A stretch of 64,000 nt of DNA from a virus. The notes beneath the pieces were generated by a model. That model saw only the letters and a list, made by a program, of their open reading frames with translations, made no database searches and was not told the DNA's origin. Within the stretch, counting starts at the first letter, position 1; each line of letters begins with the position of its first letter. Made by a program: the position numbers and the translations under genes. Where the stretch lies: the IMG/VR virus record IMGVR_UViG_3300036770_003021, positions 62,001 through 126,000 of that record, one strand, 5' to 3'. Of the stretch, positions 1-64,000 are shown one piece after another.

Positions 1-95
1 GCGCCTGTATTCACAAAATCAAATGGATGTGCCATATGACCTCCGGCACCACCTTCTTGTATTACTTCATTCAAAATATTATTCAGCTTTATCAT
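1..95 (-). CDS. N-terminus of an unidentified protein, cut by the window edge
   Basis: Only the first 31 codons are present; the gene continues to the left. The ATG at 93-95 opens a frame starting MIKLNNILNEVIQEGG and then reading GGHMAHPFDF. The start overlaps the 3' end of the next gene by 17 nt, as expected inside an operon. The first ten residues belong to the leader type (MI-x-L-x-x-[IL]-[IL]-x-E) that recurs on other proteins here, and may be a capsid-targeting or processing signal. The Gly-rich GGAGGHMAHPF stretch looks family-specific but I cannot name the function from 31 residues. Confidence 0.6.
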   Translation of the reverse strand, partial: MIKLNNILNEVIQEGGAGGHMAHPFDFVNTG

Positions 96-861
96 ATGTT
101 TTTAAAAATGTTTTATCAAATACAGGAATTGCTTTTTTGTAAGAACTTTTAGTTTCATCTAGACTATTATTAGTAAATTGCCAATTCCAAAATAATTGGT
201 CTGGTGTTTTGAATCCAAAAAACTGAAGTACTTCTTTTTGTGTTTGTGTAACATCTTTACCGTGCCAGTTTTGTCCAACGGCAATAAATCCGGCTTCAAT
301 ATCTTTTACTACATTCTTTTCTCCTAATGTAGAGTGTCTATTCTCAATCCAAGTTAGTCTTTCAATTAGTTTCTGATAATAACCATTGGCTTGACCCCAT
401 CTAACACTTGCAAAAAATACAACACAGTCGCTTTGAAACAATTCTTTGGTAATTTTCCAAAGTTCGTCATTTTTATTATTTAAACTAGCCCAACAACGAT
501 GATATCCACTTGGATTTTTATTATCATCTTTGAGTAAAGCTCCTTTTACACCACAATGATTGCCGTCATATTTTAGATTGCTACTTACATTGCCTTCACA
601 AGGAGCTATATTTAAACTAGGCACTTCTATTAACGTTACTTTATCTTTACCAAGTAATTCTTGTATCTTAATTGCTAATTGAGTGCTTTTTGGAACATCG
701 TCTTTATGACCACTCCATCTATTACTAGTAGTTAGTAATAGTACTTTGTTTTTGGCGCGTAAATAGTCTATTGTCTTTTTGTATTTACGAGCATAAAGAT
801 CCATATCTTGCTCGCTTTGAGGAAGTTTGGCTTCTAATAATAAATCGTTTAAACTGATCAT
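79..861 (-). CDS. Flavodoxin-fold NAD(P)H:FMN reductase-like protein
   Basis: A 260-residue protein that looks like the NADPH-dependent FMN reductase / iron-sulfur flavoprotein group. Residues 40-54 give a beta strand followed by a TTSNRWSG phosphate-binding loop where FMN would sit. Residues 152-175 (SVRWGQANGYYQ then LIERL) match the loop and helix that follow the flavin in this fold. Cys88, Cys103 and Cys123 lie where related proteins place redox or Fe-S cysteines. I start at 861 rather than the upstream ATG at 924, because the longer form would run into the neighbouring gene ending at 881. The chosen start also gives the leader MISLNDLLLEA seen on other genes here. Substrate unknown. Confidence 0.6.
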   Translation of the reverse strand: MISLNDLLLEAKLPQSEQDMDLYARKYKKTIDYLRAKNKVLLLTTSNRWSGHKDDVPKSTQLAIKIQELLGKDKVTLIEVPSLNIAPCEGNVSSNLKYDGNHCGVKGALLKDDNKNPSGYHRCWASLNNKNDELWKITKELFQSDCVVFFASVRWGQANGYYQKLIERLTWIENRHSTLGEKNVVKDIEAGFIAVGQNWHGKDVTQTQKEVLQFFGFKTPDQLFWNWQFTNNSLDETKSSYKKAIPVFDKTFLKTYDKAE

Positions 862-880
862 TTTGATAATTGGTATAAAA

Positions 881-1480
881 TTATTTGTTTGTTTTTTTAA
901 CGCAGTTGGGATATTTTTTACCAAACAATGTTTTCATACCTTTTTGCGTATATCCCTTCCAACATTTCTCTTCTATATTATTTTCAACCACCCCATATCC
1001 AGAACCATATGGAGATGATTTACCAGATTCTGGATTGGACGTTTCTTTATTTAATTTTATTGTTTTTGCTTTTGAAGCCTCTTTACGTTGTATAGCATAG
1101 TCTAAAGCACTTTTTAATCTGCTTTTAACATCTGGATCTTTAGCATTTTGATAAGCTGCTCTAACTCTCTGATGTATAAGATTTATAATTTGAGATTGTC
1201 TTTTGTGACTTTTTGATTTAAAACCACTACTAGCTAGTGTATCTTTAATGTCTTGTGATGTTCTAAATTTTACCCGAACAGTATCCTTCGGATTTTCATC
1301 AGTATACAATCTTCTATCAGATCCTTTTGGCTTTTTACCAGTTCCAACTTTTGGATCAGACTCAGATAAAACATTTGTATCATTAATCACAGTATCGATT
1401 AATTTTAAAAGAGATGGATCTACGGCTTCTTTAATTTGTGGCTTGGCTAAATCTTCAACAATTTGCGTTAATCGTATCAT
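881..1480 (-). CDS. Putative virion-associated protein with a C-terminal CWKGY-x-KGMK motif
   Basis: A 199-residue basic protein. It starts MIRLTQIVEDLAKPQ, the leader type shared with neighbours. The middle is low-complexity and Lys/Ser-rich. The last 30 residues hold CWKGYTQKGMK, then a basic stretch and PNCV (Cys173 and Cys193). This Cys-Trp-x-Gly-Tyr / Pro-Asn-Cys-Val ending recurs in structural or capsid-interior proteins of large T4-like phages, as I recall the family, and is probably a small metal- or DNA-binding tail. The function is inferred. A TATTTATA box lies 4 nt before the ATG. Confidence 0.55.
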   Translation of the reverse strand: MIRLTQIVEDLAKPQIKEAVDPSLLKLIDTVINDTNVLSESDPKVGTGKKPKGSDRRLYTDENPKDTVRVKFRTSQDIKDTLASSGFKSKSHKRQSQIINLIHQRVRAAYQNAKDPDVKSRLKSALDYAIQRKEASKAKTIKLNKETSNPESGKSSPYGSGYGVVENNIEEKCWKGYTQKGMKTLFGKKYPNCVKKTNK

Positions 1481-1484
1481 AATA

Positions 1485-1492
1485 TATAAATA
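1485..1492 (-). promoter_or_regulatory. TATTTATA box, candidate late promoter
   Basis: On the minus strand the octamer TATTTATA ends 4 nt before the ATG at 1480. The same octamer and spacing occur before seven other genes in the window, so it is unlikely to be chance even in AT-rich DNA. Confidence 0.5.
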
Positions 1493-1496
1493 GTAA

Positions 1497-3002
1497 TTAT
1501 TTTCGATTCCAGATAAATTTCATATGTCCACAATCCCAAATTCTATCATATCCATTAATCTGCATATTTTGCCACTCACTCAAATTAATATCAAATTTTT
1601 CAAGTTTTTCTTTTAATTTATGTTTTTGAAAATGATTTCTTTCAATTGGTACACCTTTGTTTTTGTAAAAATAATGATAACCAGGTAGAGTGTCATCTAC
1701 AAATGACATACCAATTTGTTTATATAAATTACCTGTAAATAATCTTTTATCACTATATGTTACAATAGAATTTACATCATAATTTTTTATAAAATGATTG
1801 AATAATTTAGAAGCACCTCCTATTACATTTGTATTTAATATATTACAATACCTAGATAACTCATATTGATATTTTTTGTCATATCTAGATTTAACAAAAG
1901 TCATTAGTGACACCAAAATATTATTATAATATAATCCTAATCTTATAGATGATGTATCATTTCCCTGTATATGATTATCAGTCAAAAATGCAGATTTTTC
2001 ATCATTAATCACTTGTTTTATTTCACATTTACGTGCAAATATTTTTTTGGACTTACCAATTTTACTTAATAAAATGCTTTTTATTATATCTTGTTTACAT
2101 CTCCATTCCCAATCCCATATATGCATCAATTGAATATTTTTATCAAGTGACAACTTAGTTTTATGTAAATGATAATGTTTATCTTTACCACCAGCAAGTT
2201 CACTGTGCCAATATATACCATCACATTCTATGCCTAAATTCAAATGTGGTACTAAAATATCAATTTCGTCTCCGTCTAATATATTTCTATCGTGTTGTTT
2301 AGTCACAACTTCGTGTGAATGTAAAAAATTTAATATTTCAGACTCAATGGTAGATTTAAACCTATTATGTGGATTACAGATTAAACATCTGGGTATATTA
2401 CCAGAATATAAATTATCTTCAAACTCATTATTACATACACAACATTTAAATTTATATATATTATTATAGTCTGTGCCTACGTATTCATCTTTCTTAAATA
2501 ATGGGACAACTACACCTTTCAATCTATTTCCTTCAAAAATATTATGTAAAGATTCTTGTATTTTCTGAATACGTCGTTTTTCTTTCACGTGTAACAATTG
2601 AGATACATTATCAATATTATTATTTTCTAAATATTGTTTATATTTTTTGGATTTAAAACCAATATCACCATTTGACAAACGTTCTTTTGTTTTTTCAAGA
2701 GTATTTGGAGACACATTCATACCATACTTTTGATTGTTTGTTTTTAACATTTTTTCTCTGTTATTGAAATTAGCATCTCCATATTTTTCTAATTTTGTTT
2801 GTTTTGATTTTTCAAAATTATTATAATTTTCATCGCCATATTTCGATTTCAAAGTATTTTTCATCTTTGTTATCATATTATCATACGAACCGGCTTCTCT
2901 TTTTTTCTTTATTTTTTCTTTAACACTTGGTAATTGTGATGGATGATACACGCCGTATTTCTTAAAAAATGATTCTCTAATTTTTTTACCTCGTTCAGTC
3001 AT
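1497..3002 (-). CDS. Homing-endonuclease-like protein (Vsr/PD-(D/E)xK type nuclease domain)
   Basis: A 501-residue protein built like phage homing endonucleases. The first ~150 residues are Lys-rich repeats centred on KYG (KYGDENYNN, KYGDANFNN, KYGMNV) of the kind used for DNA contact. A CCVCNNEF / RCLIC zinc finger follows. The segment EIDILVPHLNLGIECDGIYWH matches the core of EDxHD/Vsr-like nucleases. The ATG at 3002 is preferred over the TTG at 3008: an AAGGAG Shine-Dalgarno lies 8 nt before the ATG but only 2 nt before the TTG. A strong SD is unusual here and suggests a gene with its own translation signals. The C-terminal ~150 residues are unassigned. Confidence 0.65.
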   Translation of the reverse strand: MTERGKKIRESFFKKYGVYHPSQLPSVKEKIKKKREAGSYDNMITKMKNTLKSKYGDENYNNFEKSKQTKLEKYGDANFNNREKMLKTNNQKYGMNVSPNTLEKTKERLSNGDIGFKSKKYKQYLENNNIDNVSQLLHVKEKRRIQKIQESLHNIFEGNRLKGVVVPLFKKDEYVGTDYNNIYKFKCCVCNNEFEDNLYSGNIPRCLICNPHNRFKSTIESEILNFLHSHEVVTKQHDRNILDGDEIDILVPHLNLGIECDGIYWHSELAGGKDKHYHLHKTKLSLDKNIQLMHIWDWEWRCKQDIIKSILLSKIGKSKKIFARKCEIKQVINDEKSAFLTDNHIQGNDTSSIRLGLYYNNILVSLMTFVKSRYDKKYQYELSRYCNILNTNVIGGASKLFNHFIKNYDVNSIVTYSDKRLFTGNLYKQIGMSFVDDTLPGYHYFYKNKGVPIERNHFQKHKLKEKLEKFDINLSEWQNMQINGYDRIWDCGHMKFIWNRK

Positions 3003-3010
3003 AAACAATA

Positions 3011-3016
3011 CTCCTT
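3011..3016 (-). promoter_or_regulatory. Shine-Dalgarno site deciding the start at 3002
   Basis: AAGGAG on the minus strand, 8 nt before the ATG. Most genes in the window lack so clear a site. Confidence 0.6.
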
Positions 3017-3064
3017 ATCTAATAGATAAATATTACACAAAACTTTAAAAAGTCAAAAAAAGAA

Positions 3065-3090
3065 AACCTCGCTTATTCCTAAGCGAGGTT
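3065..3090 (-). terminator. Rho-independent terminator after the tail sheath gene
   Basis: A perfect 11-bp inverted repeat with a 4-nt loop. On the minus strand it is followed by a T-rich tract, and it sits 18 nt past the sheath stop codon. Confidence 0.85.
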
Positions 3091-3107
3091 TTTTAAGTTA
3101 TTGATTA

Positions 3108-6100
3108 TCAAACATTAAAAGATGCGCCCGTTGGGAGTATGTTGAAATCAAGTATAATAAACTCAGCTGTGCGAGTTGGTTGGATATAGATTTGACCATA
3201 TAGAATATTTCTATCAATCAAGTCAGGGGTATTGTTTTCAGCATCCATCTTGACTTGGAATGCGTAGATACCGTTACGTTGTTGTACTGATTCCAAGTAT
3301 GGAGTTACAATACTCAAGAAACGATTTCTTGTAGAAGCAACATTTTGTTCAAATACCAAGTAGTTGCTTGAACTTGCGATAAACTTCTTCAAGTTGATCA
3401 ACAAACGACGTACATTGATACGATCCAAAGCACTTGGAGCAATTTGTAGAGTCTTTTGACCCCATACACAAATGCCTTGGCCTGGGAATGCTGCGATTGG
3501 ATTTACACGACCTTCATATAGTTCATCACGTTCACTGTGAGTTACTCTGTCGAGTACTTGTACAGCGGTTGGAATACCACCACGGTTTAGACCGGCTGGA
3601 GCATACCATTCAGCAGCAGCATTATCGTTAGCAGCATAAACTGCTGGTAATACTACTGAAGGTGGAACACTAATAATCTTGTTGGTATTAGTATCTAGGA
3701 TCTTAACCCAAGGATAATAAGTACCTACATAGTTACTATCAATTGTAGCTACAGTGTTAATTGCGGCATCAATCAATCCTACAGTTTGGTTACTTGCTGG
3801 GAACACTACGTTATCCATAATGTAGAAACAGTCTTGACGAGTTTCGCACATATCGATTACTAGTTCAGTTACGTAACTGTGTTGTTCACGGAAGATACCT
3901 GGAGTTACGATCAAGTTGATATCAAATTCATCTGGATTACCGATTGCAGCAATTGCTTGCTTATAAGCAATACTACCTGGACTATTGATATTTGTACAAT
4001 CTAGACCTTGTGTATTACCAGCGGTAATGTCACTGCCTACATTGATTGGAATTGCTGGCCATTGACCTTCAAATCCACCTTGGAAACCTACGATGAACTT
4101 ACGTAGTTTAACGTATGTAGATTCATTTACGGCATCATATGTACTTGGGATACTACCACTCAATGTTGGTGATAGTAGTGAACCAGTACTCACATATGTA
4201 CCTTGAGCATAGAATTTACTGTTCGTAGTACCCCAAACTTTATCTTCTAGATCGAAGTCAATGTTTGTACCATTGCTATCTGAAGCACCATAATATGGTA
4301 GTGGCTTGAAGTATTGTTTAGTGTTATTTTCTACACCAACGCCAAATGAAGATGTTGGATATAGTGCTTGGATTTCAGTATCAGTTCCTGGAACACTACC
4401 GAATACTGTACCAGATGGATACTTACCAGGTCCGAGACCATAGATACTTGCTTTACTGTATTGTACAGCAGGTACATAGTTGCTTGCGGTACTATCAATT
4501 GGAGTACTATATGATTCAAATCCGTATGGTACGCAACTTACTGGGTAAGAAACGTCACTGGCTTCGATTCTGATATACTTACTCAAATTATTGAAATCGC
4601 CAAATTGAATTAACTTACCAGCATAAGTGATATATGCGTATCTGTTACCAATTCTACGAGCAACATAATTTGCGGATTCTGGATCCAAATTCAAGTTTTG
4701 GAAGATTTCCAAATACTTTGGTTTCTTATCAGTATCGCTATAAGCACGTACTGCTAGTGTGAAACTACCCCATTCGCTGCCTGGAACTGTTCCTGCCAAC
4801 TTAACATTACTAATTTCAATCTTGAACTTAGTGTTGCTCAATGTACCGTCACTCAAAGTGTGAACCTTGAACAACTGGAACTTGGTTGGAGAAGCAGCTA
4901 CATCAGCGCTACCTTTAAATGGAGCAATCTTTTGACTGTAGATCCAAGGAGTAGAAGCATTGGTGATACTGAATTGACTATCACCGTTATTCAAATCAGT
5001 GCTATATTGATCAACAAACTTTAGAGGTTCGCCAACAATTGAACTTCCTGATAGGTTACTTGTACCAACTTGTAGTCTCCAACCATAAGCGCTGGTCTTT
5101 TCAGCTACGAACTTCTTGATGCTATCTTCGAATAGTACGTAGTTGTAAGCGGCTTCAACTTTTTGACCAGCAATTTGTTTGTTAGGATTACCAACAGTTG
5201 GGTCTACGCCAAATACATCTTTGATGTAATTATTGTCGTTTTCATTCAAACTGAAGTCGTAGTAACCGTATGTACCAGCACTTGTACCACCGGCTGGATT
5301 TGTGTAACTATACTTCAATGCCAAGTTGTAAACATTTTCGTTAGGATTAATTACACCCTTGTATGGGAATGTGCTACTTGTTAGTTGAGTCAATGTTGAG
5401 GTATTGAAACCAAATACTTGATAATCACTTGTGAATTGTGATGAAGCATTTTGGGTGTTTGCCAATACTGACAAGATCATCTTTTGACGACCTGTTAATA
5501 CTGGATTACATTGATCTGCGCTTGGATTATCTTGATTTGTGAATCCGCCATTATATTTACCAAAGGAACCACTTATCACACCTCTTACTTGTAGACCAGC
5601 TACACAAGTTCCAACACCACGTAGTGAATGGAAACTACCACTTTGAAGTGTCAATGGTGTGCCTGCTTGAACATTGAAGTTGGTTAGGTTATAAGCGATA
5701 GTACTATTGAAATAAGATGAACTTACTAGATCAACGGTTGTTGTACTTTCGTCGAATGCGGTAGCTACAGCGGTTTCATTATCAATATTTGTGCCTTGTA
5801 AACTTGATGTTAACAAGAAGAATGAAGTTCCAACTGGTTTTGCATTGCCGTTTGCCAATGTACTGGTTGTAAACTTACGTACTAATATTCCTGATGAAAC
5901 TGTACCAATGTCTACTACTTTACCAGCATACAAGATGCTACCACTCAATGATCCAACTCCATCAACGTCTGTTGCGGTAACAGTACTAGTTGCTGCAGCA
6001 GATCCAAACTTAACGTTTAATGATCCACTGATAATCATTCTGGAGATATCAATTCGTTGTACCAATTGAATAGAAGAACTCAATCCAGCGCCACTCAAAC

Positions 6101-7022
6101 TTGCAGTTGCAAATGAGAAGGATGGATTTGCGTCATAATTAGCAAAAACCAAACCAAATGTATTTGGTGCGGTAAATGAAGCGGTTAAGTAACTATTATT
6201 TGAACTATCAAATGTTAGTTTGTACTTACTTGAACCACCGCCACCGACAGTAACGCTACCGCTTATACGTGATTTTTCAAAATCAAATGCGGCTAAAGCG
6301 TGATCTACTGAAGATCCTGCTTTTGCAACTTTACCGTTTCTAGCTACAACTGAACTACTAAATAGTTCATAATGTCTAGTAGAAGTTACTTTAAATACTT
6401 TACCCAAACTGGATGAAGTTGACAAAGAAGCAGATAGTGCATTTACACCTGCCAAACTACCCAAACTTGCTAAGAAAGAAGCAATTTCTGCTGTAGTTAC
6501 TCTAGAAAATGTAGCTGAACCGGTTATTGTACTTCCAGTTGAACCCTTGATTTCAGCTGATCCTGTAATGTTGATTGCGGAACTGCTTTGTTGATACTTA
6601 ACGTTTGATACATAGTTAGTAGTATCAATGTACATAAATGAAGCTGTTGTGATAGCACCTTTATCAGCATTTCTGGTCCAGATACCTGGTTGAGCATATA
6701 CGATTAATGGATTCTTCTGCCAGTAACCAGTAAGACCACCTACACGAACTACGGTAACGATGCCTTGTTGTAGTAGATATTCTTTGGCGGTGTATGGTCC
6801 ATAATACACACCGTCAGCGACACCAAATCTTGTTTCCAAGTCGGCTACGTCGGTTATTGTATTTGGAAAAAACGCTGGTCCATCAGCGAATGGAGCTACT
6901 ATTGCTCCTCCAATGTTTGCTACTCCTTGAGCCAGACCGGAGAGGTCGTTTTCACGTGTGAATACACCTGGGCTTACTATATTTTGTGTTGGGGCGAATC
7001 TACCGCCTTCTTGTATTGGCAT
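3108..7022 (-). CDS. Tail sheath protein (T4 gp18-like), very large
   Basis: The contractile tail sheath subunit, which polymerises around the tail tube and contracts to drive it into the host. The C-terminal ~250 residues carry the conserved sheath core: ERDELYEGRVNPIAAFPGQG, VWGQKTL, then DRINVRRLL, and an ending with FRxE-like hexamer contacts (PTRTAEFIILDFNILP). The N-terminus (PGVFTREND) is also typical. At 1,304 residues it is about twice T4 gp18. The extra length is Ser/Thr/Gly-rich repeats (SGSAxI-type) inserted after residue ~130, probably surface-exposed domains. It has an AAAGGA Shine-Dalgarno and a TATTTATA box 33 nt upstream, as expected for an abundant late protein, and is followed by a terminator. 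Confidence 0.93.
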   Translation of the reverse strand: MPIQEGGRFAPTQNIVSPGVFTRENDLSGLAQGVANIGGAIVAPFADGPAFFPNTITDVADLETRFGVADGVYYGPYTAKEYLLQQGIVTVVRVGGLTGYWQKNPLIVYAQPGIWTRNADKGAITTASFMYIDTTNYVSNVKYQQSSSAINITGSAEIKGSTGSTITGSATFSRVTTAEIASFLASLGSLAGVNALSASLSTSSSLGKVFKVTSTRHYELFSSSVVARNGKVAKAGSSVDHALAAFDFEKSRISGSVTVGGGGSSKYKLTFDSSNNSYLTASFTAPNTFGLVFANYDANPSFSFATASLSGAGLSSSIQLVQRIDISRMIISGSLNVKFGSAAATSTVTATDVDGVGSLSGSILYAGKVVDIGTVSSGILVRKFTTSTLANGNAKPVGTSFFLLTSSLQGTNIDNETAVATAFDESTTTVDLVSSSYFNSTIAYNLTNFNVQAGTPLTLQSGSFHSLRGVGTCVAGLQVRGVISGSFGKYNGGFTNQDNPSADQCNPVLTGRQKMILSVLANTQNASSQFTSDYQVFGFNTSTLTQLTSSTFPYKGVINPNENVYNLALKYSYTNPAGGTSAGTYGYYDFSLNENDNNYIKDVFGVDPTVGNPNKQIAGQKVEAAYNYVLFEDSIKKFVAEKTSAYGWRLQVGTSNLSGSSIVGEPLKFVDQYSTDLNNGDSQFSITNASTPWIYSQKIAPFKGSADVAASPTKFQLFKVHTLSDGTLSNTKFKIEISNVKLAGTVPGSEWGSFTLAVRAYSDTDKKPKYLEIFQNLNLDPESANYVARRIGNRYAYITYAGKLIQFGDFNNLSKYIRIEASDVSYPVSCVPYGFESYSTPIDSTASNYVPAVQYSKASIYGLGPGKYPSGTVFGSVPGTDTEIQALYPTSSFGVGVENNTKQYFKPLPYYGASDSNGTNIDFDLEDKVWGTTNSKFYAQGTYVSTGSLLSPTLSGSIPSTYDAVNESTYVKLRKFIVGFQGGFEGQWPAIPINVGSDITAGNTQGLDCTNINSPGSIAYKQAIAAIGNPDEFDINLIVTPGIFREQHSYVTELVIDMCETRQDCFYIMDNVVFPASNQTVGLIDAAINTVATIDSNYVGTYYPWVKILDTNTNKIISVPPSVVLPAVYAANDNAAAEWYAPAGLNRGGIPTAVQVLDRVTHSERDELYEGRVNPIAAFPGQGICVWGQKTLQIAPSALDRINVRRLLINLKKFIASSSNYLVFEQNVASTRNRFLSIVTPYLESVQQRNGIYAFQVKMDAENNTPDLIDRNILYGQIYIQPTRTAEFIILDFNILPTGASFNV

Positions 7023-7055
7023 AATATTAATATCCTTTCGAAGTTATATTTAAAA

Positions 7056-7063
7056 TATAAATA
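7056..7063 (-). promoter_or_regulatory. TATTTATA box with a normal leader before the sheath gene
   Basis: The minus-strand TATTTATA lies 33 nt before the sheath ATG, and an AAAGGA ribosome site (7033-7038) lies between. This is the clearest case in which the octamer has the spacing of a -10 element ahead of a short leader. Confidence 0.55.
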
Positions 7064-7101
7064 TAACCGAAAAATCGAAGAACCAACTATTTATTATAAC
7101 T

Positions 7102-9246
7102 TTAAATTTTTTGTTCTATTAATAGTTGATCTATGGTATCCATAACCATTTTTGGAGTTATTTGTTTGGTACATTCAAACTCTTCTCTCTTATCAGATTT
7201 TGGACACCACTTCCAATTTCCCTTGTCAAATAACGAATCATTCCAACATCCTGTACACACCGAGTGGTTTTGTACTCTATAAGGAGTATCAAATTCAGTA
7301 TATGGATATGAGAACCCGCTAATTAATACTACTGGCTTTTTAACTGCCCAAGCTAACCAAGACAATCCTGATGGTAAACCTATAAAAAACTCACTGTGAT
7401 ATATTTGATTCATACGATCAACCAGTGGTTTATCTCCTGTAAAATCTAACGCATTGGAAGGCATACTATTCATATAGTCTGATCCATTTCCAAATGTTTT
7501 GTGTTTATCTATGCATATTACTTCAAATCCCTTTGATTTAATATATTCAACAACACGTTCCCATCCGCCTTTATTGTTCCAATATTTGGCTTGACACGTA
7601 CTTTGTGTTGCAATTGTGACATATCTCTTTTTGAGAGGTCTTTCTTTGATTTCAAAGTCAAGCAATGGTAATTCTGGTTCATATGGCAATCCCAAATAAT
7701 CACTTGCTATTTTTTGTAAAGGTTGTTTTCTGGGATCCGTTTTACATCTATCATTATTAGGTCCATTTTCGTCTACATAATATCCCAACTTATAAGTTGC
7801 AAACACATCTGAAATAGGCTTGTTATTGTGAACAAACTTAATTGATGGGTATTTGTTTTCAAAAATATTTTTCAAAGGCAACTTGACATAAAGATCACAT
7901 TCGTGCTTCTTTCTAAATTGTTCGATTATAGGCATCCAAGCCAATTGATCTCCCAAAGAGTAACTTTCGTATTCAATTACTACTTTTTTGTTTTTTAAAT
8001 TTAATTTGTATGTTTCGACCAATTCATTAGTCTTATTGTCTTTGATATGAATTTCATAAGGAATGTAATATGTAAAATTACAACTTCCCCACCAATTGTG
8101 TTTTAAATTGGTTTCGTATTTAATACTATTGTCATCACCATTATAGAATGTTATGTGGAAACTTTGATCTACATCTACTGGGTTATCTACTTCAATCTTG
8201 GCATTATCATTGAATGAATATTTAAACACAGCATTTGTTTTAATACTCTTTTCATTCTTTTTAAGATTTTCATAAACATCAATATGTTTGATAGCAAACA
8301 ATCTTTCAGTATATTGATCATATAAATCGATTAATTGGTCTACTCGGTTGAAATAGGAATTTTCCTTAGCACATTCCAAAGCTTTGGTTTGATATCGACT
8401 ATAATCAGATGTGATTTGTTGTATTGCGGATTTTATTTGTTCTACATTTCGTTCAACGACAACCATACCTTTATATGATTTTTCCTCAAACGTACCTACC
8501 ACAGGTAAACCACAACTCATTGCTTCTAACAACGTTAGATTTGGATGCCCTGCTTCCAATTCCGATGGATGTATGAATATAGAATGGTCATTATATAAAT
8601 CGATCAACGATTCTTCATTTAAATCAAATACTTTTGTCAATTTATCATACTGATTTAATTCTTCATCTAATATATCAAAGAACTTTTTATTATTAGATGG
8701 TCCAGCAATAGTAATTGGATATCCTAATTCTTTAGCCGCTTTAATCGCATATGTGAATCCTTTTCTGTCATATGATTGATTATTGGCATAACCATTATTT
8801 GCAACACACAACAGTTTATTTACTGGAATTTTTTTATTTTTATGTTTAAACACATCGGTATTTACCGCGTGGGAAAAATAACGTAATTTTTTACTTCCGA
8901 AATAATCAACCAAATATTTGGCAGGACAAGTAGATATTACACTATTTTCAATTGCTTGTAAATTCTCTTTATATACAGATGAATCTTTGCCATACAAATA
9001 AGCGTGGTGATCGTGTAAACTAAAGATATAAGGTATGCCTCTTTTATGACATTCATTTGCCAGATTTGCTACGTGTATATGTACGATTATATCGTCTGAA
9101 TATTTAATTTCATTCAAATACTTTATCTGACATTCTAATCCCTTTTTGTTTAACAGTTGATGATAATCCCAAATGATTTTTTCAACTGCACCCCATCCAT
9201 TAGGCGGAATAGGCAATAACCCTAAATTAACTTGTATAATTTTCAT
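7102..9246 (-). CDS. Two-domain glycosyltransferase: GT4 domain plus TibC-like heptosyltransferase domain
   Basis: A 714-residue fusion. Residues 1-~340 form a GT-B, family-4-type transferase: a Gly-rich N-terminal loop (PPNGWGAVEK) and the E-x7-E nucleotide-sugar motif in ELEAGHPNLTLLEAMSCGLP. Residues ~420-714 resemble the bacterial autotransporter heptosyltransferase family (TibC/AAH). They contain GDQLAWMPIIEQ, GLPSGLSWLAWA, and a four-cysteine finger Cys664-x2-Cys667-x13-Cys681-x10-Cys692 ending FECTKQITP. In that family the cysteines bind iron and the enzyme O-glycosylates Ser residues of surface proteins. The start overlaps the upstream glycosyltransferase by 4 nt. A likely role is glycosylating virion proteins or altering host surface sugars; this is inferred from position. 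Confidence 0.8.
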   Translation of the reverse strand: MKIIQVNLGLLPIPPNGWGAVEKIIWDYHQLLNKKGLECQIKYLNEIKYSDDIIVHIHVANLANECHKRGIPYIFSLHDHHAYLYGKDSSVYKENLQAIENSVISTCPAKYLVDYFGSKKLRYFSHAVNTDVFKHKNKKIPVNKLLCVANNGYANNQSYDRKGFTYAIKAAKELGYPITIAGPSNNKKFFDILDEELNQYDKLTKVFDLNEESLIDLYNDHSIFIHPSELEAGHPNLTLLEAMSCGLPVVGTFEEKSYKGMVVVERNVEQIKSAIQQITSDYSRYQTKALECAKENSYFNRVDQLIDLYDQYTERLFAIKHIDVYENLKKNEKSIKTNAVFKYSFNDNAKIEVDNPVDVDQSFHITFYNGDDNSIKYETNLKHNWWGSCNFTYYIPYEIHIKDNKTNELVETYKLNLKNKKVVIEYESYSLGDQLAWMPIIEQFRKKHECDLYVKLPLKNIFENKYPSIKFVHNNKPISDVFATYKLGYYVDENGPNNDRCKTDPRKQPLQKIASDYLGLPYEPELPLLDFEIKERPLKKRYVTIATQSTCQAKYWNNKGGWERVVEYIKSKGFEVICIDKHKTFGNGSDYMNSMPSNALDFTGDKPLVDRMNQIYHSEFFIGLPSGLSWLAWAVKKPVVLISGFSYPYTEFDTPYRVQNHSVCTGCWNDSLFDKGNWKWCPKSDKREEFECTKQITPKMVMDTIDQLLIEQKI

Positions 9247-11255
9247 TGTGTAATATCAATAGAACCGTTAATATCTATGTCTTCTAATCTTCTAAATGAC
9301 TTTTTATAACTTCTCAATAAAATTTTATTTTGATCATATAAATTGTTTTCAATTTCATAGAAATTATTGTTTTCAAACTCGTTTGCTAAATAAAAACAAA
9401 CCTTTTCTGATACCGTGTAGGAATAATTGTTAACTACTTCTCCGTTCTTTTTTATTATTATCTCATTTATACGATCATCCAATTTATTATTGATATATGT
9501 TAATACTCCAAACTTATTTGTGTTCTTCATCCTCAGAACCGATAAATATTCTACCATTGAGAATAAATTATTTTTACTATTGCTTAAATAAGATTCTTCG
9601 TTGTTCGTGTAATCTATATGAAGATCGTTCTTATTAGATATTAGTTTATTATAATAGAATTGTTCCAATCCATTTGATATATTTTTCTTCGTAACAAATT
9701 CCATATATTCTTCTGGGGTATAGTAATCAAAATTATCCAAGAAAAACTGAGTATTAATCCCGTGAAATACTGTTTTGAATGTGTCACCTTCTAACGCCTT
9801 ATCATAAAAGAAAAAGGCTTTCTTATTAATTAAGATTTCATCTACATCATATAACTTTGAAAAATCTGATTCTGAAATGATCATATCATAATTGAAGCAA
9901 ATTGCATTTTTGTATCCGATTTTATTTGCCAATGATATGCCATTGTAATAGTTTAATAATACAGCAAGACCGTGATAATTATCACAATCAGAAGGTGGAA
10001 AAAATAAATTGATCTTGGTATTATCTGTGTTGTATGTCCATCTATTATAGAAATTATGTTTTAAAATTGGATTGTTTGAATCATATACATAATGATCAGC
10101 CGCTTTTTGCAAATCAACACTAGCAGGATAATGAGATGACAACAACACTTTATAACCGGCTTTTTTAGCTTGATTAATTGATTCCAAAGTTGTGTCTTCT
10201 ACAGCTTTAAAATTGGGATGTGTTGATATGATAACCACCGTGTTTTTATTTGCGGATTTCTTTATATTAACAATCTCTATTTCAGAATCTGAAATCATCC
10301 CCAATTGATTCTTTATGAGTTTAACATTACGATTAAAATTGGTTTCGTCTAGATACTTGATATTTTCAAATACCTTGTATCTATCAAGGTAAACAGGCAA
10401 ATTGTACAATAGAGATGGTATATTATAGGATATAGCCTCTTTAATTACAATAGGTGCTGTCTCTTTATCAGTTGCGTGGCCTCTGCTAGTGAACAAAAAC
10501 AAATCCATACAACTGTAGAAGTTTTCTACATCTTTGCGTTCACCCCAAACTTTTACATTACTTGGTAAGTTATCCAACAAAGGTTGCCAATAATTTTTGA
10601 AGTTATCAGCCATATTCCCCAGACAATGAAATTGAACATTTTCTTTTTCCATTGCACGGGCATATTCTATAAATTCTTTTTGATTTTTTCTAGGAGTAAA
10701 CAACCCAACGTGTAATACGTGTTTTTTACTTTCATCTAGTCCCAAAAATTTCAATCCTTCAGATCTATCTTTTCTACATTTTACAGAAATTGGATATTCA
10801 ATAACTGTAGTATTTATGCCTAAAGATTCGACATTTTGTTTTTGATAATTACTTACGAATGTAAATTTATCTGGAAAAACACGCTTTCTTCTTGGATCAA
10901 AACTACTATCGTGCGAAGTTTCCACAATTAGATATTCTCGGTCTTTATTATAGAGTTTAGTAGCCAAGTTAACATCCATAAAGTATTCTGGCATTTCCTC
11001 CAAATGAATAATGTCAGGTTTTATATTGTCAACTAGTTTTAGTAACTCAAATTTATTTGATGATAATGTGTAAAACCTCTTACCGCAAATTTTCTGAAGC
11101 TGCTTTCTTTGAACAACTAAAACTCCACCAGTAATATCATCATATTCTACACAATATATTTCATAATCATTAATTAATGATTGTATTTTTTTCAATAAAA
11201 ATTGAGGTAGTCCTCCAGTAGAAAGATGTGGAGCTATAAACAATATTTTTTTCAT
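9243..11255 (-). CDS. Two-domain glycosyltransferase (GT4 N-terminal half)
   Basis: A 670-residue protein. The N-terminus (LFIAPHLSTGGLPQFLLKK) and the segment LHVGLFTPRKNQKEFIEYA are classic for GT-B, family-4 transferases. The acceptor end of that domain lies near residues 250-300 (TAPIVIKEAISYNIPSLLYN). The C-terminal ~330 residues (from NTVVIISTHPNFKAVEDTT) look like a separate GT-A-like domain with short Asp-containing strands, but I see no decisive DxD. It lies between the FkbM-type methyltransferase and the GT4/TibC fusion, with a 4-nt overlap, so these enzymes are probably made together. Sugar donor and acceptor are unknown. Confidence 0.75.
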   Translation of the reverse strand: MKKILFIAPHLSTGGLPQFLLKKIQSLINDYEIYCVEYDDITGGVLVVQRKQLQKICGKRFYTLSSNKFELLKLVDNIKPDIIHLEEMPEYFMDVNLATKLYNKDREYLIVETSHDSSFDPRRKRVFPDKFTFVSNYQKQNVESLGINTTVIEYPISVKCRKDRSEGLKFLGLDESKKHVLHVGLFTPRKNQKEFIEYARAMEKENVQFHCLGNMADNFKNYWQPLLDNLPSNVKVWGERKDVENFYSCMDLFLFTSRGHATDKETAPIVIKEAISYNIPSLLYNLPVYLDRYKVFENIKYLDETNFNRNVKLIKNQLGMISDSEIEIVNIKKSANKNTVVIISTHPNFKAVEDTTLESINQAKKAGYKVLLSSHYPASVDLQKAADHYVYDSNNPILKHNFYNRWTYNTDNTKINLFFPPSDCDNYHGLAVLLNYYNGISLANKIGYKNAICFNYDMIISESDFSKLYDVDEILINKKAFFFYDKALEGDTFKTVFHGINTQFFLDNFDYYTPEEYMEFVTKKNISNGLEQFYYNKLISNKNDLHIDYTNNEESYLSNSKNNLFSMVEYLSVLRMKNTNKFGVLTYINNKLDDRINEIIIKKNGEVVNNYSYTVSEKVCFYLANEFENNNFYEIENNLYDQNKILLRSYKKSFRRLEDIDINGSIDITQ

Positions 11256-11258
11256 AAT

Positions 11259-12218
11259 TTACTTATTTAAGTATACGGTGTTCATATGTGATAGATTATG
11301 ATCCAAGGCATTATCTTTGTGACTTAACTTGTATCCTAAATTCTTAAATCTATCAATTATTTTAAGTAGATTTACGCCGTCATTGCAATGAAATTCAAAG
11401 AATATACTTCTAACATTTTTGAAGAAATTGTCACTTGTATTTTCAAAAAACTCATATTCAGCTCCTTCTATATCAATTTTTAAATAAGTTGGCAATTCCA
11501 AATTATTATCTATTACAAACTTTTCTAAATTAATAGCATCAACTTCAAATTCACCTTCGTTTCTAATTCTGGAAGCAACTGTAGATTCTGTGGTACCAAA
11601 TCTTACTTTTTTAAATTCACTTGAAATCGCATTATTAAACACTTTTGTGTTTTTACCATATCTGTTCAAATTATCGTTAAGATACTGTGAGAGTTCTGGA
11701 TGTGGTTCAAATGCATATATTTGTTTGATATCAAAATTGGAACACGCAATAGAAAACGCACCAATATTAGCTCCCAGATCATAAACAACATCTCCATCTT
11801 TGATACTGAAATTTGATGTAAAATAATCATCGTAGAAAAATGTATGGTAAGATGGATAGGTAGTATCACCTTGTTTAGATTTTAGATCCAAACATCTAAA
11901 TTTTTTAGTCCCGTGATAATTTTTACTGAATAGTAAAGTATTATCTACGTCGTGTATTTCTATGCAAATGCCAGGATGATTTTTATTTAAAATTTCTTTT
12001 ATATAAAAAATGTTATAATTATACGTCCACATATCATGCCCCACTGTACAGTGGTGATACATAATATGTGAAATAAGATTGGAATCTAAACTTCGTATTG
12101 TTATTATAAACTCATAATTAACCGATGAATCATTGATGGTTTTAAACACACCTTCATCCGTAATAATAATTGTTAATTTTCCAAACTTTTCCAAATAGAT
12201 ATCGTCGATAATAGGCAT
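11259..12218 (-). CDS. FkbM-family SAM-dependent methyltransferase
   Basis: A 319-residue protein. The Rossmann SAM site is seen in DGDVVYDLGANIGAFSIAC and YAFEPHPE. The FkbM hallmark KIDIEGAEYEFFE follows, then FFEFHCND. FkbM enzymes O-methylate sugars and polyketides, and next to two glycosyltransferases the likely substrate is a glycan. The N-terminal ~120 residues are not recognised. It lies within a minus-strand operon with only 3 nt to the downstream gene and 1 nt to the upstream one. Confidence 0.85.
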   Translation of the reverse strand: MPIIDDIYLEKFGKLTIIITDEGVFKTINDSSVNYEFIITIRSLDSNLISHIMYHHCTVGHDMWTYNYNIFYIKEILNKNHPGICIEIHDVDNTLLFSKNYHGTKKFRCLDLKSKQGDTTYPSYHTFFYDDYFTSNFSIKDGDVVYDLGANIGAFSIACSNFDIKQIYAFEPHPELSQYLNDNLNRYGKNTKVFNNAISSEFKKVRFGTTESTVASRIRNEGEFEVDAINLEKFVIDNNLELPTYLKIDIEGAEYEFFENTSDNFFKNVRSIFFEFHCNDGVNLLKIIDRFKNLGYKLSHKDNALDHNLSHMNTVYLNK

Positions 12219-12219
12219 A

Positions 12220-15200
12220 TTAAATATATACTACCTTACTAAAGCCATTCTCTTTTTTTATTTCCACTTGGTTATCAACCATATCACGCATTTGATCCAA
12301 ATGACTGATTACCCAGATAAAATCAAATTGATGTTTCAAATAATTAAACAAAGCTCCCATTTGACCCAAATGATCACTATCAGCACAACCAAATCCTTCA
12401 TCAATACAAATAATATTTGGTCTTGGTAGATTACTAATATTAATCAACGAAACTCTGATAGCAAGCCCACTTACGAATTTTTCCATTCCACTTGCCATTT
12501 CAAGTGGCCAACGTTTGTCTTCGTAAACGATATTGGTCATAATGTTTTTTCCATCAGTTTGAAGAGTAACTGTAAAGTCTACTAACTGTTGAAGAATATT
12601 ATTAACTTCCTTTTCAATCTCAGGAAGAGTCTTGGTTATAATTTCATATGGAATTCCATCACGGCTAACCACATTTGTATAATGTTTGTAAGCTTCATAA
12701 CTCGACTCTAATTCTTTTACCTTTTGCAATTGTTCAGTAACAGTTTTATACTGAACTTCTAACTTTCCTTTTTCAGTTAATGAGGAAAAAAGCTTGGAAT
12801 TAATAGATTTAATATTAACGTCGATAGATTTAATCAAATCTTTCTGAGTGTTGATGTCAGACATCAACTTGTTATTATTCTCAATAATATCTTTATTTGT
12901 ATAAAAAGTTGAAATGTTATCTGTTACAGTCTTAAGTTTGGTTTGAATCTTAATAAGATCATTTTCCAACTTAAGAATTGTATTTGAAATAACACTCTTG
13001 CTTTTTTCAAAAGCAACTTTATCGTTATTTACTTTTTGACAACGTTTGAATTTTGTTTCAATGTCGCCATAACTCTCCAAAGATGACTTTATTGTATTAT
13101 ACTCGTCTACAATAACCTTGCTTTTGATTTTATCATTCTCCAATTCAGCTTTGACTTTTATTGCATCTTTTACGAATACATTGTTTACGCAATATGAACA
13201 GTTAGGATCATATTTGTGATCTTCCAACTTCTTCAATTTGTCCATTTTATTTTTCACAACAAGCTTAAGATTATTTAATTCATTGGTCTTGTTATCAAAA
13301 TTTTGTTTGACAACTTTATAAAGATCATAATCACGATCAATATTTTCGCAGTCTGATATGGATGAAGACAGATTGGTAATATTTGTTTCTACATCAATTA
13401 GTTTATCTTTTTGAAGTTTAATATTAAGATTGGTTTCATTAATCTGACCTTCAAGTTCAATTTTGTTACTTTCCAATTTAACAATATCAAAATCAAAACT
13501 TACAGTCTTAGTAATTTTATTGGATAATTCTAATAAGAGATTGTTATAAGAATCCTTTAACAATTCTTGATTTTTTACTTCTTCGTTAAACTCTTGAATC
13601 TTGGTATTAGTATAGTCTATACTGCCAGATACAGTTTCCAACTCTTGAATAAGTTGGTCTTTACTTATATTCTTTAATAAAGTATTTGTTTCTTTGAACT
13701 TATCATTTGCTATAGTATATAATTGATCGAATACATCCAATCCCATAAACTGACACAATAAATCTTTTCGTTCGGTCTGTCCAAGATCAATAAAAGACCC
13801 AGCTTTACTGTTTTGTACACTTAAAACAGTAAGAATAAAATCTTCATATGTACCAACGTAATCGCGAATAATATCGTTCGTGCTTCTACGAGCTTCTCCG
13901 TTCAATGGAACTTCTTTGTCATTTTCTTTTTTGTAGAATTTGACTTCAACTTTGACATTGCCTTTTTTGTCTGCTTTACCTTCACGTTCAATAAAATAAT
14001 CAACTCCATTTACCTCAAAATTAAACTTACAACGAAAGCTCATTTTTTGAGTATTAAGCACGTGTGATGCTTTGTAACCCTTGCTGAACTTATCAAAAAC
14101 ACAAAATGCAAGCGCATCCATAATGCTTGATTTACCACTAGCATTTGGTGCAAAAAGTCCGATAGTACCGTTTAGTTTAGCAAAATCTATTATATTGCCT
14201 TCGCCATAACTAAACATATTGTCGAATTCAAATTTCTTTGGTTTCCAACGAATATTCTTTGGAGCTTTATCTTTTGGTATTTCTTTATTAATGGTCTTGT
14301 TTAGATCCTTGACCATTTCTATTAGATTCTTATCTACATTTTTTGATAACAATGTGTCTTCTACTAATTTGTTTTGGTAGTCAACATCAAAAATGTTATG
14401 TACATCAAACACTTTTCCAGAGTTCAAAATTGTATCTTTTGATACATCGTCGGCACGAACATAGGTGGTTTCGATTAACGTAGATTTGGTTTTGATGTCA
14501 TTTAAAATCTCCTTTACTTGTGAAGGAATGGACTCGCGACAGATAACACGCAGTGTGGATTTCTTTGGGATGTTAGAAATATCCGTAATCAACTGACCCT
14601 TGTCAACTTCCACTGTATAATACCCATATTCATTTACTAGTTCGTAGTGTTTGAATAATTTACGCTTCAAGTCCCACATAATGAAACCGTGACCTTTAAG
14701 CTCCTCACCGTGGTTTTGTTGAATCATCGATCCTGCATATACAACAACTGGCAAAGATTCATTGTCATCATATTCTTGTAGAATTTGATGTTTGTGAATA
14801 TCACCAAGCATAGCAATGTGATGTCCATCAAAAGTTTCATTGGTTACAGATCGGCTACTAACAGTGTACCCAATATCAGTAACAGCATTATATACTGGTC
14901 CGTGAAACAAAGCAATGTGATGGTCTGTTTCATCACGATATTTCGATGGGATATTTTCGTATTTAATGTATTTTTCAGGAACATCCCAATCAAAAACACT
15001 AAAGTTATTAAACAAAATATTTTCATATCTATAAACATCTGTATTTCTGAGATAAAATAGATTAGGATGATTCAAAGCATCCACAATTGGTGTAATACAA
15101 TCTAATCTAGATTTATTAGCCAATGTAGCATCGTGATTGCCAGCCGTTAAAATAACAGGAACTCTATCTGCGCAATTTTTTAGAAAATCACTTCCAATTT

Positions 15201-15411
15201 TAACACATTCAGGACTCAAATCGGATTTATTATGAAACAAATCACCGGCTATAACCAAGATAGCATCTAGTGTTTTTGCTTTATCAAGTGCTTTGTAAAG
15301 CTTTTCAAAAACCAAAGTATATTCGTCGTGACGTTTTGTTAAACGAATATGAATATCCGCAATATGCACCACCGAATTAATTTTTTTATCTGTATTTTTT
15401 AATACGATCAT
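12220..15411 (-). CDS. Fused Mre11-Rad50-like recombination nuclease (gp47 + gp46 in one chain)
   Basis: A 1,063-residue single ORF joining two proteins that are separate in T4. Residues ~10-260 are an Mre11/SbcD-type metallophosphoesterase: Asp19-x-His21, GDLFHN at 56-61, GNHD at 91-94, and the late metal ligands GDIHKH at 203-208. Residues ~390-1063 are Rad50/SbcC: Walker A APNASGKSS at 421-429, a ~500-residue coiled coil with a zinc hook Cys738-x2-Cys741, Walker B IICIDE near 1000, and a switch His in WVISHLDQM. The complex resects DNA ends during recombination-dependent replication and helps degrade host DNA. It overlaps the primase gene by 4 nt. No frameshift or stop lies between the halves. 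Confidence 0.92.
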   Translation of the reverse strand: MIVLKNTDKKINSVVHIADIHIRLTKRHDEYTLVFEKLYKALDKAKTLDAILVIAGDLFHNKSDLSPECVKIGSDFLKNCADRVPVILTAGNHDATLANKSRLDCITPIVDALNHPNLFYLRNTDVYRYENILFNNFSVFDWDVPEKYIKYENIPSKYRDETDHHIALFHGPVYNAVTDIGYTVSSRSVTNETFDGHHIAMLGDIHKHQILQEYDDNESLPVVVYAGSMIQQNHGEELKGHGFIMWDLKRKLFKHYELVNEYGYYTVEVDKGQLITDISNIPKKSTLRVICRESIPSQVKEILNDIKTKSTLIETTYVRADDVSKDTILNSGKVFDVHNIFDVDYQNKLVEDTLLSKNVDKNLIEMVKDLNKTINKEIPKDKAPKNIRWKPKKFEFDNMFSYGEGNIIDFAKLNGTIGLFAPNASGKSSIMDALAFCVFDKFSKGYKASHVLNTQKMSFRCKFNFEVNGVDYFIEREGKADKKGNVKVEVKFYKKENDKEVPLNGEARRSTNDIIRDYVGTYEDFILTVLSVQNSKAGSFIDLGQTERKDLLCQFMGLDVFDQLYTIANDKFKETNTLLKNISKDQLIQELETVSGSIDYTNTKIQEFNEEVKNQELLKDSYNNLLLELSNKITKTVSFDFDIVKLESNKIELEGQINETNLNIKLQKDKLIDVETNITNLSSSISDCENIDRDYDLYKVVKQNFDNKTNELNNLKLVVKNKMDKLKKLEDHKYDPNCSYCVNNVFVKDAIKVKAELENDKIKSKVIVDEYNTIKSSLESYGDIETKFKRCQKVNNDKVAFEKSKSVISNTILKLENDLIKIQTKLKTVTDNISTFYTNKDIIENNNKLMSDINTQKDLIKSIDVNIKSINSKLFSSLTEKGKLEVQYKTVTEQLQKVKELESSYEAYKHYTNVVSRDGIPYEIITKTLPEIEKEVNNILQQLVDFTVTLQTDGKNIMTNIVYEDKRWPLEMASGMEKFVSGLAIRVSLINISNLPRPNIICIDEGFGCADSDHLGQMGALFNYLKHQFDFIWVISHLDQMRDMVDNQVEIKKENGFSKVVYI

Positions 15412-16319
15412 AATTTAACTGTTAATTTTAACTTATACAACAAGCTTTCATCCATTCTAACACAACTATCTATGGTTTGCCAAGTTTTTTTATGACCCAA
15501 TTCATTTGGATCTTTACCGTCAAGTCTTACCAAATGTGTAGTTATATCATTTGCAATTAAAAATTCACAAATTTTCAAACTTGATGCCAATGCATCGTTG
15601 TCCAACAAAACATTTACTCTGGGTGGTTTGTTTTCTACCAATTTTAGTTTGAGTGATTTAGATAAAGTTTTACCAAACAAAGGAATAACATTATACTTTA
15701 CGGACATAGCATCAAACACACCTTCTACCAAAGTTACTGGTTGATTAAAGTCTGTATATAGTTCAAATCCTATAATATCTTTGCTACCATCACAGAGTCT
15801 ATATTTAAGATATCCATCGTAAAATGATCTACCACAGTAAAAGTTGAGCTTTCCTTGACAATCATATGACGGTACAATGATTCTATTGATAAAATTTCCA
15901 CTCGTACAATACCCAATGTTATATCTAACTATATCTAAAGTAGATATATTACGGTTTAAACAGTAACTCAATGCGTGCTTGTACTCAATATCATTATTCG
16001 GTTTACACAAAGGTTTAAACTCTTCAGGCAAACTTAATATCTTTTTTTCTTCTTTTACTACAACATTGGTTCGTTTGGGTCCATCTTTACACAAAATGTC
16101 ATAATATTCTTTAGGAGCCTTTATCTTTTTTAATAGACTATGAAAACTTTTGCCACTAAACCCACATACCCAACATTGGTAAAATCCAGTTTTTGTATTG
16201 ATGTTTAACTTACGTTTGTGATGACTGCAACTGGGACAAAAAACAAGAATTTCTTCACCGCCTTTTTGGATGTGAATTTTTTGCTTAAATAATCTTGATA
16301 ATGTGTCAACTACAGTCAT
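15408..16319 (-). CDS. DnaG-type DNA primase (T4 gp61-like)
   Basis: A 303-residue primase that makes RNA primers for lagging-strand synthesis. An N-terminal zinc ribbon is seen (Cys28, Cys31, then Cys49 and Cys52). The Toprim core follows: VEGVFDAMS with the catalytic Glu near 197, then LLDNDA. The length fits phage primases without a fused helicase. It overlaps the Mre11-Rad50 gene by 4 nt and is preceded by the RuvC-like gene, forming a replication-recombination block. Confidence 0.88.
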   Translation of the reverse strand: MTVVDTLSRLFKQKIHIQKGGEEILVFCPSCSHHKRKLNINTKTGFYQCWVCGFSGKSFHSLLKKIKAPKEYYDILCKDGPKRTNVVVKEEKKILSLPEEFKPLCKPNNDIEYKHALSYCLNRNISTLDIVRYNIGYCTSGNFINRIIVPSYDCQGKLNFYCGRSFYDGYLKYRLCDGSKDIIGFELYTDFNQPVTLVEGVFDAMSVKYNVIPLFGKTLSKSLKLKLVENKPPRVNVLLDNDALASSLKICEFLIANDITTHLVRLDGKDPNELGHKKTWQTIDSCVRMDESLLYKLKLTVKL

Positions 16320-16348
16320 TTAGATTAGTATAACACCAAAATTTGAAA

Positions 16349-16861
16349 TCACAACTTTTTATATAATGAGCAGACTATACCATCGTACATATCACCGTTT
16401 CTTTCGTCCCAATTGCCTTTTTTATTAAGAACCGCAAACTTAACTACATCTGGACAAAGTGATTCTAATTCTGATTTTACAAAATCTTTTGATTTTACAC
16501 CTTTAATTCTACATTTGCCAAACAACTGTTTGCGCATAGTGTTAACTGATAATAGATTTACCTTGATCTTGAAGTGTTCTTCGATAATATATGCAAAGAC
16601 AGCATTGTGTCTGGCTAATGTAATGATGACTTGTTGACTGGTAAAACCACCAGCAAATCCGCTTAAAGCGGCTTCTAAGTTAATGGTGGCAATATCTTTG
16701 ATTAAAGGCTTTTTTTCCAATTCTGATATAACAAAAAACGTTTTTTCTTTGGTAGTTTCGAGTTTTTTTGTGTCAATATAACCAGCGTCCAAGACTCTTC
16801 CGTCTTTACTCAACGCCCAACCTGTAACTGATGTTGATGAATCTAAACCTAATATAACCAT
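16349..16861 (-). CDS. RuvC-like Holliday junction resolvase
   Basis: A 170-residue RNase H-fold nuclease. The acidic catalytic residues are visible: Asp7 in ILGLDSSTSVTGWA, Glu63 in INLEAALSG, and Asp157/Asp160 in NGDMYDGIV near the C-terminus. It would cut four-way junctions before packaging, the role of endonuclease VII in T4. Large phages often use this RuvC type instead. It is first in the replication-recombination part of the operon. Confidence 0.88.
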   Translation of the reverse strand: MVILGLDSSTSVTGWALSKDGRVLDAGYIDTKKLETTKEKTFFVISELEKKPLIKDIATINLEAALSGFAGGFTSQQVIITLARHNAVFAYIIEEHFKIKVNLLSVNTMRKQLFGKCRIKGVKSKDFVKSELESLCPDVVKFAVLNKKGNWDERNGDMYDGIVCSLYKKL

Positions 16862-16873
16862 TTAAAATACATA

Positions 16874-17182
16874 TCAACGAAAATATCGTTTCGTATTAAA
16901 TCCTGGCAAAGTGTCTGAGTAATTTAAAGCTTTAGTGTTAAAATTTTCTTCTTGATTATCTATTGATGTAAGAAATCCTGGATTAACTGTATATTGACGA
17001 GATTTTTGTGAATAACCCATTGATCCTTGTAGTCCATCTAACATAGTACCGCCAGGTATAAATCTTGTAGCTTTATATGCATTAAACGCACCGCCAGCTT
17101 TTTGTTTGGCTAGAAATCTAGCTTCTAAGCTTGTCTTTAATGATTCACGGTCAATTACTTTTGCGTCTGGTGATGTTGCCAT
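16874..17182 (-). CDS. Small hypothetical protein, possibly structural
   Basis: A 102-residue protein that I do not recognise. It is basic, with no membrane segment, and has Gly/Tyr/Phe-rich parts (GGAFNAYK, LPGFNTKRYF). It sits 12 nt before the RuvC-like gene and 29 nt past the tail beta-propeller gene, at the join between the tail and replication blocks. A TATA-like stretch (TTATAAAAT) lies just upstream. Confidence 0.5.
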   Translation of the reverse strand: MATSPDAKVIDRESLKTSLEARFLAKQKAGGAFNAYKATRFIPGGTMLDGLQGSMGYSQKSRQYTVNPGFLTSIDNQEENFNTKALNYSDTLPGFNTKRYFR

Positions 17183-17211
17183 ATGTTTGTTCTATTTTAT
17201 AATAAATATAA

Positions 17212-19788
17212 TTAAGTGTCCCATTTAACAGAAATATTTATTGGAATTTCCCCAGTATTTTTAATTGGTTGTGCCAATTTAGCAACCGCAACCAAATCAC
17301 ATCCACTATACAATCCCACAGTTGTTATGTACGGTGCCAAATAAGATCCAGTTGGATCAATAGAAGAACTATATTGATACTTGAAGAAGTCTTGTTTTAC
17401 GTAATTTTTAATTGACTTGCCTGTTTGATTATCTAAAAATCTAATAATGTCGTCGTAATTATTACGATTGCTTAGTGTATTCAAAAAAGACTTGTAGTTT
17501 GTGAAATTCAACTTATTGATGAAATATTTCCACATCATTTTACCATCGTAAATGTCTACTTTTCCATCGTTATCAACATCTAGATTTTTCTCAGCCAATA
17601 TGTTTTTCAATTCAGGAGTTAACAAATTGGTATTATAGTTTAAATATGATGATGTATAAAATCCAAAAATATTTTGTTCAACGTCATTTGAAATCATATT
17701 CAAATACCATTTTTCAGAGCCTGGTACCACATTTTTGTAGTTTATATATCTTAAAATTATATCCAAATTTTCAAAGTTAAAATTGCTCTTATTAATTACA
17801 CAATAATTTATAAGCGATGAAGTTGTAGCAGTTGGATTCGTTGATATATTAAACTCTCCTGGCAATATAGTACACACATATTGTTTTTCGTAAGTGGTTA
17901 TGAGTGTCTTATAATCCATATACAACGATGAATAATCTGGATCTATAGGATCTCTTGTCAACAAATTCAAAACGCTACCTGTATTGTTAATTACCAAACT
18001 ATTATTGTTATAAAATATATTGCCTACAGGATAATTTGTTTTCAAATCTAAGTTGTCATAAATATAAGCTTTACCAACGATGTCTGAATATGAATCAGAT
18101 TCCATTTGTAGTGCAATTTTTGTAACTACACTGCCACTTCCATACACTGTATCCTCTATTTGAAAATATACAACATCGGATGTTTCAGTACAATTTTCTG
18201 GGCTGAATGAAGATGTATTTACATAACTAGGATCATCATAACTTCCAGACTCAGTTATTAAAGGAACACTTAAATACAAATCTTCATTTAGTGGAATAGG
18301 AGACCCCACCACTAAATTAGGATCTGATAAAGCAACGGAGTATCCAAAAGCACTAAATGGTTTATTGTACTCTTTTCTTTTAGCAATTGGATCTGTAGTA
18401 ATTTGAGTTACGATTGAATTACTTACATTATAATACAAACATTGTCCACAATAACTTGATTCACCGTAATCATTTACATCATAAAACTTATCATAGTATT
18501 TGATTGAGCTAGATATATAAAGAGAACTGAATGGAAAATATGGTTTGGGAGATCCAATCAATACTTTATTATTGTGTGTAGAAACTGAATAACCCATCAT
18601 ATTATCTTTGAAGGTTATTTCATCGCCATAAATCTTTTTAATAAACAAATATTGATTTGATCCTGTTGGACACAAACCATTTTCGTAAATATAAGTCGCA
18701 CCTCTTTGTCTTAAAACATTAGATCCTGAATATTCGTAGTATAAAAGATCATTTGGTGATCCGATTGCTAATACGTTTTTATGTAAAGATACAGAATATC
18801 CAAATCTGTTATTTTTCTGTGCAGCAGATAAACTTCCTGAAGGATATAAATCAAATTCAAATCCTTCCAACTTTAAGTATTCAGATCCTGTTATGTTTTG
18901 AAACCTTTGTGAAATTCTCCATCCACCTGATCCAGATGTGAATAGAAACACTTTACTAGCTGACACTTGATTACATCCGACCACCAATTTATCTTCAGCA
19001 TATTTGTCTATACAAACACTAAATCCAAATGAAGATTGATATGGATCAGATACAACACTGCTGCTTAGTTTTTGTACCAAATTATAACTGTTATTTACAT
19101 TCTTAAAAACATAAACACATCCTCGGCCGTTATTATAACCTGGAGCACCAACTGCTAAATAATTATTTGATATACTGACTGATTTACCAAACTGTATATT
19201 GCTTGACGATGTTAAATAAGCGATAGGAGTTGAACTTATTTCGTATATACTTGTGGATTCTTTTGTATATTCTGTGGATTTTGACTGAATGCTTCCACTT
19301 TCATATACATAGTTGGGATCTATTTCGTATATGTTTACTTGGTTTTGACTAAAAAAGTTTCTGTTGTCTATACTCTGTGTAAAAGAAACATCACTTGCTG
19401 CTAGAAAATAATCACATACGTCAAGTGCTTCGCCATATTTGCTTTGATAAACAAACTTTGTAGAGTTTTCAATTGTTAAATAACTACAAGATGCATCTGT
19501 ATTTGGCAAACTGCCACTATTAGCAATTAAAGAACTTGTATTAACTGTACTGCTACTTTGTTCGGTGTAATATGGTGTTAGTAAATTTTCATTTTCATTA
19601 AACAAAGTTTTAATTACTTCATAATTTGATTGAAATTGATTTTTACGAACCAAAAATATTTGTCCTCTACGAGAAAATCCTTCCGCATATTGCCAATTTT
19701 TAGTTGGTGGATTTCCTATTGCTATTATGTTACCATTCGTAGCAACAGAGGTACCATATCTTTCGTTATATATGTTAATTAAACTCAT
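17212..19788 (-). CDS. Tail-associated FG-GAP beta-propeller protein with an EF-hand-like loop
   Basis: An 858-residue protein. At least five integrin-type FG-GAP blades are visible, each an FGxSVS turn followed by LAxGxP: IAIGNP, LAVGAPG, LVVGCN, LAIGSPN, LIGSPK, LVVGSPI. Near residue 735 a DVDNDGKVDIYDG loop has the Asp spacing of an EF-hand or dockerin calcium site. Bacterial proteins with this pair of features are usually surface or adhesion proteins, so a role in the distal tail or receptor contact is likely. The neighbours are tail genes and the next stop is 1 nt away. Confidence 0.65.
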   Translation of the reverse strand: MSLINIYNERYGTSVATNGNIIAIGNPPTKNWQYAEGFSRRGQIFLVRKNQFQSNYEVIKTLFNENENLLTPYYTEQSSSTVNTSSLIANSGSLPNTDASCSYLTIENSTKFVYQSKYGEALDVCDYFLAASDVSFTQSIDNRNFFSQNQVNIYEIDPNYVYESGSIQSKSTEYTKESTSIYEISSTPIAYLTSSSNIQFGKSVSISNNYLAVGAPGYNNGRGCVYVFKNVNNSYNLVQKLSSSVVSDPYQSSFGFSVCIDKYAEDKLVVGCNQVSASKVFLFTSGSGGWRISQRFQNITGSEYLKLEGFEFDLYPSGSLSAAQKNNRFGYSVSLHKNVLAIGSPNDLLYYEYSGSNVLRQRGATYIYENGLCPTGSNQYLFIKKIYGDEITFKDNMMGYSVSTHNNKVLIGSPKPYFPFSSLYISSSIKYYDKFYDVNDYGESSYCGQCLYYNVSNSIVTQITTDPIAKRKEYNKPFSAFGYSVALSDPNLVVGSPIPLNEDLYLSVPLITESGSYDDPSYVNTSSFSPENCTETSDVVYFQIEDTVYGSGSVVTKIALQMESDSYSDIVGKAYIYDNLDLKTNYPVGNIFYNNNSLVINNTGSVLNLLTRDPIDPDYSSLYMDYKTLITTYEKQYVCTILPGEFNISTNPTATTSSLINYCVINKSNFNFENLDIILRYINYKNVVPGSEKWYLNMISNDVEQNIFGFYTSSYLNYNTNLLTPELKNILAEKNLDVDNDGKVDIYDGKMMWKYFINKLNFTNYKSFLNTLSNRNNYDDIIRFLDNQTGKSIKNYVKQDFFKYQYSSSIDPTGSYLAPYITTVGLYSGCDLVAVAKLAQPIKNTGEIPINISVKWDT

Positions 19789-19789
19789 A

Positions 19790-20488
19790 CTATGTATTCA
19801 ATAAATAATAACCCAAACCATAAGTACCACGGTTTTCTACAGTATCTTTACTCCCAGTCGTAAATTCATAACTATTAATAAAATAAGTACCGCCTAGTAT
19901 TAAGTTGTGATTTCCGTCATCTTCTATATTTGAAACTATATCGCCGGATTGATTGTATATTACCACAGAATTTCTTTTTATGCCATCGCCCGTCTGAGAA
20001 ACAGACAATTTATATAAAGAAAAATCATTTGTCAAATCTAGTTTAGTTCTTTGATTGTCGTAATCATCAAATCCAAAGATATTATAACTGTTATTATAGT
20101 CGTTATAATACATCTTATCTACGGTATTATAAACTTGACCTTTATACGTACCATTAACATTTACAGGATTGACAACAGGATTCCATTTAGCACTTGAAGA
20201 TGGATAGAAAACAGAACTGGAATTTACATATTTACCCACTGAAAAATCTATCTGAGAAGCCTCTTCAAATTGAGTCATCGATAAATATATATCATCAAAA
20301 TAAACACCTTCACAACTTCCAGATTTATTATTGTCACAAGAAAAATAGGATAGTTGTATTGGAAATACACTATCATCGGTGCCGTCTGTACCAGATAAAA
20401 GATTATTTAAAACGTTATTAAACGTCTTTTCTTTAGAAACAGTAAATCTAGTAACTAATACGTCTTGAGTTTTAAAAAATTTGATCAT
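19790..20488 (-). CDS. Hypothetical tail/baseplate protein
   Basis: A 232-residue Ser/Asn/Tyr-rich protein starting MIKFFKTQDVLVTRF. Unrecognised. Its N-terminus resembles that of the next upstream gene (MIFSKFNNDDIVVGRI), which suggests paralogous attachment domains. The predicted beta-rich, low-complexity sequence and its place among baseplate genes favour a virion protein. A TATTTATA box lies 5 nt before the ATG. Confidence 0.5.
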   Translation of the reverse strand: MIKFFKTQDVLVTRFTVSKEKTFNNVLNNLLSGTDGTDDSVFPIQLSYFSCDNNKSGSCEGVYFDDIYLSMTQFEEASQIDFSVGKYVNSSSVFYPSSSAKWNPVVNPVNVNGTYKGQVYNTVDKMYYNDYNNSYNIFGFDDYDNQRTKLDLTNDFSLYKLSVSQTGDGIKRNSVVIYNQSGDIVSNIEDDGNHNLILGGTYFINSYEFTTGSKDTVENRGTYGLGYYLLNT

Positions 20489-20493
20489 TCTAT

Positions 20494-20501
20494 TATAAAT
20501 A
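20494..20501 (-). promoter_or_regulatory. TATTTATA box, candidate late promoter
   Basis: The minus-strand octamer lies 5 nt before the ATG at 20488. Confidence 0.5.
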
Positions 20502-20524
20502 GAATAAAAACAAACTATTATAGA

Positions 20525-21643
20525 TTAGAAATCTATTCTCACCTTAATTAGTAACTCATTATCAAATGATTTCATCGTTGGTTGACTAATTTTACCAATT
20601 GCTAACAGTTCATTATTATCATTATACAAACCAACTGAAGTAATATAGGTTCGTGGATTATTAATTAAATCTTGATAGATAATAGTTCCTTTAGTCAAGC
20701 CATCTGTACCATCTGAAACAAAAGTTGGATTGTTACTATAGTTAAACTCTTTGTTCTTCACACGAACGAAATAATTTGTAGACGGCACAAATTCAGACTT
20801 TCTCACGCCCATCGTTAAATTAGATCTTCTGATTGCGTTATAAAAATCTCTGGTCCATACTTTCCAATATCCACTTCGATTTGTAGAAGTTACACTATTG
20901 GAATAGTTAGCGCGATTCAAAATCTGTTGTCCTGCGGTAATACCCACGTATTTATCTAGATTTATAGCATTAAACACTATAACTCCATTTGATGGATAAA
21001 CCAACCCTATTCCGGCATATACTGGAGATCCATTCTTTAAATAAGGAGTAGCAATACCATTTACAATTGATCCAGAGATCAAATTGTATGAGTTCTGTTG
21101 TTTATTCACTACTTGAGAATCATCAATAAAGGTAAATTTCTTAGGTGCGATTGAGCCACTAAATGTAATTTGTATTTGGCCTGGGTCAATTTGATCCTTG
21201 AATTTATCAGCGGCATAGCTAATTACATAAATTGCTTGGCTTTCAACAGTTTTATCGACGCTTCCAGATGCGAAGGTAAACAAATTGTCGCCTGGTTGTA
21301 AAAGTGTGTTTTTGTATTGAGAGTAAATGACCTTAGTTTCATTGGTCAATACAGGAGTTGAGTAAGTCGTTACGTCAAAACGAGAACTTCCACTATTAGC
21401 ATAGTCACCATATGCAACATCAAAGTATAAGTCTCCGCCGGAATAAATGTCTAAATAATACTGACCGTTTCTTACATCGTATGGACTGGAGCCAGTGAGT
21501 TGATTAGCTTGACCAGTAACACCTGATTGTGTCACAAACGTAGATTGACTAACAAATAAACTACCAGTTCCGAATAAACCAGAAGATACTTGATTAATTC
21601 TACCTACTACGATGTCATCGTTATTAAATTTACTAAATATCAT
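20525..21643 (-). CDS. Hypothetical tail/baseplate protein
   Basis: A 372-residue beta-rich protein starting MIFSKFNNDDIVVGRINQVSS. The C-terminus (ITSVGLYNDNNELLAIGKIS) is close in wording to the end of the beta-propeller gene (TTVGLYSGCDLVAVAKLAQ). This suggests a shared C-terminal domain used for assembly in the same structure. There is no catalytic motif. It is 2 nt from the next gene. Confidence 0.5.
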   Translation of the reverse strand: MIFSKFNNDDIVVGRINQVSSGLFGTGSLFVSQSTFVTQSGVTGQANQLTGSSPYDVRNGQYYLDIYSGGDLYFDVAYGDYANSGSSRFDVTTYSTPVLTNETKVIYSQYKNTLLQPGDNLFTFASGSVDKTVESQAIYVISYAADKFKDQIDPGQIQITFSGSIAPKKFTFIDDSQVVNKQQNSYNLISGSIVNGIATPYLKNGSPVYAGIGLVYPSNGVIVFNAINLDKYVGITAGQQILNRANYSNSVTSTNRSGYWKVWTRDFYNAIRRSNLTMGVRKSEFVPSTNYFVRVKNKEFNYSNNPTFVSDGTDGLTKGTIIYQDLINNPRTYITSVGLYNDNNELLAIGKISQPTMKSFDNELLIKVRIDF

Positions 21644-21645
21644 AA

Positions 21646-22287
21646 TTATGTTGTTGTTGGAACTTTAACTGTCACTGTAATTGATGTATTACCGCCACTT
21701 TCATTTCCAATAATTGTAATATTAGTGGTTGTGGTTTTAGACAATCCTGCGTTTGGTACAAATCTAAATTTATTACCAACAACTACTTGTGATGTTTGTG
21801 AAGTTAGATCTCCTGAGAAAGTAGGAATTGTGGCACTTGTTGAATTTAAACTATTTGTTTCGGTCACAATCAAAGTTCCAACGTTCTTATTGGCCAAAAT
21901 GGCTGTATATCCAAGTGTAACATTATAAGTTGGATTTGTACTTGGACTAATTAAACTTTCCCCAGTATAGTCTCTTGGAACAGTGATTTCTGAGATATTC
22001 AAGATAATAGTAGGTACAGATGTTACACCATCGTTTAGAGTTACCAACTTATACTTCATTGACTGTGATTCATCAGTAATAGGTTCTTGAATTGGAGTGT
22101 TACGAATTGCAATGTCGTAATATGCACTGCCTAGTGGATGATTTGGATTGAATTGAGTATAGTCAATTTCATCATCCGCCAAAGCAAAGGCTGTGATATT
22201 CAAACCGCCTGTTTTTGCGAGTATTTCTCTTCCCTTTTTAGTCAATACAGCATTCACTGTAAGAATGTTGTTATTTAAATATGCCAT
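21646..22287 (-). CDS. Hypothetical tail protein with an Ig-like, Thr/Ser-rich C-terminal half
   Basis: A 213-residue protein. The N-terminal half (LTKKGREILAKTGGLNITAFALADDEIDY) resembles the attachment domain at the base of phage tail fibres or baseplate proteins. The C-terminal half is Thr/Ser/Val-rich and reads as an Ig-like beta sandwich. Function inferred from composition and neighbours. Confidence 0.5.
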   Translation of the reverse strand: MAYLNNNILTVNAVLTKKGREILAKTGGLNITAFALADDEIDYTQFNPNHPLGSAYYDIAIRNTPIQEPITDESQSMKYKLVTLNDGVTSVPTIILNISEITVPRDYTGESLISPSTNPTYNVTLGYTAILANKNVGTLIVTETNSLNSTSATIPTFSGDLTSQTSQVVVGNKFRFVPNAGLSKTTTTNITIIGNESGGNTSITVTVKVPTTT

Positions 22288-22333
22288 ATATAATAATTAT
22301 TGATAAGTTTTAAATTTTACTCAAAAATATGAA

Positions 22334-25300
22334 TTATAAATTCATTATGTATCTTTCCAAACTTGCACTGGTCTGTAAAGAAGCTGTTAGTGGTAGTTGT
22401 GTAAACAATGAATCTGGACTTCCTATAGAACCAGTTGTATCACCATAAGCAGGTGCATTGTTGGTTTCTATATTCAAACTTAAAAATCCAGGTATTGTTA
22501 TAACTGGTTCACTTCCGTTTGTAATACCACTTCTGTCTACGGTACTATTTTTATCATTTTTACCCTTTGTATAAGTATAATATGTGATATTACCGCCATT
22601 ATTTAATTTTAGTCCGTTTACCAGTTGTGTTTTGGAACTGCTTAACGCTTGATACTGTGTTCTACTACCGACAAATGAGAATTTACTCAAATGTCTATTG
22701 GAATATCCACTATTAAAAGCATCGCCTTTATAGTAATTTTTTAAGTATTTACTTCCTGTGACAGACCCAGATCCAATAACTTGAACTTCATTGAACGAAG
22801 AGGTAAATGTTACCACAAATCCAGTGTTATTAACAGATTGATAATAATCTTTTTTGCCTACATTAACTGTATCACGTACATTATATCCATTTGAATCAAC
22901 ATATACGTACTTTCCATATTTTGCGTAAATAAAATCACGACTATCTATTACGTCTTTTATTTCAAGACGGGAATAATTATAAGTATTTTGATCTTGGGTG
23001 ATATCGTTAACACGTGAACTGGTTATTATAGTAAAGCTAGATGTATTGTTTGTGTTTAACAAGGACGATGTAAATGATGCTTTATTGTTAAAGTACAAAT
23101 CAAATTGGTTGTTTGTTACGAATTCTACGTCTCTGTAGTTAAATTTTTTACGTTCAAATAAACTTGGTTCCAATAGAACACCTGTTAATAAATTAGATCT
23201 TGCTGGTTTTAACTTACTTACGACATCAAATATTGAAAAGTCGATATAAAATTTGTATGTACTGTAAAATTCTTGAGGGTATATGTATTTCTCATTTATT
23301 TTACCAAACTCACGTTGTAATGTGTCCAACCCAACATAATTTTGTTTAGTTAAGTTTTCTGGCTCACCAATGATATCAGCTATACCATCCAACCCTATGA
23401 AATTCTCTATTTTTTGATTTAAATAATTATATGGACTTATGAAAAATCCAGAGAGTATTGAATCATCACCCAAGTTATCTTGAATTCTGGTAGAATAATC
23501 ATAAGGAGTAAGATTAGATAAAGCAGTCTCTGTTATTTTATTTATCTTGCTATTGATCTTATAGTTAGGACCAAAGTTGTTAGTATTAACAGTTTGTTTT
23601 ATATTAATCTTATCAAACTGATATGGAAATTCGTCTATTAATACATTTGAACAAGTTGGGTAACTAAAATACTTTTCTTTTTGTCCAAAATTATATGCAT
23701 TGAATTGAGTTTGATAATAAATGTTTTGATTATCTACTGTTTTACTAATAGAACTAGGTGAATATAAATTCACAGGAGTATCAAAACTCCACAAATAAAA
23801 CAAATTGGAATAAACATTTTCTTTATCTGGAATTGATATTGAATCCAAGTTATATGAATGTTCATCGAAATATTGATTATCAAGAGGATCTCTTAAAACT
23901 TTTATTTTATCTAGATTTCCTATAAATGACACAGATGATGAATAATTGCCAATATAATAACTTCCCGAAGAAAAGTTTTTATTTACAGTATGACTTATAA
24001 CTTTACGTTTTGTTGCTGAAAAGTTTTTGGTACTTCCATCATATTGATTTGTAGACAAACTATAAATATATGGAATCAATTCTTTGGTGGAGTTAACGTA
24101 GTATGATGAAGTTAGTGTTGTTTTCTGTGAAGCTAATGTTACAAAATCTCCATCGTCTTCTATTACAAAGTCACCATCGTCTTCTATAATAAACGGTGTA
24201 ATTTGATTTGTAATCTTGCTTGAACTTACATTTAATTTGTCAAAATCTCCTGGCACAGGCTCACGCTTTAACATCACTGTAAAAATTTCCCCGTTTAATA
24301 GAGGTAACTCATTTAATGTTAAACTTGAAGTTGTATTTCCCAATTCGTATGGGTGAATTTCAAATACCAACTGACCTGAATTAACTTGCTTTGATTTTTT
24401 AATGTATAAATCCCAATCAGATTTTTTATTTCTGTATTTGGACATCAATTTGATCTTATCTCCAAAGTCATAGTTTGTAGATTTGAATCTAAAAGAAAAT
24501 TCAATTGTAGATATACCATTAAATCGGGAAGTATATTCAGTGCTACTAGTAAAAGTATTGATATTAGATCCCGAAGCATAATAACTACTGGTTGTGTAAA
24601 CAAAGTCACTGCTTGTATGTTCAAAATTCAAGAAATTGTTTTCCTTGAAATCGGTCATATAGATTATGTCATCGTAAACAAAGTAATTATCACGGTTTGA
24701 AAAAGCATCTGCGCTTCCATATTCTCTGGTAGTTATTATTCCAGCTGGAATTCCAAACATAGTTCGGATCATTTCGAATGAATTTACAGTTCCTTTGGAT
24801 TTATAAACAGAAGAAATGTTATTGGCAAATCTGTTTAATATAGATTTTGCGTAATCAAAATAAGAAGAAGAACTATACCCAGCAATATCTTGATTATTAA
24901 AATATAATTGATTCAAATCACTTTGAGTAAACTTATCAATATCAATATTCCAACTAAAACTATTGAGTAGTTCGTCTATATAATTTTTTGGGTAATAATT
25001 TGAATCGTTATTTGAAATTGGATATGACTTAGGAAACTTCTTTATAAACACCAAGATGTTATCAAAAAAATGTCCCACCATTGCTGTAAATTTAATATAA
25101 TCAGCGGAATCGGAATCTTCCTTTACATATGCCGGAAGTTGATACACCAAGCTATTATAGTTGTCTGAATCATATACAATAGCTTCTTCAATTTTATCAT
25201 CTATACTAGATGAGTTAAAAAACAAATAAGACTCATATTCATCAAATGTATCCAACAAAGCAATTTGTTGAGCAGTTTTTTGGCTAACTAGCTCTCCATA

Positions 25301-26848
25301 TGAAGAAGAAATTATACCACTTGTATTTAAAGATGATGTAATCGTAGACTTTTTAATATAGTCAAGTTGATTATAATCTTTAATCTTATTCTTAGCTATT
25401 TTAGTGCGTAGTTCGGCAGAAGAATAATTGATGAAATTATTAAAATCTGTATAATCGATATATAAATCATTATACTTTTCTTTCAATCTTATTTTGGATT
25501 TATCTAGTGTGAAAGAATCGTTGCCATCATATTTTTCTGTAGAAGGACTGACTTTAGATATTTGTACATCAAAGTTTATGTCATTTAAAAATACCTTTCT
25601 TGATATCTTTGAAGAAAACAAGTTAACTTTGAAATAAAGAGGAGCAATTGAAATATTTGATATCCAACAAGTGGTTTTTACATTATATTGTAAAGGTAAA
25701 GGCGCATCTAGTTTTACTTGTACATTAACTGCGCCATCAGTTGGATTTAAATAATTTGTATGAGTTAAAATCTTGATCAAATTGCCATTATCAAAATTTA
25801 AAGCATTTTTATAAAGACCGTAGTATTTGATTCGGTAATTTTCTAACAATTTAGTTACATTGGGCAATATCCAATCTGTATAAATTGTTTGTTCAAATAA
25901 ACCAAGTATGTTTTGTAGATCAATGTCATTTATAGAACTCTTTTGTAATATTCTATCTTGAGATACCTTTAATGTGATAATTCTAAATGATTCCAATACT
26001 TCAGCTTCTGTAAACTCTGTATTGTTGTAAGTGTAAATGAAATTATTGATTTGTTCTTGAACACCTGTAAATTTGTTTGTTTGTAAAATTGTTGAATCTG
26101 TATCACCGTTCAACTTAATAATACTATTATATCCAACATATGTTGAATTAACAAACTCTTGTAGTTCTGCTTCACTTTTTAGACCCAACTTCAAACAGAT
26201 GTCTGTGTAGTTGTATTTGTCTTTGTTAGATAGAAAATCTTTTTCAATTGGATTATTATTAATGATTGCAGTTAAGTCTTGATAAATTCTCAACAACAAA
26301 TATTTTTTATCCGCGAATGTTGAAATTTTAATTGCGTCTAATCTAGATGTTTCATTCTTATTTACATCAAATGCGTAAGATAAACGTATCTCAGTTCTAC
26401 TAGGAGATATTTCTTTTATAACCAATCTATTTGTTGGATTACCGGCTATATTTCTAACTGGGTTATACAACAAATAATATAAACCAGGACCAACTCCATT
26501 TACATTTAAGTCGAATTGTGGATGTAATAGAATATCGTTTTTGTACGATACCACATTCGTAAATGGGTTTGCAAATCTATATGATCTTAATACGTTATTA
26601 ATGTCTCTGTAACTACCTTGCAATACAGAATATGTTACAGATGGAACTACTCTGTTGAAATTTATAAGTTGTTGGTTATTATTATACAGTGTAAATTCAA
26701 ACAAATCATCATCGGATTCACCGTAAAATATATCCTCACTGATTAGTTGTTGTTCGTATAAAGCCTGTAAATCAGTGGAAAAATAAGATGCGCTTGTAAG
26801 ACCCTTATTTAAATCGTTATCATTTATTGTTAAATAGTCGTAAGGCAT
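22334..26848 (-). CDS. Giant baseplate structural protein
   Basis: A 1,504-residue protein, the largest in the window. It probably fills the place of a T4 gp7/gp10-type wedge protein, judged from position between tail genes and the gp6/gp25-like genes, not from a motif. Residues ~800-880 (FNGISTIEFSFRFKS and LVFEIHPYE) look like a concanavalin/LamG-type domain. The segment KGTVNSFEMIRTMFGIP is a stretch I associate with large myovirus baseplate proteins. A short tandem duplication is present: IEDDGDFV is repeated immediately, encoded near 24150-24190. Confidence 0.6.
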   Translation of the reverse strand: MPYDYLTINDNDLNKGLTSASYFSTDLQALYEQQLISEDIFYGESDDDLFEFTLYNNNQQLINFNRVVPSVTYSVLQGSYRDINNVLRSYRFANPFTNVVSYKNDILLHPQFDLNVNGVGPGLYYLLYNPVRNIAGNPTNRLVIKEISPSRTEIRLSYAFDVNKNETSRLDAIKISTFADKKYLLLRIYQDLTAIINNNPIEKDFLSNKDKYNYTDICLKLGLKSEAELQEFVNSTYVGYNSIIKLNGDTDSTILQTNKFTGVQEQINNFIYTYNNTEFTEAEVLESFRIITLKVSQDRILQKSSINDIDLQNILGLFEQTIYTDWILPNVTKLLENYRIKYYGLYKNALNFDNGNLIKILTHTNYLNPTDGAVNVQVKLDAPLPLQYNVKTTCWISNISIAPLYFKVNLFSSKISRKVFLNDINFDVQISKVSPSTEKYDGNDSFTLDKSKIRLKEKYNDLYIDYTDFNNFINYSSAELRTKIAKNKIKDYNQLDYIKKSTITSSLNTSGIISSSYGELVSQKTAQQIALLDTFDEYESYLFFNSSSIDDKIEEAIVYDSDNYNSLVYQLPAYVKEDSDSADYIKFTAMVGHFFDNILVFIKKFPKSYPISNNDSNYYPKNYIDELLNSFSWNIDIDKFTQSDLNQLYFNNQDIAGYSSSSYFDYAKSILNRFANNISSVYKSKGTVNSFEMIRTMFGIPAGIITTREYGSADAFSNRDNYFVYDDIIYMTDFKENNFLNFEHTSSDFVYTTSSYYASGSNINTFTSSTEYTSRFNGISTIEFSFRFKSTNYDFGDKIKLMSKYRNKKSDWDLYIKKSKQVNSGQLVFEIHPYELGNTTSSLTLNELPLLNGEIFTVMLKREPVPGDFDKLNVSSSKITNQITPFIIEDDGDFVIEDDGDFVTLASQKTTLTSSYYVNSTKELIPYIYSLSTNQYDGSTKNFSATKRKVISHTVNKNFSSGSYYIGNYSSSVSFIGNLDKIKVLRDPLDNQYFDEHSYNLDSISIPDKENVYSNLFYLWSFDTPVNLYSPSSISKTVDNQNIYYQTQFNAYNFGQKEKYFSYPTCSNVLIDEFPYQFDKINIKQTVNTNNFGPNYKINSKINKITETALSNLTPYDYSTRIQDNLGDDSILSGFFISPYNYLNQKIENFIGLDGIADIIGEPENLTKQNYVGLDTLQREFGKINEKYIYPQEFYSTYKFYIDFSIFDVVSKLKPARSNLLTGVLLEPSLFERKKFNYRDVEFVTNNQFDLYFNNKASFTSSLLNTNNTSSFTIITSSRVNDITQDQNTYNYSRLEIKDVIDSRDFIYAKYGKYVYVDSNGYNVRDTVNVGKKDYYQSVNNTGFVVTFTSSFNEVQVIGSGSVTGSKYLKNYYKGDAFNSGYSNRHLSKFSFVGSRTQYQALSSSKTQLVNGLKLNNGGNITYYTYTKGKNDKNSTVDRSGITNGSEPVITIPGFLSLNIETNNAPAYGDTTGSIGSPDSLFTQLPLTASLQTSASLERYIMNL

Positions 26849-26849
26849 A

Positions 26850-27326
26850 TCAAGAAGTTAATGGTAAAAATGGGTAATCATCATCGAAATCCGAAGCAAC
26901 TTTTCCTTGTCCCAATTGGATTCGTAAACCAATAATTTGGTTTTTCATAGCTGCAATAACTTGTTTATCGTCATTGTTTTCGTATTTTTCTACTAATTCA
27001 TTTACCGTTTGATTTAAAATTCTGTTCTCGACCAGCACGTTATTATATTGTGTTATAACATCTGTTAAATTTCTCTTTTCTTCAACCGCAGTTGTTTGTA
27101 ATTCAGTAAAATCCGATTGTGAAGTATCAACGATTTTGTTTTCATTATATAAAAAACTTTTTATTGGTACTTTTATATAGTTGTATTTACCTTCAAGCGA
27201 CTGTGATATGTTATAAACCAATTGATCATTTCCAAAATCATCAAAATTGTTTTGGAAAGTACCAAAGTCTTTAAATGTTTGTACATCACTTAAAGATACA
27301 TTATATACTAATGGTATATTTGCCAT
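26850..27326 (-). CDS. Small coiled-coil tail protein
   Basis: A 158-residue protein, unrecognised. The C-terminal half (residues 75-140) is a clear heptad coiled coil. It sits 1 nt from its neighbours on both sides between the giant baseplate protein and the DNRLRE protein, so it is likely a baseplate connector or chaperone. Confidence 0.5.
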   Translation of the reverse strand: MANIPLVYNVSLSDVQTFKDFGTFQNNFDDFGNDQLVYNISQSLEGKYNYIKVPIKSFLYNENKIVDTSQSDFTELQTTAVEEKRNLTDVITQYNNVLVENRILNQTVNELVEKYENNDDKQVIAAMKNQIIGLRIQLGQGKVASDFDDDYPFLPLTS

Positions 27327-27327
27327 A

Positions 27328-28995
27328 CTAACGCGTTATTTTAAATATTTTTCCGGTATCAACGATGTCAACTGTCCCATCTTTGTACTCTACCTTAATA
27401 AATACTGTCAAATATCGTTCTTGAGGCAATCCATTTGTATTTAATTTAAAATAATTACCATACGTAGCATCGCAACTTAACTTGGTATAATTATCGAAAT
27501 TAATCAAAACTTCCTCAGACTCAGCATCTTTAACCATATAATATGAAGATGTTGGCAGATACTTAGGAGTAACCATAGCTGGTTGTTGATATGCTTTATT
27601 AAATGTTTTGAGAGGATATTTATCTCTAGCGAACACAAATATTTTAGCAACACTACCAGCTTTATATGTACTATTTAACTGTTGCAATGTAACCAAGTTT
27701 TGTATGGAAGAAGATACTGGTTTTAAACTACCTGTATTAAATACAGTATCATCCCAACCCATATCAATATATGGGCTGTAAATTGTATTGGTATCTTTGC
27801 TGAAAAATTGTAACAGCCCGTTGGTTGGTTGAAGAGGAGGTGTACTTATTTCAAATGAAGTCAATAACATTAGTCCGTTATTTGGAACACATCCACATAA
27901 CCAAGAACGAACGATAGTAGTGATGTCCATTGATATATCACTTTGTTGTCCGTAACTAAATGATTGACTGCAAATTAATCCATTATTTACCAACGAAGGA
28001 AAAGCTGTGGAATTACAGATCCACTTTGGTTTGTTTGTATAAGATGCTGGTACTTTGTAATACCAAGTTCCGCCTTGATTTTGAAAACTAGCACTGGAAT
28101 ATGATGCGGTCAATAAATAATTTACTTGTTGATAACTATTTGTTATTTTACTACCGTACCACAAATTGCTTCCTGAGTAAGATCTATTGTTCCAAGTAGC
28201 TCCCAATTGGGAACCATCGTCGGCATATCTACCATTTCCATTTTCCCAACTCTGACTTATAGGATAAGCATAAATAGAGTAGTTTAGTGGTAGATTTCTC
28301 ATACCACAGGCTTTTAAATTCAACGTAAATTTTAATTTTGAACTACTGATTTCATTTTTAGAGATTGATTGACTTAATGTGGTTAAGTCAAACTTGATCA
28401 TAGTTCTACTAAACTCTGGATAATTAAGATATGTGGCTGTTGATGGACGAGTAAAAGATCCACTATATTGTCCTTTAAAATATCCAGCGAAATTTACCAC
28501 ATCAACATAATAAGATACACTTGAGGTATTTGTGTTAATAATTGATTTAAAACTTGAACTGGAGAAACTACCACTGAAAGATCTGCTTACACAGTTTGAT
28601 CCTGTAATACTTCCTACAAATCTGCCAGATGCGGATATAGCTGATCCGGAAATATAAAGAGATTTTCTAGGAGCAGTAGTAACATTTGATAATCTGCCTG
28701 TGAAATTAGCAATAAATGACGTATTTGGTATTACAGATGAAGTAAGACTATATGCATACCATTTACTACCAGAGTAGATAAATAGTGAAGATGTAGTATA
28801 AGCTAACCATCCATTATTGCCATATGAAGAGGCAGTAAGAGGAGGCGTGTGCCAATTTGGATCTGTATAAACCGTTGTTTTGCCTGAGTTAGAGGCGTAT
28901 ATCTCTAACACTTCGTCCAACCCAAAATTTTTGTTTTGGTATTTGTCGGAATTGTTAATATAAGTGTCTTGAGATGGATAAATAAAAATATGCAT
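27328..28995 (-). CDS. DNRLRE-type beta-sandwich tail protein
   Basis: A 555-residue protein starting MHIFIYPSQDTYINN, with NKNFGLDEVLEIYAS soon after. This opening and the later RTMIKFDLTTL are the pattern of DNRLRE domains, carbohydrate-binding-like sandwiches found on cell-surface proteins. Between them lies a Ser-rich insert of SGS repeats like those in the fibre genes. Likely on the exterior of the baseplate, perhaps binding glycans. No enzyme motif seen. Confidence 0.6.
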   Translation of the reverse strand: MHIFIYPSQDTYINNSDKYQNKNFGLDEVLEIYASNSGKTTVYTDPNWHTPPLTASSYGNNGWLAYTTSSLFIYSGSKWYAYSLTSSVIPNTSFIANFTGRLSNVTTAPRKSLYISGSAISASGRFVGSITGSNCVSRSFSGSFSSSSFKSIINTNTSSVSYYVDVVNFAGYFKGQYSGSFTRPSTATYLNYPEFSRTMIKFDLTTLSQSISKNEISSSKLKFTLNLKACGMRNLPLNYSIYAYPISQSWENGNGRYADDGSQLGATWNNRSYSGSNLWYGSKITNSYQQVNYLLTASYSSASFQNQGGTWYYKVPASYTNKPKWICNSTAFPSLVNNGLICSQSFSYGQQSDISMDITTIVRSWLCGCVPNNGLMLLTSFEISTPPLQPTNGLLQFFSKDTNTIYSPYIDMGWDDTVFNTGSLKPVSSSIQNLVTLQQLNSTYKAGSVAKIFVFARDKYPLKTFNKAYQQPAMVTPKYLPTSSYYMVKDAESEEVLINFDNYTKLSCDATYGNYFKLNTNGLPQERYLTVFIKVEYKDGTVDIVDTGKIFKITR

Positions 28996-28996
28996 A

Positions 28997-30982
28997 TTAT
29001 ACTACCAATCCTTTAATGTCATTGTCTGGATATTTTATTTCAAATACAGATGGGTCTTTTGATGGATAAAGAATATTGTTTTGTGTAGCAATACTTACAT
29101 TATATGCTACGGGAGAATAATCACCATCATCAATTGTCAAATTTTTGATCTTCAATTCAATAACAGATTGAACGCCTTCGTTTTTCATTATTTCAAAATT
29201 AAGCTGACTGAGATTTATTGGTTGATTAAAACTCATATTATCAATGTTCAAAAAGCTTTTAACGGATTGAATACAATTATTTAAAACATCTCGTTTATTG
29301 AAACCATTGAAAACAGTAATCTTAAACTCCAATCCCAAATTAATAATATATCCGTCTATAATGTTAATTTTATCTGTTAATATTTTGAAATTATTCAAAT
29401 AACTTATTAAGTTCTGTAATGTAGCAGGATTTAGTTTGGTTAAATTTTTATTAACGTCGTATCCCAACAAATAAAGATTGTTGGTAAATGGATTACTTGC
29501 TTCTAAAAACTTTCTTCTATCCAATGGATTTAGTGGATTTAGATCCAATGTTTCATTTCCATTTTCATTCACTATACCTTTAATTAGTTGGTTATATTGA
29601 ATGCGTCTATTTGAATTGCTTTCAACATATGCTTTAGAGATATTACCTAAATATGTTGGTAATGAATACACTCTAAGTAAAATATCTTCTGATGTAACCA
29701 TTCTGTTTTGAGCGGAAAAATTCAATATTGCACTTTGACGTATTTCTTCGTCTGTTTCAGCATTGTTACCACCTGTAGATGACTGTGGATTATTTACTCT
29801 CAATGAGTTTTTTATATTATTCAATAAAATAACTTCGCTGTCAGTCAAACTAGTGACATCATTTAAATAATCGGTACTAGCAATCTTATTTATTTCGTCG
29901 GAATTTACATTTGAATCCAAACCACCACCTACAACATAAGTAACTGTTAATGTTGTGTTTGATGGAGATACACCATAAGAATTTGCTTTCAATACGTTTG
30001 TCCCATCCAAAGATATATTGAGATTTTTTAAATTGGATAGAGCTACACCAACGTTGGTTGGATTTGGTATGATAACAGTATTTTCGTAATTTTCTGTATT
30101 TGCTCCAAATTGGATGTAAGTGAAGTTGTTTTGATCTATTGTTGTTATAAATCTGCGTTCAGTTCTTAAATACTTTAAAATCTTAGGCGTTTCATTTCTA
30201 TATGGAGACAGTGTTTGATTATTAAGCGGAACGTTATCAACTAAAATAGGAATGGTATCTTGTGCCAAGTATTGGGTTTCATAATAGTTAATACCATTTG
30301 AATCAACCACACTTATTATTTTGACAACATTCGTTTCATCCAGCTTAATTTTTAAGAAAGATTGGGGGTCACCAATACTAAAAGTCTTAGACGTAATTCT
30401 GCCTGAATAACACTGTGCTGTTTTCTTTATCAAATAAAACAATGGAGCACCTGTATTGTCACGATTGTAAACACTTATTTCTCTTGGTGAGAATAGTGTG
30501 TCTTGACTAAAATCTACACTTTCTTCAACGATAAATGATACACCAGATACACTGGATAGTTGTGTATATGGTTTCAAAATCAAACAATATCTTTCGTCTG
30601 GTATATATTCGCCATTAACTCCTGATGTACGAGTTGCTGGTAATAATTGAAATAATTCTACGTATGTAGAAGATACTGAAGACACTTTTGGTTTATAACC
30701 CAAAAATTGTGCTTGATTTATAATGTTCTTACGTTCACCCGCGAATTGAATAAAACTTTCTTTGAATTGATAATCAGTGTAGTAAGATAGTACATCGCCA
30801 ACAAAGCTAGCTTGTTCAATAAAAATTTGTCCTGGCGAACTTTCACTGAAGTCCTTGTAACTTTGTGGATAATACTGTTTGGTAAAATCGATCAGTTGTT
30901 GCTTTAACGAAGTAAAATCACGATTTAAATACAAAACGTCTTTTGTATTAGCTTTGAATGTTTTGTTAATTAGTTGTTGCAT
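28997..30982 (-). CDS. Baseplate wedge protein (T4 gp6 / baseplate J-like)
   Basis: A 661-residue protein. The N-terminus (LNRDFTSLKQQLIDFTKQYYP, SYKDFSESSPGQIFIE, SFVGDVLSYYTDYQ) is the conserved start of gp6-like wedges. The C-terminal part (GYDVNKNLTKLN onwards) fits the J-like dimerisation domain. In T4, gp6 forms the ring around the hub and joins wedges. It overlaps the gp25-like gene by 1 nt, the expected T4-like pairing. Confidence 0.85.
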   Translation of the reverse strand: MQQLINKTFKANTKDVLYLNRDFTSLKQQLIDFTKQYYPQSYKDFSESSPGQIFIEQASFVGDVLSYYTDYQFKESFIQFAGERKNIINQAQFLGYKPKVSSVSSTYVELFQLLPATRTSGVNGEYIPDERYCLILKPYTQLSSVSGVSFIVEESVDFSQDTLFSPREISVYNRDNTGAPLFYLIKKTAQCYSGRITSKTFSIGDPQSFLKIKLDETNVVKIISVVDSNGINYYETQYLAQDTIPILVDNVPLNNQTLSPYRNETPKILKYLRTERRFITTIDQNNFTYIQFGANTENYENTVIIPNPTNVGVALSNLKNLNISLDGTNVLKANSYGVSPSNTTLTVTYVVGGGLDSNVNSDEINKIASTDYLNDVTSLTDSEVILLNNIKNSLRVNNPQSSTGGNNAETDEEIRQSAILNFSAQNRMVTSEDILLRVYSLPTYLGNISKAYVESNSNRRIQYNQLIKGIVNENGNETLDLNPLNPLDRRKFLEASNPFTNNLYLLGYDVNKNLTKLNPATLQNLISYLNNFKILTDKINIIDGYIINLGLEFKITVFNGFNKRDVLNNCIQSVKSFLNIDNMSFNQPINLSQLNFEIMKNEGVQSVIELKIKNLTIDDGDYSPVAYNVSIATQNNILYPSKDPSVFEIKYPDNDIKGLVV

Positions 30983-31383
30983 TATATATTATTGTTTGTG
31001 ATAATTACTTCGGTTGTAGACTTCAGTTCTTTATAACTAAAGGCTACTTTTATAAATATTTTATTGTAATCATTATTTACAGCATCATTTTCTACTAATT
31101 GAACTTTAACATCTTCCACTATTACCCCATTCATAAATCTATTTACGTCATTTTGAATAAGATTTACCAACATAGGCAACATTTCTTGTAATTCATTCTG
31201 TTCAAACAACACTTTATATAAAGAAGACCCAAACGCATTGTTAAACCTACGTTCGCCAGGTCGTGTTAATAAAAGATTCTTTATATTACTCGAAACTTGG
31301 GAAATAGTATCCACATTGGTTTCAAAATAACCATTTTGACCCAATCTGAAAGGTATTTTAAGTCCTAGTGCTTTTTTAGACAT
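30982..31383 (-). CDS. Baseplate wedge protein (T4 gp25-like)
   Basis: A 133-residue protein. The line SSNIKNLLLTRPGERRFNNAFGSSLYKVLFEQ is the gp25 / GPW signature, including the EP/ER motif region that clamps sheath and wedge. The length matches the family. It follows a 157-residue gene and precedes the gp6-like gene. Confidence 0.88.
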   Translation of the reverse strand: MSKKALGLKIPFRLGQNGYFETNVDTISQVSSNIKNLLLTRPGERRFNNAFGSSLYKVLFEQNELQEMLPMLVNLIQNDVNRFMNGVIVEDVKVQLVENDAVNNDYNKIFIKVAFSYKELKSTTEVIITNNNI

Positions 31384-31385
31384 AA

Positions 31386-31859
31386 TTAAATCTTAGATTT
31401 TTTCTTCTCTATAGCACTCATCAACTTAGAATAATCTCGGGTCATAGCGGAATATACAGATTTAACTGGTTCAGGAGCATTCTCGGGAGCTTTTGTTTCT
31501 GTAATTACTTGAGAGGAAGTTGATCCATACCCACCCATCATACTAACCATACCACCTTCTTGTGGTACTCCTCCTGTAGTCTGATTTAATATGTCATTCA
31601 ACATTGGATTGTTTGTATATTTAACATATTTCTTCGCAGGCTTAGTTTCAACTTCTGCTACTGATTCATTCATAGATTCAAGTTCATTCAAAATTTCAGC
31701 TTCTAGATCAGAATCTGCAGATTTTGTCTTTTTTTGAGGCTTTGATGAATTATTCGCAAATATTTCTGATAATTGACTTTTCAACTCAGTCTTTAATACG
31801 TTGCGAACTTCTTGTTGTACTGTTTTTTTAATAAACTCTTTAAGCACTTCTATTTTCAT
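31386..31859 (-). CDS. Hypothetical coiled-coil protein of the baseplate block
   Basis: A 157-residue protein starting MKIEVLKEFIKKTVQQEVRNVLK. The first 35 residues are an amphipathic helix similar to, though longer than, the leader found on other proteins here. The middle is acidic (DLEAEILNELESMNES) and then Gly/Met-rich. Unrecognised; likely virion or assembly factor from its place between the Gly-zipper and gp25-like genes. Confidence 0.5.
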   Translation of the reverse strand: MKIEVLKEFIKKTVQQEVRNVLKTELKSQLSEIFANNSSKPQKKTKSADSDLEAEILNELESMNESVAEVETKPAKKYVKYTNNPMLNDILNQTTGGVPQEGGMVSMMGGYGSTSSQVITETKAPENAPEPVKSVYSAMTRDYSKLMSAIEKKKSKI

Positions 31860-31881
31860 ATTGTTTATATATATATAATTA

Positions 31882-33627
31882 TTAACCCAGAGGAGATTTA
31901 GGTAAATTTAATAAATCTGTTGCGCCTTTTGGATACGACGGTCTTGGTATTTTAATTGTTTTAATACGTGGAGTACTAGGTGGTTTTGGTATATTTGGCT
32001 TAGGCATTCCTTTTTGAACACTAGCTAATTTAGCTGCAGCTGCACCAACGGCTCCTCCAGAAACTGCTCCAATTACAGCACCTTTTCCGCCTCCAACTAT
32101 TCCTCCTATTCCAGCTCCCAATCCACCGCCGGCTAAAGCTCCTCCTGTTACACCTCCAACGGATAATCCAGCACCAAGTGCAGTTCCACTTAATCCACCT
32201 ATTAATGCACCTTTGCCACCCCCAGCTAATGCACCTACACCGGCTCCAAGAGCACCACCTAACAATCCACCTTTTAATCCTTTAGCTAATTCAGAAGTAG
32301 ATTCAACCACACCTGTTTTGGCATTTACAAATTTAGTATTTCCAGCTATAGATTCAGGACTATATTTATCAGGAGACCAATCCTTACCCAAGCCGTCTGG
32401 TTTAATGCCTTTAGGATTTAGTTTATCAAATACTTTACCGGCTACACCACCAGCAACCAATCCAGCACCAGCTCCAATCAATGCACCTTTTCCGCCGCCT
32501 GCTAATGCACCTATACCGGCTCCTAAAGCACCTCCTCCAATCGCACCTTTAACACCAGATGATAAATTACTAAGTACACCACCTGCAGATTCTTGAACAC
32601 CACCAATTGCACCTTGTGCCTGACCAGCTGCACCTTCTAATGCACCTTGTGCCTGACCAGCTGCTCCCTGTACTTGACCAGCTGCACCTTCTAATGCACC
32701 TTGAGCTTGACCAGCTGCGCCTTGTACTTGGCTAGTCAATCCACCGGCCGCACTTTGTACTTGAGATGCAGCATTACTTGCTACGCCTTGCGCTTGTGAT
32801 GCTGCTTGTTGTGCTGCATTTGCGTCTAACCCTTTTACTTCTTGGGACGGTAGTTTTAAATTAGGATTGTCTACTACAGGAGCTTTATTTGCTACACCAT
32901 TAATTGATTGTGTAGGAGGTCCAGGTAACGCCGGATCAGGATCAGGTAAAAAACAAGCAGGAACATTCTCTTTTTTCCAAGTTCCAGACGAAATATTTTT
33001 ATCTAAATCAGATTTGATCGATTTCAAAAAGTCATTGATTTTAGTTTCAGCTCCTTGTAAATTAGAATCGTAACTTGATTCGGGTAGTCTATTATAATTT
33101 GTCTGAAATTCAAAATATGAACTGAAAAATAAGGCGGCCAAAGATTTGGTCAATAAAGTAGGATCTCCGCCCAACGACGACACTTGAGCAATACAATCTA
33201 ATTTATCTCTAACCGTTTTTTTAAAAATATCCGTTTCTTCTAAATTTATTATAATATTACCTTTCATCGTGGTTATACCCGCGATGGGCGTTTTTATTTG
33301 ATATGCGTCGGTGATATATAAATTATTTATTGAAATTATTCTAGCAAGTTTTTTAGTAAGATCTTTTTTATAAGTGCCAGAACTAAGTTTAACATATCCG
33401 TTTTGTTCCAGAGATGTTAAATCCGTATAATTTTTATAAAATTCATCCCAAGTAAGGATTTGTTTTGGATTCGGAATGGCGTCATTATAGTTAATGGAAT
33501 CTACATAAAAATCATAATTATACTTATATTTTTTATATGATGGTATGAATAAAAAATTTCCACTTGGCAATGTTCTGCCAGAACTTGGTTGTAAATTGCC
33601 AAATATGTCTACTACTTGTAATGCCAT
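31882..33627 (-). CDS. Gly-zipper and Ala/Gln-repeat protein next to the tail spike
   Basis: A 581-residue protein with three parts. Residues 1-~225 are a folded N-terminal domain (LTWDEFYKNYTDLTSL and others). Residues ~270-345 are near-perfect 11-residue repeats built on AAGQ-x-QGALEG, a likely coiled or fibrous rod. Residues ~350-545 have three glycine-zipper hairpins with the core GALAGGGKGALIGG. Glycine zippers pack transmembrane helices in pore-forming and outer-membrane proteins. Next to the spike gene, this could form a membrane channel or plug at the tail tip. The function is inferred. Confidence 0.6.
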   Translation of the reverse strand: MALQVVDIFGNLQPSSGRTLPSGNFLFIPSYKKYKYNYDFYVDSINYNDAIPNPKQILTWDEFYKNYTDLTSLEQNGYVKLSSGTYKKDLTKKLARIISINNLYITDAYQIKTPIAGITTMKGNIIINLEETDIFKKTVRDKLDCIAQVSSLGGDPTLLTKSLAALFFSSYFEFQTNYNRLPESSYDSNLQGAETKINDFLKSIKSDLDKNISSGTWKKENVPACFLPDPDPALPGPPTQSINGVANKAPVVDNPNLKLPSQEVKGLDANAAQQAASQAQGVASNAASQVQSAAGGLTSQVQGAAGQAQGALEGAAGQVQGAAGQAQGALEGAAGQAQGAIGGVQESAGGVLSNLSSGVKGAIGGGALGAGIGALAGGGKGALIGAGAGLVAGGVAGKVFDKLNPKGIKPDGLGKDWSPDKYSPESIAGNTKFVNAKTGVVESTSELAKGLKGGLLGGALGAGVGALAGGGKGALIGGLSGTALGAGLSVGGVTGGALAGGGLGAGIGGIVGGGKGAVIGAVSGGAVGAAAAKLASVQKGMPKPNIPKPPSTPRIKTIKIPRPSYPKGATDLLNLPKSPLG

Positions 33628-33630
33628 ATA

Positions 33631-35307
33631 TTAATCCTCAAATTCAAATTCAACTTGTACTGGACCTTCACGACGATTTCTACCTTTGAAATCACCCACA
33701 ACTCCAGCACCTGTAACAGTATTAATTTCTACTGGGTCTTTACACTCGCCGCCACTACCAGGTGGTTTAACTCCATTGCTACCTGGAGCATATCCTCCTC
33801 CTGTAACAAATACTCTTCTACTCAAAGTTTTATGCAAATTATCTCTTAATAATTTAAGCTTGATTTGTTGTACTGGTATTTGAGTTTGATCTGGATTAGC
33901 ATCCTTTGTATTTTCAGGCGTTGCATCTCCTGATCTAGGATGCGTGTGTGGATGTGGGTGTACGTGGTGATGCCAATGTACGTGGTCTAATAACCAATTA
34001 CATAAATCGTACATCCAATCTACAGTTGTTTGACCTAGTAATACTGGTTCATTTGTTTCACCATATTGACCCAAAAATATTTGTGGCGCATTTATACAAG
34101 CGGTATTATTTGTAGTTATAACTACATTATCATTAGCATCTACTGTATATTCACTATCAGTAGCTACAGCATAACGTTTTTTGCTAAAATGGAACGTTTC
34201 TGCGAATCTACTACTCAATATCAATCTATCAGTGTTTATTACAATTTGATCGCCGTCTAAAACAGGAAATTTAAATGTAGTGGATCCTTTTGGATTGTAT
34301 CTAACTTGTTCTTCAGTTGGCTCTCCGTTTGACGTTTTGCCAAATATACTTTTATAAACTGTAGTTTTCCAATCGCTTTCTGTTTTTCCACTTGTTATTT
34401 GTATTGTGCTGCCATCATTGTTAATATCTTCATCTATTTGTCCACCAAAATTTTTCTCAGATGGAGTTATTTTTGGAATAGGTGGTAACTTGGGATGTAA
34501 TTGTTGTGGTTCGTCTAAAGAGATATTTCTTTGTCTATTTCTAATAGTAATCTTTGGATTTCCATATCCACCACCACTAGATTCTTTTAATAAATTGCTG
34601 TTTAATGCGTAGGATGGATATGATCCTTTATCATTAAGTCTATTATTATCATAAGCACTAAAACGAATTGATTGACCAAATCTACTTTCTATTGCTGTAT
34701 CTCCTTCGTTTTTTCTAATCAATCTTATAAATGGATTGGAAATGAAATATTCCCCAACATACCCAATGTTATTGTATTTTGAATAAATTGGAGCTGATGT
34801 ATAAGTAGCTCTATTTCCGTCAAAGTAAAAAGGCACAGCAGGCTTTCCATTTTCACTATATACTGTTTCTACAGTGTAATCTATATTGGTTGGAAAGTTG
34901 AATTTATTTAAAGGTTTGCTGTAATAGTAGTTATTGCCTACTTTTTGAACCAATACAAGTTCATTGACCAATGGATATTGCGTAATAGTTTGATCCAAAG
35001 GTATAGCCCAAGGCAATTTTTCCACCGATGACTTTTTTTCTTGTGATAAGATTCTTACTTTGGCCCGTCCTATGTACGAAAAATCCACATCGTTTTCTTT
35101 GGCTGGTTCATTCTTATAGTTAAGAGGAACTGTTTGTGGATTTATTTTTTGTTTATATTCGTCCTGCAATTTTACGTGATTTTCATTGAAAATCACATCA
35201 ACTACAACGGCGAGTTGTATAGGTGAACGAATATCAACCAAATCTTTTATTTGTTGATCGTTTAACTGTGGAGATTTATTTGATTTGGATACATCCGTAA
35301 CTACCAT
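33631..35307 (-). CDS. Baseplate central spike protein with a His-rich tip
   Basis: A 558-residue protein in the gp5/gpV class. Residues ~10-110 form an OB-fold-like domain (SPIQLAVVVDVIF, SYIGRAKVRILSQ, PLVNELVLVQKVG). The middle is long beta-helix-like sequence (DGDQIVINTDRLILSS). The region DHVHWHHHVHPHPHTHP near residue 445 is dense in His. Spike tips of contractile tails bind iron through His-x-His clusters, so this is probably the membrane-piercing apex or a metal site just above it. It lies 2 nt from the Gly-zipper gene. Confidence 0.75.
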   Translation of the reverse strand: MVVTDVSKSNKSPQLNDQQIKDLVDIRSPIQLAVVVDVIFNENHVKLQDEYKQKINPQTVPLNYKNEPAKENDVDFSYIGRAKVRILSQEKKSSVEKLPWAIPLDQTITQYPLVNELVLVQKVGNNYYYSKPLNKFNFPTNIDYTVETVYSENGKPAVPFYFDGNRATYTSAPIYSKYNNIGYVGEYFISNPFIRLIRKNEGDTAIESRFGQSIRFSAYDNNRLNDKGSYPSYALNSNLLKESSGGGYGNPKITIRNRQRNISLDEPQQLHPKLPPIPKITPSEKNFGGQIDEDINNDGSTIQITSGKTESDWKTTVYKSIFGKTSNGEPTEEQVRYNPKGSTTFKFPVLDGDQIVINTDRLILSSRFAETFHFSKKRYAVATDSEYTVDANDNVVITTNNTACINAPQIFLGQYGETNEPVLLGQTTVDWMYDLCNWLLDHVHWHHHVHPHPHTHPRSGDATPENTKDANPDQTQIPVQQIKLKLLRDNLHKTLSRRVFVTGGGYAPGSNGVKPPGSGGECKDPVEINTVTGAGVVGDFKGRNRREGPVQVEFEFED

Positions 35308-35308
35308 A

Positions 35309-35650
35309 TTATTCGCCTTTACTAATTGTTATAACTTCATCCATTAACTGTTTACGTTCGTCTTCACTTAATACCATTGAATTGCCTTCGCCAGTAGCTT
35401 CACCTTTTGCTACCAATCTTTGTATAACTGCGGCTAATTTGACCAATTGTTCATCGTTTTTAACGCCTACATCATAATAGTCTTTTATCATAGGCACTAC
35501 GATAGTAGCGTCGTTAACAGTTTTAATTAAACTTCTTAACTCAGATATTAAAATATCAATTTGATCTTTCTTGCTCTCTGAATTTTTCACTATGTCTTTA
35601 CAAAGACCAGAAAAATTCTTTCCTTTATAAATTTCAAAATTTAAGTCCAT
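35309..35650 (-). CDS. Hypothetical helical protein of the baseplate block
   Basis: A 113-residue, mostly helical protein with no motif I can name. It has the C-terminal ending EDERKQLMDEVITISKGE. It is the first gene of the spike transcript, behind its own TATTTATA box, and 1 nt from the spike gene, so a chaperone or hub role is plausible. Confidence 0.5.
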   Translation of the reverse strand: MDLNFEIYKGKNFSGLCKDIVKNSESKKDQIDILISELRSLIKTVNDATIVVPMIKDYYDVGVKNDEQLVKLAAVIQRLVAKGEATGEGNSMVLSEDERKQLMDEVITISKGE

Positions 35651-35655
35651 ATATC

Positions 35656-35663
35656 TATAAATA
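35656..35663 (-). promoter_or_regulatory. TATTTATA box, candidate late promoter
   Basis: The minus-strand octamer lies 5 nt before the ATG at 35650 and just past the terminator at 35668-35688. It therefore starts a new transcription unit for the spike and baseplate genes. Confidence 0.6.
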
Positions 35664-35667
35664 GAAA

Positions 35668-35688
35668 AACCACTCTATTTGAGTGGTT
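35668..35688 (-). terminator. Rho-independent terminator after the sigma factor gene
   Basis: An 8-bp hairpin with a 5-nt loop. T-rich sequence follows on the minus strand. It sits 13 nt past the sigma-factor stop. Confidence 0.75.
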
Positions 35689-35701
35689 TATTTGTTTTGT
35701 A

Positions 35702-36706
35702 TTATATTTTTCCGTTATCAATGTAATTTTTCATAACTATATTTTGATATGATTTCATTTTATTGATAATTTTAGTAATTTGTTGTGTTTTACAATTACT
35801 TAGTTCTCTGATGTAAAGATATAGTGTTTTTTTATTGAAATTTTCAATTCTTTCGCTGTTTCTAAATAATTCTATAACTGCATATGCTATATTGAGATCT
35901 TTTTGTTTGGTGAATATTTTTGTTATATTTCTTTCCCAATAGTTAATTAACAATTTCATAAACTCTTGTGTCTGAATAGTCTTATGATGTGCATCTTCTG
36001 TTTGCAAACAAACACTATCTTCACCTGGAGTTTCACTAATATCTACGTGTTGATTAAATCTTTTATAATTGTTATTGTTATGGAATATCAAGTAATTTTT
36101 AGCTACAATACTAAAATAACTAAATGCCTTACCTTTACCAGCTTCAAATTTGTGAATATTTGAAACCAAGTGTGCTACGGTTTCTTTTTGAATCTCTAAT
36201 GGACTGTTGTCAAAATAAGTAAATTTAAATGTGTTAAAAATATTTTCTACCAATTTATCAAAGCTGTATTTTATACGAGTTTCGTAAATTTCATTTCTTT
36301 TTACGTTGTCGGTTTCGGAATTGTATTCGATGATAGCTTCTTCGGTTTTTTTAGAAAAGTAAATTTTTTCTTTTTTATTGCGACCTCTACGTTTTTTTCT
36401 TACTTCTGTAAGTTCTTCAACTTCTTTATTAATCGCGTCCAATTCATTAATTACTATTACATCTTTGCTTGTTATGGTACGGGGTACATTGATCTCAGAT
36501 AAATTTTTAGATTCATATGTAATGTCTAATTTTAATTTATTTACCTTTTTGGGTTTTTTAACTATCTTTTTTACAGATGTTATTTTTGTTGGCTTCTTTA
36601 TTTTTTTATTAACACTTTTTACCATAGCAGATACTTTACGTTTTTTAGGATTTACTACTTTAGTCACTTTTTTGGTAATGACTTTACTTTTTTTTATTTT
36701 TTTCAT
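35702..36706 (-). CDS. Late-transcription sigma factor (T4 gp55-like) with a Lys-rich N-terminal extension
   Basis: A 334-residue protein. Residues ~110-235 carry a sigma region-2-like block: EAIIEYNSETDNVKRNEIYE, then HKFEAGKGKAFSYFSIVAKNYLI and NNNNYKR. This matches the promoter-melting part of T4-type late sigma factors, which recognise only a -10 element (TATAAATA in T4). Residues 1-~60 are an unusual, very basic extension (about 40% Lys) that T4 gp55 lacks and may bind DNA. The factor fits the TATTTATA boxes seen before late genes here. It is followed by a terminator. Confidence 0.7.
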   Translation of the reverse strand: MKKIKKSKVITKKVTKVVNPKKRKVSAMVKSVNKKIKKPTKITSVKKIVKKPKKVNKLKLDITYESKNLSEINVPRTITSKDVIVINELDAINKEVEELTEVRKKRRGRNKKEKIYFSKKTEEAIIEYNSETDNVKRNEIYETRIKYSFDKLVENIFNTFKFTYFDNSPLEIQKETVAHLVSNIHKFEAGKGKAFSYFSIVAKNYLIFHNNNNYKRFNQHVDISETPGEDSVCLQTEDAHHKTIQTQEFMKLLINYWERNITKIFTKQKDLNIAYAVIELFRNSERIENFNKKTLYLYIRELSNCKTQQITKIINKMKSYQNIVMKNYIDNGKI

Positions 36707-36719
36707 TCAAGTAATAATG

Positions 36720-37001
36720 TCAAACGTTGTCGGTTTCTTCTTCTTTTACTTTTTTATTCAAAGATTCAATGATTTGTTTCAAATCCGTGAAAAGAAAACC
36801 AACATCGTCATCTTTTTCAAATATACCACGGTTATCAACATCTTTCAATTTATTAAAAGTACTTTCTACAGAATTTTTAAAGTTTATAATCCAGTCTTCA
36901 AGTATATCTATTTGATTAAATGATTTTTTTAATGTGATTAATAAAAACACATTAGCTGATACGGATACCAATAACAGTATTAATAATAAAATTTCAATCA
37001 T
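36720..37001 (-). CDS. Small membrane-anchored coiled-coil protein
   Basis: A 93-residue protein. Residues 1-25 are a single hydrophobic helix (MIEILLLILLLVSVSANVFLL), followed by a charged coiled coil. Unrecognised; it could be an inner-membrane protein or spanin-like. The start codon overlaps the stop of a 47-residue gene by 8 nt, suggesting translational coupling, since I see no Shine-Dalgarno. Confidence 0.5.
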   Translation of the reverse strand: MIEILLLILLLVSVSANVFLLITLKKSFNQIDILEDWIINFKNSVESTFNKLKDVDNRGIFEKDDDVGFLFTDLKQIIESLNKKVKEEETDNV

Positions 37002-37137
37002 TGTCTATAGGAGATTCATCATCTACTTCAACGAATTCAGATATGTAATCTAAAGCGTCATTTAAGGTTTTCCAACACGATTCATCGTATGATCTTTTGA
37101 TCAATTTGTACAATTCTTTAAGCTCAGTTTCATCCAT
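36994..37137 (-). CDS. Small acidic protein, 47 residues
   Basis: Begins MDETELKELYKLIKRSYDES and ends with an acidic tail (FVEVDDESPIDND). It is acidic and helical, with the composition of a small phage regulatory or host-modifying protein, but is not recognised. It ends inside the start of the membrane coiled-coil gene, an operon-like junction that supports it being real. Confidence 0.5.
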   Translation of the reverse strand: MDETELKELYKLIKRSYDESCWKTLNDALDYISEFVEVDDESPIDND

Positions 37138-37202
37138 ACTTATAACTACATATATATGGATGATCTACAAAACGAATAAAAAAATTATTTTAATTGTAAT
37201 TG

Positions 37203-38258
37203 TTAAAAACTAAACATGCCTCTTACACCAGTTTTGCCTTTTCGTTCAACAACCTTCTCTACTATCTTTTCAACCTCAACTGGTTTCTCTATTATTTTTT
37301 CCACTATCTTTTCCACTTCCACTGGTTTTTCTACGATTTTTTCCACTATCTTTTCAACATCTACTGGCTTCTCGACTATCTTTTCAACAACAGATGGAGT
37401 CGGAGATATGTTTTTATCATTAGAGTCAACCGTATTTTTTTCTTGTTTCTTATATAGTTCGTAATTTTTGTCTTCCTCTACGTAGGTTTTATTGCTACTT
37501 ATATTATATGCTAATAACAATATAACTGCAAGTGGATCAAATACTGTAATAAGCACTACTATGAACCATTTAACTACTGTTTGAATTGTAGTGTTGAATT
37601 GATCCGCAACAAATTTAAATGTGGTAATATCCTTCTTTTGACTATTATCCACTTTTAATTTGTAAATGTTATCATCTATAGAACTTACTTTGGTACTATA
37701 AGTTTTAATCTTTTCATTTTCCCCCTCCAATTGTTTGTTTAAATCCCCAATCTGATCATTAATCTGATTTTGAATATTTTGCAATTGTATTGGATTTCTT
37801 GCAATTAATACATTTGTAAGTACTTCGTTCAATCTAACCTCTTGACTACTTCTCAAACTATAAAGTTTTTCAATTGTCTTTTTAGTAGACTCCATCTTAC
37901 TAAGTTCTTCTTTTTTCTGAGACTCAAGTGTGACAATCTTATTCATAGATAACTCGGTCTCCAATGAAGATTTTTGAAACGCAGCTGTTAAAAATCCAAA
38001 TACACCTAGAGATGTAATTGCCATTAAAGCAAATACAGCAATTATCATATAGGTTCTCATTAATATATTGGCTTTATTCCAATATCTGAATAACCACGAT
38101 GTTGTTACAAGTTTACCTAGTTCCAATGAACCAGCCATAATCATTGCAGCAATAGTTGCTCCTGAAAATAACAATCCAATACCATATACACTAAAATAGG
38201 CAGCACACCCGGCGATTAAAAGTGACGTTGCCATTACCAAATGATGAAATTTTATCAT
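37203..38258 (-). CDS. Membrane protein with coiled coil and repeated EKIVEKP tail
   Basis: A 351-residue protein. Four hydrophobic helices are visible: residues ~8-28, ~33-50, ~70-95 and, after a ~110-residue coiled coil, ~228-250. The last ~65 residues are tandem repeats of VEKIVEKPVEV, a charged, probably extended or helical tail. The layout suggests an inner-membrane protein with a periplasmic or cytoplasmic coiled coil. It could act in lysis timing or membrane remodelling; I cannot assign it. A TATTTATA box lies 3 nt before the ATG. Confidence 0.55.
   Translation of the reverse strand: MIKFHHLVMATSLLIAGCAAYFSVYGIGLLFSGATIAAMIMAGSLELGKLVTTSWLFRYWNKANILMRTYMIIAVFALMAITSLGVFGFLTAAFQKSSLETELSMNKIVTLESQKKEELSKMESTKKTIEKLYSLRSSQEVRLNEVLTNVLIARNPIQLQNIQNQINDQIGDLNKQLEGENEKIKTYSTKVSSIDDNIYKLKVDNSQKKDITTFKFVADQFNTTIQTVVKWFIVVLITVFDPLAVILLLAYNISSNKTYVEEDKNYELYKKQEKNTVDSNDKNISPTPSVVEKIVEKPVDVEKIVEKIVEKPVEVEKIVEKIIEKPVEVEKIVEKVVERKGKTGVRGMFSF
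37240..37395 (-). repeat. Tandem repeat region encoding VEKIVEKPVE units
   Basis: Imperfect tandem copies of a 33- to 51-nt unit inside the membrane protein gene; the protein repeats are almost exact. Confidence 0.7.
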
Positions 38259-38261
38259 ATC

Positions 38262-38269
38262 TATAAATA
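38262..38269 (-). promoter_or_regulatory. TATTTATA box, candidate late promoter
   Basis: The minus-strand octamer lies 3 nt before the ATG at 38258 and 13 nt past the Hsp20 terminator. Confidence 0.5.
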
Positions 38270-38282
38270 TATAAAAATAAAA

Positions 38283-38308
38283 AACCCCGTTAATTTAATA
38301 ACGGGGTT
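38283..38308 (-). terminator. Rho-independent terminator after the Hsp20 gene
   Basis: A 10-bp perfect stem with a short AT loop, followed on the minus strand by a T6 run. It lies 20 nt past the stop. Confidence 0.85.
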
Positions 38309-38328
38309 AATATAACCTTGATTGAATA

Positions 38329-38811
38329 TTAATCAATCTTTACTTTTTTCGTGACAGGAATCGTTGGTTTCACCTTTAATAATGTAACCTTTAACAATCC
38401 ATTTTCAAACTTTGCGGTGGGATTCGCTCGATCAATTTGATCTCCTAAAGTAAAACTACGTTTGAAACTACTGTGTTTTAGTTCTCTACGAATGTATTTT
38501 CCTGTAGACTCCTTATCATCCACGTTTTTGATCTTTTGACCACTGATAGTAAGTACGTTTTCTTGTACATCTACAGATACTTCGTCTTTAGACAAACCTG
38601 GAATTTCCGCTAGAATTTCCACACGGTCATTATAATCAATAACATCTACGCGGGGATAACTTTGTTTTTCAAAAAAACCAACACCTAATTCTTTGTTTAA
38701 TTCTGGGAAGTGAGCCGCAAATACTTCATCAAATACGCGGTCAAATGGTGTTAAAAATTCATCACGATCAATGTGTCGCAATGCAAACGGACTATATTTT
38801 ACTACTGACAT
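38329..38811 (-). CDS. Small heat-shock protein (Hsp20 / alpha-crystallin)
   Basis: A 160-residue ATP-independent holdase chaperone. The alpha-crystallin domain runs from ~residue 50 (YPRVDVIDYNDRVEILAEIPG) to ~145, with the conserved NGLLKVTLLK near the end. The N-terminus (LTPFDRVFDEVF) matches the family, and the C-terminal IPV motif (TIPVTKK) is present. Hsp20 genes are frequent in large T4-like phages. It has an AAAGGT ribosome site and its own terminator. The 132-nt gap upstream (38812-38943) holds no ORF; it has a weak hairpin near ACACATCCGTGT. Confidence 0.92.
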   Translation of the reverse strand: MSVVKYSPFALRHIDRDEFLTPFDRVFDEVFAAHFPELNKELGVGFFEKQSYPRVDVIDYNDRVEILAEIPGLSKDEVSVDVQENVLTISGQKIKNVDDKESTGKYIRRELKHSSFKRSFTLGDQIDRANPTAKFENGLLKVTLLKVKPTIPVTKKVKID

Positions 38812-38943
38812 ATATTTACCTTTCTTTTTAATAATTCTATTGAACTTATTAACCTAATAGCCTCATTCGAGCACTATAGTGAATAACACATCCGTGTCGT
38901 TCAACAATATATATAACCAAATTTTGAAAAATGTCAATATTTT

Positions 38944-40899
38944 TTATCCTACAGACGAAACTCCACCTGTTTGACACAAATTAATATAGTTTTCGATGGA
39001 CACAATATTATTGTTTCTTCTCAAGAACAATATGTAAAAGCTTGCACTACCCAATATTGAATTTGTTGTTACAACTGTATAAGTACCTGAAAATTGTCCC
39101 GATGCACCAGTGGTACACGCATAGTCTTGACCTCCGGCTGGATCTAATGTCCACGAAATGTTAATAGTATATCCGTCTTGAGTTATAGTCGAAGGTAATG
39201 TACAGCCTGAATTTGGCAAAGCATTAACAACCGCTTTAGCAAAAGTTTTATCTGCAGATGTACCTGTTTTGTAGGCAATTGTTACTACTGTTCTGGTTTT
39301 TATCTGTGTCCAACTCTCCAACATACTTGGATTATAACTAATACACCCGAGATTACTTGTTACAGGTGTAACCACTGGAGGTACTACCGGAGAAACCACA
39401 CAAGAATTCTTATCAAAGTTAGCTATAATTTCACAATTTTGAGATTGAGGTGAATATCCCAATGGCAAAGTCAAACTCACAGAACCCTTTGCATTAAAAG
39501 TTTTTGGTTGAAGTGTGTTTTGATAATTAGCAAGTCCAAAACCAATGCTAATTTTACGTATTCCGTTCGCTGGAATAGAAAACATTCCTGATGGACTAAC
39601 ATCAACAGTGTTAATCAATGCGTTTAATGATGTTCCATCTAAATTGGTCCAAGTAGGACTAATGGTAGCCAACATTTCCGCATTATTATTATTTGTTATT
39701 ATGAAACTGCCGCTGTGTTTTACTTGTGTAGTTGCGGTTGGGTTACAAACTGGTTGAGTATAACCATCTCCACAGTCCAAGTAACCACATCTTGGTCCTG
39801 TAAATGATATATTTGTTGGAAAATTTCCAACAGTTGCTGGTGGAGACGTACAAGAGGATGCATTTGAATCTTGTGTACCCAAAATATAAAGTGTTATTTG
39901 ACCAAATGTAGATGTATTTTCGAATGCATATTCATAAGTAACATTTGTTCCACCCAAACTAGTTGCTGTAACCAAACCTGTATAAAAATATCCAAGTGAT
40001 CCGTCAGGTGTATTTGATTTTTGCAAAATCAATCCGTCAAATGTCAAAGTTCTATTGTATCCTAAATTATCTCTGTAAGATATAACAGGCAAAAGTTGTC
40101 CACTCGATTTGTATGTTGTTATGTTTGGATTTTGTAACAAACTATTTAAGTTATTTAATATGTTTGATAAATCAGTTATTTTAGTGTTTGTATATCCATT
40201 TGCAGTTTTATCGCCGTTGATTTTTTGAAACAGTAATGAACTTGCAGTGGGTAAATCCGCAGCTGTTATTGTGTATGTATAAGTTGTACTATCCGTTACA
40301 GTACTGGCACAAGTGCCTATAAACATACTGGACGTAAATGCATTCGATAAACAATCTTTTGATACCAATTTATAAGCTTTCGTATCTACCAAATTATAAA
40401 ACAATTCAATATTATCGCCTGATTTAGCATAAGAAAAAACTTTATTCCATCCAGAATCAACAATTGGAGTAGTAACATCAGATTTGGAATACAACGTGTA
40501 TTGATAAACTTTATCTTGTATGTTGTTGGTTAAAAAGTTGTTGTTTTGTATAACGCTCGGTGAATAAATTTTAACAGTTGCTACTCCTGTAGACGCAGCT
40601 ACTTTAAAAGAACTGCTTATATAAGATGCGCCATAAAACTCACTAAATTTTATTGGTCTTCTATTGTCTTTGTTTATAAACCCAACTCCCAAAGCTTTTG
40701 TGATATTAATCGTACTTGAATCAGTATTGGAATTACCAATTCTATTTTCCATCTGGTAATAACTCTGTGATATAGAAAAATTACTTGATCCTGGATTATA
40801 AAAGTTACTTAATAAACTATTGATAGATAAATTTTCACTATTGTTGGTTTCACTTTTAAAACTAAGCGGCCCAAATCTATTTAATATATTGACAGGCAT
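38944..40899 (-). CDS. Putative tail fibre / adhesin protein
   Basis: A 651-residue protein. The N-terminus (ILNRFGPLSFKSETNNSENLS, then RRPIKFSEFYGASYISSS) is the short attachment segment seen at the base of phage fibre-like proteins. The rest is beta-rich with about 12 Cys residues in pairs and Pro-rich spacers (VVPPVVTPV) between Ig-like modules. Likely an exposed receptor-binding or decoration protein. It stands with the other fibre genes. Confidence 0.6.
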   Translation of the reverse strand: MPVNILNRFGPLSFKSETNNSENLSINSLLSNFYNPGSSNFSISQSYYQMENRIGNSNTDSSTINITKALGVGFINKDNRRPIKFSEFYGASYISSSFKVAASTGVATVKIYSPSVIQNNNFLTNNIQDKVYQYTLYSKSDVTTPIVDSGWNKVFSYAKSGDNIELFYNLVDTKAYKLVSKDCLSNAFTSSMFIGTCASTVTDSTTYTYTITAADLPTASSLLFQKINGDKTANGYTNTKITDLSNILNNLNSLLQNPNITTYKSSGQLLPVISYRDNLGYNRTLTFDGLILQKSNTPDGSLGYFYTGLVTATSLGGTNVTYEYAFENTSTFGQITLYILGTQDSNASSCTSPPATVGNFPTNISFTGPRCGYLDCGDGYTQPVCNPTATTQVKHSGSFIITNNNNAEMLATISPTWTNLDGTSLNALINTVDVSPSGMFSIPANGIRKISIGFGLANYQNTLQPKTFNAKGSVSLTLPLGYSPQSQNCEIIANFDKNSCVVSPVVPPVVTPVTSNLGCISYNPSMLESWTQIKTRTVVTIAYKTGTSADKTFAKAVVNALPNSGCTLPSTITQDGYTINISWTLDPAGGQDYACTTGASGQFSGTYTVVTTNSILGSASFYILFLRRNNNIVSIENYINLCQTGGVSSVG

Positions 40900-40913
40900 A
40901 TATCCTATATATA

Positions 40914-42404
40914 TTAAGATTTAATCTTATTTTTTAGTTCTTGAACTTCTTTGTTGAGTTCTTGAATAGATTTCAACAACAGTGCTATCAATGGATTATA
41001 TTTTACAACTTTGTATCCCTCAAGATTTTCCATTACCAAATCAGGATACAATTCTTCAATTTGTTGAGCAATAACTCCGAAATCTTGTTTGCCATTAGAC
41101 TTCCAATTGAATTCAATTGCATTGATTTGTTCCACTTTTTTCAGTGCATTTTCAATTGGTCTAATATTATCCTTGAGTCTGATATCAGATGTAGCAAATG
41201 TAGAAAGTGCAACTATATCGCCTCTAACATCCAACTGTCCGCTTCCACTAACACGTAATAATTTGGTTTGTGAACTACCAGATGTAATTAAAAACACATT
41301 TGAATTTGGATTGTATCCAGATGGCCATCCAGTGGACCCACTTAAATGCAAATGTAATTGAGCATTTACGTTGTCGGAACTCACTATATTTCCAACACTT
41401 AATAATCTTTGTCTGATTCCCAAAACTCCCCAACCAGATTTTCCTGATTGCCAAGTTACATCTTTGCCTGGTAAAGCTGATGTATTTACGTGAGATCCAG
41501 AATAATAAAATGCAAAATTAGCAGATGTTCTTAAATAATTGTTTGAGGTTTGTAATCCTATACCATATATGGATTGACCCGATGAAGAATTTTGAATCAA
41601 ATGCTCACCTACAGCGGAAAATTGTAATGGGTTGTTTACAGTAACTCTACCTGAACCCATACTTCCCAAATTATTAATACTACTATTTCTCACCAGATAA
41701 TTAGTAGATCCTATAGCAGTGCCTGTTGTCCAGTATGTAAATTGATTTGCAGTACCAGTGCCTGTTATGTTTCCTCCTGAATTCAAAGCATAAGAAGCGG
41801 TTTTAGCGCAACTAGCCGTACCATAAAATGCAACTTTTCTATTTGCGTTGTAATGATTTGATGCACTAATGTAACCCTTGATGCTAGCAGAAACACTTCC
41901 TGAGAAACGTCCTCTTGAAACACCACTAAAACTACCAGTTAATTTAGAGTTTTTACTAATCAATGAACCATATAAACTTCCACTGAAACTTCCACTAGCA
42001 CTTGCTTTCTTAGTCAATATATAACCATAAAAACTACCGCTCAATGATCCTGAAGTATTGGATTTTCCCGTTGTTAGTCCGTTAAAACTGCCTGTAAAAC
42101 TACCTGTATTGGTACCGTTGAAGTTTCCACTAAAACTACCGGAGTGATCACCTTGAAAACTACCAGTAAAACTTCCTGTAAAAGTACCACTTAATGTTTT
42201 TGCAGATCCAGAAAAACTTCCGGTATAAGATCCTGTTACAGATGATAAAAATGTTACAACGTCCCCAAATGTGCTTTTTCTGGAGTATAAATCGTTGGAA
42301 GAACCAGATTCAATTGTTAAAATTAAATCTTTAGACGTTAACGTGTTGTATCGTACCAGATCGCTAACTTTTACTTGTTGTATTAAATTACAGGTAGTTG
42401 ACAT
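40914..42404 (-). CDS. Tail fibre with C-terminal endosialidase-type chaperone domain
   Basis: A 496-residue protein. The C-terminal ~95 residues are a Peptidase_S74 intramolecular chaperone: DIRLKDNIRPIENALKKVEQ, then FGVIAQQIEELYPDLV, and a terminal coiled coil. This domain trimerises the fibre and then cuts itself off. Residues ~50-190 are SGS-FxGS repeats (SGSFSG, TGSFTG), a beta-helical shaft. The N-terminus (LIQQVKVSDLVRYNTL) is shared with the next two genes and probably docks to the same baseplate site. Confidence 0.85.
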   Translation of the reverse strand: MSTTCNLIQQVKVSDLVRYNTLTSKDLILTIESGSSNDLYSRKSTFGDVVTFLSSVTGSYTGSFSGSAKTLSGTFTGSFTGSFQGDHSGSFSGNFNGTNTGSFTGSFNGLTTGKSNTSGSLSGSFYGYILTKKASASGSFSGSLYGSLISKNSKLTGSFSGVSRGRFSGSVSASIKGYISASNHYNANRKVAFYGTASCAKTASYALNSGGNITGTGTANQFTYWTTGTAIGSTNYLVRNSSINNLGSMGSGRVTVNNPLQFSAVGEHLIQNSSSGQSIYGIGLQTSNNYLRTSANFAFYYSGSHVNTSALPGKDVTWQSGKSGWGVLGIRQRLLSVGNIVSSDNVNAQLHLHLSGSTGWPSGYNPNSNVFLITSGSSQTKLLRVSGSGQLDVRGDIVALSTFATSDIRLKDNIRPIENALKKVEQINAIEFNWKSNGKQDFGVIAQQIEELYPDLVMENLEGYKVVKYNPLIALLLKSIQELNKEVQELKNKIKS

Positions 42405-42406
42405 AA

Positions 42407-42949
42407 TTACTTCCAGGCGTAAATTTTAAGATACCATTTGGTTGTATCGATATTATATTGACTTATTACACTGGTGCTACTGTTATAGTCGTAAACAGTA
42501 ATGCTGGTATAAGTTGGGACAATTAGTAACACAGTACTAGAACTCGAAACGATACTGCAAATTGGTTTTGTTTGGTTATTGAAAAAAGATGTTACGTCAA
42601 CTTCTTGGTTAATAACAAATCTTCCATCATTACTATTACATTTTAAAACTACTCGGACCAAAGAAGGTACAGCAGAAAATCCGTGGGAAAATGAAAGAAC
42701 ATTTCCAGATGAATAATATGATACGCTATTACTATCAGTTGTGGTATTAAATAAAGAAGTGGTATATCCAGATATACCATCTGAGTTAGCATAATCTTTT
42801 AAATCAGATAAAGTGGATTTTCTAGAATATTTTGAACCACCTGTATTTTCAATAACCATCAGTTGATCTGCATCTTTGATACTAGAATAAGTTGCTAGAT
42901 CGCTGACCTTTATTAGTTGTACATTTAAACTGTTACACGGAGTTGACAT
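42407..42949 (-). CDS. Short tail fibre-like protein with shared N-terminal docking domain
   Basis: A 180-residue protein. The N-terminus (VQLIKVSDLATYSSIKDAD, KYSRKSTLSDLKDYA) is homologous to that of the downstream fibre (KVSDLVRYNTLTSKD, YSRKSTFGDVVTFL). The C-terminal ~100 residues are a compact beta domain with no shaft, so this may be a cap or short-fibre tip. A TATTTATA box lies 4 nt before the ATG. Confidence 0.6.
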   Translation of the reverse strand: MSTPCNSLNVQLIKVSDLATYSSIKDADQLMVIENTGGSKYSRKSTLSDLKDYANSDGISGYTTSLFNTTTDSNSVSYYSSGNVLSFSHGFSAVPSLVRVVLKCNSNDGRFVINQEVDVTSFFNNQTKPICSIVSSSSTVLLIVPTYTSITVYDYNSSTSVISQYNIDTTKWYLKIYAWK

Positions 42950-42953
42950 ATTT

Positions 42954-42961
42954 TATAAATA
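42954..42961 (-). promoter_or_regulatory. TATTTATA box, candidate late promoter
   Basis: The minus-strand octamer lies 4 nt before the ATG at 42949, in the gap after the larger fibre gene. Confidence 0.5.
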
Positions 42962-42968
42962 TAAAGTA

Positions 42969-45341
42969 TTAAGAGTAAGAAGCTCCTATTCGATTAATAA
43001 GAATTTCACTGCCCATCAATACAATTGAATACAAGTCTCTAGACCCATTTGATGGATTTGATGCCGAACCACCTGGCCACTTTAAAGAATTAGGTGTACC
43101 GGTGCTCCACGTAAATGAAGTGCCACCGCTATTGTTATAAAAATACAAATAACACACCTTCTTCTGAGTCAGATTTACATTAAACGTTTGAGATGCTGTA
43201 GCCGTTACATAAATCATATCATAATCATCAAAACTCAAATTAGTAGTTGCAGCTGCAACAGTAGCACTTACAGTTGTATAATCTTTTTGGTAATTACCCT
43301 TGAAAGATCCTGTGATAATAGCCGCATCTGTCTTGGAAATAATTGAGCCATTATCAACTTTAATATTTCCATAAGAATACATTTTACTGCCACTGATAGA
43401 TCCATAAGCACGCATATCACCGCTACTGGATACATAAAATGTATTGGCAAAACTACTTGATCCATATTGTACTAATATAGCGGTTTGTTTGTTTTCTACT
43501 CCAACTGGAGCACCTCCCACGAATTTACCAGCTAATACCGATCCAGCAACGTTTGCGGCTTCATTGCTACCACTAAACATTCTGATTTGCAACTTAGCAC
43601 GTAGATACTTATTTATAGAACCACTTGGCTCTGCAGGAGGTGTTACACCTATACCAACTGAACCATCTCTAGCAGCTGAATCCGTATTAATATATGGCCA
43701 GAAGTAAAAACCATTACGTATTTGTTTCAATGCGGCCATTGTACCAGATGAATCCGAAGTTCTCGATGTAATGGTACTATTTTTAAGATGATATGATCCT
43801 GTGGTAATACTCAATGTCAAACTGCCACTGGAAACGGATTGTATAAACCACTGATCTTGATTTGGATATCCAGTTGATCTGTTTTTATTTTGCAATACAA
43901 AACCAGCTGAACTTAATGTACCAGATCCTCTATTTACTACTACAAAATTTGATTGAGCGTATTTAGCAGACGCAGATACATAAAAATTTATTTGACCAAA
44001 CTCATTTTTATAAAATAGAGGAGATGTTGTTAATCTGTTGCCATCAAAATATGGTACAGCGCTTGAACTATTTAAAGATCCTTTTAACAAATAAGAGGAT
44101 GTTAGTGATGTAGTTGAAGAATCCGCAGTTATAGCATTTAAAGCATTATCTACAGTCCCAAGTACAGTTGAAGCTCTTAATGCGTATGAAGCACTAGTGG
44201 TTCTGGTAGAATAACTACTACTAATAGCTTTACTTGATGTTAATGCATAACTACTTGAAAAAGATGAGTATTTTTGATTGCCATTATAAGAATAACTAGA
44301 TGTACCATTTACTCTTAGGTTTGACCAAACTAAATACGAAGCGGTATCTGCAGTAGTTGACATACACATACTTGATGTTTGTGCGTAACTACTAGATAAA
44401 GATGATAGTTCCCCATTTCCGTTGTAAGAATAACTAGCTGTGCCTACAAATGATGGTGACTCAATATATACACTTGAATATATACTAGCTGCAGTAATAT
44501 TGTTAAATGCACTTGTACCAGTAGTAGCAGTAACGTTGCCTGTTAACTTACCTTTTAAACTACCTGTGAGTGAGATATTACCACTACCAGAAAATACTCC
44601 TGAAAATCCATTTGCAGAATAAATCTTTGAACCAGATATGACATTTGGTACAGTAGTTCCAATTGGACTATTATTAATAGTTACTCCGCCAATAGAACCA
44701 CCATTTATAGTTGCGTTGTCTATTTCACCATTTACAGCATATAAATTGTTATTTACATCTACATTGTTAAATGAACTTTTACCTATACCAACCGTTACAT
44801 TGCCTAGTAAACGTCCTTTTAAACTGCCTGTTATACCAACACTAGCTGTGAGTTGTTCTATATTAAATGGAGTATTTTCAAGAGTTAGACCATTAGGGTA
44901 ATCTAAAACTGTTATTTCACTGTTAATACCATTTCCAGTGAATGTAATATTGCCACCGCCGCCAATAGATTGATTAAACTCTATCGTCTTTGCATATATT
45001 CCCAAAAACGTTGGCGCTGATGGATTGTATCCAATAGTAAGATAATCACTTACTATGGCTCGTTTAAATACATTGGGTATTTTCTGACTTATTACAGAAT
45101 AGTTATCACCTTCAAAACTTCTAAATGAACCCGTGTATGTATTATTTGGTCCTACAAAATTCAAGTTGTTGAATGTTGTTAGAAGATTTGCTGTTTTTTG
45201 TACAAAACTACTAACAGTAGACTTTTTTGTAGAGTTGCTACTTACATTTTGTATGATTAAATAATCATTATTACCGATAGTACCAGCTGTTAGTGTTGGT
45301 AATTCGGGAACAGTTCTACCTTGATTGGATACTATCGCCAT
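42969..45341 (-). CDS. Large tail fibre protein
   Basis: A 790-residue protein. The N-terminus (TVPELPTLTAGTIGNNDYLI, then STKKSTVSSFVQK) is the same docking type as the neighbouring fibres. The shaft has many SSYALTSS / SASYALRAS repeats (a phage fibre beta-helix pattern) and SLKGKLTGNVT units. The C-terminal ~120 residues (TTNLSFDDYDMIYVTAT onwards) form a beta-sandwich head typical of receptor-binding tips. No chaperone domain. Confidence 0.75.
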   Translation of the reverse strand: MAIVSNQGRTVPELPTLTAGTIGNNDYLIIQNVSSNSTKKSTVSSFVQKTANLLTTFNNLNFVGPNNTYTGSFRSFEGDNYSVISQKIPNVFKRAIVSDYLTIGYNPSAPTFLGIYAKTIEFNQSIGGGGNITFTGNGINSEITVLDYPNGLTLENTPFNIEQLTASVGITGSLKGRLLGNVTVGIGKSSFNNVDVNNNLYAVNGEIDNATINGGSIGGVTINNSPIGTTVPNVISGSKIYSANGFSGVFSGSGNISLTGSLKGKLTGNVTATTGTSAFNNITAASIYSSVYIESPSFVGTASYSYNGNGELSSLSSSYAQTSSMCMSTTADTASYLVWSNLRVNGTSSYSYNGNQKYSSFSSSYALTSSKAISSSYSTRTTSASYALRASTVLGTVDNALNAITADSSTTSLTSSYLLKGSLNSSSAVPYFDGNRLTTSPLFYKNEFGQINFYVSASAKYAQSNFVVVNRGSGTLSSAGFVLQNKNRSTGYPNQDQWFIQSVSSGSLTLSITTGSYHLKNSTITSRTSDSSGTMAALKQIRNGFYFWPYINTDSAARDGSVGIGVTPPAEPSGSINKYLRAKLQIRMFSGSNEAANVAGSVLAGKFVGGAPVGVENKQTAILVQYGSSSFANTFYVSSSGDMRAYGSISGSKMYSYGNIKVDNGSIISKTDAAIITGSFKGNYQKDYTTVSATVAAATTNLSFDDYDMIYVTATASQTFNVNLTQKKVCYLYFYNNSGGTSFTWSTGTPNSLKWPGGSASNPSNGSRDLYSIVLMGSEILINRIGASYS

Positions 45342-45361
45342 AATATATTAATAATTATTAA

Positions 45362-46072
45362 TCACCCAACATTTTTTAGTTTTTTTAATATAAATTTTAC
45401 TAAACCGCTTCTAACAATATCATCTTCATCGAATTTAAATACATAAATTCCGTTATTTCTACTTTCTTCATCATCGAAGATGTTCATCATTGGCACAAAT
45501 CCACTTTTACCATTGATATCACTTTGATCGGGGTCACCACATATAAACAACTTACTAAATTCTCCAACACGGGTAATTAATGTGGTCAATTCTTTCTTAC
45601 TCATATTCTGAGCTTCATCAGCTACAATACATTTAGCGTTCCAACTCAAACCACGTAAGAAATTTATTGGAAAACCGTGAATACGTTCTTCTTTTTTTAA
45701 CTTATCAATATCGTGTTTTGGCAATAATTCTTCTAATTTATCTATTAGTGGTTGAATGTAAGGACTCATCTTTTCATCCATTTCACCTGGTAAAAATCCC
45801 AATTTACTATCACTACTTTCTACGATACTTCTGACGTATACGATTTCACTTACTCTTTTTTGGTTTATCAAATTTAAACCGGCTAATACAGATGTATATG
45901 TTTTTGAAGTTCCAGCTGGACCTGAAATGAAGACTAGTTTAGTTGTTTTATTTTGTAGTAAATTTAATAATTCAATTTGTTTTGGCGTAAGAGTTCGGTC
46001 ATCAATTTTTATTGTTTCTCTAATTTTTTCGTTTTGATGAACCTTTGGGCTTGTGTCTTTTTTCTTGCTCAT
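45362..46072 (-). CDS. phoH: PhoH-like P-loop ATPase
   Basis: A 236-residue ATPase. Walker A GPAGTSKT at 51-58, Walker B CIVADEAQN near 150, and the sensor GDPDQSDI are the PhoH signature. The core has an RNA helicase-like fold, and PhoH is common in T4-like phages, where its role is unsettled (RNA metabolism or phosphate stress). Its start lies 53 nt inside the end of the upstream gene, an unusually long overlap. Confidence 0.88.
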   Translation of the reverse strand: MSKKKDTSPKVHQNEKIRETIKIDDRTLTPKQIELLNLLQNKTTKLVFISGPAGTSKTYTSVLAGLNLINQKRVSEIVYVRSIVESSDSKLGFLPGEMDEKMSPYIQPLIDKLEELLPKHDIDKLKKEERIHGFPINFLRGLSWNAKCIVADEAQNMSKKELTTLITRVGEFSKLFICGDPDQSDINGKSGFVPMMNIFDDEESRNNGIYVFKFDEDDIVRSGLVKFILKKLKNVG

Positions 46073-46373
46073 TTTTGTTGGTTAGTTGTTGTTTAATGTT
46101 TAAAACACGACCACAATGTTCATATTTCTCAGACGAAATATAATATTCGTAAATATTATTTAGATTATCTTCAAATGAATTGCGGTCTAATACTACTATG
46201 AAATCAGAATCTTTAAAGTTAAAGACCTCTATCGCATTCAAATTGTTGTCTACCGCATAACATATTGATGAAACAATTTGTTCCATCAATTTAATTTTAT
46301 TAGATTTAATTAAACTCTCCATCTGATCATAATCAGATGGCAAAGTTAATGAAGAGTACTTATCTGTCATCAT
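46020..46373 (-). CDS. Hypothetical protein overlapping PhoH
   Basis: A 117-residue protein with a folded helical part (QIVSSICYAVDNNLNAIEV, FIVVLDRNSFEDNL) and a very basic C-terminal tail (EKRHKPKGSSKRKN). The tail is the part read in a second frame within phoH, so it may be under loose constraint. Unrecognised. Confidence 0.5.
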   Translation of the reverse strand: MMTDKYSSLTLPSDYDQMESLIKSNKIKLMEQIVSSICYAVDNNLNAIEVFNFKDSDFIVVLDRNSFEDNLNNIYEYYISSEKYEHCGRVLNIKQQLTNKNEQEKRHKPKGSSKRKN

Positions 46374-46396
46374 ATATAAGTATATAACAAAAAATA

Positions 46397-46420
46397 AAGA
46401 CGTTACCGAAGTAACGTCTT
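46397..46420 (-). terminator. Rho-independent terminator with a TTCG loop
   Basis: A 10-bp perfect stem; on the minus strand the loop is the stable TTCG tetraloop, followed by a T-rich tract. It ends the transcript of the two small genes at 46445-46869. Confidence 0.85.
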
Positions 46421-46444
46421 TTCATAACCAATTTATCTAACCTT

Positions 46445-46678
46445 TTACTTTTTCTTCTTCTTTTTAACAGGTTTGTCACTATCGTTTTCGACCGTTTCTG
46501 TTTGTGTCACGGTTGAATTTAATTGTTGTAACCTTCTGTTAGAAGCGTTTTTCCAAGAACGAATTGTTTCTTGAGAAGCATCTGTGTAAGTTTTGCCAAG
46601 TTGCAACAAATCCAACACTTCTTTCTCAGAACCAGCTGCTACAATTCTTTGTTTTAACCCAAATGTAGTACCACTCAT
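46445..46678 (-). CDS. Small basic hypothetical protein
   Basis: A 77-residue protein: a helical N-terminal part (FGLKQRIVAAGSEKEVLDLL) and a C-terminal run of lysines. Unrecognised. Its ATG overlaps the stop of the preceding gene by 1 nt (TAATG), and a terminator follows. Confidence 0.5.
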   Translation of the reverse strand: MSGTTFGLKQRIVAAGSEKEVLDLLQLGKTYTDASQETIRSWKNASNRRLQQLNSTVTQTETVENDSDKPVKKKKKK

Positions 46679-46869
46679 TATTTACCTTTCGTTTCTACAA
46701 TTTCAATTTTAGAACCATCCGGCCATCGTTTAATAATTGATGACCAATGTTCATACTCCGTTCTAGCCTCATCCTTGGAAGTATATTCCAAATCGGAAAC
46801 TCTTCTACCGTCTCGTAGAATTACGTACTTAATATTATTATCTGTCAAACTGTCGCTTTTCGCTGTCAT
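46678..46869 (-). CDS. Small hypothetical protein
   Basis: A 63-residue protein with a beta-alpha pattern (KYVILRDGRRVSDLEYTSKDEA, then WPDGSKIEIVETKG). Unrecognised. First gene of a two-gene transcript reading away from the plus-strand virion genes. Confidence 0.5.
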   Translation of the reverse strand: MTAKSDSLTDNNIKYVILRDGRRVSDLEYTSKDEARTEYEHWSSIIKRWPDGSKIEIVETKGK

Positions 46870-47021
46870 ACTAATTTATAATTTAATATTTGAATGTGGT
46901 AATATAACTACGGATTCTAAGATTACCAGCCTTAGAACATAACGTAATAATATATACAAAACGTATATACGTCAAGTTTATTTTAATCAGTTTTTATTCA
47001 CGTATACATATTTATATAAAT
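46870..47021. promoter_or_regulatory. Divergent intergenic region with a 12-bp palindrome
   Basis: A 152-nt gap between diverging genes. It holds the perfect palindrome ACGTATATACGT (46961-46972) and a second partial copy (ACGTATAC, ~47000), a layout that could be an operator. The plus-strand TATTTATA box lies at its right end. Confidence 0.4.
47009..47016 (+). promoter_or_regulatory. TATTTATA box, candidate late promoter (plus strand)
   Basis: The octamer lies 5 nt before the ATG at 47022 on the plus strand. This shows that the element keeps its orientation to the gene and not to the chromosome. Confidence 0.55.
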
Positions 47022-48761
47022 ATGATAGCTTTATTGGAAGAAAATCAACTGTTAAATCCAAATTTATCTAAGCAAGAGATTTACAATTTAAAAAAATTAG
47101 AATTCACATTCAATCGAATGTTGAAGGAATTATCAATTCTTCAAGAATGCATAGAAACTAACAATTTACATTTAGCAGAATTTAAATTGAGTGTTGGTAC
47201 ACGTAAAGTATTAAAAGAAATACGTGAAAACAATCAACAAATTTCTGATATATCATTGTTAGTAGAAGCTTCCACAGATCCAGTATCAACAGCAGATACT
47301 TCAAAAAATATACTATCACTAATCAATAAATTTCACACAGATAATAAACAATACTTAGATAACGTTGATTCTGATGAAAGATTAAAAGACACATCTGTAC
47401 CAAAAAATATTGGTGCCGAACCAAGTATTATTCAAAAGGCAGCATTAAAAACAAAAGAATTGGGTGGTAAAGCAGGTCAGATTGCAATGACTTTATTTCA
47501 ATCAATTGTGGTAAATGCACTCAATCGATTTGTAAATTGGTCATCTGCATTAAAATCAGATATTTTAGACGCTAAAAAACAAGGATCGGCTTGGCAAATG
47601 ATAATGACCAAATTGGGTCCAAGTATGAAGATTGCAAAAAGAGCAGCTGATGGCACCATAACATATGAAAGTGATTCTTCAGGAACATCGATGCTCAATA
47701 AATTACAAGATTTTACAAAGTTGAATCCAAAATGGACTAATACCATAATTGGTCTATTAATTAACATTACAAAAATGTTATCAATATCATTAACAGGTGC
47801 TACTGTAGGCACATCTTTGGTAATCGGTGTGTTAACTGGATTATTAGTAAGAACAATTGTTGGTCACTATCTCAAAAAAGAATCTTGGAAAGATGCATTA
47901 AAAAATGCATTATTAGTTACAGGTTTATCTTTAGTTGGTGGCGCACTTACAAAAGGACTATTTAGCTACTTCAAAGGTGGTGGATTTATTGACGGCGCTA
48001 AGTCTTATTTTACAGGAGTTCCAGGCGCTGACATATCAGATCAAAATATTACCAGTGGAAATATTAAAGTATCTGAGGCTGATATAACAAAATTAATGGT
48101 TGCCACTAGACGAGGTGGTGATGAAAAATTACTTACTATTATTAAAAACACTCCAGCATTGTACAAAGCTTTTAAAGAAGAATCGGAGAGTTATCCTGAT
48201 ATAAAAACATTCATTAGGTTCCAGGACCGATCTGACCTCGCAGACATTATTAATGGTGCGGGCGGAATACCTAAAGAATCATTGACTAAATTAGCAACAG
48301 GTATAGCAGATACTGCTACTCAATCATATACTGACAAACCTCTAAAAGAAATTGGCAAACTTGCTTTACAAGGTGACAATAAAGCTATGGATGCTTACTT
48401 GCAAAAATTTATGGCGACCAAATCTCTGGGTGTGGATCAGTATAGAATCTTGAAAAAAGCTATGGATGCCGGAATAATTGATAGAAATCAGTTTTTTTCA
48501 GGAGTTGGACCACGAACTCTCAATCTGACTGCTGAGTTAAGAGGACATATACCAATATCTATAAATGGCGTAAGTGTTATTGATAAATTGACACCAGACG
48601 AAGCAAAAACTGCATACACTGCAATGAGTATGGCTAAGCAAATGGGGAATCCAGTTGATGAAGATGTTTTAGCTAAGTTGGCAACAAAAGCTGGAAAATC
48701 AGTTACTCCGACAGTACAAGAATCAGCATACAAGTCGATTATTAAAAAACTATATATATAA
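47022..48761 (+). CDS. Large protein with hydrophobic helices, probably a virion protein
   Basis: A 579-residue protein. Residues 1-~90 are a coiled coil ([20 protein letters not shown]). Two or three hydrophobic helices lie at ~243-285 ([34 protein letters not shown]) and ~295-310. The C-terminal half is helical and soluble. It pairs with the collagen-like gene 1 nt downstream, and both read opposite to the main structural block. It could be an ejected or capsid-internal protein that meets the membrane; this is inference. Confidence 0.5.
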
Positions 48762-48762
48762 T

Positions 48763-50547
48763 ATGAATGATATGAATTATACTAAAGAGTTATATACTCA
48801 ATTTTTAAATGAAGCTGGTTTTTTTGATAAATTAAAAGGATCTGTAGGTTTGGGAGGTAAAAAACAATTGTCTTCTAATGATCTTCAGATATTAGAACAA
48901 AATATAAATTCCCTACTAACCAATATCGCAAATGAAATTGGTTCGACCAAAGAAAATCTTATTAACGACTTAACAAATGGCCCTAGTAAAGATTTAGTTA
49001 CGCCAGAAATAATTCAGTACGCAACACAATTAACAAACTTATTAAATAAAATCAAATCAGTAGCCGGAACCGCAGGCACTACAGGTACCGCAGGCACAAC
49101 AGGTACAACAGGTACAACAGGTACAACAGGTACAACAGGTACAACAGGTACATCAGGCACTACAGGTACAACAGGTACAACAGGCACTACAGGTACAACA
49201 GGTACAACAGGTACATCAGGCACTACGGGTACAACAGGTACAACAGGTACATCAGGCACTACGGGTACAACAGGTACAACAGGTACATCAGGCACTACGG
49301 GTAGATCCGAAAGACCTGGATATCAAACTAAACAAATTGATGATTTAAATTTTGGTGATGATATTGGTGGTGGTACTATACTAAAACAAATAAATGTAAA
49401 TAAAATAAAACAAGATTTTGATAATTTATACAACAATTTGCCTGTAGATGCGAAGAATGTTTTAAATAATATAACAAATGATAGCAAAATATTACCTAAA
49501 AACATACAATTGCCTATTAGACCTCCTGTCATAACAGAAATAGATGAATTATCTTATTGGGATGATACTAATAAAAAACAAGAATTTATAAACAAGTTTG
49601 AAACAATAACTAACTCAATTGTATCGTCTTTAGGTATTAAACCATATGAACATAAAAAACTTTATATTATTTTACATAAAAATGGTATTGGTGATATTTT
49701 TAATAAATTATTTGCAGCATATATTGCATTAAAAGCTAATAAACCTATAAAAGATGCTTTTACATTAACAGGCACAACAGACACTTCAGGCACTACTGGC
49801 ACTACAGGTACAACTGGCACTACTGGCACTACTGGCACTACTGGCACTACTGGCACATCAGGTACAACTGGCACAACTGGCACTACTGGCACAACTGGCA
49901 CAACTGGCACAACTGGCACAACTGGCACATCAGGTACTACTGGTACTACTGGTACTACAGGTACTACAGGTACATCAGGCGTAGATGAAGATATGTTAAC
50001 CACGGACGAAATAAATAAATTCGGAGCTTATTATTCACAATTAATAAGACTTCAATCTGAATTTGAAAAAAATCTTGGTAAAAATTTGCAAACAAATAAA
50101 GATGTAAATAAATACTTTACTACTTTAAAAAACACATTGGGATCTTTAAAACTACTTGATTTTATCTCAATAGAAAACAAACCTATAGCTAAAAAATTAA
50201 AGAAAAAATTTATTAAAAGATTTTTGTGGGAACTAAATAATACACCATCTATATCACAAGTTAAAGATTTAATAGGAAAGATAAATGAACAAGAATCAGT
50301 TGGATCGGGAAATACATCAACCAATATATTGGCACAATCTACATCTATAATCGATGTTATAAAGAAAAGTTTACCAGCTATGGTAATGTTATTAAAAGAA
50401 CTTTCCAAAGTCAAAATGTCTACACAAGAAGACAAAATGTTGATGGGCATTTTAAAGAAGTTTTTAAAAGCAGTTGTTAATAAGAACACACAAGATTTAG
50501 TAATAGATCCAAAAGTGAAAAGATCAATCGATTCATTATCAAAATAA
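48763..50547 (+). CDS. Protein with two collagen-like Gly-Thr-Thr repeat blocks
   Basis: A 594-residue protein. The start [21 protein letters not shown] resembles the leader type seen elsewhere. Residues ~101-180 and ~337-406 are long runs of GTT/GTS triplets, with Gly at every third place as in collagen. Between and after them are helical domains, and the C-terminal ~150 residues are a charged helical bundle. Collagen-like segments are common in phage fibres and give extended trimeric rods. The long hydrophobic-looking ORFs on the opposite strand here are shadows of this repeat. Confidence 0.6.
49063..49302 (+). repeat. First GTT/GTS triplet repeat block
   Basis: About 80 codons of Gly-Thr-Thr(Ser), built mainly from the 9-mer GGTACAACA with GGCACTACA variants. 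Confidence 0.9.
49771..49980 (+). repeat. Second GTT/GTS triplet repeat block
   Basis: About 70 codons of the same protein repeat, but written mainly as GGCACTACT and GGCACAACT. The different codons from the first block point to separate expansion and not block duplication. Confidence 0.9.
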
Positions 50548-50605
50548 TATTATACAAATATAATAACTGTGACACATCATTATTGAATATGTATCTAAAA
50601 ATATT

Positions 50606-50890
50606 ATGAGTGAAGTTACTAAATTTACAGAACAAGAAATGCAAGAAATCGCAATCGTTCAATCCAAATATCAACAAAAAATATTTGAACTTGGTCAATT
50701 GCAATTAGAAGAAATTGAATTGGAACAAACAAAAACAGAATTAACTGAACGTAGATCAGCTATTCTAACAGAGTGGAAAGACATTCAAAAACTAGAAGAA
50801 AACTTACTAAATAGTCTGGCTACAAAATATGGAGATGGTAGTCTTAATTTAAAAGATGGCACATTTAAGCCAGCTCCAAAAGAACAATAA
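50606..50890 (+). CDS. Small coiled-coil protein
   Basis: A 94-residue protein, almost entirely one coiled coil (EIAIVQSKYQQKIFELGQLQ, LEQTKTELTERRSAIL) with a short Pro-rich tail. Proteins of this shape recur in large phages but I know no function. A bidirectional terminator follows directly. Confidence 0.55.
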   Translation: MSEVTKFTEQEMQEIAIVQSKYQQKIFELGQLQLEEIELEQTKTELTERRSAILTEWKDIQKLEENLLNSLATKYGDGSLNLKDGTFKPAPKEQ

Positions 50891-50893
50891 TAA

Positions 50894-50921
50894 AAAAGCC
50901 GGTCTTAATTGACCGGCTTTT
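50894..50921. terminator. Bidirectional Rho-independent terminator
   Basis: An 11-bp perfect stem with a 6-nt loop and A/T runs on both sides, between the 3' ends of converging genes. Confidence 0.9.
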
Positions 50922-50925
50922 TGTT

Positions 50926-51111
50926 TTACTTAGTTGGATCACCTATAGACGCATCTTCGACAATCGCTTTAATTTCATTTTCGATTTCTTTCATGCGTTC
51001 TTTGTAGCCAGCAGCTACATCTTTAAAATCTTTCTTTACATGCAAAAGATTTTCGGTTAGTTCATATACTTTCTTTTCGGCTTCAGCCTTTGTTAATTTA
51101 ATATTACTCAT
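50926..51111 (-). CDS. Small coiled-coil protein
   Basis: A 61-residue, highly charged helical protein (KAEAEKKVYELTENLLHVKK onwards). Unrecognised. It converges with the plus-strand coiled-coil gene on a shared terminator. Confidence 0.5.
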   Translation of the reverse strand: MSNIKLTKAEAEKKVYELTENLLHVKKDFKDVAAGYKERMKEIENEIKAIVEDASIGDPTK

Positions 51112-51136
51112 AACTTTAATATATATTTAATATACA

Positions 51137-51358
51137 ATGAATGACGTAAATTTTCAAGATATAAAAATTAAAGATCACCATATAACAATCTGGGCTGATA
51201 GATTTATTGTTTTAAGACACCCAGAAAAATGTGATTTATATGAAGACGAAACTTGTAGAGAGAAAATGTTAGATTATCTACAAAAAGAAGGATATATAGA
51301 TCCAGAAAAATGCAACTGTTTAGTATTTGATAGTTACATTGACTTTGAACCGCAATAA
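51137..51358 (+). CDS. Small hypothetical protein
   Basis: A 73-residue acidic protein with four Cys residues (Cys33, Cys40, then Cys59 and Cys61). Unrecognised; last plus-strand gene before the RNA locus. An AT-rich stretch (ATATTTAATATACA) precedes the ATG, and a terminator follows immediately. Confidence 0.5.
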   Translation: MNDVNFQDIKIKDHHITIWADRFIVLRHPEKCDLYEDETCREKMLDYLQKEGYIDPEKCNCLVFDSYIDFEPQ

Positions 51359-51360
51359 AA

Positions 51361-51383
51361 AACCCCAAGCATAACTTGGGGTT
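51361..51383 (+). terminator. Rho-independent terminator
   Basis: A 9-bp stem with loop CATAA and a T4 tail on the plus strand, directly after the stop at 51358. Confidence 0.8.
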
Positions 51384-51390
51384 TTAAAAA

Positions 51391-51777
51391 TGGTGGAGAT
51401 GGCGAGGAGTCGCACCCCGCGTCCATAAAAAATTATTACTGCCAGACTACACGCTTATATATTTTATATTGTTAGGGGTTAATAATGAAAAATATCTAAA
51501 AATATTACCCTTAAGATTTACTAATATCTTGACCATTTACGCAAATCAAATATTTGGTCCAGTCCAATAATTTACACCCAACACAAATATCAGACTTCAT
51601 TGTATTGAATGTGCAACAACTTAGGCTGCAAGGGCTACAACGTCATCGTAAGAGAAGTCATAGCTAACTACGTTATCTTCAGCAGTTAATGTTTCGATAG
51701 GTGTATTAAAGAGGCCAACTATCATCCTCTACGTGCCTAACAATAGATATTTATCTATGTCAAATCTACGCATCCCC
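51391..51777 (-). ncRNA. ssrA: tmRNA (transfer-messenger RNA)
   Basis: A 387-nt RNA that rescues stalled ribosomes by adding a degradation tag. The 5' GGGGATG and 3' CATCTCC strands form the 7-bp acceptor stem, with discriminator A and encoded CCA. The 3' T-arm has the loop TGCGACT (canonical would be TTC). The 5' end contains GATTTGACAT, like the conserved tmRNA D-loop region. An internal frame ending at the TAA at 51621-51623 gives a tag that starts AEDNVVSYDF (resume codon likely GCT) and ends VVALAA, so it carries the protease-recognised ALAA end. The tag is about 20 residues, longer than the 8-15 usual in bacteria. The predicted pseudoknots were not checked. Confidence 0.9.
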
Positions 51778-51800
51778 ATAAAATTTTAAAGAACTGAAAT

Positions 51801-51874
51801 TGGAGCGGGTAGCCGGAATCGAACCGGCACATCGACCTTGGCAAGGTTGCAGGCTACCACTACATCATACCCGC
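51801..51874 (-). tRNA. tRNA-Gly(GCC)
   Basis: Cloverleaf with acceptor GCGGGTA, anticodon loop TTGCCAA, encoded CCA. Conventional elbow: GG in the D-loop, TTCGATT T-loop. One A-C mismatch in the anticodon stem. Confidence 0.9.
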
Positions 51875-51923
51875 GCTCTCTATAATATATAGTTGAAATC
51901 AATCAATATACATTAATTTAAAA

Positions 51924-51998
51924 TGGTGGACCGTAAGAGAATCGAACTCTTCCCTAAAGCTTGCAAAGCTCCCGTGCTACCACTATCACCAACAGCCC
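51924..51998 (-). tRNA. tRNA-Ala(TGC)
   Basis: Acceptor GGGCTGT, anticodon loop TTTGCAA, encoded CCA, conventional GG/TTCGATT elbow. Confidence 0.92.
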
Positions 51999-52029
51999 AT
52001 ATCTATAAAGATCTTACACCAATATATAG

Positions 52030-52094
52030 TGTATGTCAAATCAAAAATTCAACCCTATCCTATCTGGATCAGATTCGTCCGGGTCAGACATACA
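52030..52094 (-). ncRNA. Candidate structured RNA (65-nt rod)
   Basis: The ends form an 8-bp helix (TGTATGTC with GACATACA) and inner arms ACCC/GGGT and ATCTG/CAGAT stack inside. GC content is well above the surroundings. It lies between tRNA genes and does not fold as a cloverleaf. Identity unknown. Confidence 0.35.
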
Positions 52095-52103
52095 GGGGTG
52101 TAT

Positions 52104-52137
52104 CGTGTCCCTCACGCTGTTGGAGTCAATCCCCAAC
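52104..52137 (-). ncRNA. Two hairpins between candidate structured RNAs
   Basis: CGTG/CACG (52104-52116) and GTTGGGG/CTCCAAC (52119-52137) hairpins, the second with 7 bp and a 5-nt loop. They may belong to one larger RNA with the elements on either side. Confidence 0.3.
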
Positions 52138-52154
52138 ACGCACATTGTTCTATC

Positions 52155-52266
52155 CCAGACACCTTGGCGGTTTTATGGGCATATTTAACCCACAGATTAT
52201 TAGCCGAACACAGCCGTTGGTTATTGTTTCGGACCTAGCCAAGTTCAAACCTCTACCGTTGTCTGG
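52155..52266 (-). ncRNA. Candidate structured RNA (112 nt, closed by CCAGACA/TGTCTGG)
   Basis: A 7-bp end helix, then CGGT/ACCG, CCGAA/TTCGG and TGGG/CCCA hairpins inside, giving a multibranch fold. No ORF with coding character on either strand; GC-rich against an AT-rich genome. It does not match RNase P, 6S or SRP RNA motifs that I know. Confidence 0.4.
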
Positions 52267-52275
52267 TATATAAAA

Positions 52276-52351
52276 TGGTCGGAATGACAGGACTCGCACC
52301 TGCAACCTCCTAGCTCCAAACCAGGCCGTCTACTATTGACATTACATTCCG
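52276..52351 (-). tRNA. tRNA-Pro(TGG), variant elbow
   Basis: Acceptor CGGAATG, anticodon loop TTTGGAG with G37 as expected for Pro, encoded CCA. The D-loop AATAGTA has A18 and the T-loop is TGCGAGT (G55). Confidence 0.88.
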
Positions 52352-52358
52352 ATTAAAT

Positions 52359-52434
52359 TGGCAGGGGATAAGGGAATCGAACCCCTACAGACGCGGGTCC
52401 AAAGCCCGCCGCGCTACCACTACGCAAATCCCCA
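52359..52434 (-). tRNA. tRNA-Gln(TTG), conventional elbow
   Basis: Anticodon loop CTTTGGA, weak first acceptor pair and G73 as in Gln tRNAs, encoded CCA. D-loop TAGTGGTAG with GG; T-loop TTCGATT. Confidence 0.88.
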
Positions 52435-52447
52435 GTTGAACTTCATA

Positions 52448-53131
52448 TTAATTTATAATAATACCATAAGATTTACACCATTTTCTCACAGCATTATCTG
52501 ACACACCATATTTTTTACCTAAACTCACCATTGTATTTTCTTTTACTTCTTTTTCCAAAATTTCTTTGGTTGGTCTATCTGTTTTTCTTTTTTCATATCT
52601 TGGTTGATGTCTCCAATCAGGATTTATTTCTGATGGTTTAATGCGGTGTTTATTTAGAGAACGACCCGCAAATGTAGATGTTTGACTATGACAATTCGGA
52701 CATAAAAATTCTAAATTTTCAATTCTATTATCATCTGATATTCCGTTTTTATGTTCTAATTGAAGAGTTAATTTTTCATTTTCCCAAATGCCATTATTTT
52801 TACATTTTGCACATTCATATTTTATTATATTAAATTTAATTAAACGTTTTTTTAAATCTGTTCTATTACAACGAGAATTTGTTGTCAATTTTTTTAATAA
52901 ATCTTCTTTTGTAACTTGTCTTGTCCAATTACTTGATTGTGTCCTAGAAAGGAAATGACTGGTATCAATTTGTAATTCAACAATTCTTTTTTTACAAGTT
53001 TTAAAATTTCCACCTTTATTTTCCATACCAAAGTGTTTTAGTAACTCAGACATAGTTTTGCTATTTTTTACTAAAGTTGTAAATTTTTCGTTTGAAACTT
53101 TCCAGATAATACTTGTTCTATTTTTACTCAT
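52448..53131 (-). CDS. HNH homing endonuclease inside the tRNA cluster
   Basis: A 227-residue protein. The zinc-bound HNH core is at ~105-150: YECAKCKNNG, then LQLEHKNG, then LEFLCPNCHSQT. The C-terminal ~40 residues (MVSLGKKYGVSDNAVRKWCK) form a helix-turn-helix for target binding. Free-standing HNH genes of this layout invade phage tRNA clusters. A TATTTATG sequence lies 5 nt before the ATG. Confidence 0.82.
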   Translation of the reverse strand: MSKNRTSIIWKVSNEKFTTLVKNSKTMSELLKHFGMENKGGNFKTCKKRIVELQIDTSHFLSRTQSSNWTRQVTKEDLLKKLTTNSRCNRTDLKKRLIKFNIIKYECAKCKNNGIWENEKLTLQLEHKNGISDDNRIENLEFLCPNCHSQTSTFAGRSLNKHRIKPSEINPDWRHQPRYEKRKTDRPTKEILEKEVKENTMVSLGKKYGVSDNAVRKWCKSYGIIIN

Positions 53132-53191
53132 ACATACATAAATATGTAAGAACAGAATGAAAGTTCAATTTTTAATATTAAATTTATTAAA

Positions 53192-53266
53192 TGGCAGGGG
53201 ATACCGGTTACGCTCCGATTCTCTCAGATTCAAAGTCTGATTTGCTACTATTACAATCAATCCCCG
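53192..53266 (-). tRNA. tRNA-Gln(TTG), variant elbow
   Basis: Same anticodon as the gene at 52359 (loop CTTTGAA), G73, encoded CCA. D-loop TAATAGTAG (A18) and T-loop AGCGTAA (A54, G55, T58). Confidence 0.82.
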
Positions 53267-53277
53267 GTTACTAAAAA

Positions 53278-53352
53278 TGGTGCAGTAGGAGAGAATTGAA
53301 CTCTCATTTCAAGTTTGGAAGACTCACGTAATAGCCATTATACCACTACTGC
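53278..53352 (-). tRNA. tRNA-Gly(TCC)
   Basis: Acceptor GCAGTAG, anticodon loop CTTCCAA, encoded CCA, conventional elbow (ATGGC D-loop, TTCAATT). Confidence 0.9.
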
Positions 53353-53365
53353 ATTTTAATAAATT

Positions 53366-53426
53366 ATTAGATGTTCAGTCATCAAATATTTGATGTGTAC
53401 TATGAACCACGGACAGGTAATCTAAT
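53366..53426 (-). ncRNA. Candidate structured RNA (61 nt)
   Basis: Ends pair as ATTAGAT/ATCTAAT and a perfect 7-bp hairpin (CATCAAA / TTTGATG) lies inside. It fills the gap between two tRNA genes. Low GC, so chance pairing is possible. Confidence 0.25.
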
Positions 53427-53437
53427 TTCTCATAGCG

Positions 53438-53528
53438 CGGAGGCGAAGGGTGCTGCCCCCTCAGTGGCTTTTTAAACCACGGCAATTTAGCAAATTGCTG
53501 TAGAAACCTAACTATCTACGTCACCTCC
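53438..53528 (-). tRNA. tRNA-Ser(GCT), class II, variant elbow
   Basis: Acceptor GGAGGTG/CGCCTCC, G73, anticodon loop TTGCTAA, long variable arm GTGG/CCAC. The D-loop has TTAG (A18); the T-loop is GGCAGCA. CCA is not encoded. Confidence 0.85.
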
Positions 53529-53539
53529 ATAAAATCTTT

Positions 53540-53593
53540 GACAATCTCCGATTTCTTCACGGGACGATATTATCAGTCCTCGGCTCCATTGTC
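53540..53593 (-). ncRNA. Candidate structured RNA (54-nt rod)
   Basis: Nested helices GACAAT/ATTGTC, CCGA/TCGG and GGAC/GTCC with asymmetric internal loops. No coding potential; sits between two tRNA-Ser genes. Confidence 0.3.
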
Positions 53594-53612
53594 AAGTGGA
53601 GTTGTATTAAAA

Positions 53613-53704
53613 TGGCGGTTGATGTCCGTACTGCCCGGACCTTCGTCTTTCAACGAACCTAGTTTTCAAGACTAGTGCAGCCAGCTTATATCTGCCTATC
53701 AACC
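53613..53704 (-). tRNA. tRNA-Ser(TGA), class II, variant elbow
   Basis: Acceptor GGTTGAT, G73, CCA encoded, anticodon loop CTTGAAA, long variable arm TTCGT/ACGAA. D-loop ATATAAGCTGG (A18), T-loop GGCAGTA. Confidence 0.86.
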
Positions 53705-53712
53705 GTATAAAT

Positions 53713-53797
53713 TGGTGGGCATAGAGGGACTTGAACCTCCACGGATTTCTCCCCGAGCTTCTAAGACTCGTGCGTCTGCCAATTTCGCCATATGCCC
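53713..53797 (-). tRNA. tRNA-Leu(TAG), class II
   Basis: Acceptor GGGCATA, anticodon loop CTTAGAA, long variable arm, CCA encoded, conventional elbow (TTGGC, TTCAAGT). Confidence 0.9.
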
Positions 53798-53803
53798 ATA
53801 AAA

Positions 53804-53877
53804 TGGTCGGCCACGCCAGAATTGAACTGGCTCCACATGCTCCCAAAGCACGGATGCTACCGTAACACCTGTGACCG
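53804..53877 (-). tRNA. tRNA-Pro(TGG), conventional elbow
   Basis: Acceptor CGGTCAC, anticodon loop TTTGGGA, CCA encoded, D-loop CGG and T-loop TTCAATT. Second gene with this anticodon; the first has the variant elbow. Confidence 0.9.
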
Positions 53878-53899
53878 TTTGATTTGTTAATCAAAAAAA

Positions 53900-53974
53900 T
53901 GGTAGGCGGTAAAGGATTTGAACCTCTGGCCTTGACCGTGTAAAGGTCCTGCTCTTCCACTGAGCTAACCGCCC
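53900..53974 (-). tRNA. tRNA-Val(TAC)
   Basis: Acceptor GGGCGGT, anticodon loop TTTACAC, CCA encoded, conventional elbow (AGTGGAA, TTCAAAT). Confidence 0.92.
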
Positions 53975-53997
53975 ATTTAAAATTTGTTGGATTGTGT

Positions 53998-54063
53998 ACC
54001 TATCGTTGGTAGCCCTTATTTCTAAGGACCGGCGTCTCCTATTCCTTGGCTCGCCTCTACGGT
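53998..54063 (-). ncRNA. Candidate structured RNA (66 nt)
   Basis: GTAG/CTAC closes two arms, GGCG/CGCC and a CCTTA/TAAGG hairpin with a GAAA tetraloop. It is GC-rich and non-coding. The following stretch to 54165 shows nothing I can name. Confidence 0.3.
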
Positions 54064-54165
54064 TTTGATCTCAGTTCAAACTTTCTAAAGACTGTTGATG
54101 TTGTTTACATCGTTATATTTCTAATTTACCACACCTTCTCATTTTGTCAACACCTAAAAATCAAA

Positions 54166-54197
54166 AACCCGTCATTCTTTTTTTGAAGTGACGGGTT
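54166..54197 (-). terminator. Rho-independent terminator
   Basis: A 9-bp stem (AACCCGTCA/TGACGGGTT), followed on the minus strand by T-rich DNA. It could end a transcript from the right, including the element at 54215-54266. Confidence 0.7.
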
Positions 54198-54214
54198 GGT
54201 TCTTTTAGGAGCAA

Positions 54215-54266
54215 ACAACCTCGCCTTCAACTTCCGGATGGGAGTTGACTGGCTTGACTAGGTTGT
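54215..54266 (-). ncRNA. Candidate structured RNA upstream of a terminator
   Basis: ACAACCT/AGGTTGT outer helix and CAACT/AGTTG inner hairpin. It lies between the protease gene and a terminator, so it may be a short stable RNA or the 3' UTR of the protease transcript. Confidence 0.35.
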
Positions 54267-54327
54267 GAAATTAAATTCATATTGTTACTAATATATAGTA
54301 TTCAAAATACAAAATCAACAAAATTTT

Positions 54328-55236
54328 TTAAAAAGTTTTAAATCCACTCAAATCGAACTCGTTAACTTTATATCCAACACTTAGTGATGATATTGTATTA
54401 TTTATTTCGGTTATATAACTAGGAATACTTGTTCCAACACCAGCAGAACTTCCTAATGTCATATACCAACCACCTATCAATACTATTTCATTATTAATAA
54501 TAGTAGAGACAATATTGCCGCTGTCACCACCAATTAAAGCTTCAAAATATTGCGCTCTATTAGGATCTTTTGATAGATTTATTACTGTGTTATTTGATCC
54601 ATATGAACCATTAATACCTCCAAATTCTCCAATCAAAGCTTTTCTTTCTTGATCAGAATATAGTATTGGGAAATTAATTTTGTTCACATCAAAATATTTG
54701 GTGTAATTAGCTGGCAATACACTGTATACTTTTAATGAATCATCAACTTCTTTATCCAACTCACCAATTAAAATGTCTGTATTACCCACTCGTTTTGTTT
54801 TGACAACATTGTAAGTAAGTGTAACGTTATTATTATTTACAAAGAAAATAAGAAATGGAGTTGATGAATAAGGCACGTGATTTGCAAATAATACATGTTT
54901 CTTAGTTATAAGTGTTCCGCCGCCAACTCCTCCTAAAGGTACAATACAAGAAGAATATCCCGTCAAATTAATACTCTTTGCCCAACAATTATTGTTTCTA
55001 GGCCAATTATAAGGATTAACATATGGAGTTAAAATATTCTTGTCTTTCTTTTCTTTAATTAAATTGTCAAAGTTAGAATTGATATGTGACAACAAATCCA
55101 ACTTTACTACATTTGTTGTTCCAGTTATTCCTGATGATGATGCTTGTGATGATAAAGCATCTTTCTTTGCCTGATCAATTATTTTTTGTAACAAAATTGC
55201 GTGTTCCGCTAATAAACTTTCCATTATAGTAGGCAT
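54328..55236 (-). CDS. Trypsin-like serine protease
   Basis: A 302-residue protein. The catalytic triad of the chymotrypsin fold is visible: His120 in HVLFANHV, Asp154 in GNTDILIGEL, Ser239 in LIGGDSGN. The oxyanion Gly residues and a C-terminal IGGWY strand are in place. Residues 1-~70 are a helical, Ser-rich extension with no signal peptide, so it probably acts in the cytoplasm or in the virion. Phage prohead proteases are usually other folds, so the role here is open. A TATTTATA box lies 20 nt before the ATG. Confidence 0.8.
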   Translation of the reverse strand: MPTIMESLLAEHAILLQKIIDQAKKDALSSQASSSGITGTTNVVKLDLLSHINSNFDNLIKEKKDKNILTPYVNPYNWPRNNNCWAKSINLTGYSSCIVPLGGVGGGTLITKKHVLFANHVPYSSTPFLIFFVNNNNVTLTYNVVKTKRVGNTDILIGELDKEVDDSLKVYSVLPANYTKYFDVNKINFPILYSDQERKALIGEFGGINGSYGSNNTVINLSKDPNRAQYFEALIGGDSGNIVSTIINNEIVLIGGWYMTLGSSAGVGTSIPSYITEINNTISSLSVGYKVNEFDLSGFKTF

Positions 55237-55256
55237 AAAATAAATCTTTCTTTATT

Positions 55257-55264
55257 TATAAATA
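55257..55264 (-). promoter_or_regulatory. TATTTATA box before the protease gene
   Basis: The minus-strand octamer lies 20 nt before the ATG at 55236, just past the terminator of the outer-membrane protein gene. Confidence 0.45.
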
Positions 55265-55278
55265 TGCGCAAAATAAAA

Positions 55279-55302
55279 AACCCGCTTATTTCTAAGCGGG
55301 TT
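55279..55302 (-). terminator. Rho-independent terminator after the outer-membrane protein gene
   Basis: A 10-bp perfect stem with a 4-nt loop and a T6 run on the minus strand. Confidence 0.88.
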
Positions 55303-55327
55303 CACATTTGTAATTCTACAATTACTA

Positions 55328-56026
55328 TTAGAAGGTCAATTTCAAACCACCAGAATATACAATGTCACCACTAAATTCACGGGTTGCCCAATTGTACTTG
55401 GTAGTATTAAAGTTGTTGTCATACCATCCAGCACTTACAAATGGAGTAAATACACCAAATGAAGTTTCAAACGGACGAGTCAATGCCAACTTTGCATTTA
55501 CAGCGGTATAATCTTCTACCTTACCATACTCAACTCCAGGAGTTACAACAAATCCAAATGGAAGTTTTTGAGCACGTTCTGCACCAACAAATACACCACT
55601 TTGCTTCAAGTCTACATCATAATATCCACGAACATATGGTGTAACAATCTTGTTTGGTAGTGCCAACTTAACACCAAATTCAGTGCTGTTGGGAATACCA
55701 AAGTTACCAGCTTGGTGACGAGTTACAGTAGTATCCAATCGTGCGGAAAATACATCCTTCCACACATTTACTTCTTTTCCAGCACCCAAAGTCCAATGAG
55801 ACTGATCTAGGTCGCCATTGGCCAAAAGAGTACCACCCAAATATACATCCGCATACTTTAAACTCTTTACAGCACCTACACCCACAAATGGCGTGCCTTC
55901 AGAACGAGCTACACCGTTAACGATGTACTGGTTGTTATAACCAGCCTCTACTGAGATGTTAGAATTATCTCCAGCAGTAACTGCTAGAGCGGTCAACAAT
56001 GACACTAATACTAATACTTTCTTCAT
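55328..56026 (-). CDS. Outer-membrane beta-barrel protein with signal peptide
   Basis: A 232-residue protein. Residues 1-18 (MKKVLVLVSLLTALAVTA) are a Sec signal peptide. The mature part alternates in short amphipathic strands with many aromatic ends, and the last residue is Phe (GGLKLTF), the signal for beta-barrel assembly in outer membranes. Such a protein on a phage could modify the host surface during infection, for example to block superinfection, or mimic a host porin; not proven. It has an AAGGAT ribosome site, its own promoter box and terminator, and a perfect palindrome in the leader. Confidence 0.78.
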   Translation of the reverse strand: MKKVLVLVSLLTALAVTAGDNSNISVEAGYNNQYIVNGVARSEGTPFVGVGAVKSLKYADVYLGGTLLANGDLDQSHWTLGAGKEVNVWKDVFSARLDTTVTRHQAGNFGIPNSTEFGVKLALPNKIVTPYVRGYYDVDLKQSGVFVGAERAQKLPFGFVVTPGVEYGKVEDYTAVNAKLALTRPFETSFGVFTPFVSAGWYDNNFNTTKYNWATREFSGDIVYSGGLKLTF

Positions 56027-56108
56027 ATTTTTAACTATCCTTTTTGTTTGTTTTGTTATTTACACCACACTAATTCAGATTACAAAAAAATAACCATCTT
56101 TAATGCGT

Positions 56109-56125
56109 TTTGGGACCGTCCCAAA
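56109..56125 (-). promoter_or_regulatory. Palindrome in the leader of the outer-membrane protein gene
   Basis: TTTGGGAC-C-GTCCCAAA, 8-bp arms around one base, starting 10 nt after the TATTTATA box. It could be an operator at the transcript start or a leader hairpin. It is GC-rich in an AT-rich gap. Confidence 0.5.
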
Positions 56126-56135
56126 TATTGTTGTA

Positions 56136-56143
56136 TATAAATA
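56136..56143 (-). promoter_or_regulatory. TATTTATA box before the outer-membrane protein gene
   Basis: The minus-strand octamer lies 109 nt before the ATG, giving a long leader that contains the palindrome. Confidence 0.45.
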
Positions 56144-56164
56144 GTTTTATATTTTTATAATAAA

Positions 56165-56488
56165 TTATTTATTTACCGCTGACTTTTTGAGTTTTTTATA
56201 CAAAGCTTTGTCTTTCTCAGGCAAATAAACATACGACGCTTTTTGTGACTTTTTATTTTCACCCAAAACACTAAGCGTATCTTCACTTACCTCCAACACT
56301 TTACCAATAGCATTTTTAATAAACCTAAAACTATCAGTACCAGATATTTCTATACAAATGCCGTAATTTAAACTTTTATATTGTACATCAGTAGCTCCAT
56401 AAAAAGAACACAAAATGTCTTTAATTTTAGCCTTCTTGTCTTCACTAAAGACCAGATTAGCCATATCAATTTTACTTAATTCATTCAT
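56165..56488 (-). CDS. Hypothetical protein
   Basis: A 107-residue protein with a beta-alpha-beta pattern (YKSLNYGICIEISGTDSFRF, GKVLEVSEDTLSVL) and a basic tail. Unrecognised. It lies between two independent units, and I see no clear ribosome site. Confidence 0.5.
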   Translation of the reverse strand: MNELSKIDMANLVFSEDKKAKIKDILCSFYGATDVQYKSLNYGICIEISGTDSFRFIKNAIGKVLEVSEDTLSVLGENKKSQKASYVYLPEKDKALYKKLKKSAVNK

Positions 56489-56537
56489 ACTATACTTTTA
56501 TTATACTTGTTAATGTCACATTGTCAATAAAAAATAA

Positions 56538-56563
56538 AACGATTAATTTTTACATTAATCGTT
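56538..56563 (-). terminator. Rho-independent terminator
   Basis: A 10-bp perfect stem followed by T-rich DNA on the minus strand, 27 nt past the stop at 56590. Confidence 0.75.
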
Positions 56564-56589
56564 GTACTTTATATAAATTTATTTAATTT

Positions 56590-57003
56590 TTACTTTGATT
56601 TTTTCATCAACTGCAACGCCTTTTTTAACTTTGGGTCTTGTTGAGCTTTTGATTGTAACCAAGCATTGTAATTGCTTTTTTCACTACGAGCGTCTTCACT
56701 GTCTCTATATAGTTTAGCATATTTCTTTACAATGTCTCTAAATGGATCACCACTTTCTTTAAGTCTGGCAATTTTATCTTTCAACATCTGTTTGTATTTC
56801 TCAATAGAACCATAATCTTTTGCTCTACTTGGATCAGGATTTTTTAACAAATTTTCCAAGTCTTTGATGTCTTTAGCTTTATCAGTTTCAGATAAAGTAG
56901 CAGTCAATTTATCACTCTCTACTTCAGCTGCATTGTCAAAATCTTCAACTAAAATTTCCTTGGTCAAACTTTTGATTAACTTTTTTAAATCGTTCTTGGT
57001 CAT
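56590..57003 (-). CDS. Helical protein with the shared N-terminal leader
   Basis: A 137-residue, highly charged helical protein. The N-terminus (MTKNDLKKLIKSLTKEILVED) is the amphipathic leader type seen on other genes, with a Leu/Ile-x-x-Glu site (EILVE) where a prohead protease of T4 gp21 type could cut. The rest (LLKNPDPSRAKDYG and others) is unassigned. A TATTTATA box lies 4 nt before the ATG, so it is likely a late, capsid-internal protein. Confidence 0.55.
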   Translation of the reverse strand: MTKNDLKKLIKSLTKEILVEDFDNAAEVESDKLTATLSETDKAKDIKDLENLLKNPDPSRAKDYGSIEKYKQMLKDKIARLKESGDPFRDIVKKYAKLYRDSEDARSEKSNYNAWLQSKAQQDPKLKKALQLMKKSK

Positions 57004-57007
57004 ATGT

Positions 57008-57015
57008 TATAAATA
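57008..57015 (-). promoter_or_regulatory. TATTTATA box, candidate late promoter
   Basis: The minus-strand octamer lies 4 nt before the ATG at 57003. Confidence 0.5.
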
Positions 57016-57038
57016 TAAAAATTGTAAAATAGGTACAC

Positions 57039-57209
57039 TTATTTTTGTTTTATGCTTTCACTCCAACCAACTCTGTGTTTGGTCATCCAATCTACCAACG
57101 CTTGTTCAAATCCTATATCGTTTCCAAGTTTTTCACTCTCTATCCATTTATGTTTTTCAATTTCTTTTTTCAATTCCAAAAACTTTTGATAGAGATTACT
57201 TTTTTCCAT
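57039..57209 (-). CDS. Small helical protein, 56 residues
   Basis: Reads MEKSNLYQKFLELKKEIEKH, then an amphipathic second half ending WSESIKQK. It has coding-like codon use, no membrane segment, and is not recognised. It is the first gene left of the tRNA-Cys gene. Confidence 0.45.
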   Translation of the reverse strand: MEKSNLYQKFLELKKEIEKHKWIESEKLGNDIGFEQALVDWMTKHRVGWSESIKQK

Positions 57210-57271
57210 ACCCAAATAAATAGAAAATAAAATGGAGTATTGTGTAATATACGAATTAATTTTAAAATTTT

Positions 57272-57362
57272 TGGAGCACGATCAAGGTTACGCTCCTTGC
57301 ATATGTATTTTCATACAATGATGTTTTGCAGACATCTCAGTTCTCTAGCTCTGTCATCGTGC
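57272..57362 (-). tRNA. tRNA-Cys(GCA) with a long variable arm, variant elbow
   Basis: Acceptor GCACGAT/ATCGTGC, U73 (the Cys identity base), CCA encoded. Anticodon stem GATGT/ACATC with loop CTGCAAA. The variable region is 20 nt with a TGTATG/TACATA helix, which is unusual for Cys (class I in nearly all bacteria). D-loop AGCTAGAGAA (A18), T-loop AGCGTAA. Confidence 0.85.
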
Positions 57363-57373
57363 TTTATATAAAA

Positions 57374-57448
57374 TGGTTGTCACGGTAGGACTTGCACCCA
57401 CAATCTTCTGGGTCAGAACCAGCTGCGATTCTATTACGCTACGTGACA
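57374..57448 (-). tRNA. tRNA-Gln(CTG), variant elbow
   Basis: Acceptor TGTCACG, A73 (Gln usually has G73), CCA encoded, anticodon loop TTCTGAC. D-loop TAATAGAAT (A18), T-loop TGCAAGT (G55). One mismatch at the base of the anticodon stem. Confidence 0.75.
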
Positions 57449-57450
57449 AT

Positions 57451-57525
57451 TGGAGCCTGCAATTGGTTTTGACCCAATATCTATCAATTTACGAAATTGA
57501 TGCTTTACTATTAAGCTATACAGGC
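57451..57525 (-). tRNA. tRNA-Thr(CGT)
   Basis: Acceptor GCCTGTA, U73, CCA encoded, anticodon stem TCAAT/ATTGA with loop TTCGTAA. D-loop TAATAGTAA (A18) but T-loop GTCAAAA (T55), an intermediate elbow unlike either main type. Confidence 0.82.
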
Positions 57526-57531
57526 ATTAAA

Positions 57532-58335
57532 TTATTCGTCCGCATTTGAACCAAAAATACGCTTCCAAAAACCCACTTTTTTAGGTTTTTCCTCTTGTTT
57601 TGATTCATCTACTTGATTAATTTCTTTTGATAAATTATTTGAGTGCTGATTTGAAATTTTCATCAAAACTTCCGCACCTTTTGGCCACTCACCCAATTTG
57701 TTTTTAAATTCATAACCACTTTTTTTCATATTTTGTCTCAAATTTTGAGCCAAAAGTGCATTTTCTCTCTTCAATTCCTCTATAATTTTTTCATACTCAA
57801 CAATCTTGTTCTTCAAGAAATCTCTTTCTTTTGTAAGCTCTTCAATCTTAGCCACAAGCTCATTTTGATCTTTATCAGTCTTTGCAACTTTAAGCTCATC
57901 ACTCAAATCTACGATCTCTTTAGTCATTTTTACAAGCGTATTACGCAATGATTTTAAATCAGATTCAAGCGCAGATTTTTCTTGGGTCAAATCTTTAATC
58001 TTTATGTCTTTTTCATCAGATGATAATTTTAACTTCTCAGTAATATTCTGTAACTGAGTTAAATTAGTATGCAATATACTCAATTTATTGTCATAACTCT
58101 TCAATAATGAAGTCATTTCCACATTTTTTTGATTTAAATTGGTAATCAATAAACTTTGATTTACAACAATCTCAGACTGATTAGCAACTTTTTTAGACAA
58201 AACTTTATTGTCTTTATTTAATGAACTAAATAATGCGTATAATCCAAAAATTACCAATACAATTACAGCAATTATTGAATATAATACCTTTTTATTAGTA
58301 AACGAAAATGTTTGGGGAGAGTTTGTAGATTCCAT
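57532..58335 (-). CDS. Membrane-anchored coiled-coil protein
   Basis: A 267-residue protein. Residues ~17-38 (VLYSIIAVIVLVIFGLYALF) form one membrane helix. A coiled coil of about 150 residues follows, then a short tail ending in a basic KKVGFWKRIFG helix that could rebind the membrane. It could be a spanin-like or virion membrane-contact protein; the evidence is only architecture. It lies among tRNA genes, and its AT-rich upstream region has no clear ribosome site. Confidence 0.5.
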   Translation of the reverse strand: MESTNSPQTFSFTNKKVLYSIIAVIVLVIFGLYALFSSLNKDNKVLSKKVANQSEIVVNQSLLITNLNQKNVEMTSLLKSYDNKLSILHTNLTQLQNITEKLKLSSDEKDIKIKDLTQEKSALESDLKSLRNTLVKMTKEIVDLSDELKVAKTDKDQNELVAKIEELTKERDFLKNKIVEYEKIIEELKRENALLAQNLRQNMKKSGYEFKNKLGEWPKGAEVLMKISNQHSNNLSKEINQVDESKQEEKPKKVGFWKRIFGSNADE

Positions 58336-58388
58336 AAATTTATTTTATTATATATATAATACCCTCACACTTAAATATATTTTTAAAA

Positions 58389-58462
58389 TGGAGCCTCCAG
58401 CAGGTACCGCCCCTGCGTTTCATCATTACCAATGATGTGTAATACTTTTATACTATGAAGGC
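58389..58462 (-). tRNA. tRNA-Thr(GGT), variant elbow
   Basis: Acceptor GCCTTCA, U73, CCA encoded, anticodon stem CATCA/TGATG with loop TTGGTAA. D-loop TAAAAGTAT (A18), T-loop GGCGGTA. Confidence 0.85.
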
Positions 58463-58467
58463 AAAAA

Positions 58468-58545
58468 TGGCACACCCGGCAGGATTCGAACCTGCAATCT
58501 TCTCGTTAGAACCGAGTCGCTTTAGTCCAGTTTAGCTACGAGTGC
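58468..58545 (-). tRNA. tRNA-Arg(TCT)
   Basis: Acceptor GCACTCG, G73, CCA encoded, anticodon loop GTTCTAA, conventional elbow (CTGGA, TTCGAAT). Confidence 0.87.
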
Positions 58546-58556
58546 GTTAAAATTAC

Positions 58557-58683
58557 CCACCACTGTTCGAACAATGGTGGCACCAACACGATAGTTTGCT
58601 AATAGGCTTATTCGGTTTGTGTTCGTCGTCAACACAAATCCCGCTATCTCTTTTACCACACGACCTGCTTCATAGAGTTGGTG
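58557..58683 (-). ncRNA. Candidate structured RNA (hairpin plus branched element)
   Basis: CCACCA/TGGTGG hairpin (58557-58580) beside an element closed by CACCAAC/GTTGGTG (58581-58683), which holds GATAG/CTATC and a TGTGTT/AACACA hairpin. The helices are long and perfect. No cloverleaf, no ORF. Function unknown. Confidence 0.45.
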
Positions 58684-58687
58684 AAAA

Positions 58688-58761
58688 TGGTTGACCGTGC
58701 CGGTTACGCTCCGGCGTAGGACGATTATCAGTCGTCTATTCTGCTATTGAATTAACGGTCA
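58688..58761 (-). tRNA. tRNA-Ile(GAT), variant elbow
   Basis: Acceptor TGACCGT, A73, CCA encoded, anticodon stem GACGA/TCGTC with loop CTGATAA. D-loop AATAGCA (A18), T-loop AGCGTAA. Confidence 0.87.
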
Positions 58762-58768
58762 ATTGAAA

Positions 58769-58844
58769 TGGCGAGGTATATGGGTGCTGCCCCCACTATC
58801 TTTTCCGTGACAGGGAAATGAGTCTGCTGTTCCTCTTATACCCC
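58769..58844 (-). tRNA. tRNA-Asp(GTC), variant elbow
   Basis: Acceptor GGGGTAT, G73 as in Asp tRNAs, CCA encoded, anticodon stem TTTCC/GGAAA with loop CTGTCAC. D-loop GAACAGCAGA (A18), T-loop GGCAGCA. Confidence 0.87.
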
Positions 58845-58851
58845 AAAAAAT

Positions 58852-58930
58852 TGGTGCTGTGCTCTCCACGCCGTCTCTGTGTTTTACCGATTGTACCGGT
58901 CGGCAGTCACTTATGGGGCCAGTTACCCAT
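58852..58930 (-). ncRNA. Unresolved RNA ending in CCA, no cloverleaf
   Basis: Spaced like a tRNA gene and ending GCACAGCACCA on the minus strand, but no 5' partner (GCTGTGC) and no T-arm can be found. An ACCG/CGGT hairpin with a 7-nt loop lies in the middle. Could be a decayed or divergent tRNA or another RNA. Confidence 0.3.
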
Positions 58931-58935
58931 TAAAT

Positions 58936-59014
58936 TGGTGGAGCCAGTGGGTAATGCTCCCACACGAATCGTCCGGTTAAAAGCCGGCTGCCCGTCTATT
59001 GTGGCTTTGACTCC
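58936..59014 (-). tRNA. tRNA-Lys(TTT), variant elbow
   Basis: Acceptor GGAGTCA, A73, CCA encoded, anticodon loop CTTTTAA. D-loop ACAATAGACG (A18), T-loop AGCATTA. Confidence 0.85.
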
Positions 59015-59020
59015 ATAAAT

Positions 59021-59100
59021 TGGTGGGTCTTTCCCTCTGTCACTCTTTAATCCCTAGGATTTCAACCCCGGCAAATATCGGTTACGAGTTACCGCTAGAC
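59021..59100 (-). ncRNA. Unresolved RNA ending in CCA, no cloverleaf
   Basis: Occupies a tRNA-sized slot and ends GACCCACCA on the minus strand. A 5' GTCT can pair with the 3' AGAC, but the outer two pairs fail, and the middle does not give a T-arm. A CGGT-type hairpin is near the 5' end. Possibly a broken tRNA. Confidence 0.3.
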
Positions 59101-59108
59101 TTATAAAA

Positions 59109-59184
59109 TGGTGGAATCATCGGGATTTGAACCCGAATCACGATATTAAGAGTATCGTAGTCTAGCCAATTGACTTATGATTCC
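59109..59184 (-). tRNA. tRNA-Lys(CTT)
   Basis: Acceptor GGAATCA, A73, CCA encoded, anticodon stem CGATA/TATCG with loop CTCTTAA, conventional elbow (TTGGC, TTCAAAT). Confidence 0.92.
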
Positions 59185-59272
59185 ATTATTAAAAATTTCT
59201 TCTTACATTGTCAACGAACTATAATCATCTTACCACACTTTATAACTTCGTCAACAGCTTTTTAAAAAAACT

Positions 59273-60022
59273 TTAAACGTTACTTTGTTTCTTTGGATAT
59301 GGTTGAATTGACTTAATCAATCCACCCAATATTCTTTTACCATCACTAGAATTTTGTCCGGATAAAATATAAATGTACATATGTTTTCCAGTAGCAGTTC
59401 TTATTTCAAATGGACTATTAGGATTGGTTCTTGCATCATTTGCTGCATCTTTACCAGTTTCAAAACCATACTTCTTTATTTGTGGTAATCTATACACCCA
59501 CTTGTTTTCTTTTTTATCCCACAAACGTTTTGTATCTTTACTCTTGCCTAAATAAATTGCATTTGTTGCTTGATATATAGATCCAGTATGTCCCTGTCCA
59601 CTATCAGCCCGTGTAATAACAACCTTTAATTCGGGATAATCCTGTTTAATCTTTTTATTACCCAAACCAATTACATACGACGCCAAGTTGCTTAACTCAG
59701 GTATTTGTTTTGCCTCAGGTTTCAAATATAATCTCAATAACTCAAATACTTCATTCTTTTGCAATAAACTGTTGCCCTCTGCATCTACAGCTATTTCTTC
59801 ATAATCTTGTGGCTTGGTGGTTTGTCCATAAACAATCACTCCTACCATATCCACATTACCATCTGTCTTCTTGTACATCACACCATAATTAGCAGCCACC
59901 GCCGTAGGATATGTCTTTAAATAATGCTGCTTAATAAAATTCAATACTTCAGATTTACTCTTGGGTTCCAAATATACACTATCTTTCAAACCCTCCAATA
60001 TTAATTCTTTCAATTTAATCAT
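59273..60022 (-). CDS. Mom-like DNA-modification protein (GNAT fold) with N-terminal leader
   Basis: A 249-residue protein. Residues ~130-160 read VVITRADSGQGHTGSIYQAT followed by NAIYLG. This is the signature of the Mom family of phage Mu (AD-x-x-QGH-x-G-x-IYQA-N), acetyltransferase-fold enzymes that hypermodify adenine in phage DNA against restriction. The helix before it (ELSNLASYVIGLGNKKIKQ) fits as well. The upstream in-frame ATG at 60082 is rejected because it would run through the tRNA-Phe gene. The start at 60022 gives the leader MIKLKELILEG and a TATTTATA box 4 nt away. A leader that might send the enzyme into capsids is odd for a DNA-modifying protein. Confidence 0.65.
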   Translation of the reverse strand: MIKLKELILEGLKDSVYLEPKSKSEVLNFIKQHYLKTYPTAVAANYGVMYKKTDGNVDMVGVIVYGQTTKPQDYEEIAVDAEGNSLLQKNEVFELLRLYLKPEAKQIPELSNLASYVIGLGNKKIKQDYPELKVVITRADSGQGHTGSIYQATNAIYLGKSKDTKRLWDKKENKWVYRLPQIKKYGFETGKDAANDARTNPNSPFEIRTATGKHMYIYILSGQNSSDGKRILGGLIKSIQPYPKKQSNV

Positions 60023-60026
60023 ATGA

Positions 60027-60034
60027 TATAAATA
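60027..60034 (-). promoter_or_regulatory. TATTTATA box, candidate late promoter
   Basis: The minus-strand octamer lies 4 nt before the ATG at 60022, in the short gap left of the tRNA-Phe gene. Confidence 0.5.
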
Positions 60035-60055
60035 TCTGCATGCATCGTCAAAAAA

Positions 60056-60131
60056 TGGTCCCAATTGTTGGTTCCGCCCCAACCTCTCAAGTTCTTCAGA
60101 CTTGCGCTTTCACTAGGTTAGCTTAACTGGG
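60056..60131 (-). tRNA. tRNA-Phe(GAA), variant elbow
   Basis: Acceptor CCCAGTT, A73, CCA encoded, anticodon stem CAAGT/ACTTG with loop CTGAAGA. D-loop AACCTAGTGAA (A18), T-loop GGCGGAA. Confidence 0.87.
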
Positions 60132-60145
60132 ATTATAAATCTATT

Positions 60146-60222
60146 GACAAGTCAAAGGAATCGAACCTTTTCGGAACAGAGTCGCCCGCTCCTTTACCAC
60201 GCCCTGCGCACTAGCACCTGTC
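60146..60222 (-). tRNA. tRNA-like gene with an irregular middle
   Basis: Acceptor GACAGGT/ACTTGTC pairs fully and the T-arm AAAGG-TTCGATT-CCTTT is conventional, but one extra base separates them. The D and anticodon arms do not fold regularly, and no T33-anticodon can be fixed. CCA is not encoded. May be degenerate. Confidence 0.4.
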
Positions 60223-60232
60223 AAAAACTAAA

Positions 60233-60333
60233 TTGTGTGGTTGGAATCGAACCAACGGCCCGTGCTTATTCACACTTTTACGGTGTCATTTACCATCATA
60301 GTGAGCACTGATCTACCCCTGAACTACACACAA
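60233..60333 (-). tRNA. tRNA-like gene with a 30-nt insertion in the anticodon loop
   Basis: Acceptor TTGTGTG/CACACAA, D-arm with GG, anticodon stem GTGCT/AGCAC, 5-nt variable region and TTCGATT T-loop are all regular. The anticodon loop has 37 nt instead of 7. The insert can form CACT/AGTG and GGT/ACC. If it is removed to leave C+TGAATA, the anticodon would be GAA (Phe); this is a guess. CCA not encoded. Confidence 0.6.
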
Positions 60334-60340
60334 TCTAAAA

Positions 60341-60727
60341 TTAAATTTTGTTTTTTGTTTTTTGCCATTTTTCTACACAATATTCGTGGTATTCTTTTTT
60401 GCAAATTTCACATCTACATTTATGATTTATATAACCAGATTTACCGTGTTTCCAAGATTCTCTATTAATTAAATAATCTTTGTTATCTAAACTTTTCTTC
60501 AAATGACACGGATAACATAATAATTGACATTTGTGTATTTCTCTTACAAAGACTTCTATATTTGTTGTAAACATAGAAGATATTTCATTCACTTTCGTTC
60601 TTGGATCTATATGGTCAAATTGTAAATCTTTTTCAGAATTACATTTACAACATTTACCTCCAAGCATTTCAAGTCCAAGTTGTTTTCTTTTTTTTCTATA
60701 GTTTTGTATATATTCTTTTGTAGGCAT
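60341..60727 (-). CDS. HNH endonuclease
   Basis: A 128-residue protein. GGKCCKCNSEKDLQFDHIDP carries the first Cys pair and the HNH His, and CQLLCYPCHLKKS gives the second Cys pair and final His. A third Cys pair (CRCEICKK) is near the C-terminus. It has a clear Shine-Dalgarno (AGGAG, 7 nt before the ATG), like the homing-type gene at 1497, and sits between tRNA genes. A selfish endonuclease is the likely identity. Confidence 0.82.
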   Translation of the reverse strand: MPTKEYIQNYRKKRKQLGLEMLGGKCCKCNSEKDLQFDHIDPRTKVNEISSMFTTNIEVFVREIHKCQLLCYPCHLKKSLDNKDYLINRESWKHGKSGYINHKCRCEICKKEYHEYCVEKWQKTKNKI

Positions 60728-60807
60728 AAATTTCTCCTACAAATAAATATCATTGAATTAAACTAAAGTTACAAAAAGTTACAATGTTGTAATTGTTGTT
60801 AATAAAA

Positions 60808-60893
60808 TGGTGGGGTATGTAGGTAATGCTCCTACCCAGCCCGAAGGCAACGGTTTTACAGACCGTTCTGCGTCTTTATCAGTATAATACCCC
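60808..60893 (-). tRNA. tRNA-Tyr(GTA), class II, variant elbow
   Basis: Acceptor GGGGTAT/ATACCCC, A73, CCA encoded, anticodon stem ACGGT/ACCGT with loop CTGTAAA, variable arm GCC-TTCG-GGC. D-loop ATAAAGACG (A18), T-loop AGCATTA. Confidence 0.88.
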
Positions 60894-60902
60894 AAAAAAT
60901 AT

Positions 60903-61013
60903 ATAATGTATGATGAACAATGAAATTATTTAAATTTCTTAAGGCACTTTATGTTCATACTATTGCAATTTGATCAACTGCCTAACCCTCAATCAGCATA
61001 CTCCATACATCAT
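60903..61013 (-). ncRNA. Candidate structured RNA (111 nt)
   Basis: Closed by a 10-bp helix (ATGATGTATG with CATACATTAT), with an AGGCA/TGCCT arm and an AAATT/AATTT hairpin inside. No ORF. Between tRNA-Tyr and tRNA-Asn. Confidence 0.4.
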
Positions 61014-61031
61014 ATAAAACTATTGAAAGAG

Positions 61032-61154
61032 CTCCAGAGGAGGGTTTCGAACCCCCAACCCTGCGGTTAACTTTGGCCTTGTGAGATTTGCACTCTCTAT
61101 TAAATAATACTTTATGGCCCACAGCCGCATGCTCTACCATTGAGCTACTCTGGA
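61032..61154 (-). tRNA. tRNA-Asn(GTT) with a 51-nt insertion in the anticodon loop
   Basis: Acceptor TCCAGAG/CTCTGGA, G73, D-arm GCTC-AATGGTA-GAGC, anticodon stem TGCGG/CCGCA and T-arm with TTCGAAA are all regular. The loop is CT + 51 nt + GTTAA; removing the insert leaves CTGTTAA, a perfect Asn loop. The insert contains GGCC/GGCC and a GAGA-GTGCAAA-TCTC hairpin. It is too short for a group I intron. CCA not encoded. Confidence 0.8.
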
Positions 61155-61162
61155 ATTGAAAA

Positions 61163-61240
61163 TGGCTCCAGCCCTTGGCTCCGCCCCAAGCTCGACACGG
61201 TTTAACAGACCGCCGGTTACACTAAGTTTCCTTGACTGGA
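61163..61240 (-). tRNA. tRNA-Asn(GTT), uninterrupted, variant elbow
   Basis: Acceptor TCCAGTC, G73, CCA encoded, anticodon loop CTGTTAA. D-loop AAACTTAGTGTAA (A18), T-loop GGCGGAG. Directly follows the interrupted Asn gene. Confidence 0.87.
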
Positions 61241-61253
61241 ATTAAAAATTAAA

Positions 61254-61328
61254 TTTGAAAGTGTGGATTCTCTTACCACCACTTAGGGCGGACTGCCCAG
61301 TTCTGACTTCAACAGACTCTCTTTCAAA
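61254..61328 (-). ncRNA. Candidate structured RNA (75 nt)
   Basis: Ends pair as TTTGAAAG/CTTTCAAA (8 bp). Inside are GGGC/GCCC and GTGG/CCAC hairpins, giving a tRNA-sized three-armed fold without a usable anticodon loop. The rest of this gap (61329-61430) shows no feature. Confidence 0.4.
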
Positions 61329-61430
61329 AAATGTTTACTGGATTTCACTATGCTTGTTCCACCTACTAACTATAACCTCGTCAGATTATAACCTTCAATG
61401 TCTATCAGTGTCAATACATTACTTACTACT

Positions 61431-61507
61431 TCAACTATTGATTCAGATTCGAACTGAATGACTACTGCATACAGCGCAGTTGCTTTACCAATTAAGCTAC
61501 GTTCGTT
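61431..61507 (-). tRNA. Broken tRNA-like sequence
   Basis: A regular D-arm (AATTGGT), anticodon stem ACTGC/GCAGT and T-arm TTCAG-TTCGAAT-CTGAA are present. The loop GCTGTAT has C33 in place of U33 and the acceptor stem pairs only in its outer CAAC/GTTG. No CCA. Probably a decayed tRNA. Confidence 0.4.
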
Positions 61508-61531
61508 GCCTTCACCTAATGTATTTAAAAA

Positions 61532-62203
61532 TTATTTATATACTCTACCTTTAACATATCCGTTTGTCAAGTATGTTTGTAGTTGTTCTTTTTTAATTTT
61601 AAGATTTTTATTTGTTTCAGAATGATATACCCAACAAGTTCCATATTGGGAATTTTTTGCACCGGATTGTGCTACTTTTAGTTTTTCTCCGATTTTCTTT
61701 TTTGTATCTTCTTTATGTTTTTTACCGGTCCAATGAAAAGCATTTTGTTTCCATTTTTCCTTTAAAGATGTTGATACTTTCTGTTTCCATTCTTCAAATA
61801 ATCCTTTTTCAATTAAAAATTCTTTTATCTTATCTCCTGTCAACAAATTCTTTTTCCTAATCTCAATATTTTTATGATGTATATTTTTTCCAGATTCGTT
61901 TATATAAGAATAACCGCCATAACCACCTTCCATTATATTGTAAGTATTATTCGATTCAATAAATAATTGGTTTACAATTTCTCTTTCTTTGGAAAACATT
62001 TCTTCAGCGGTATCAAATATAAATAAAATTTCTTTAATAAAATTTTCTTCACCATATTTTTGTATTGCTCTTTTTAGAAGTTTTCCAGAACCCATATAAT
62101 TGTCCTGCAAATTTTTTGTTTTATGCATTCCAATGTAAATTTTTTGGTTCAATTTATTTGTAATCTTATATATCGTGTATTTATATTGAGCGTTCGTGTC
62201 CAT
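61532..62203 (-). CDS. GIY-YIG homing endonuclease
   Basis: A 223-residue protein. YTIYKITNKLNQKIYIGMHK is the GIY-YIG core with the second Tyr-Ile-Gly, followed by the conserved Gly-Ser-Gly loop (YMGSGKLL), Glu in KEREIVNQL, and NIMEGGYGG. The C-terminal half has NUMOD-like DNA-binding repeats (HWTGKKHKEDTKKKI). The ATG at 62203 is chosen because the longer frame to 62281 runs into the tRNA-Trp gene. TATTTATT lies 3 nt before the start. Confidence 0.85.
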   Translation of the reverse strand: MDTNAQYKYTIYKITNKLNQKIYIGMHKTKNLQDNYMGSGKLLKRAIQKYGEENFIKEILFIFDTAEEMFSKEREIVNQLFIESNNTYNIMEGGYGGYSYINESGKNIHHKNIEIRKKNLLTGDKIKEFLIEKGLFEEWKQKVSTSLKEKWKQNAFHWTGKKHKEDTKKKIGEKLKVAQSGAKNSQYGTCWVYHSETNKNLKIKKEQLQTYLTNGYVKGRVYK

Positions 62204-62252
62204 AATAATAAATATAGACACGAACTCAAATAATATTATTTTTTTTGAAATG

Positions 62253-62327
62253 CATCCACCGTAAGAATCGAACTTACCCACGGGCTTTTGGAGAGCCTGT
62301 CGCCTAATCCTTGGAACATTGGCGGAT
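62253..62327 (-). tRNA. tRNA-Trp(CCA)
   Basis: Acceptor ATCCGCC/GGTGGAT, G73 as in Trp, anticodon loop CTCCAAA, T-loop TTCGATT. One mismatch at the base of the anticodon stem; CCA not encoded. Confidence 0.82.
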
Positions 62328-62337
62328 ATACTATAAA

Positions 62338-62414
62338 TGGCAGTCGCATTGGGATTTGAACCCTATTCTCCATCTTGAGAGGATGGTGTCCTATCACACA
62401 TAGACGATGCGACC
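62338..62414 (-). tRNA. tRNA-Glu(CTC)
   Basis: Acceptor GGTCGCA, G73, CCA encoded, anticodon stem CCATC/GATGG with loop CTCTCAA, T-loop TTCAAAT. The D-loop TATGTGTGATAG is unusual. Confidence 0.87.
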
Positions 62415-62424
62415 GTTAAATATT

Positions 62425-62511
62425 GTGACGAGATTACCCCAGTAGGAATTACCCGGCATGCAAGGGCTCCTTCAATCTTTTGGGTTTAAGTCTCTTTGTT
62501 GCCCTCGTCAC
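62425..62511 (-). ncRNA. Candidate structured RNA (87 nt)
   Basis: Ends pair as GTGACGAG/CTCGTCAC (8 bp) with a GGGC/GCCC arm inside and two GGGTAAT-like copies. The size is that of a tRNA but no anticodon or T-arm is found. Confidence 0.4.
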
Positions 62512-62519
62512 TTTTAAAA

Positions 62520-62597
62520 TGGTAGCCCCACGGGGAATTGAACCCACGATTTGTAGATTGAAAGTCTACCGTCCTATACCCATTAGACGATGAGGCC
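62520..62597 (-). tRNA. tRNA-Glu(TTC)
   Basis: Acceptor GGCCTCA, CCA encoded, anticodon stem GTAGA/TCTAC with loop CTTTCAA, D-loop with GGG, T-loop TTCAATT. The T-stem needs a bulge. Confidence 0.87.
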
Positions 62598-62608
62598 ATT
62601 ATATAAAT

Positions 62609-62686
62609 TGGTGCTTCAGTGAGGATTCGAACCCCAAACTCAACGTTCGTAGCGTTGCGTGATAAATCCATTTTCACCACCGAAGC
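62609..62686 (-). tRNA. tRNA-Arg(ACG)
   Basis: Acceptor GCTTCGG, A73, CCA encoded, anticodon stem CAACG/CGTTG with loop CTACGAA, conventional elbow (ATGGA, TTCGAAT). A34 would need deamination to inosine to read all CGN codons. Confidence 0.9.
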
Positions 62687-62692
62687 ATAAAT

Positions 62693-62768
62693 TGGTTACC
62701 CCACTTGGATTTTCACCAAGGTTGATGTCTCAGAGAACACATCCGTCCTAAACCTAGACGATAGGGTA
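62693..62768 (-). tRNA. Glu-like tRNA with a 10-nt anticodon loop
   Basis: Acceptor TACCCTA, A73, CCA encoded, D-arm like those of the two Glu genes next to it. The anticodon stem GATGT/ACATC encloses GTTCTCTGAG, 10 nt instead of 7. T-loop TGAAAAT has A56, an abnormal elbow. Possibly a degenerate Glu tRNA or an expanded-loop decoder. Confidence 0.55.
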
Positions 62769-62776
62769 ATTAAAAT

Positions 62777-62852
62777 TGGGGTGAATAAGGAGATTTGCAC
62801 TCCCTTTGATTGCTTCACAGGCAATGCTCTTACTACATAGAGGATATTCACC
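62777..62852 (-). tRNA. tRNA-His(GTG), variant elbow
   Basis: Encoded G-1 opposite C73, the His identity pair. Acceptor GTGAATA, CCA encoded, anticodon stem ATTGC/GCAAT with loop CTGTGAA. D-loop TATGTAGTAA (A18), T-loop TGCAAAT (G55). Confidence 0.9.
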
Positions 62853-62864
62853 ATTACTATAAGC

Positions 62865-62946
62865 TGGAGCCGTTGACAGGATTCGAACCTGCGATGATTT
62901 TCCAGTTTACAAAACTGGTGTTTTCAACCACTCAACTCACAACGGC
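62865..62946 (-). tRNA. tRNA-Thr(TGT)
   Basis: Acceptor GCCGTTG, U73, CCA encoded, anticodon stem CCAGT/ACTGG with loop TTTGTAA, conventional elbow (GTGGTT, TTCGAAT). All three Thr genes here have U73. First RNA gene of the cluster on the minus strand. Confidence 0.9.
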
Positions 62947-63273
62947 GTTAAATTTTCTTTACTTCAACATTCACAGTAATCACCTCAGTAATACTGTCAT
63001 CGCCCTATGGGTTCTGTATTCCAGCATAACACCCACGGACCAATCAATTGATTTTCCCAGACTTTACCCTATCGTCAATTTCTTGACTCACTGGAGGAGG
63101 TTCAACAGATGGAGTTTCAAACCTTCCTTACTCTTTATTCAGTCTATCACAGCTTTCGCCATTGTCAACTGACTTTTAAAATTTCTTTTTCGTCATCCAA
63201 TGAACTACTTACTTCGTTCACTGTTTAACTACTTTACCACACATCCAAAGAACGTCAACCCAGAAAATAAAAA
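62947..63273. other. Intergenic region upstream of the RNA cluster
   Basis: No convincing ORF, tRNA or promoter is visible in 62947-63273. The part 62990-63180 is less AT-rich than typical spacers and has a GGTT/AACC pairing near 63100-63130, so an RNA cannot be excluded. Confidence 0.3.
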
Positions 63274-63300
63274 AACCGTCACTTTTTTTCGGTGACGGTT
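63274..63300 (-). terminator. Rho-independent terminator
   Basis: A 9-bp perfect stem (AACCGTCAC/GTGACGGTT) followed by T6 on the minus strand. It separates the upstream small ORFs from the RNA cluster. Confidence 0.85.
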
Positions 63301-63327
63301 GATATTGTTTGGGTTTCAGATCTACAT

Positions 63328-63411
63328 TTACACAATATCAGCCGCCATACCTCTATCTTCACGATTTGTAAAGGTATTCCAACGCTTAATATTTGTATAA
63401 TGTACTTTCAT
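63328..63411 (-). CDS. Tiny ORF, 27 residues
   Basis: Starts MKVHYTNIKRWNTFTNRED and ends MAADIV, with a terminator 28 nt after the stop. There is no ribosome site. The codon pattern is plausible for a small basic peptide, but it could be a chance ORF. Confidence 0.35.
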   Translation of the reverse strand: MKVHYTNIKRWNTFTNREDRGMAADIV

Positions 63412-63444
63412 TACGTTAATATATATCAAGAAATTTACTAAACG

Positions 63445-63594
63445 TCAATATTTTTTTGCAAAATTCTTTATAACCTTATAACAACTATAAAAACAATACA
63501 GTGTCAAAGCACTCAAAGCACCCACTCCAAAACTCATACCAATTGTTATAACCCAACCAATTATATTACGTTGCTCTTCGCTCAATGTAAACAT
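63445..63594 (-). CDS. Small membrane protein, 49 residues
   Basis: Starts MFTLSEEQRNIIGWVITIGM. A single hydrophobic helix spans residues ~11-37 with Gly spacing (GMSFGVGALSAL), followed by Cys/Tyr residues and a basic end (KNFAKKY). The topology fits a small holin-like or membrane-regulator protein; not recognised. Confidence 0.5.
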   Translation of the reverse strand: MFTLSEEQRNIIGWVITIGMSFGVGALSALTLYCFYSCYKVIKNFAKKY

Positions 63595-63670
63595 ATCGCA
63601 CAATACATACTTGTTTTTCAATCATTAAACTTATTATATTAAATTAAAATTATAAACAACTATTAACGCA

Positions 63671-64000
63671 ATGGTATCTATATCTGTTATGCACAATTTT
63701 ACCATAGACTATACAGACGGACTTGTTATAAACAACAACTACAACGATGTTGAATTCGCCAAAGACAAACAATCACACTACATGGTCAAAACTTACTTTG
63801 TGCACAAAAAAATAAAACGCAGCCTACAATCTCACCCAGATCAATTGGGCATCACAGCCACCATAGAAGAAACACACTCATCTTCAGATAAAACACTGCT
63901 CACAACCAATAACTGCAACCTGGGATGTTGGCTAATGCCAAGCTTTGTAAAACACTTTGTTCCATATCACGTAGACATTTATTACAACGACAAATTGTAT
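63671..64000 (+). CDS. Partial plus-strand gene cut by the window edge
   Basis: An open frame from ATG 63671 runs to the last base without a stop, at least 110 codons. It starts MVSISVMHNFTIDYTDGLVI and reads on through LGCWLMPSFVKHFVPYHVDI. Codons end in C far more often than in the rest of the window (AAC, CAC, TAC), and local GC is higher. That suggests a different origin or selection for translation. Unrecognised. Confidence 0.6.
   Translation, partial: MVSISVMHNFTIDYTDGLVINNNYNDVEFAKDKQSHYMVKTYFVHKKIKRSLQSHPDQLGITATIEETHSSSDKTLLTTNNCNLGCWLMPSFVKHFVPYHVDIYYNDKLY

Follow-up and report, generated by a model that had tools for sequence, protein, structure and literature searches.

How a tRNA gene whose anticodon loop is split by 51 nucleotides can serve a bacteriophage is the question raised by one locus of the window, by which we mean the whole 64,000-nt stretch of DNA analysed here. 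The window belongs to a 134-kb virus record, and its tail sheath gene identifies the phage as contractile-tailed. On the minus strand, the segment 61154-61032 encodes tRNA-Asn(GUU) in full, interrupted by 51 nt in the anticodon loop (Table 1). The Rfam tRNA model RF00005 matched this segment with 52.5 bits, leaving a local gap at the anticodon loop, and ARAGORN called it as tRNA-Asn(gtt) with a 51-nt intron when introns were allowed; without introns, the gene was not called. Both results bear out the preliminary description, according to which removal of the insertion leaves the loop CUGUUAA. The joined exons form a cloverleaf with U33, a GUU anticodon, U1-A72 and G73, as expected of a tRNA-Asn(GUU), and removal of the insert is needed for decoding. 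No CCA is encoded by exon 2 of the window copy; CCA is encoded in the related records L012 and L024.

Taken alone, the window copy leaves the junction ambiguous, since CTGTTAA results whether it is placed at CT^G, CTG^T or CTGT^T. The copy in phiM12, a phage that grows on Sinorhizobium meliloti, reads CTGT^GGGAGA...AAGAG^TAA and can be joined only as CTGT+TAA, which places the insert between positions 35 and 36 and sets its boundaries in the window. The earlier placement near positions 33-35 thus had to be abandoned.

Table 1. Interrupted tRNA-Asn gene of the window, elements of its insert, and a ligase-like protein gene.
Feature	Position in window	Strand	Sequence or pairing	Basis
Exon 1 of tRNA-Asn, positions 1-35	61121..61154	(-)	TCCAGAG TA GCTCAATGGTAGAGC A TGCGG CTGT	Rfam RF00005, ARAGORN -i, exon table
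51-nt insert between U35 and U36	61070..61120	(-)	GGGCCATAAAGTATTATTTAATAGAGAGTGCAAATCTCACAAGGCCAAAGT	Boundary set by phiM12 comparison
Exon 2 of tRNA-Asn	61032..61069	(-)	TAA CCGCA GGGTT GGGGG TTCGAAA CCCTC CTCTGGA G73	Rfam, exon table
Acceptor-like stem, 5' strand	61114..61119	(-)	GGCCAT; pairs with 61080-61075	
Linker	61098..61113	(-)	AAAGTATTATTTAATA; AAAGG-type linker in other phages	Structural alignment
T-arm-like hairpin	61081..61097	(-)	GAGAG-TGCAAAT-CTCAC	Structural alignment; match to tRNA-His T arm
Acceptor-like stem, 3' strand	61075..61080	(-)	AAGGCC	Structural alignment
5-nt tail preceding U36	61070..61074	(-)	AAAGT	Structural alignment
344-aa protein, 5' end	1..95; remainder beyond the window (contig 61061-62095)	(-)	Motifs KIDG / NIEYVEG / EGIVVRD	

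The same interrupted tRNA was found in 13 other IMG/VR contigs. Across these 14 related records the insert is identical or differs by one base (a single C/T), and in L022 it is kept although the flanking DNA is unrelated. The exons do vary: in L012 the acceptor stem is altered on both strands in a compensatory manner, with the insert unchanged or one base off, and in L024 the anticodon stem TGCGG/CCGCA has become TTCGG/CCGAA and the T stem is also altered, with pairing kept in both. Substitutions in the insert of a further relative, L069, leave its helices paired. Near-invariance of the insert combined with compensated variation of the exons indicates a gene that is maintained, not decaying; the progressive decay among relatives that the preliminary description had named as counter-evidence was not seen. 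A decaying pseudogene or an assembly artefact, to which the annotation of the phiM12 copy as a pseudo tRNA might point, is accordingly most improbable, given that independent assemblies and cultured isolates contain identical copies and that the element is conserved and covaries. Linkage of the insert to an adjacent GIY-YIG gene was rejected: L015, L018, L022 and L024 carry the insert without that gene next to it, and the gene occurs in L005 and L008, which lack the insert.

Exon-pattern scans and BLAST yielded 15 distinct inserts at the same tRNA-Asn site in otherwise unrelated phages, 43-51 nt in length, plus one odd insert of 35 nt. All of them allow the reading CUGU^insert^UAA, which puts the site between U35 and U36. 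Most of the contigs are incomplete. Carriers with differing inserts are L066/L070/L071, L073/L075, L074, L076, L080, L081, L082, L083/L085, L084 and L086; cultured carriers include the Sinorhizobium phages phiM12, phiM7 and phiM19 and the Agrobacterium phage Atu_ph07. In the latter, a canonical tRNA-Lys(UUU) is interrupted as well, by a mini-tRNA insert (see below) of 48 nt, again at 35/36. Because most scans fixed CTGT and TAA and asked for tRNA-Asn genes whose D arm reads GTAGANC, the specificity for Asn is partly a matter of ascertainment, and other tRNAs, of which Lys is known, are under-sampled. A scan for the insert core free of exon constraint (pattern CTAAAGGTN{6,13}GTTCGATTC) returned 32 matches. 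Five of these have an acceptor-like stem that fits; all five lie in tRNA-Asn at CTGT^TAA, and two of them are new (L132, L144). Matches to the insert pattern with a 47-nt span were rejected as unrelated coding sequence. In the Sinorhizobium jumbo phage Phosso, tRNA-Asn and tRNA-Lys are both uninterrupted, and presence of the insert therefore varies. With respect to a bacterial origin, a scan of genome contigs with a pattern of the CGG..CCG stem type returned just ordinary tRNA-Asn genes and chance downstream matches, and plasmids, checked with the Lys element, held no interrupted copy. Among CC-licensed papers in PMC, we found no description of such inserts.

In the structural alignment, all inserts apart from the 35-nt one of L074, which has no T arm, share one architecture: one head base (G, once A) is followed by six acceptor-like bases, a linker of 8-19 nt (often AAAGGTAAAT; AAAGG-type) and a T arm with a 5-bp stem and a 7-nt loop (TTCRATT, TGCAAAY, TGCAACT or GTCGGCA). 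This arm leads with no spacer into the second acceptor strand of six bases, which is followed by a tail of 5 nt in the commoner class A (AAAAG, AAGAG, AACCG and similar) or 2 nt in class B (L076, L081 and L084). Over the 15 distinct inserts, 83/90 cells of the acceptor-like stem are paired, compared with a mean of 55 and a maximum of 73 in 10000 shuffles; for the T stem, the values are 67/75, 47 and 60, respectively. In 15/15 inserts, G-C forms the innermost T pair, resembling G53-C61 of tRNAs; at the first acceptor pair there is a mismatch, mostly G.A. In 15/16 positions, the hairpin of the window insert agrees with the T arm of a tRNA-His that lies at 62777-62851. By its covarying fold, then, the insert is a tRNA acceptor/T domain devoid of an anticodon arm, i.e. 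a mini-tRNA, with the linker where a D stem and anticodon arm would otherwise be. The GGCC/GGCC helix and the hairpin reported in the preliminary description are present as described, and are now read as the acceptor-like stem and the T arm of this mini-tRNA. The head base and the first tail base can be interpreted as pair 1-72, in which case class A inserts end like N76 and class B inserts like N73.

Bacterial group I introns prefer anticodon loops and splice after U, and the inserts share with those of bacterial tRNAs both the location and a 5' exon ending in U. That they are group I remnants is nevertheless highly improbable: at 35-51 nt they are far shorter, they have no catalytic core and no Rfam group I match, their 3' ends vary (AAAGT, GAGAT, AAGGA) with no conserved terminal G, and they display a covarying mini-tRNA fold without a decay series. 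A group I intron proper would be expected to have a conserved catalytic core, a length of about 200 nt or more and a terminal G, as opposed to the 51 nt found here. A group II remnant was rejected together with it, in line with the original view that the insert is neither.

Once the insert is removed, 17/17 readable copies fold as a cloverleaf bearing U1-A72 and G73, which is the signature of bacterial tRNA-Asn; both features were absent from the search patterns and so were not imposed by the scan. The stems of these copies are paired at 7/7 (once 6/7) positions in the acceptor, 4/4 in the D, 5/5 in the anticodon and 5/5 in the T stem. An uninterrupted canonical tRNA-Asn was not found in any of the carrier records (19/19). 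The published annotation of Atu_ph07 (MF403008) lists tRNAs for every amino acid but Asn and Thr (PMC6102473). The "missing" Asn gene is present in the genome, interrupted and unannotated; for Thr, ARAGORN with introns of 20-80 nt gave no interrupted gene. Two other elements that read as interrupted tRNA-Asn carry different labels, that of phiM12 (L077 1495-1617) being annotated as pseudo tRNA-OTHER and that of phiM7 (L078 594-716) as tRNA-Thr. In the window family, another tRNA-Asn(GUU), an odd one, lies at 61245-61170 (-), just upstream of the interrupted gene, and Asn decoding there therefore need not rely on the latter.

These observations bear on the idea that the transcript stays unspliced and acts as a tRNA-like non-decoding RNA or a decoy, for example as bait for a host anticodon nuclease, with the mini-tRNA blocking the anticodon loop. 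The second tRNA-Asn would fit this idea, as would other tRNA-like RNAs lacking a proper anticodon loop in the tRNA region of the window (61433-61506 and 60144-60226). We consider it improbable, because in all 17 readable exon sets tRNA-Asn identity is fully retained and joining gives a correct CUGUUAA loop, most carriers are without another canonical tRNA-Asn, and the insertion site is nucleotide-exact across unrelated phages. That the insert is removed and the exons are sealed is, in our judgement, quite likely.

The tRNA region of the window is unusual in further respects. Of the two tRNA-like RNAs just mentioned, both with conserved D and T arms, the one at 61506..61433 (-) has a non-decoding anticodon loop with 6-8 variable nt in relatives, and the one at 60226..60144 (-) a 7-bp anticodon stem with a non-decoding loop of 5-6 nt. 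The T loops of five tRNAs (61245..61170, 60131..60059, 60886..60810, 58761..58691 and 58462..58392, all (-)) are without TTC and read GGCGGAG, GGCGGAA, AGCATTA, AGCGTAA, GGCGGTA or similar, several being conserved in relatives. An anticodon-loop insert also interrupts a second tRNA-like gene, at 60334..60231 (-), called by ARAGORN -i as Phe(gaa) with 30 nt (ACTATGATGGTAAATGACACCGTAAAAGTG); the insert is identical in L003, L013, L015, L018 and L022, and the exons are non-canonical (U37, T at 73). We did not assign this gene to the mini-tRNA class, from which it departs in insert, site and exons alike. At 62768..62693 (-), a tRNA with a 4-nt anticodon (ctct) and an enlarged loop was called, also in L002 and L003. 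The non-coding segment 61030..60890 (-), 95-100% identical in most relatives, has the end stem ATATGATGTATG/CATACATTATAT and matched no Rfam family at gathering score. A Mom-like DNA modification protein (PF25680, E 1.4e-24; phrog_1384) is encoded inside the tRNA array at 59273..60082 (-).

Next we consider the enzymes that could remove the insert. The preliminary description had suggested a splicing endonuclease by analogy with archaea and eukaryotes, a suggestion that does not hold in the records tested: EndA (PF01974) was detected in 0/19 phage records and in the positive controls from 4 archaea. Its call for a phage ligase fared better in part. RtcB (PF01139) was found in 0/14 and 0/19 phage records, with controls detected, whereas a T4 Rnl1-type ligase (PF09511) is common in carriers, namely phiM12 (AGR47967), phiM7, the L066 group and Atu_ph07 as well as the records of L073, L074, L080, L082 and L086. 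Rnl1 is encoded by 7/7 class A lineages of at least 150 kb, compared with 1/6 controls of the same size with an uninterrupted tRNA-Asn (Fisher p=0.005, for a small sample and with relatedness ignored); over all lineages, fragments counted, the association is weaker (p=0.07). The class B carrier L081 (340 kb) gave no Rnl1 match, and the window-family contigs, which reach 134 kb and are partial, probably fragments, contain no RNA ligase recognisable by Pfam, the window's own contig included. However, a 344-aa protein with ligase-like motifs (Table 1) occurs in 5/5 window-family contigs of at least 91 kb. Three of four members gave a weak match to Pfam RNA_ligase PF09414 (best E 0.043), and the AF2 model is poor (mean pLDDT 37). 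On the basis of its motifs, we regard it as a candidate RNA ligase of the window phage.

Based on these data, we propose that the insert is a small tRNA intron of a new kind, a mini-tRNA excised by end-processing and sealed by a phage ligase, an interpretation that we hold to be somewhat probable. The mini-tRNA shape suggests enzymes of tRNA end maturation. RNase P reads acceptor/T-arm minihelices and prefers U at -1; the inserts present a stack of about 12 bp with a T-like loop, the structural hallmark of an RNase P mini-substrate, the base at -1 is U35, and that at +1 is mostly G. In the proposed scheme, the host cloverleaf would persist in the precursor, from whose anticodon loop the mini-tRNA would project. 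RNase P would cut 5' of the mini-tRNA, at U35^N1, and a 3' tRNA-processing cut would release U36. The resulting 3'-OH and 5'-phosphate, ends that suit Rnl1, would be joined by an RNA ligase, in most carriers the phage Rnl1, to give a decoding-competent tRNA-Asn. The tails of the mini-tRNAs are mostly not CCA, which leaves the 3' cut without an obvious known enzyme. Removal by RNase P-type cuts followed by sealing through Rnl1 is a tentative proposal, to which we assign slightly less than even likelihood.

The chief rival is a dedicated endonuclease, of phage or host, that reads the junction, the ends being healed and then sealed by Rnl1 as in T4 tRNA-Lys repair. Folded precursors do share a junction in which C32-G and U33-A pairs to the tail are formed, a 3x3 loop holds the 5' site and the 3' site has UAA as a bulge of 3 nt, an arrangement that loosely recalls a relaxed bulge-helix-bulge. 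The presence of Rnl1 in carriers suits this route as well. We nevertheless deem it unlikely, given the lack of PF01974 and RtcB in the phage records described above; it also leaves the tRNA-like look of the insert unexplained. Assignment to the bulge-helix-bulge introns was rejected: in place of the strict 3-nt bulge, 4-bp helix and 3-nt bulge, the folds have a 2-bp helix, a 3x3 loop and a single 3-nt bulge.

To our knowledge, small tRNA introns that are not self-splicing have been thought to be restricted to archaea and eukaryotes. The phage inserts resemble those introns in being short, in the anticodon loop and in need of precise removal, but they belong to phages of bacteria, PF01974 and RtcB are absent from the phage records tested, they lie at 35/36 instead of 37/38, and they form a mini-tRNA without a strict bulge-helix-bulge. 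The co-occurrence of Rnl1 genes recalls the repair pathway in which T4 RNA ligase 1 seals breaks in tRNA anticodon loops; there the break is made by a host anticodon nuclease, whereas here it would stem from removing an encoded insert. Like minimal RNase P substrates, the inserts offer a 7 + 5 bp acceptor/T stack, preceded by U at -1 and starting in most cases with G at +1. They differ from them in being nested in the anticodon loop of another tRNA, an arrangement for which we know of no precedent, and in having a tail other than CCA.

Taken together, the recurrent insert, mostly accompanied by the phage's own RNA ligase, points to an undescribed way of tRNA splicing in bacteria. A third tRNA splicing route, in which end-maturation enzymes excise bacteriophage mini-tRNA introns and phage RNA ligase 1 heals the break, has in our estimation almost, though not quite, an even chance of being correct. 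Tools for finding tRNAs that are run without introns under-report phage tRNAs, as exemplified by Atu_ph07, published without a tRNA-Asn. If the proposal is true, Rnl1 gains a dedicated, positive role in biosynthesis beyond repair, and mini-tRNA introns bear on the question of how tRNA introns originated. A recurrent, tRNA-shaped class of inserts in bacterial phages would amount to a separate invention of tRNA splicing.
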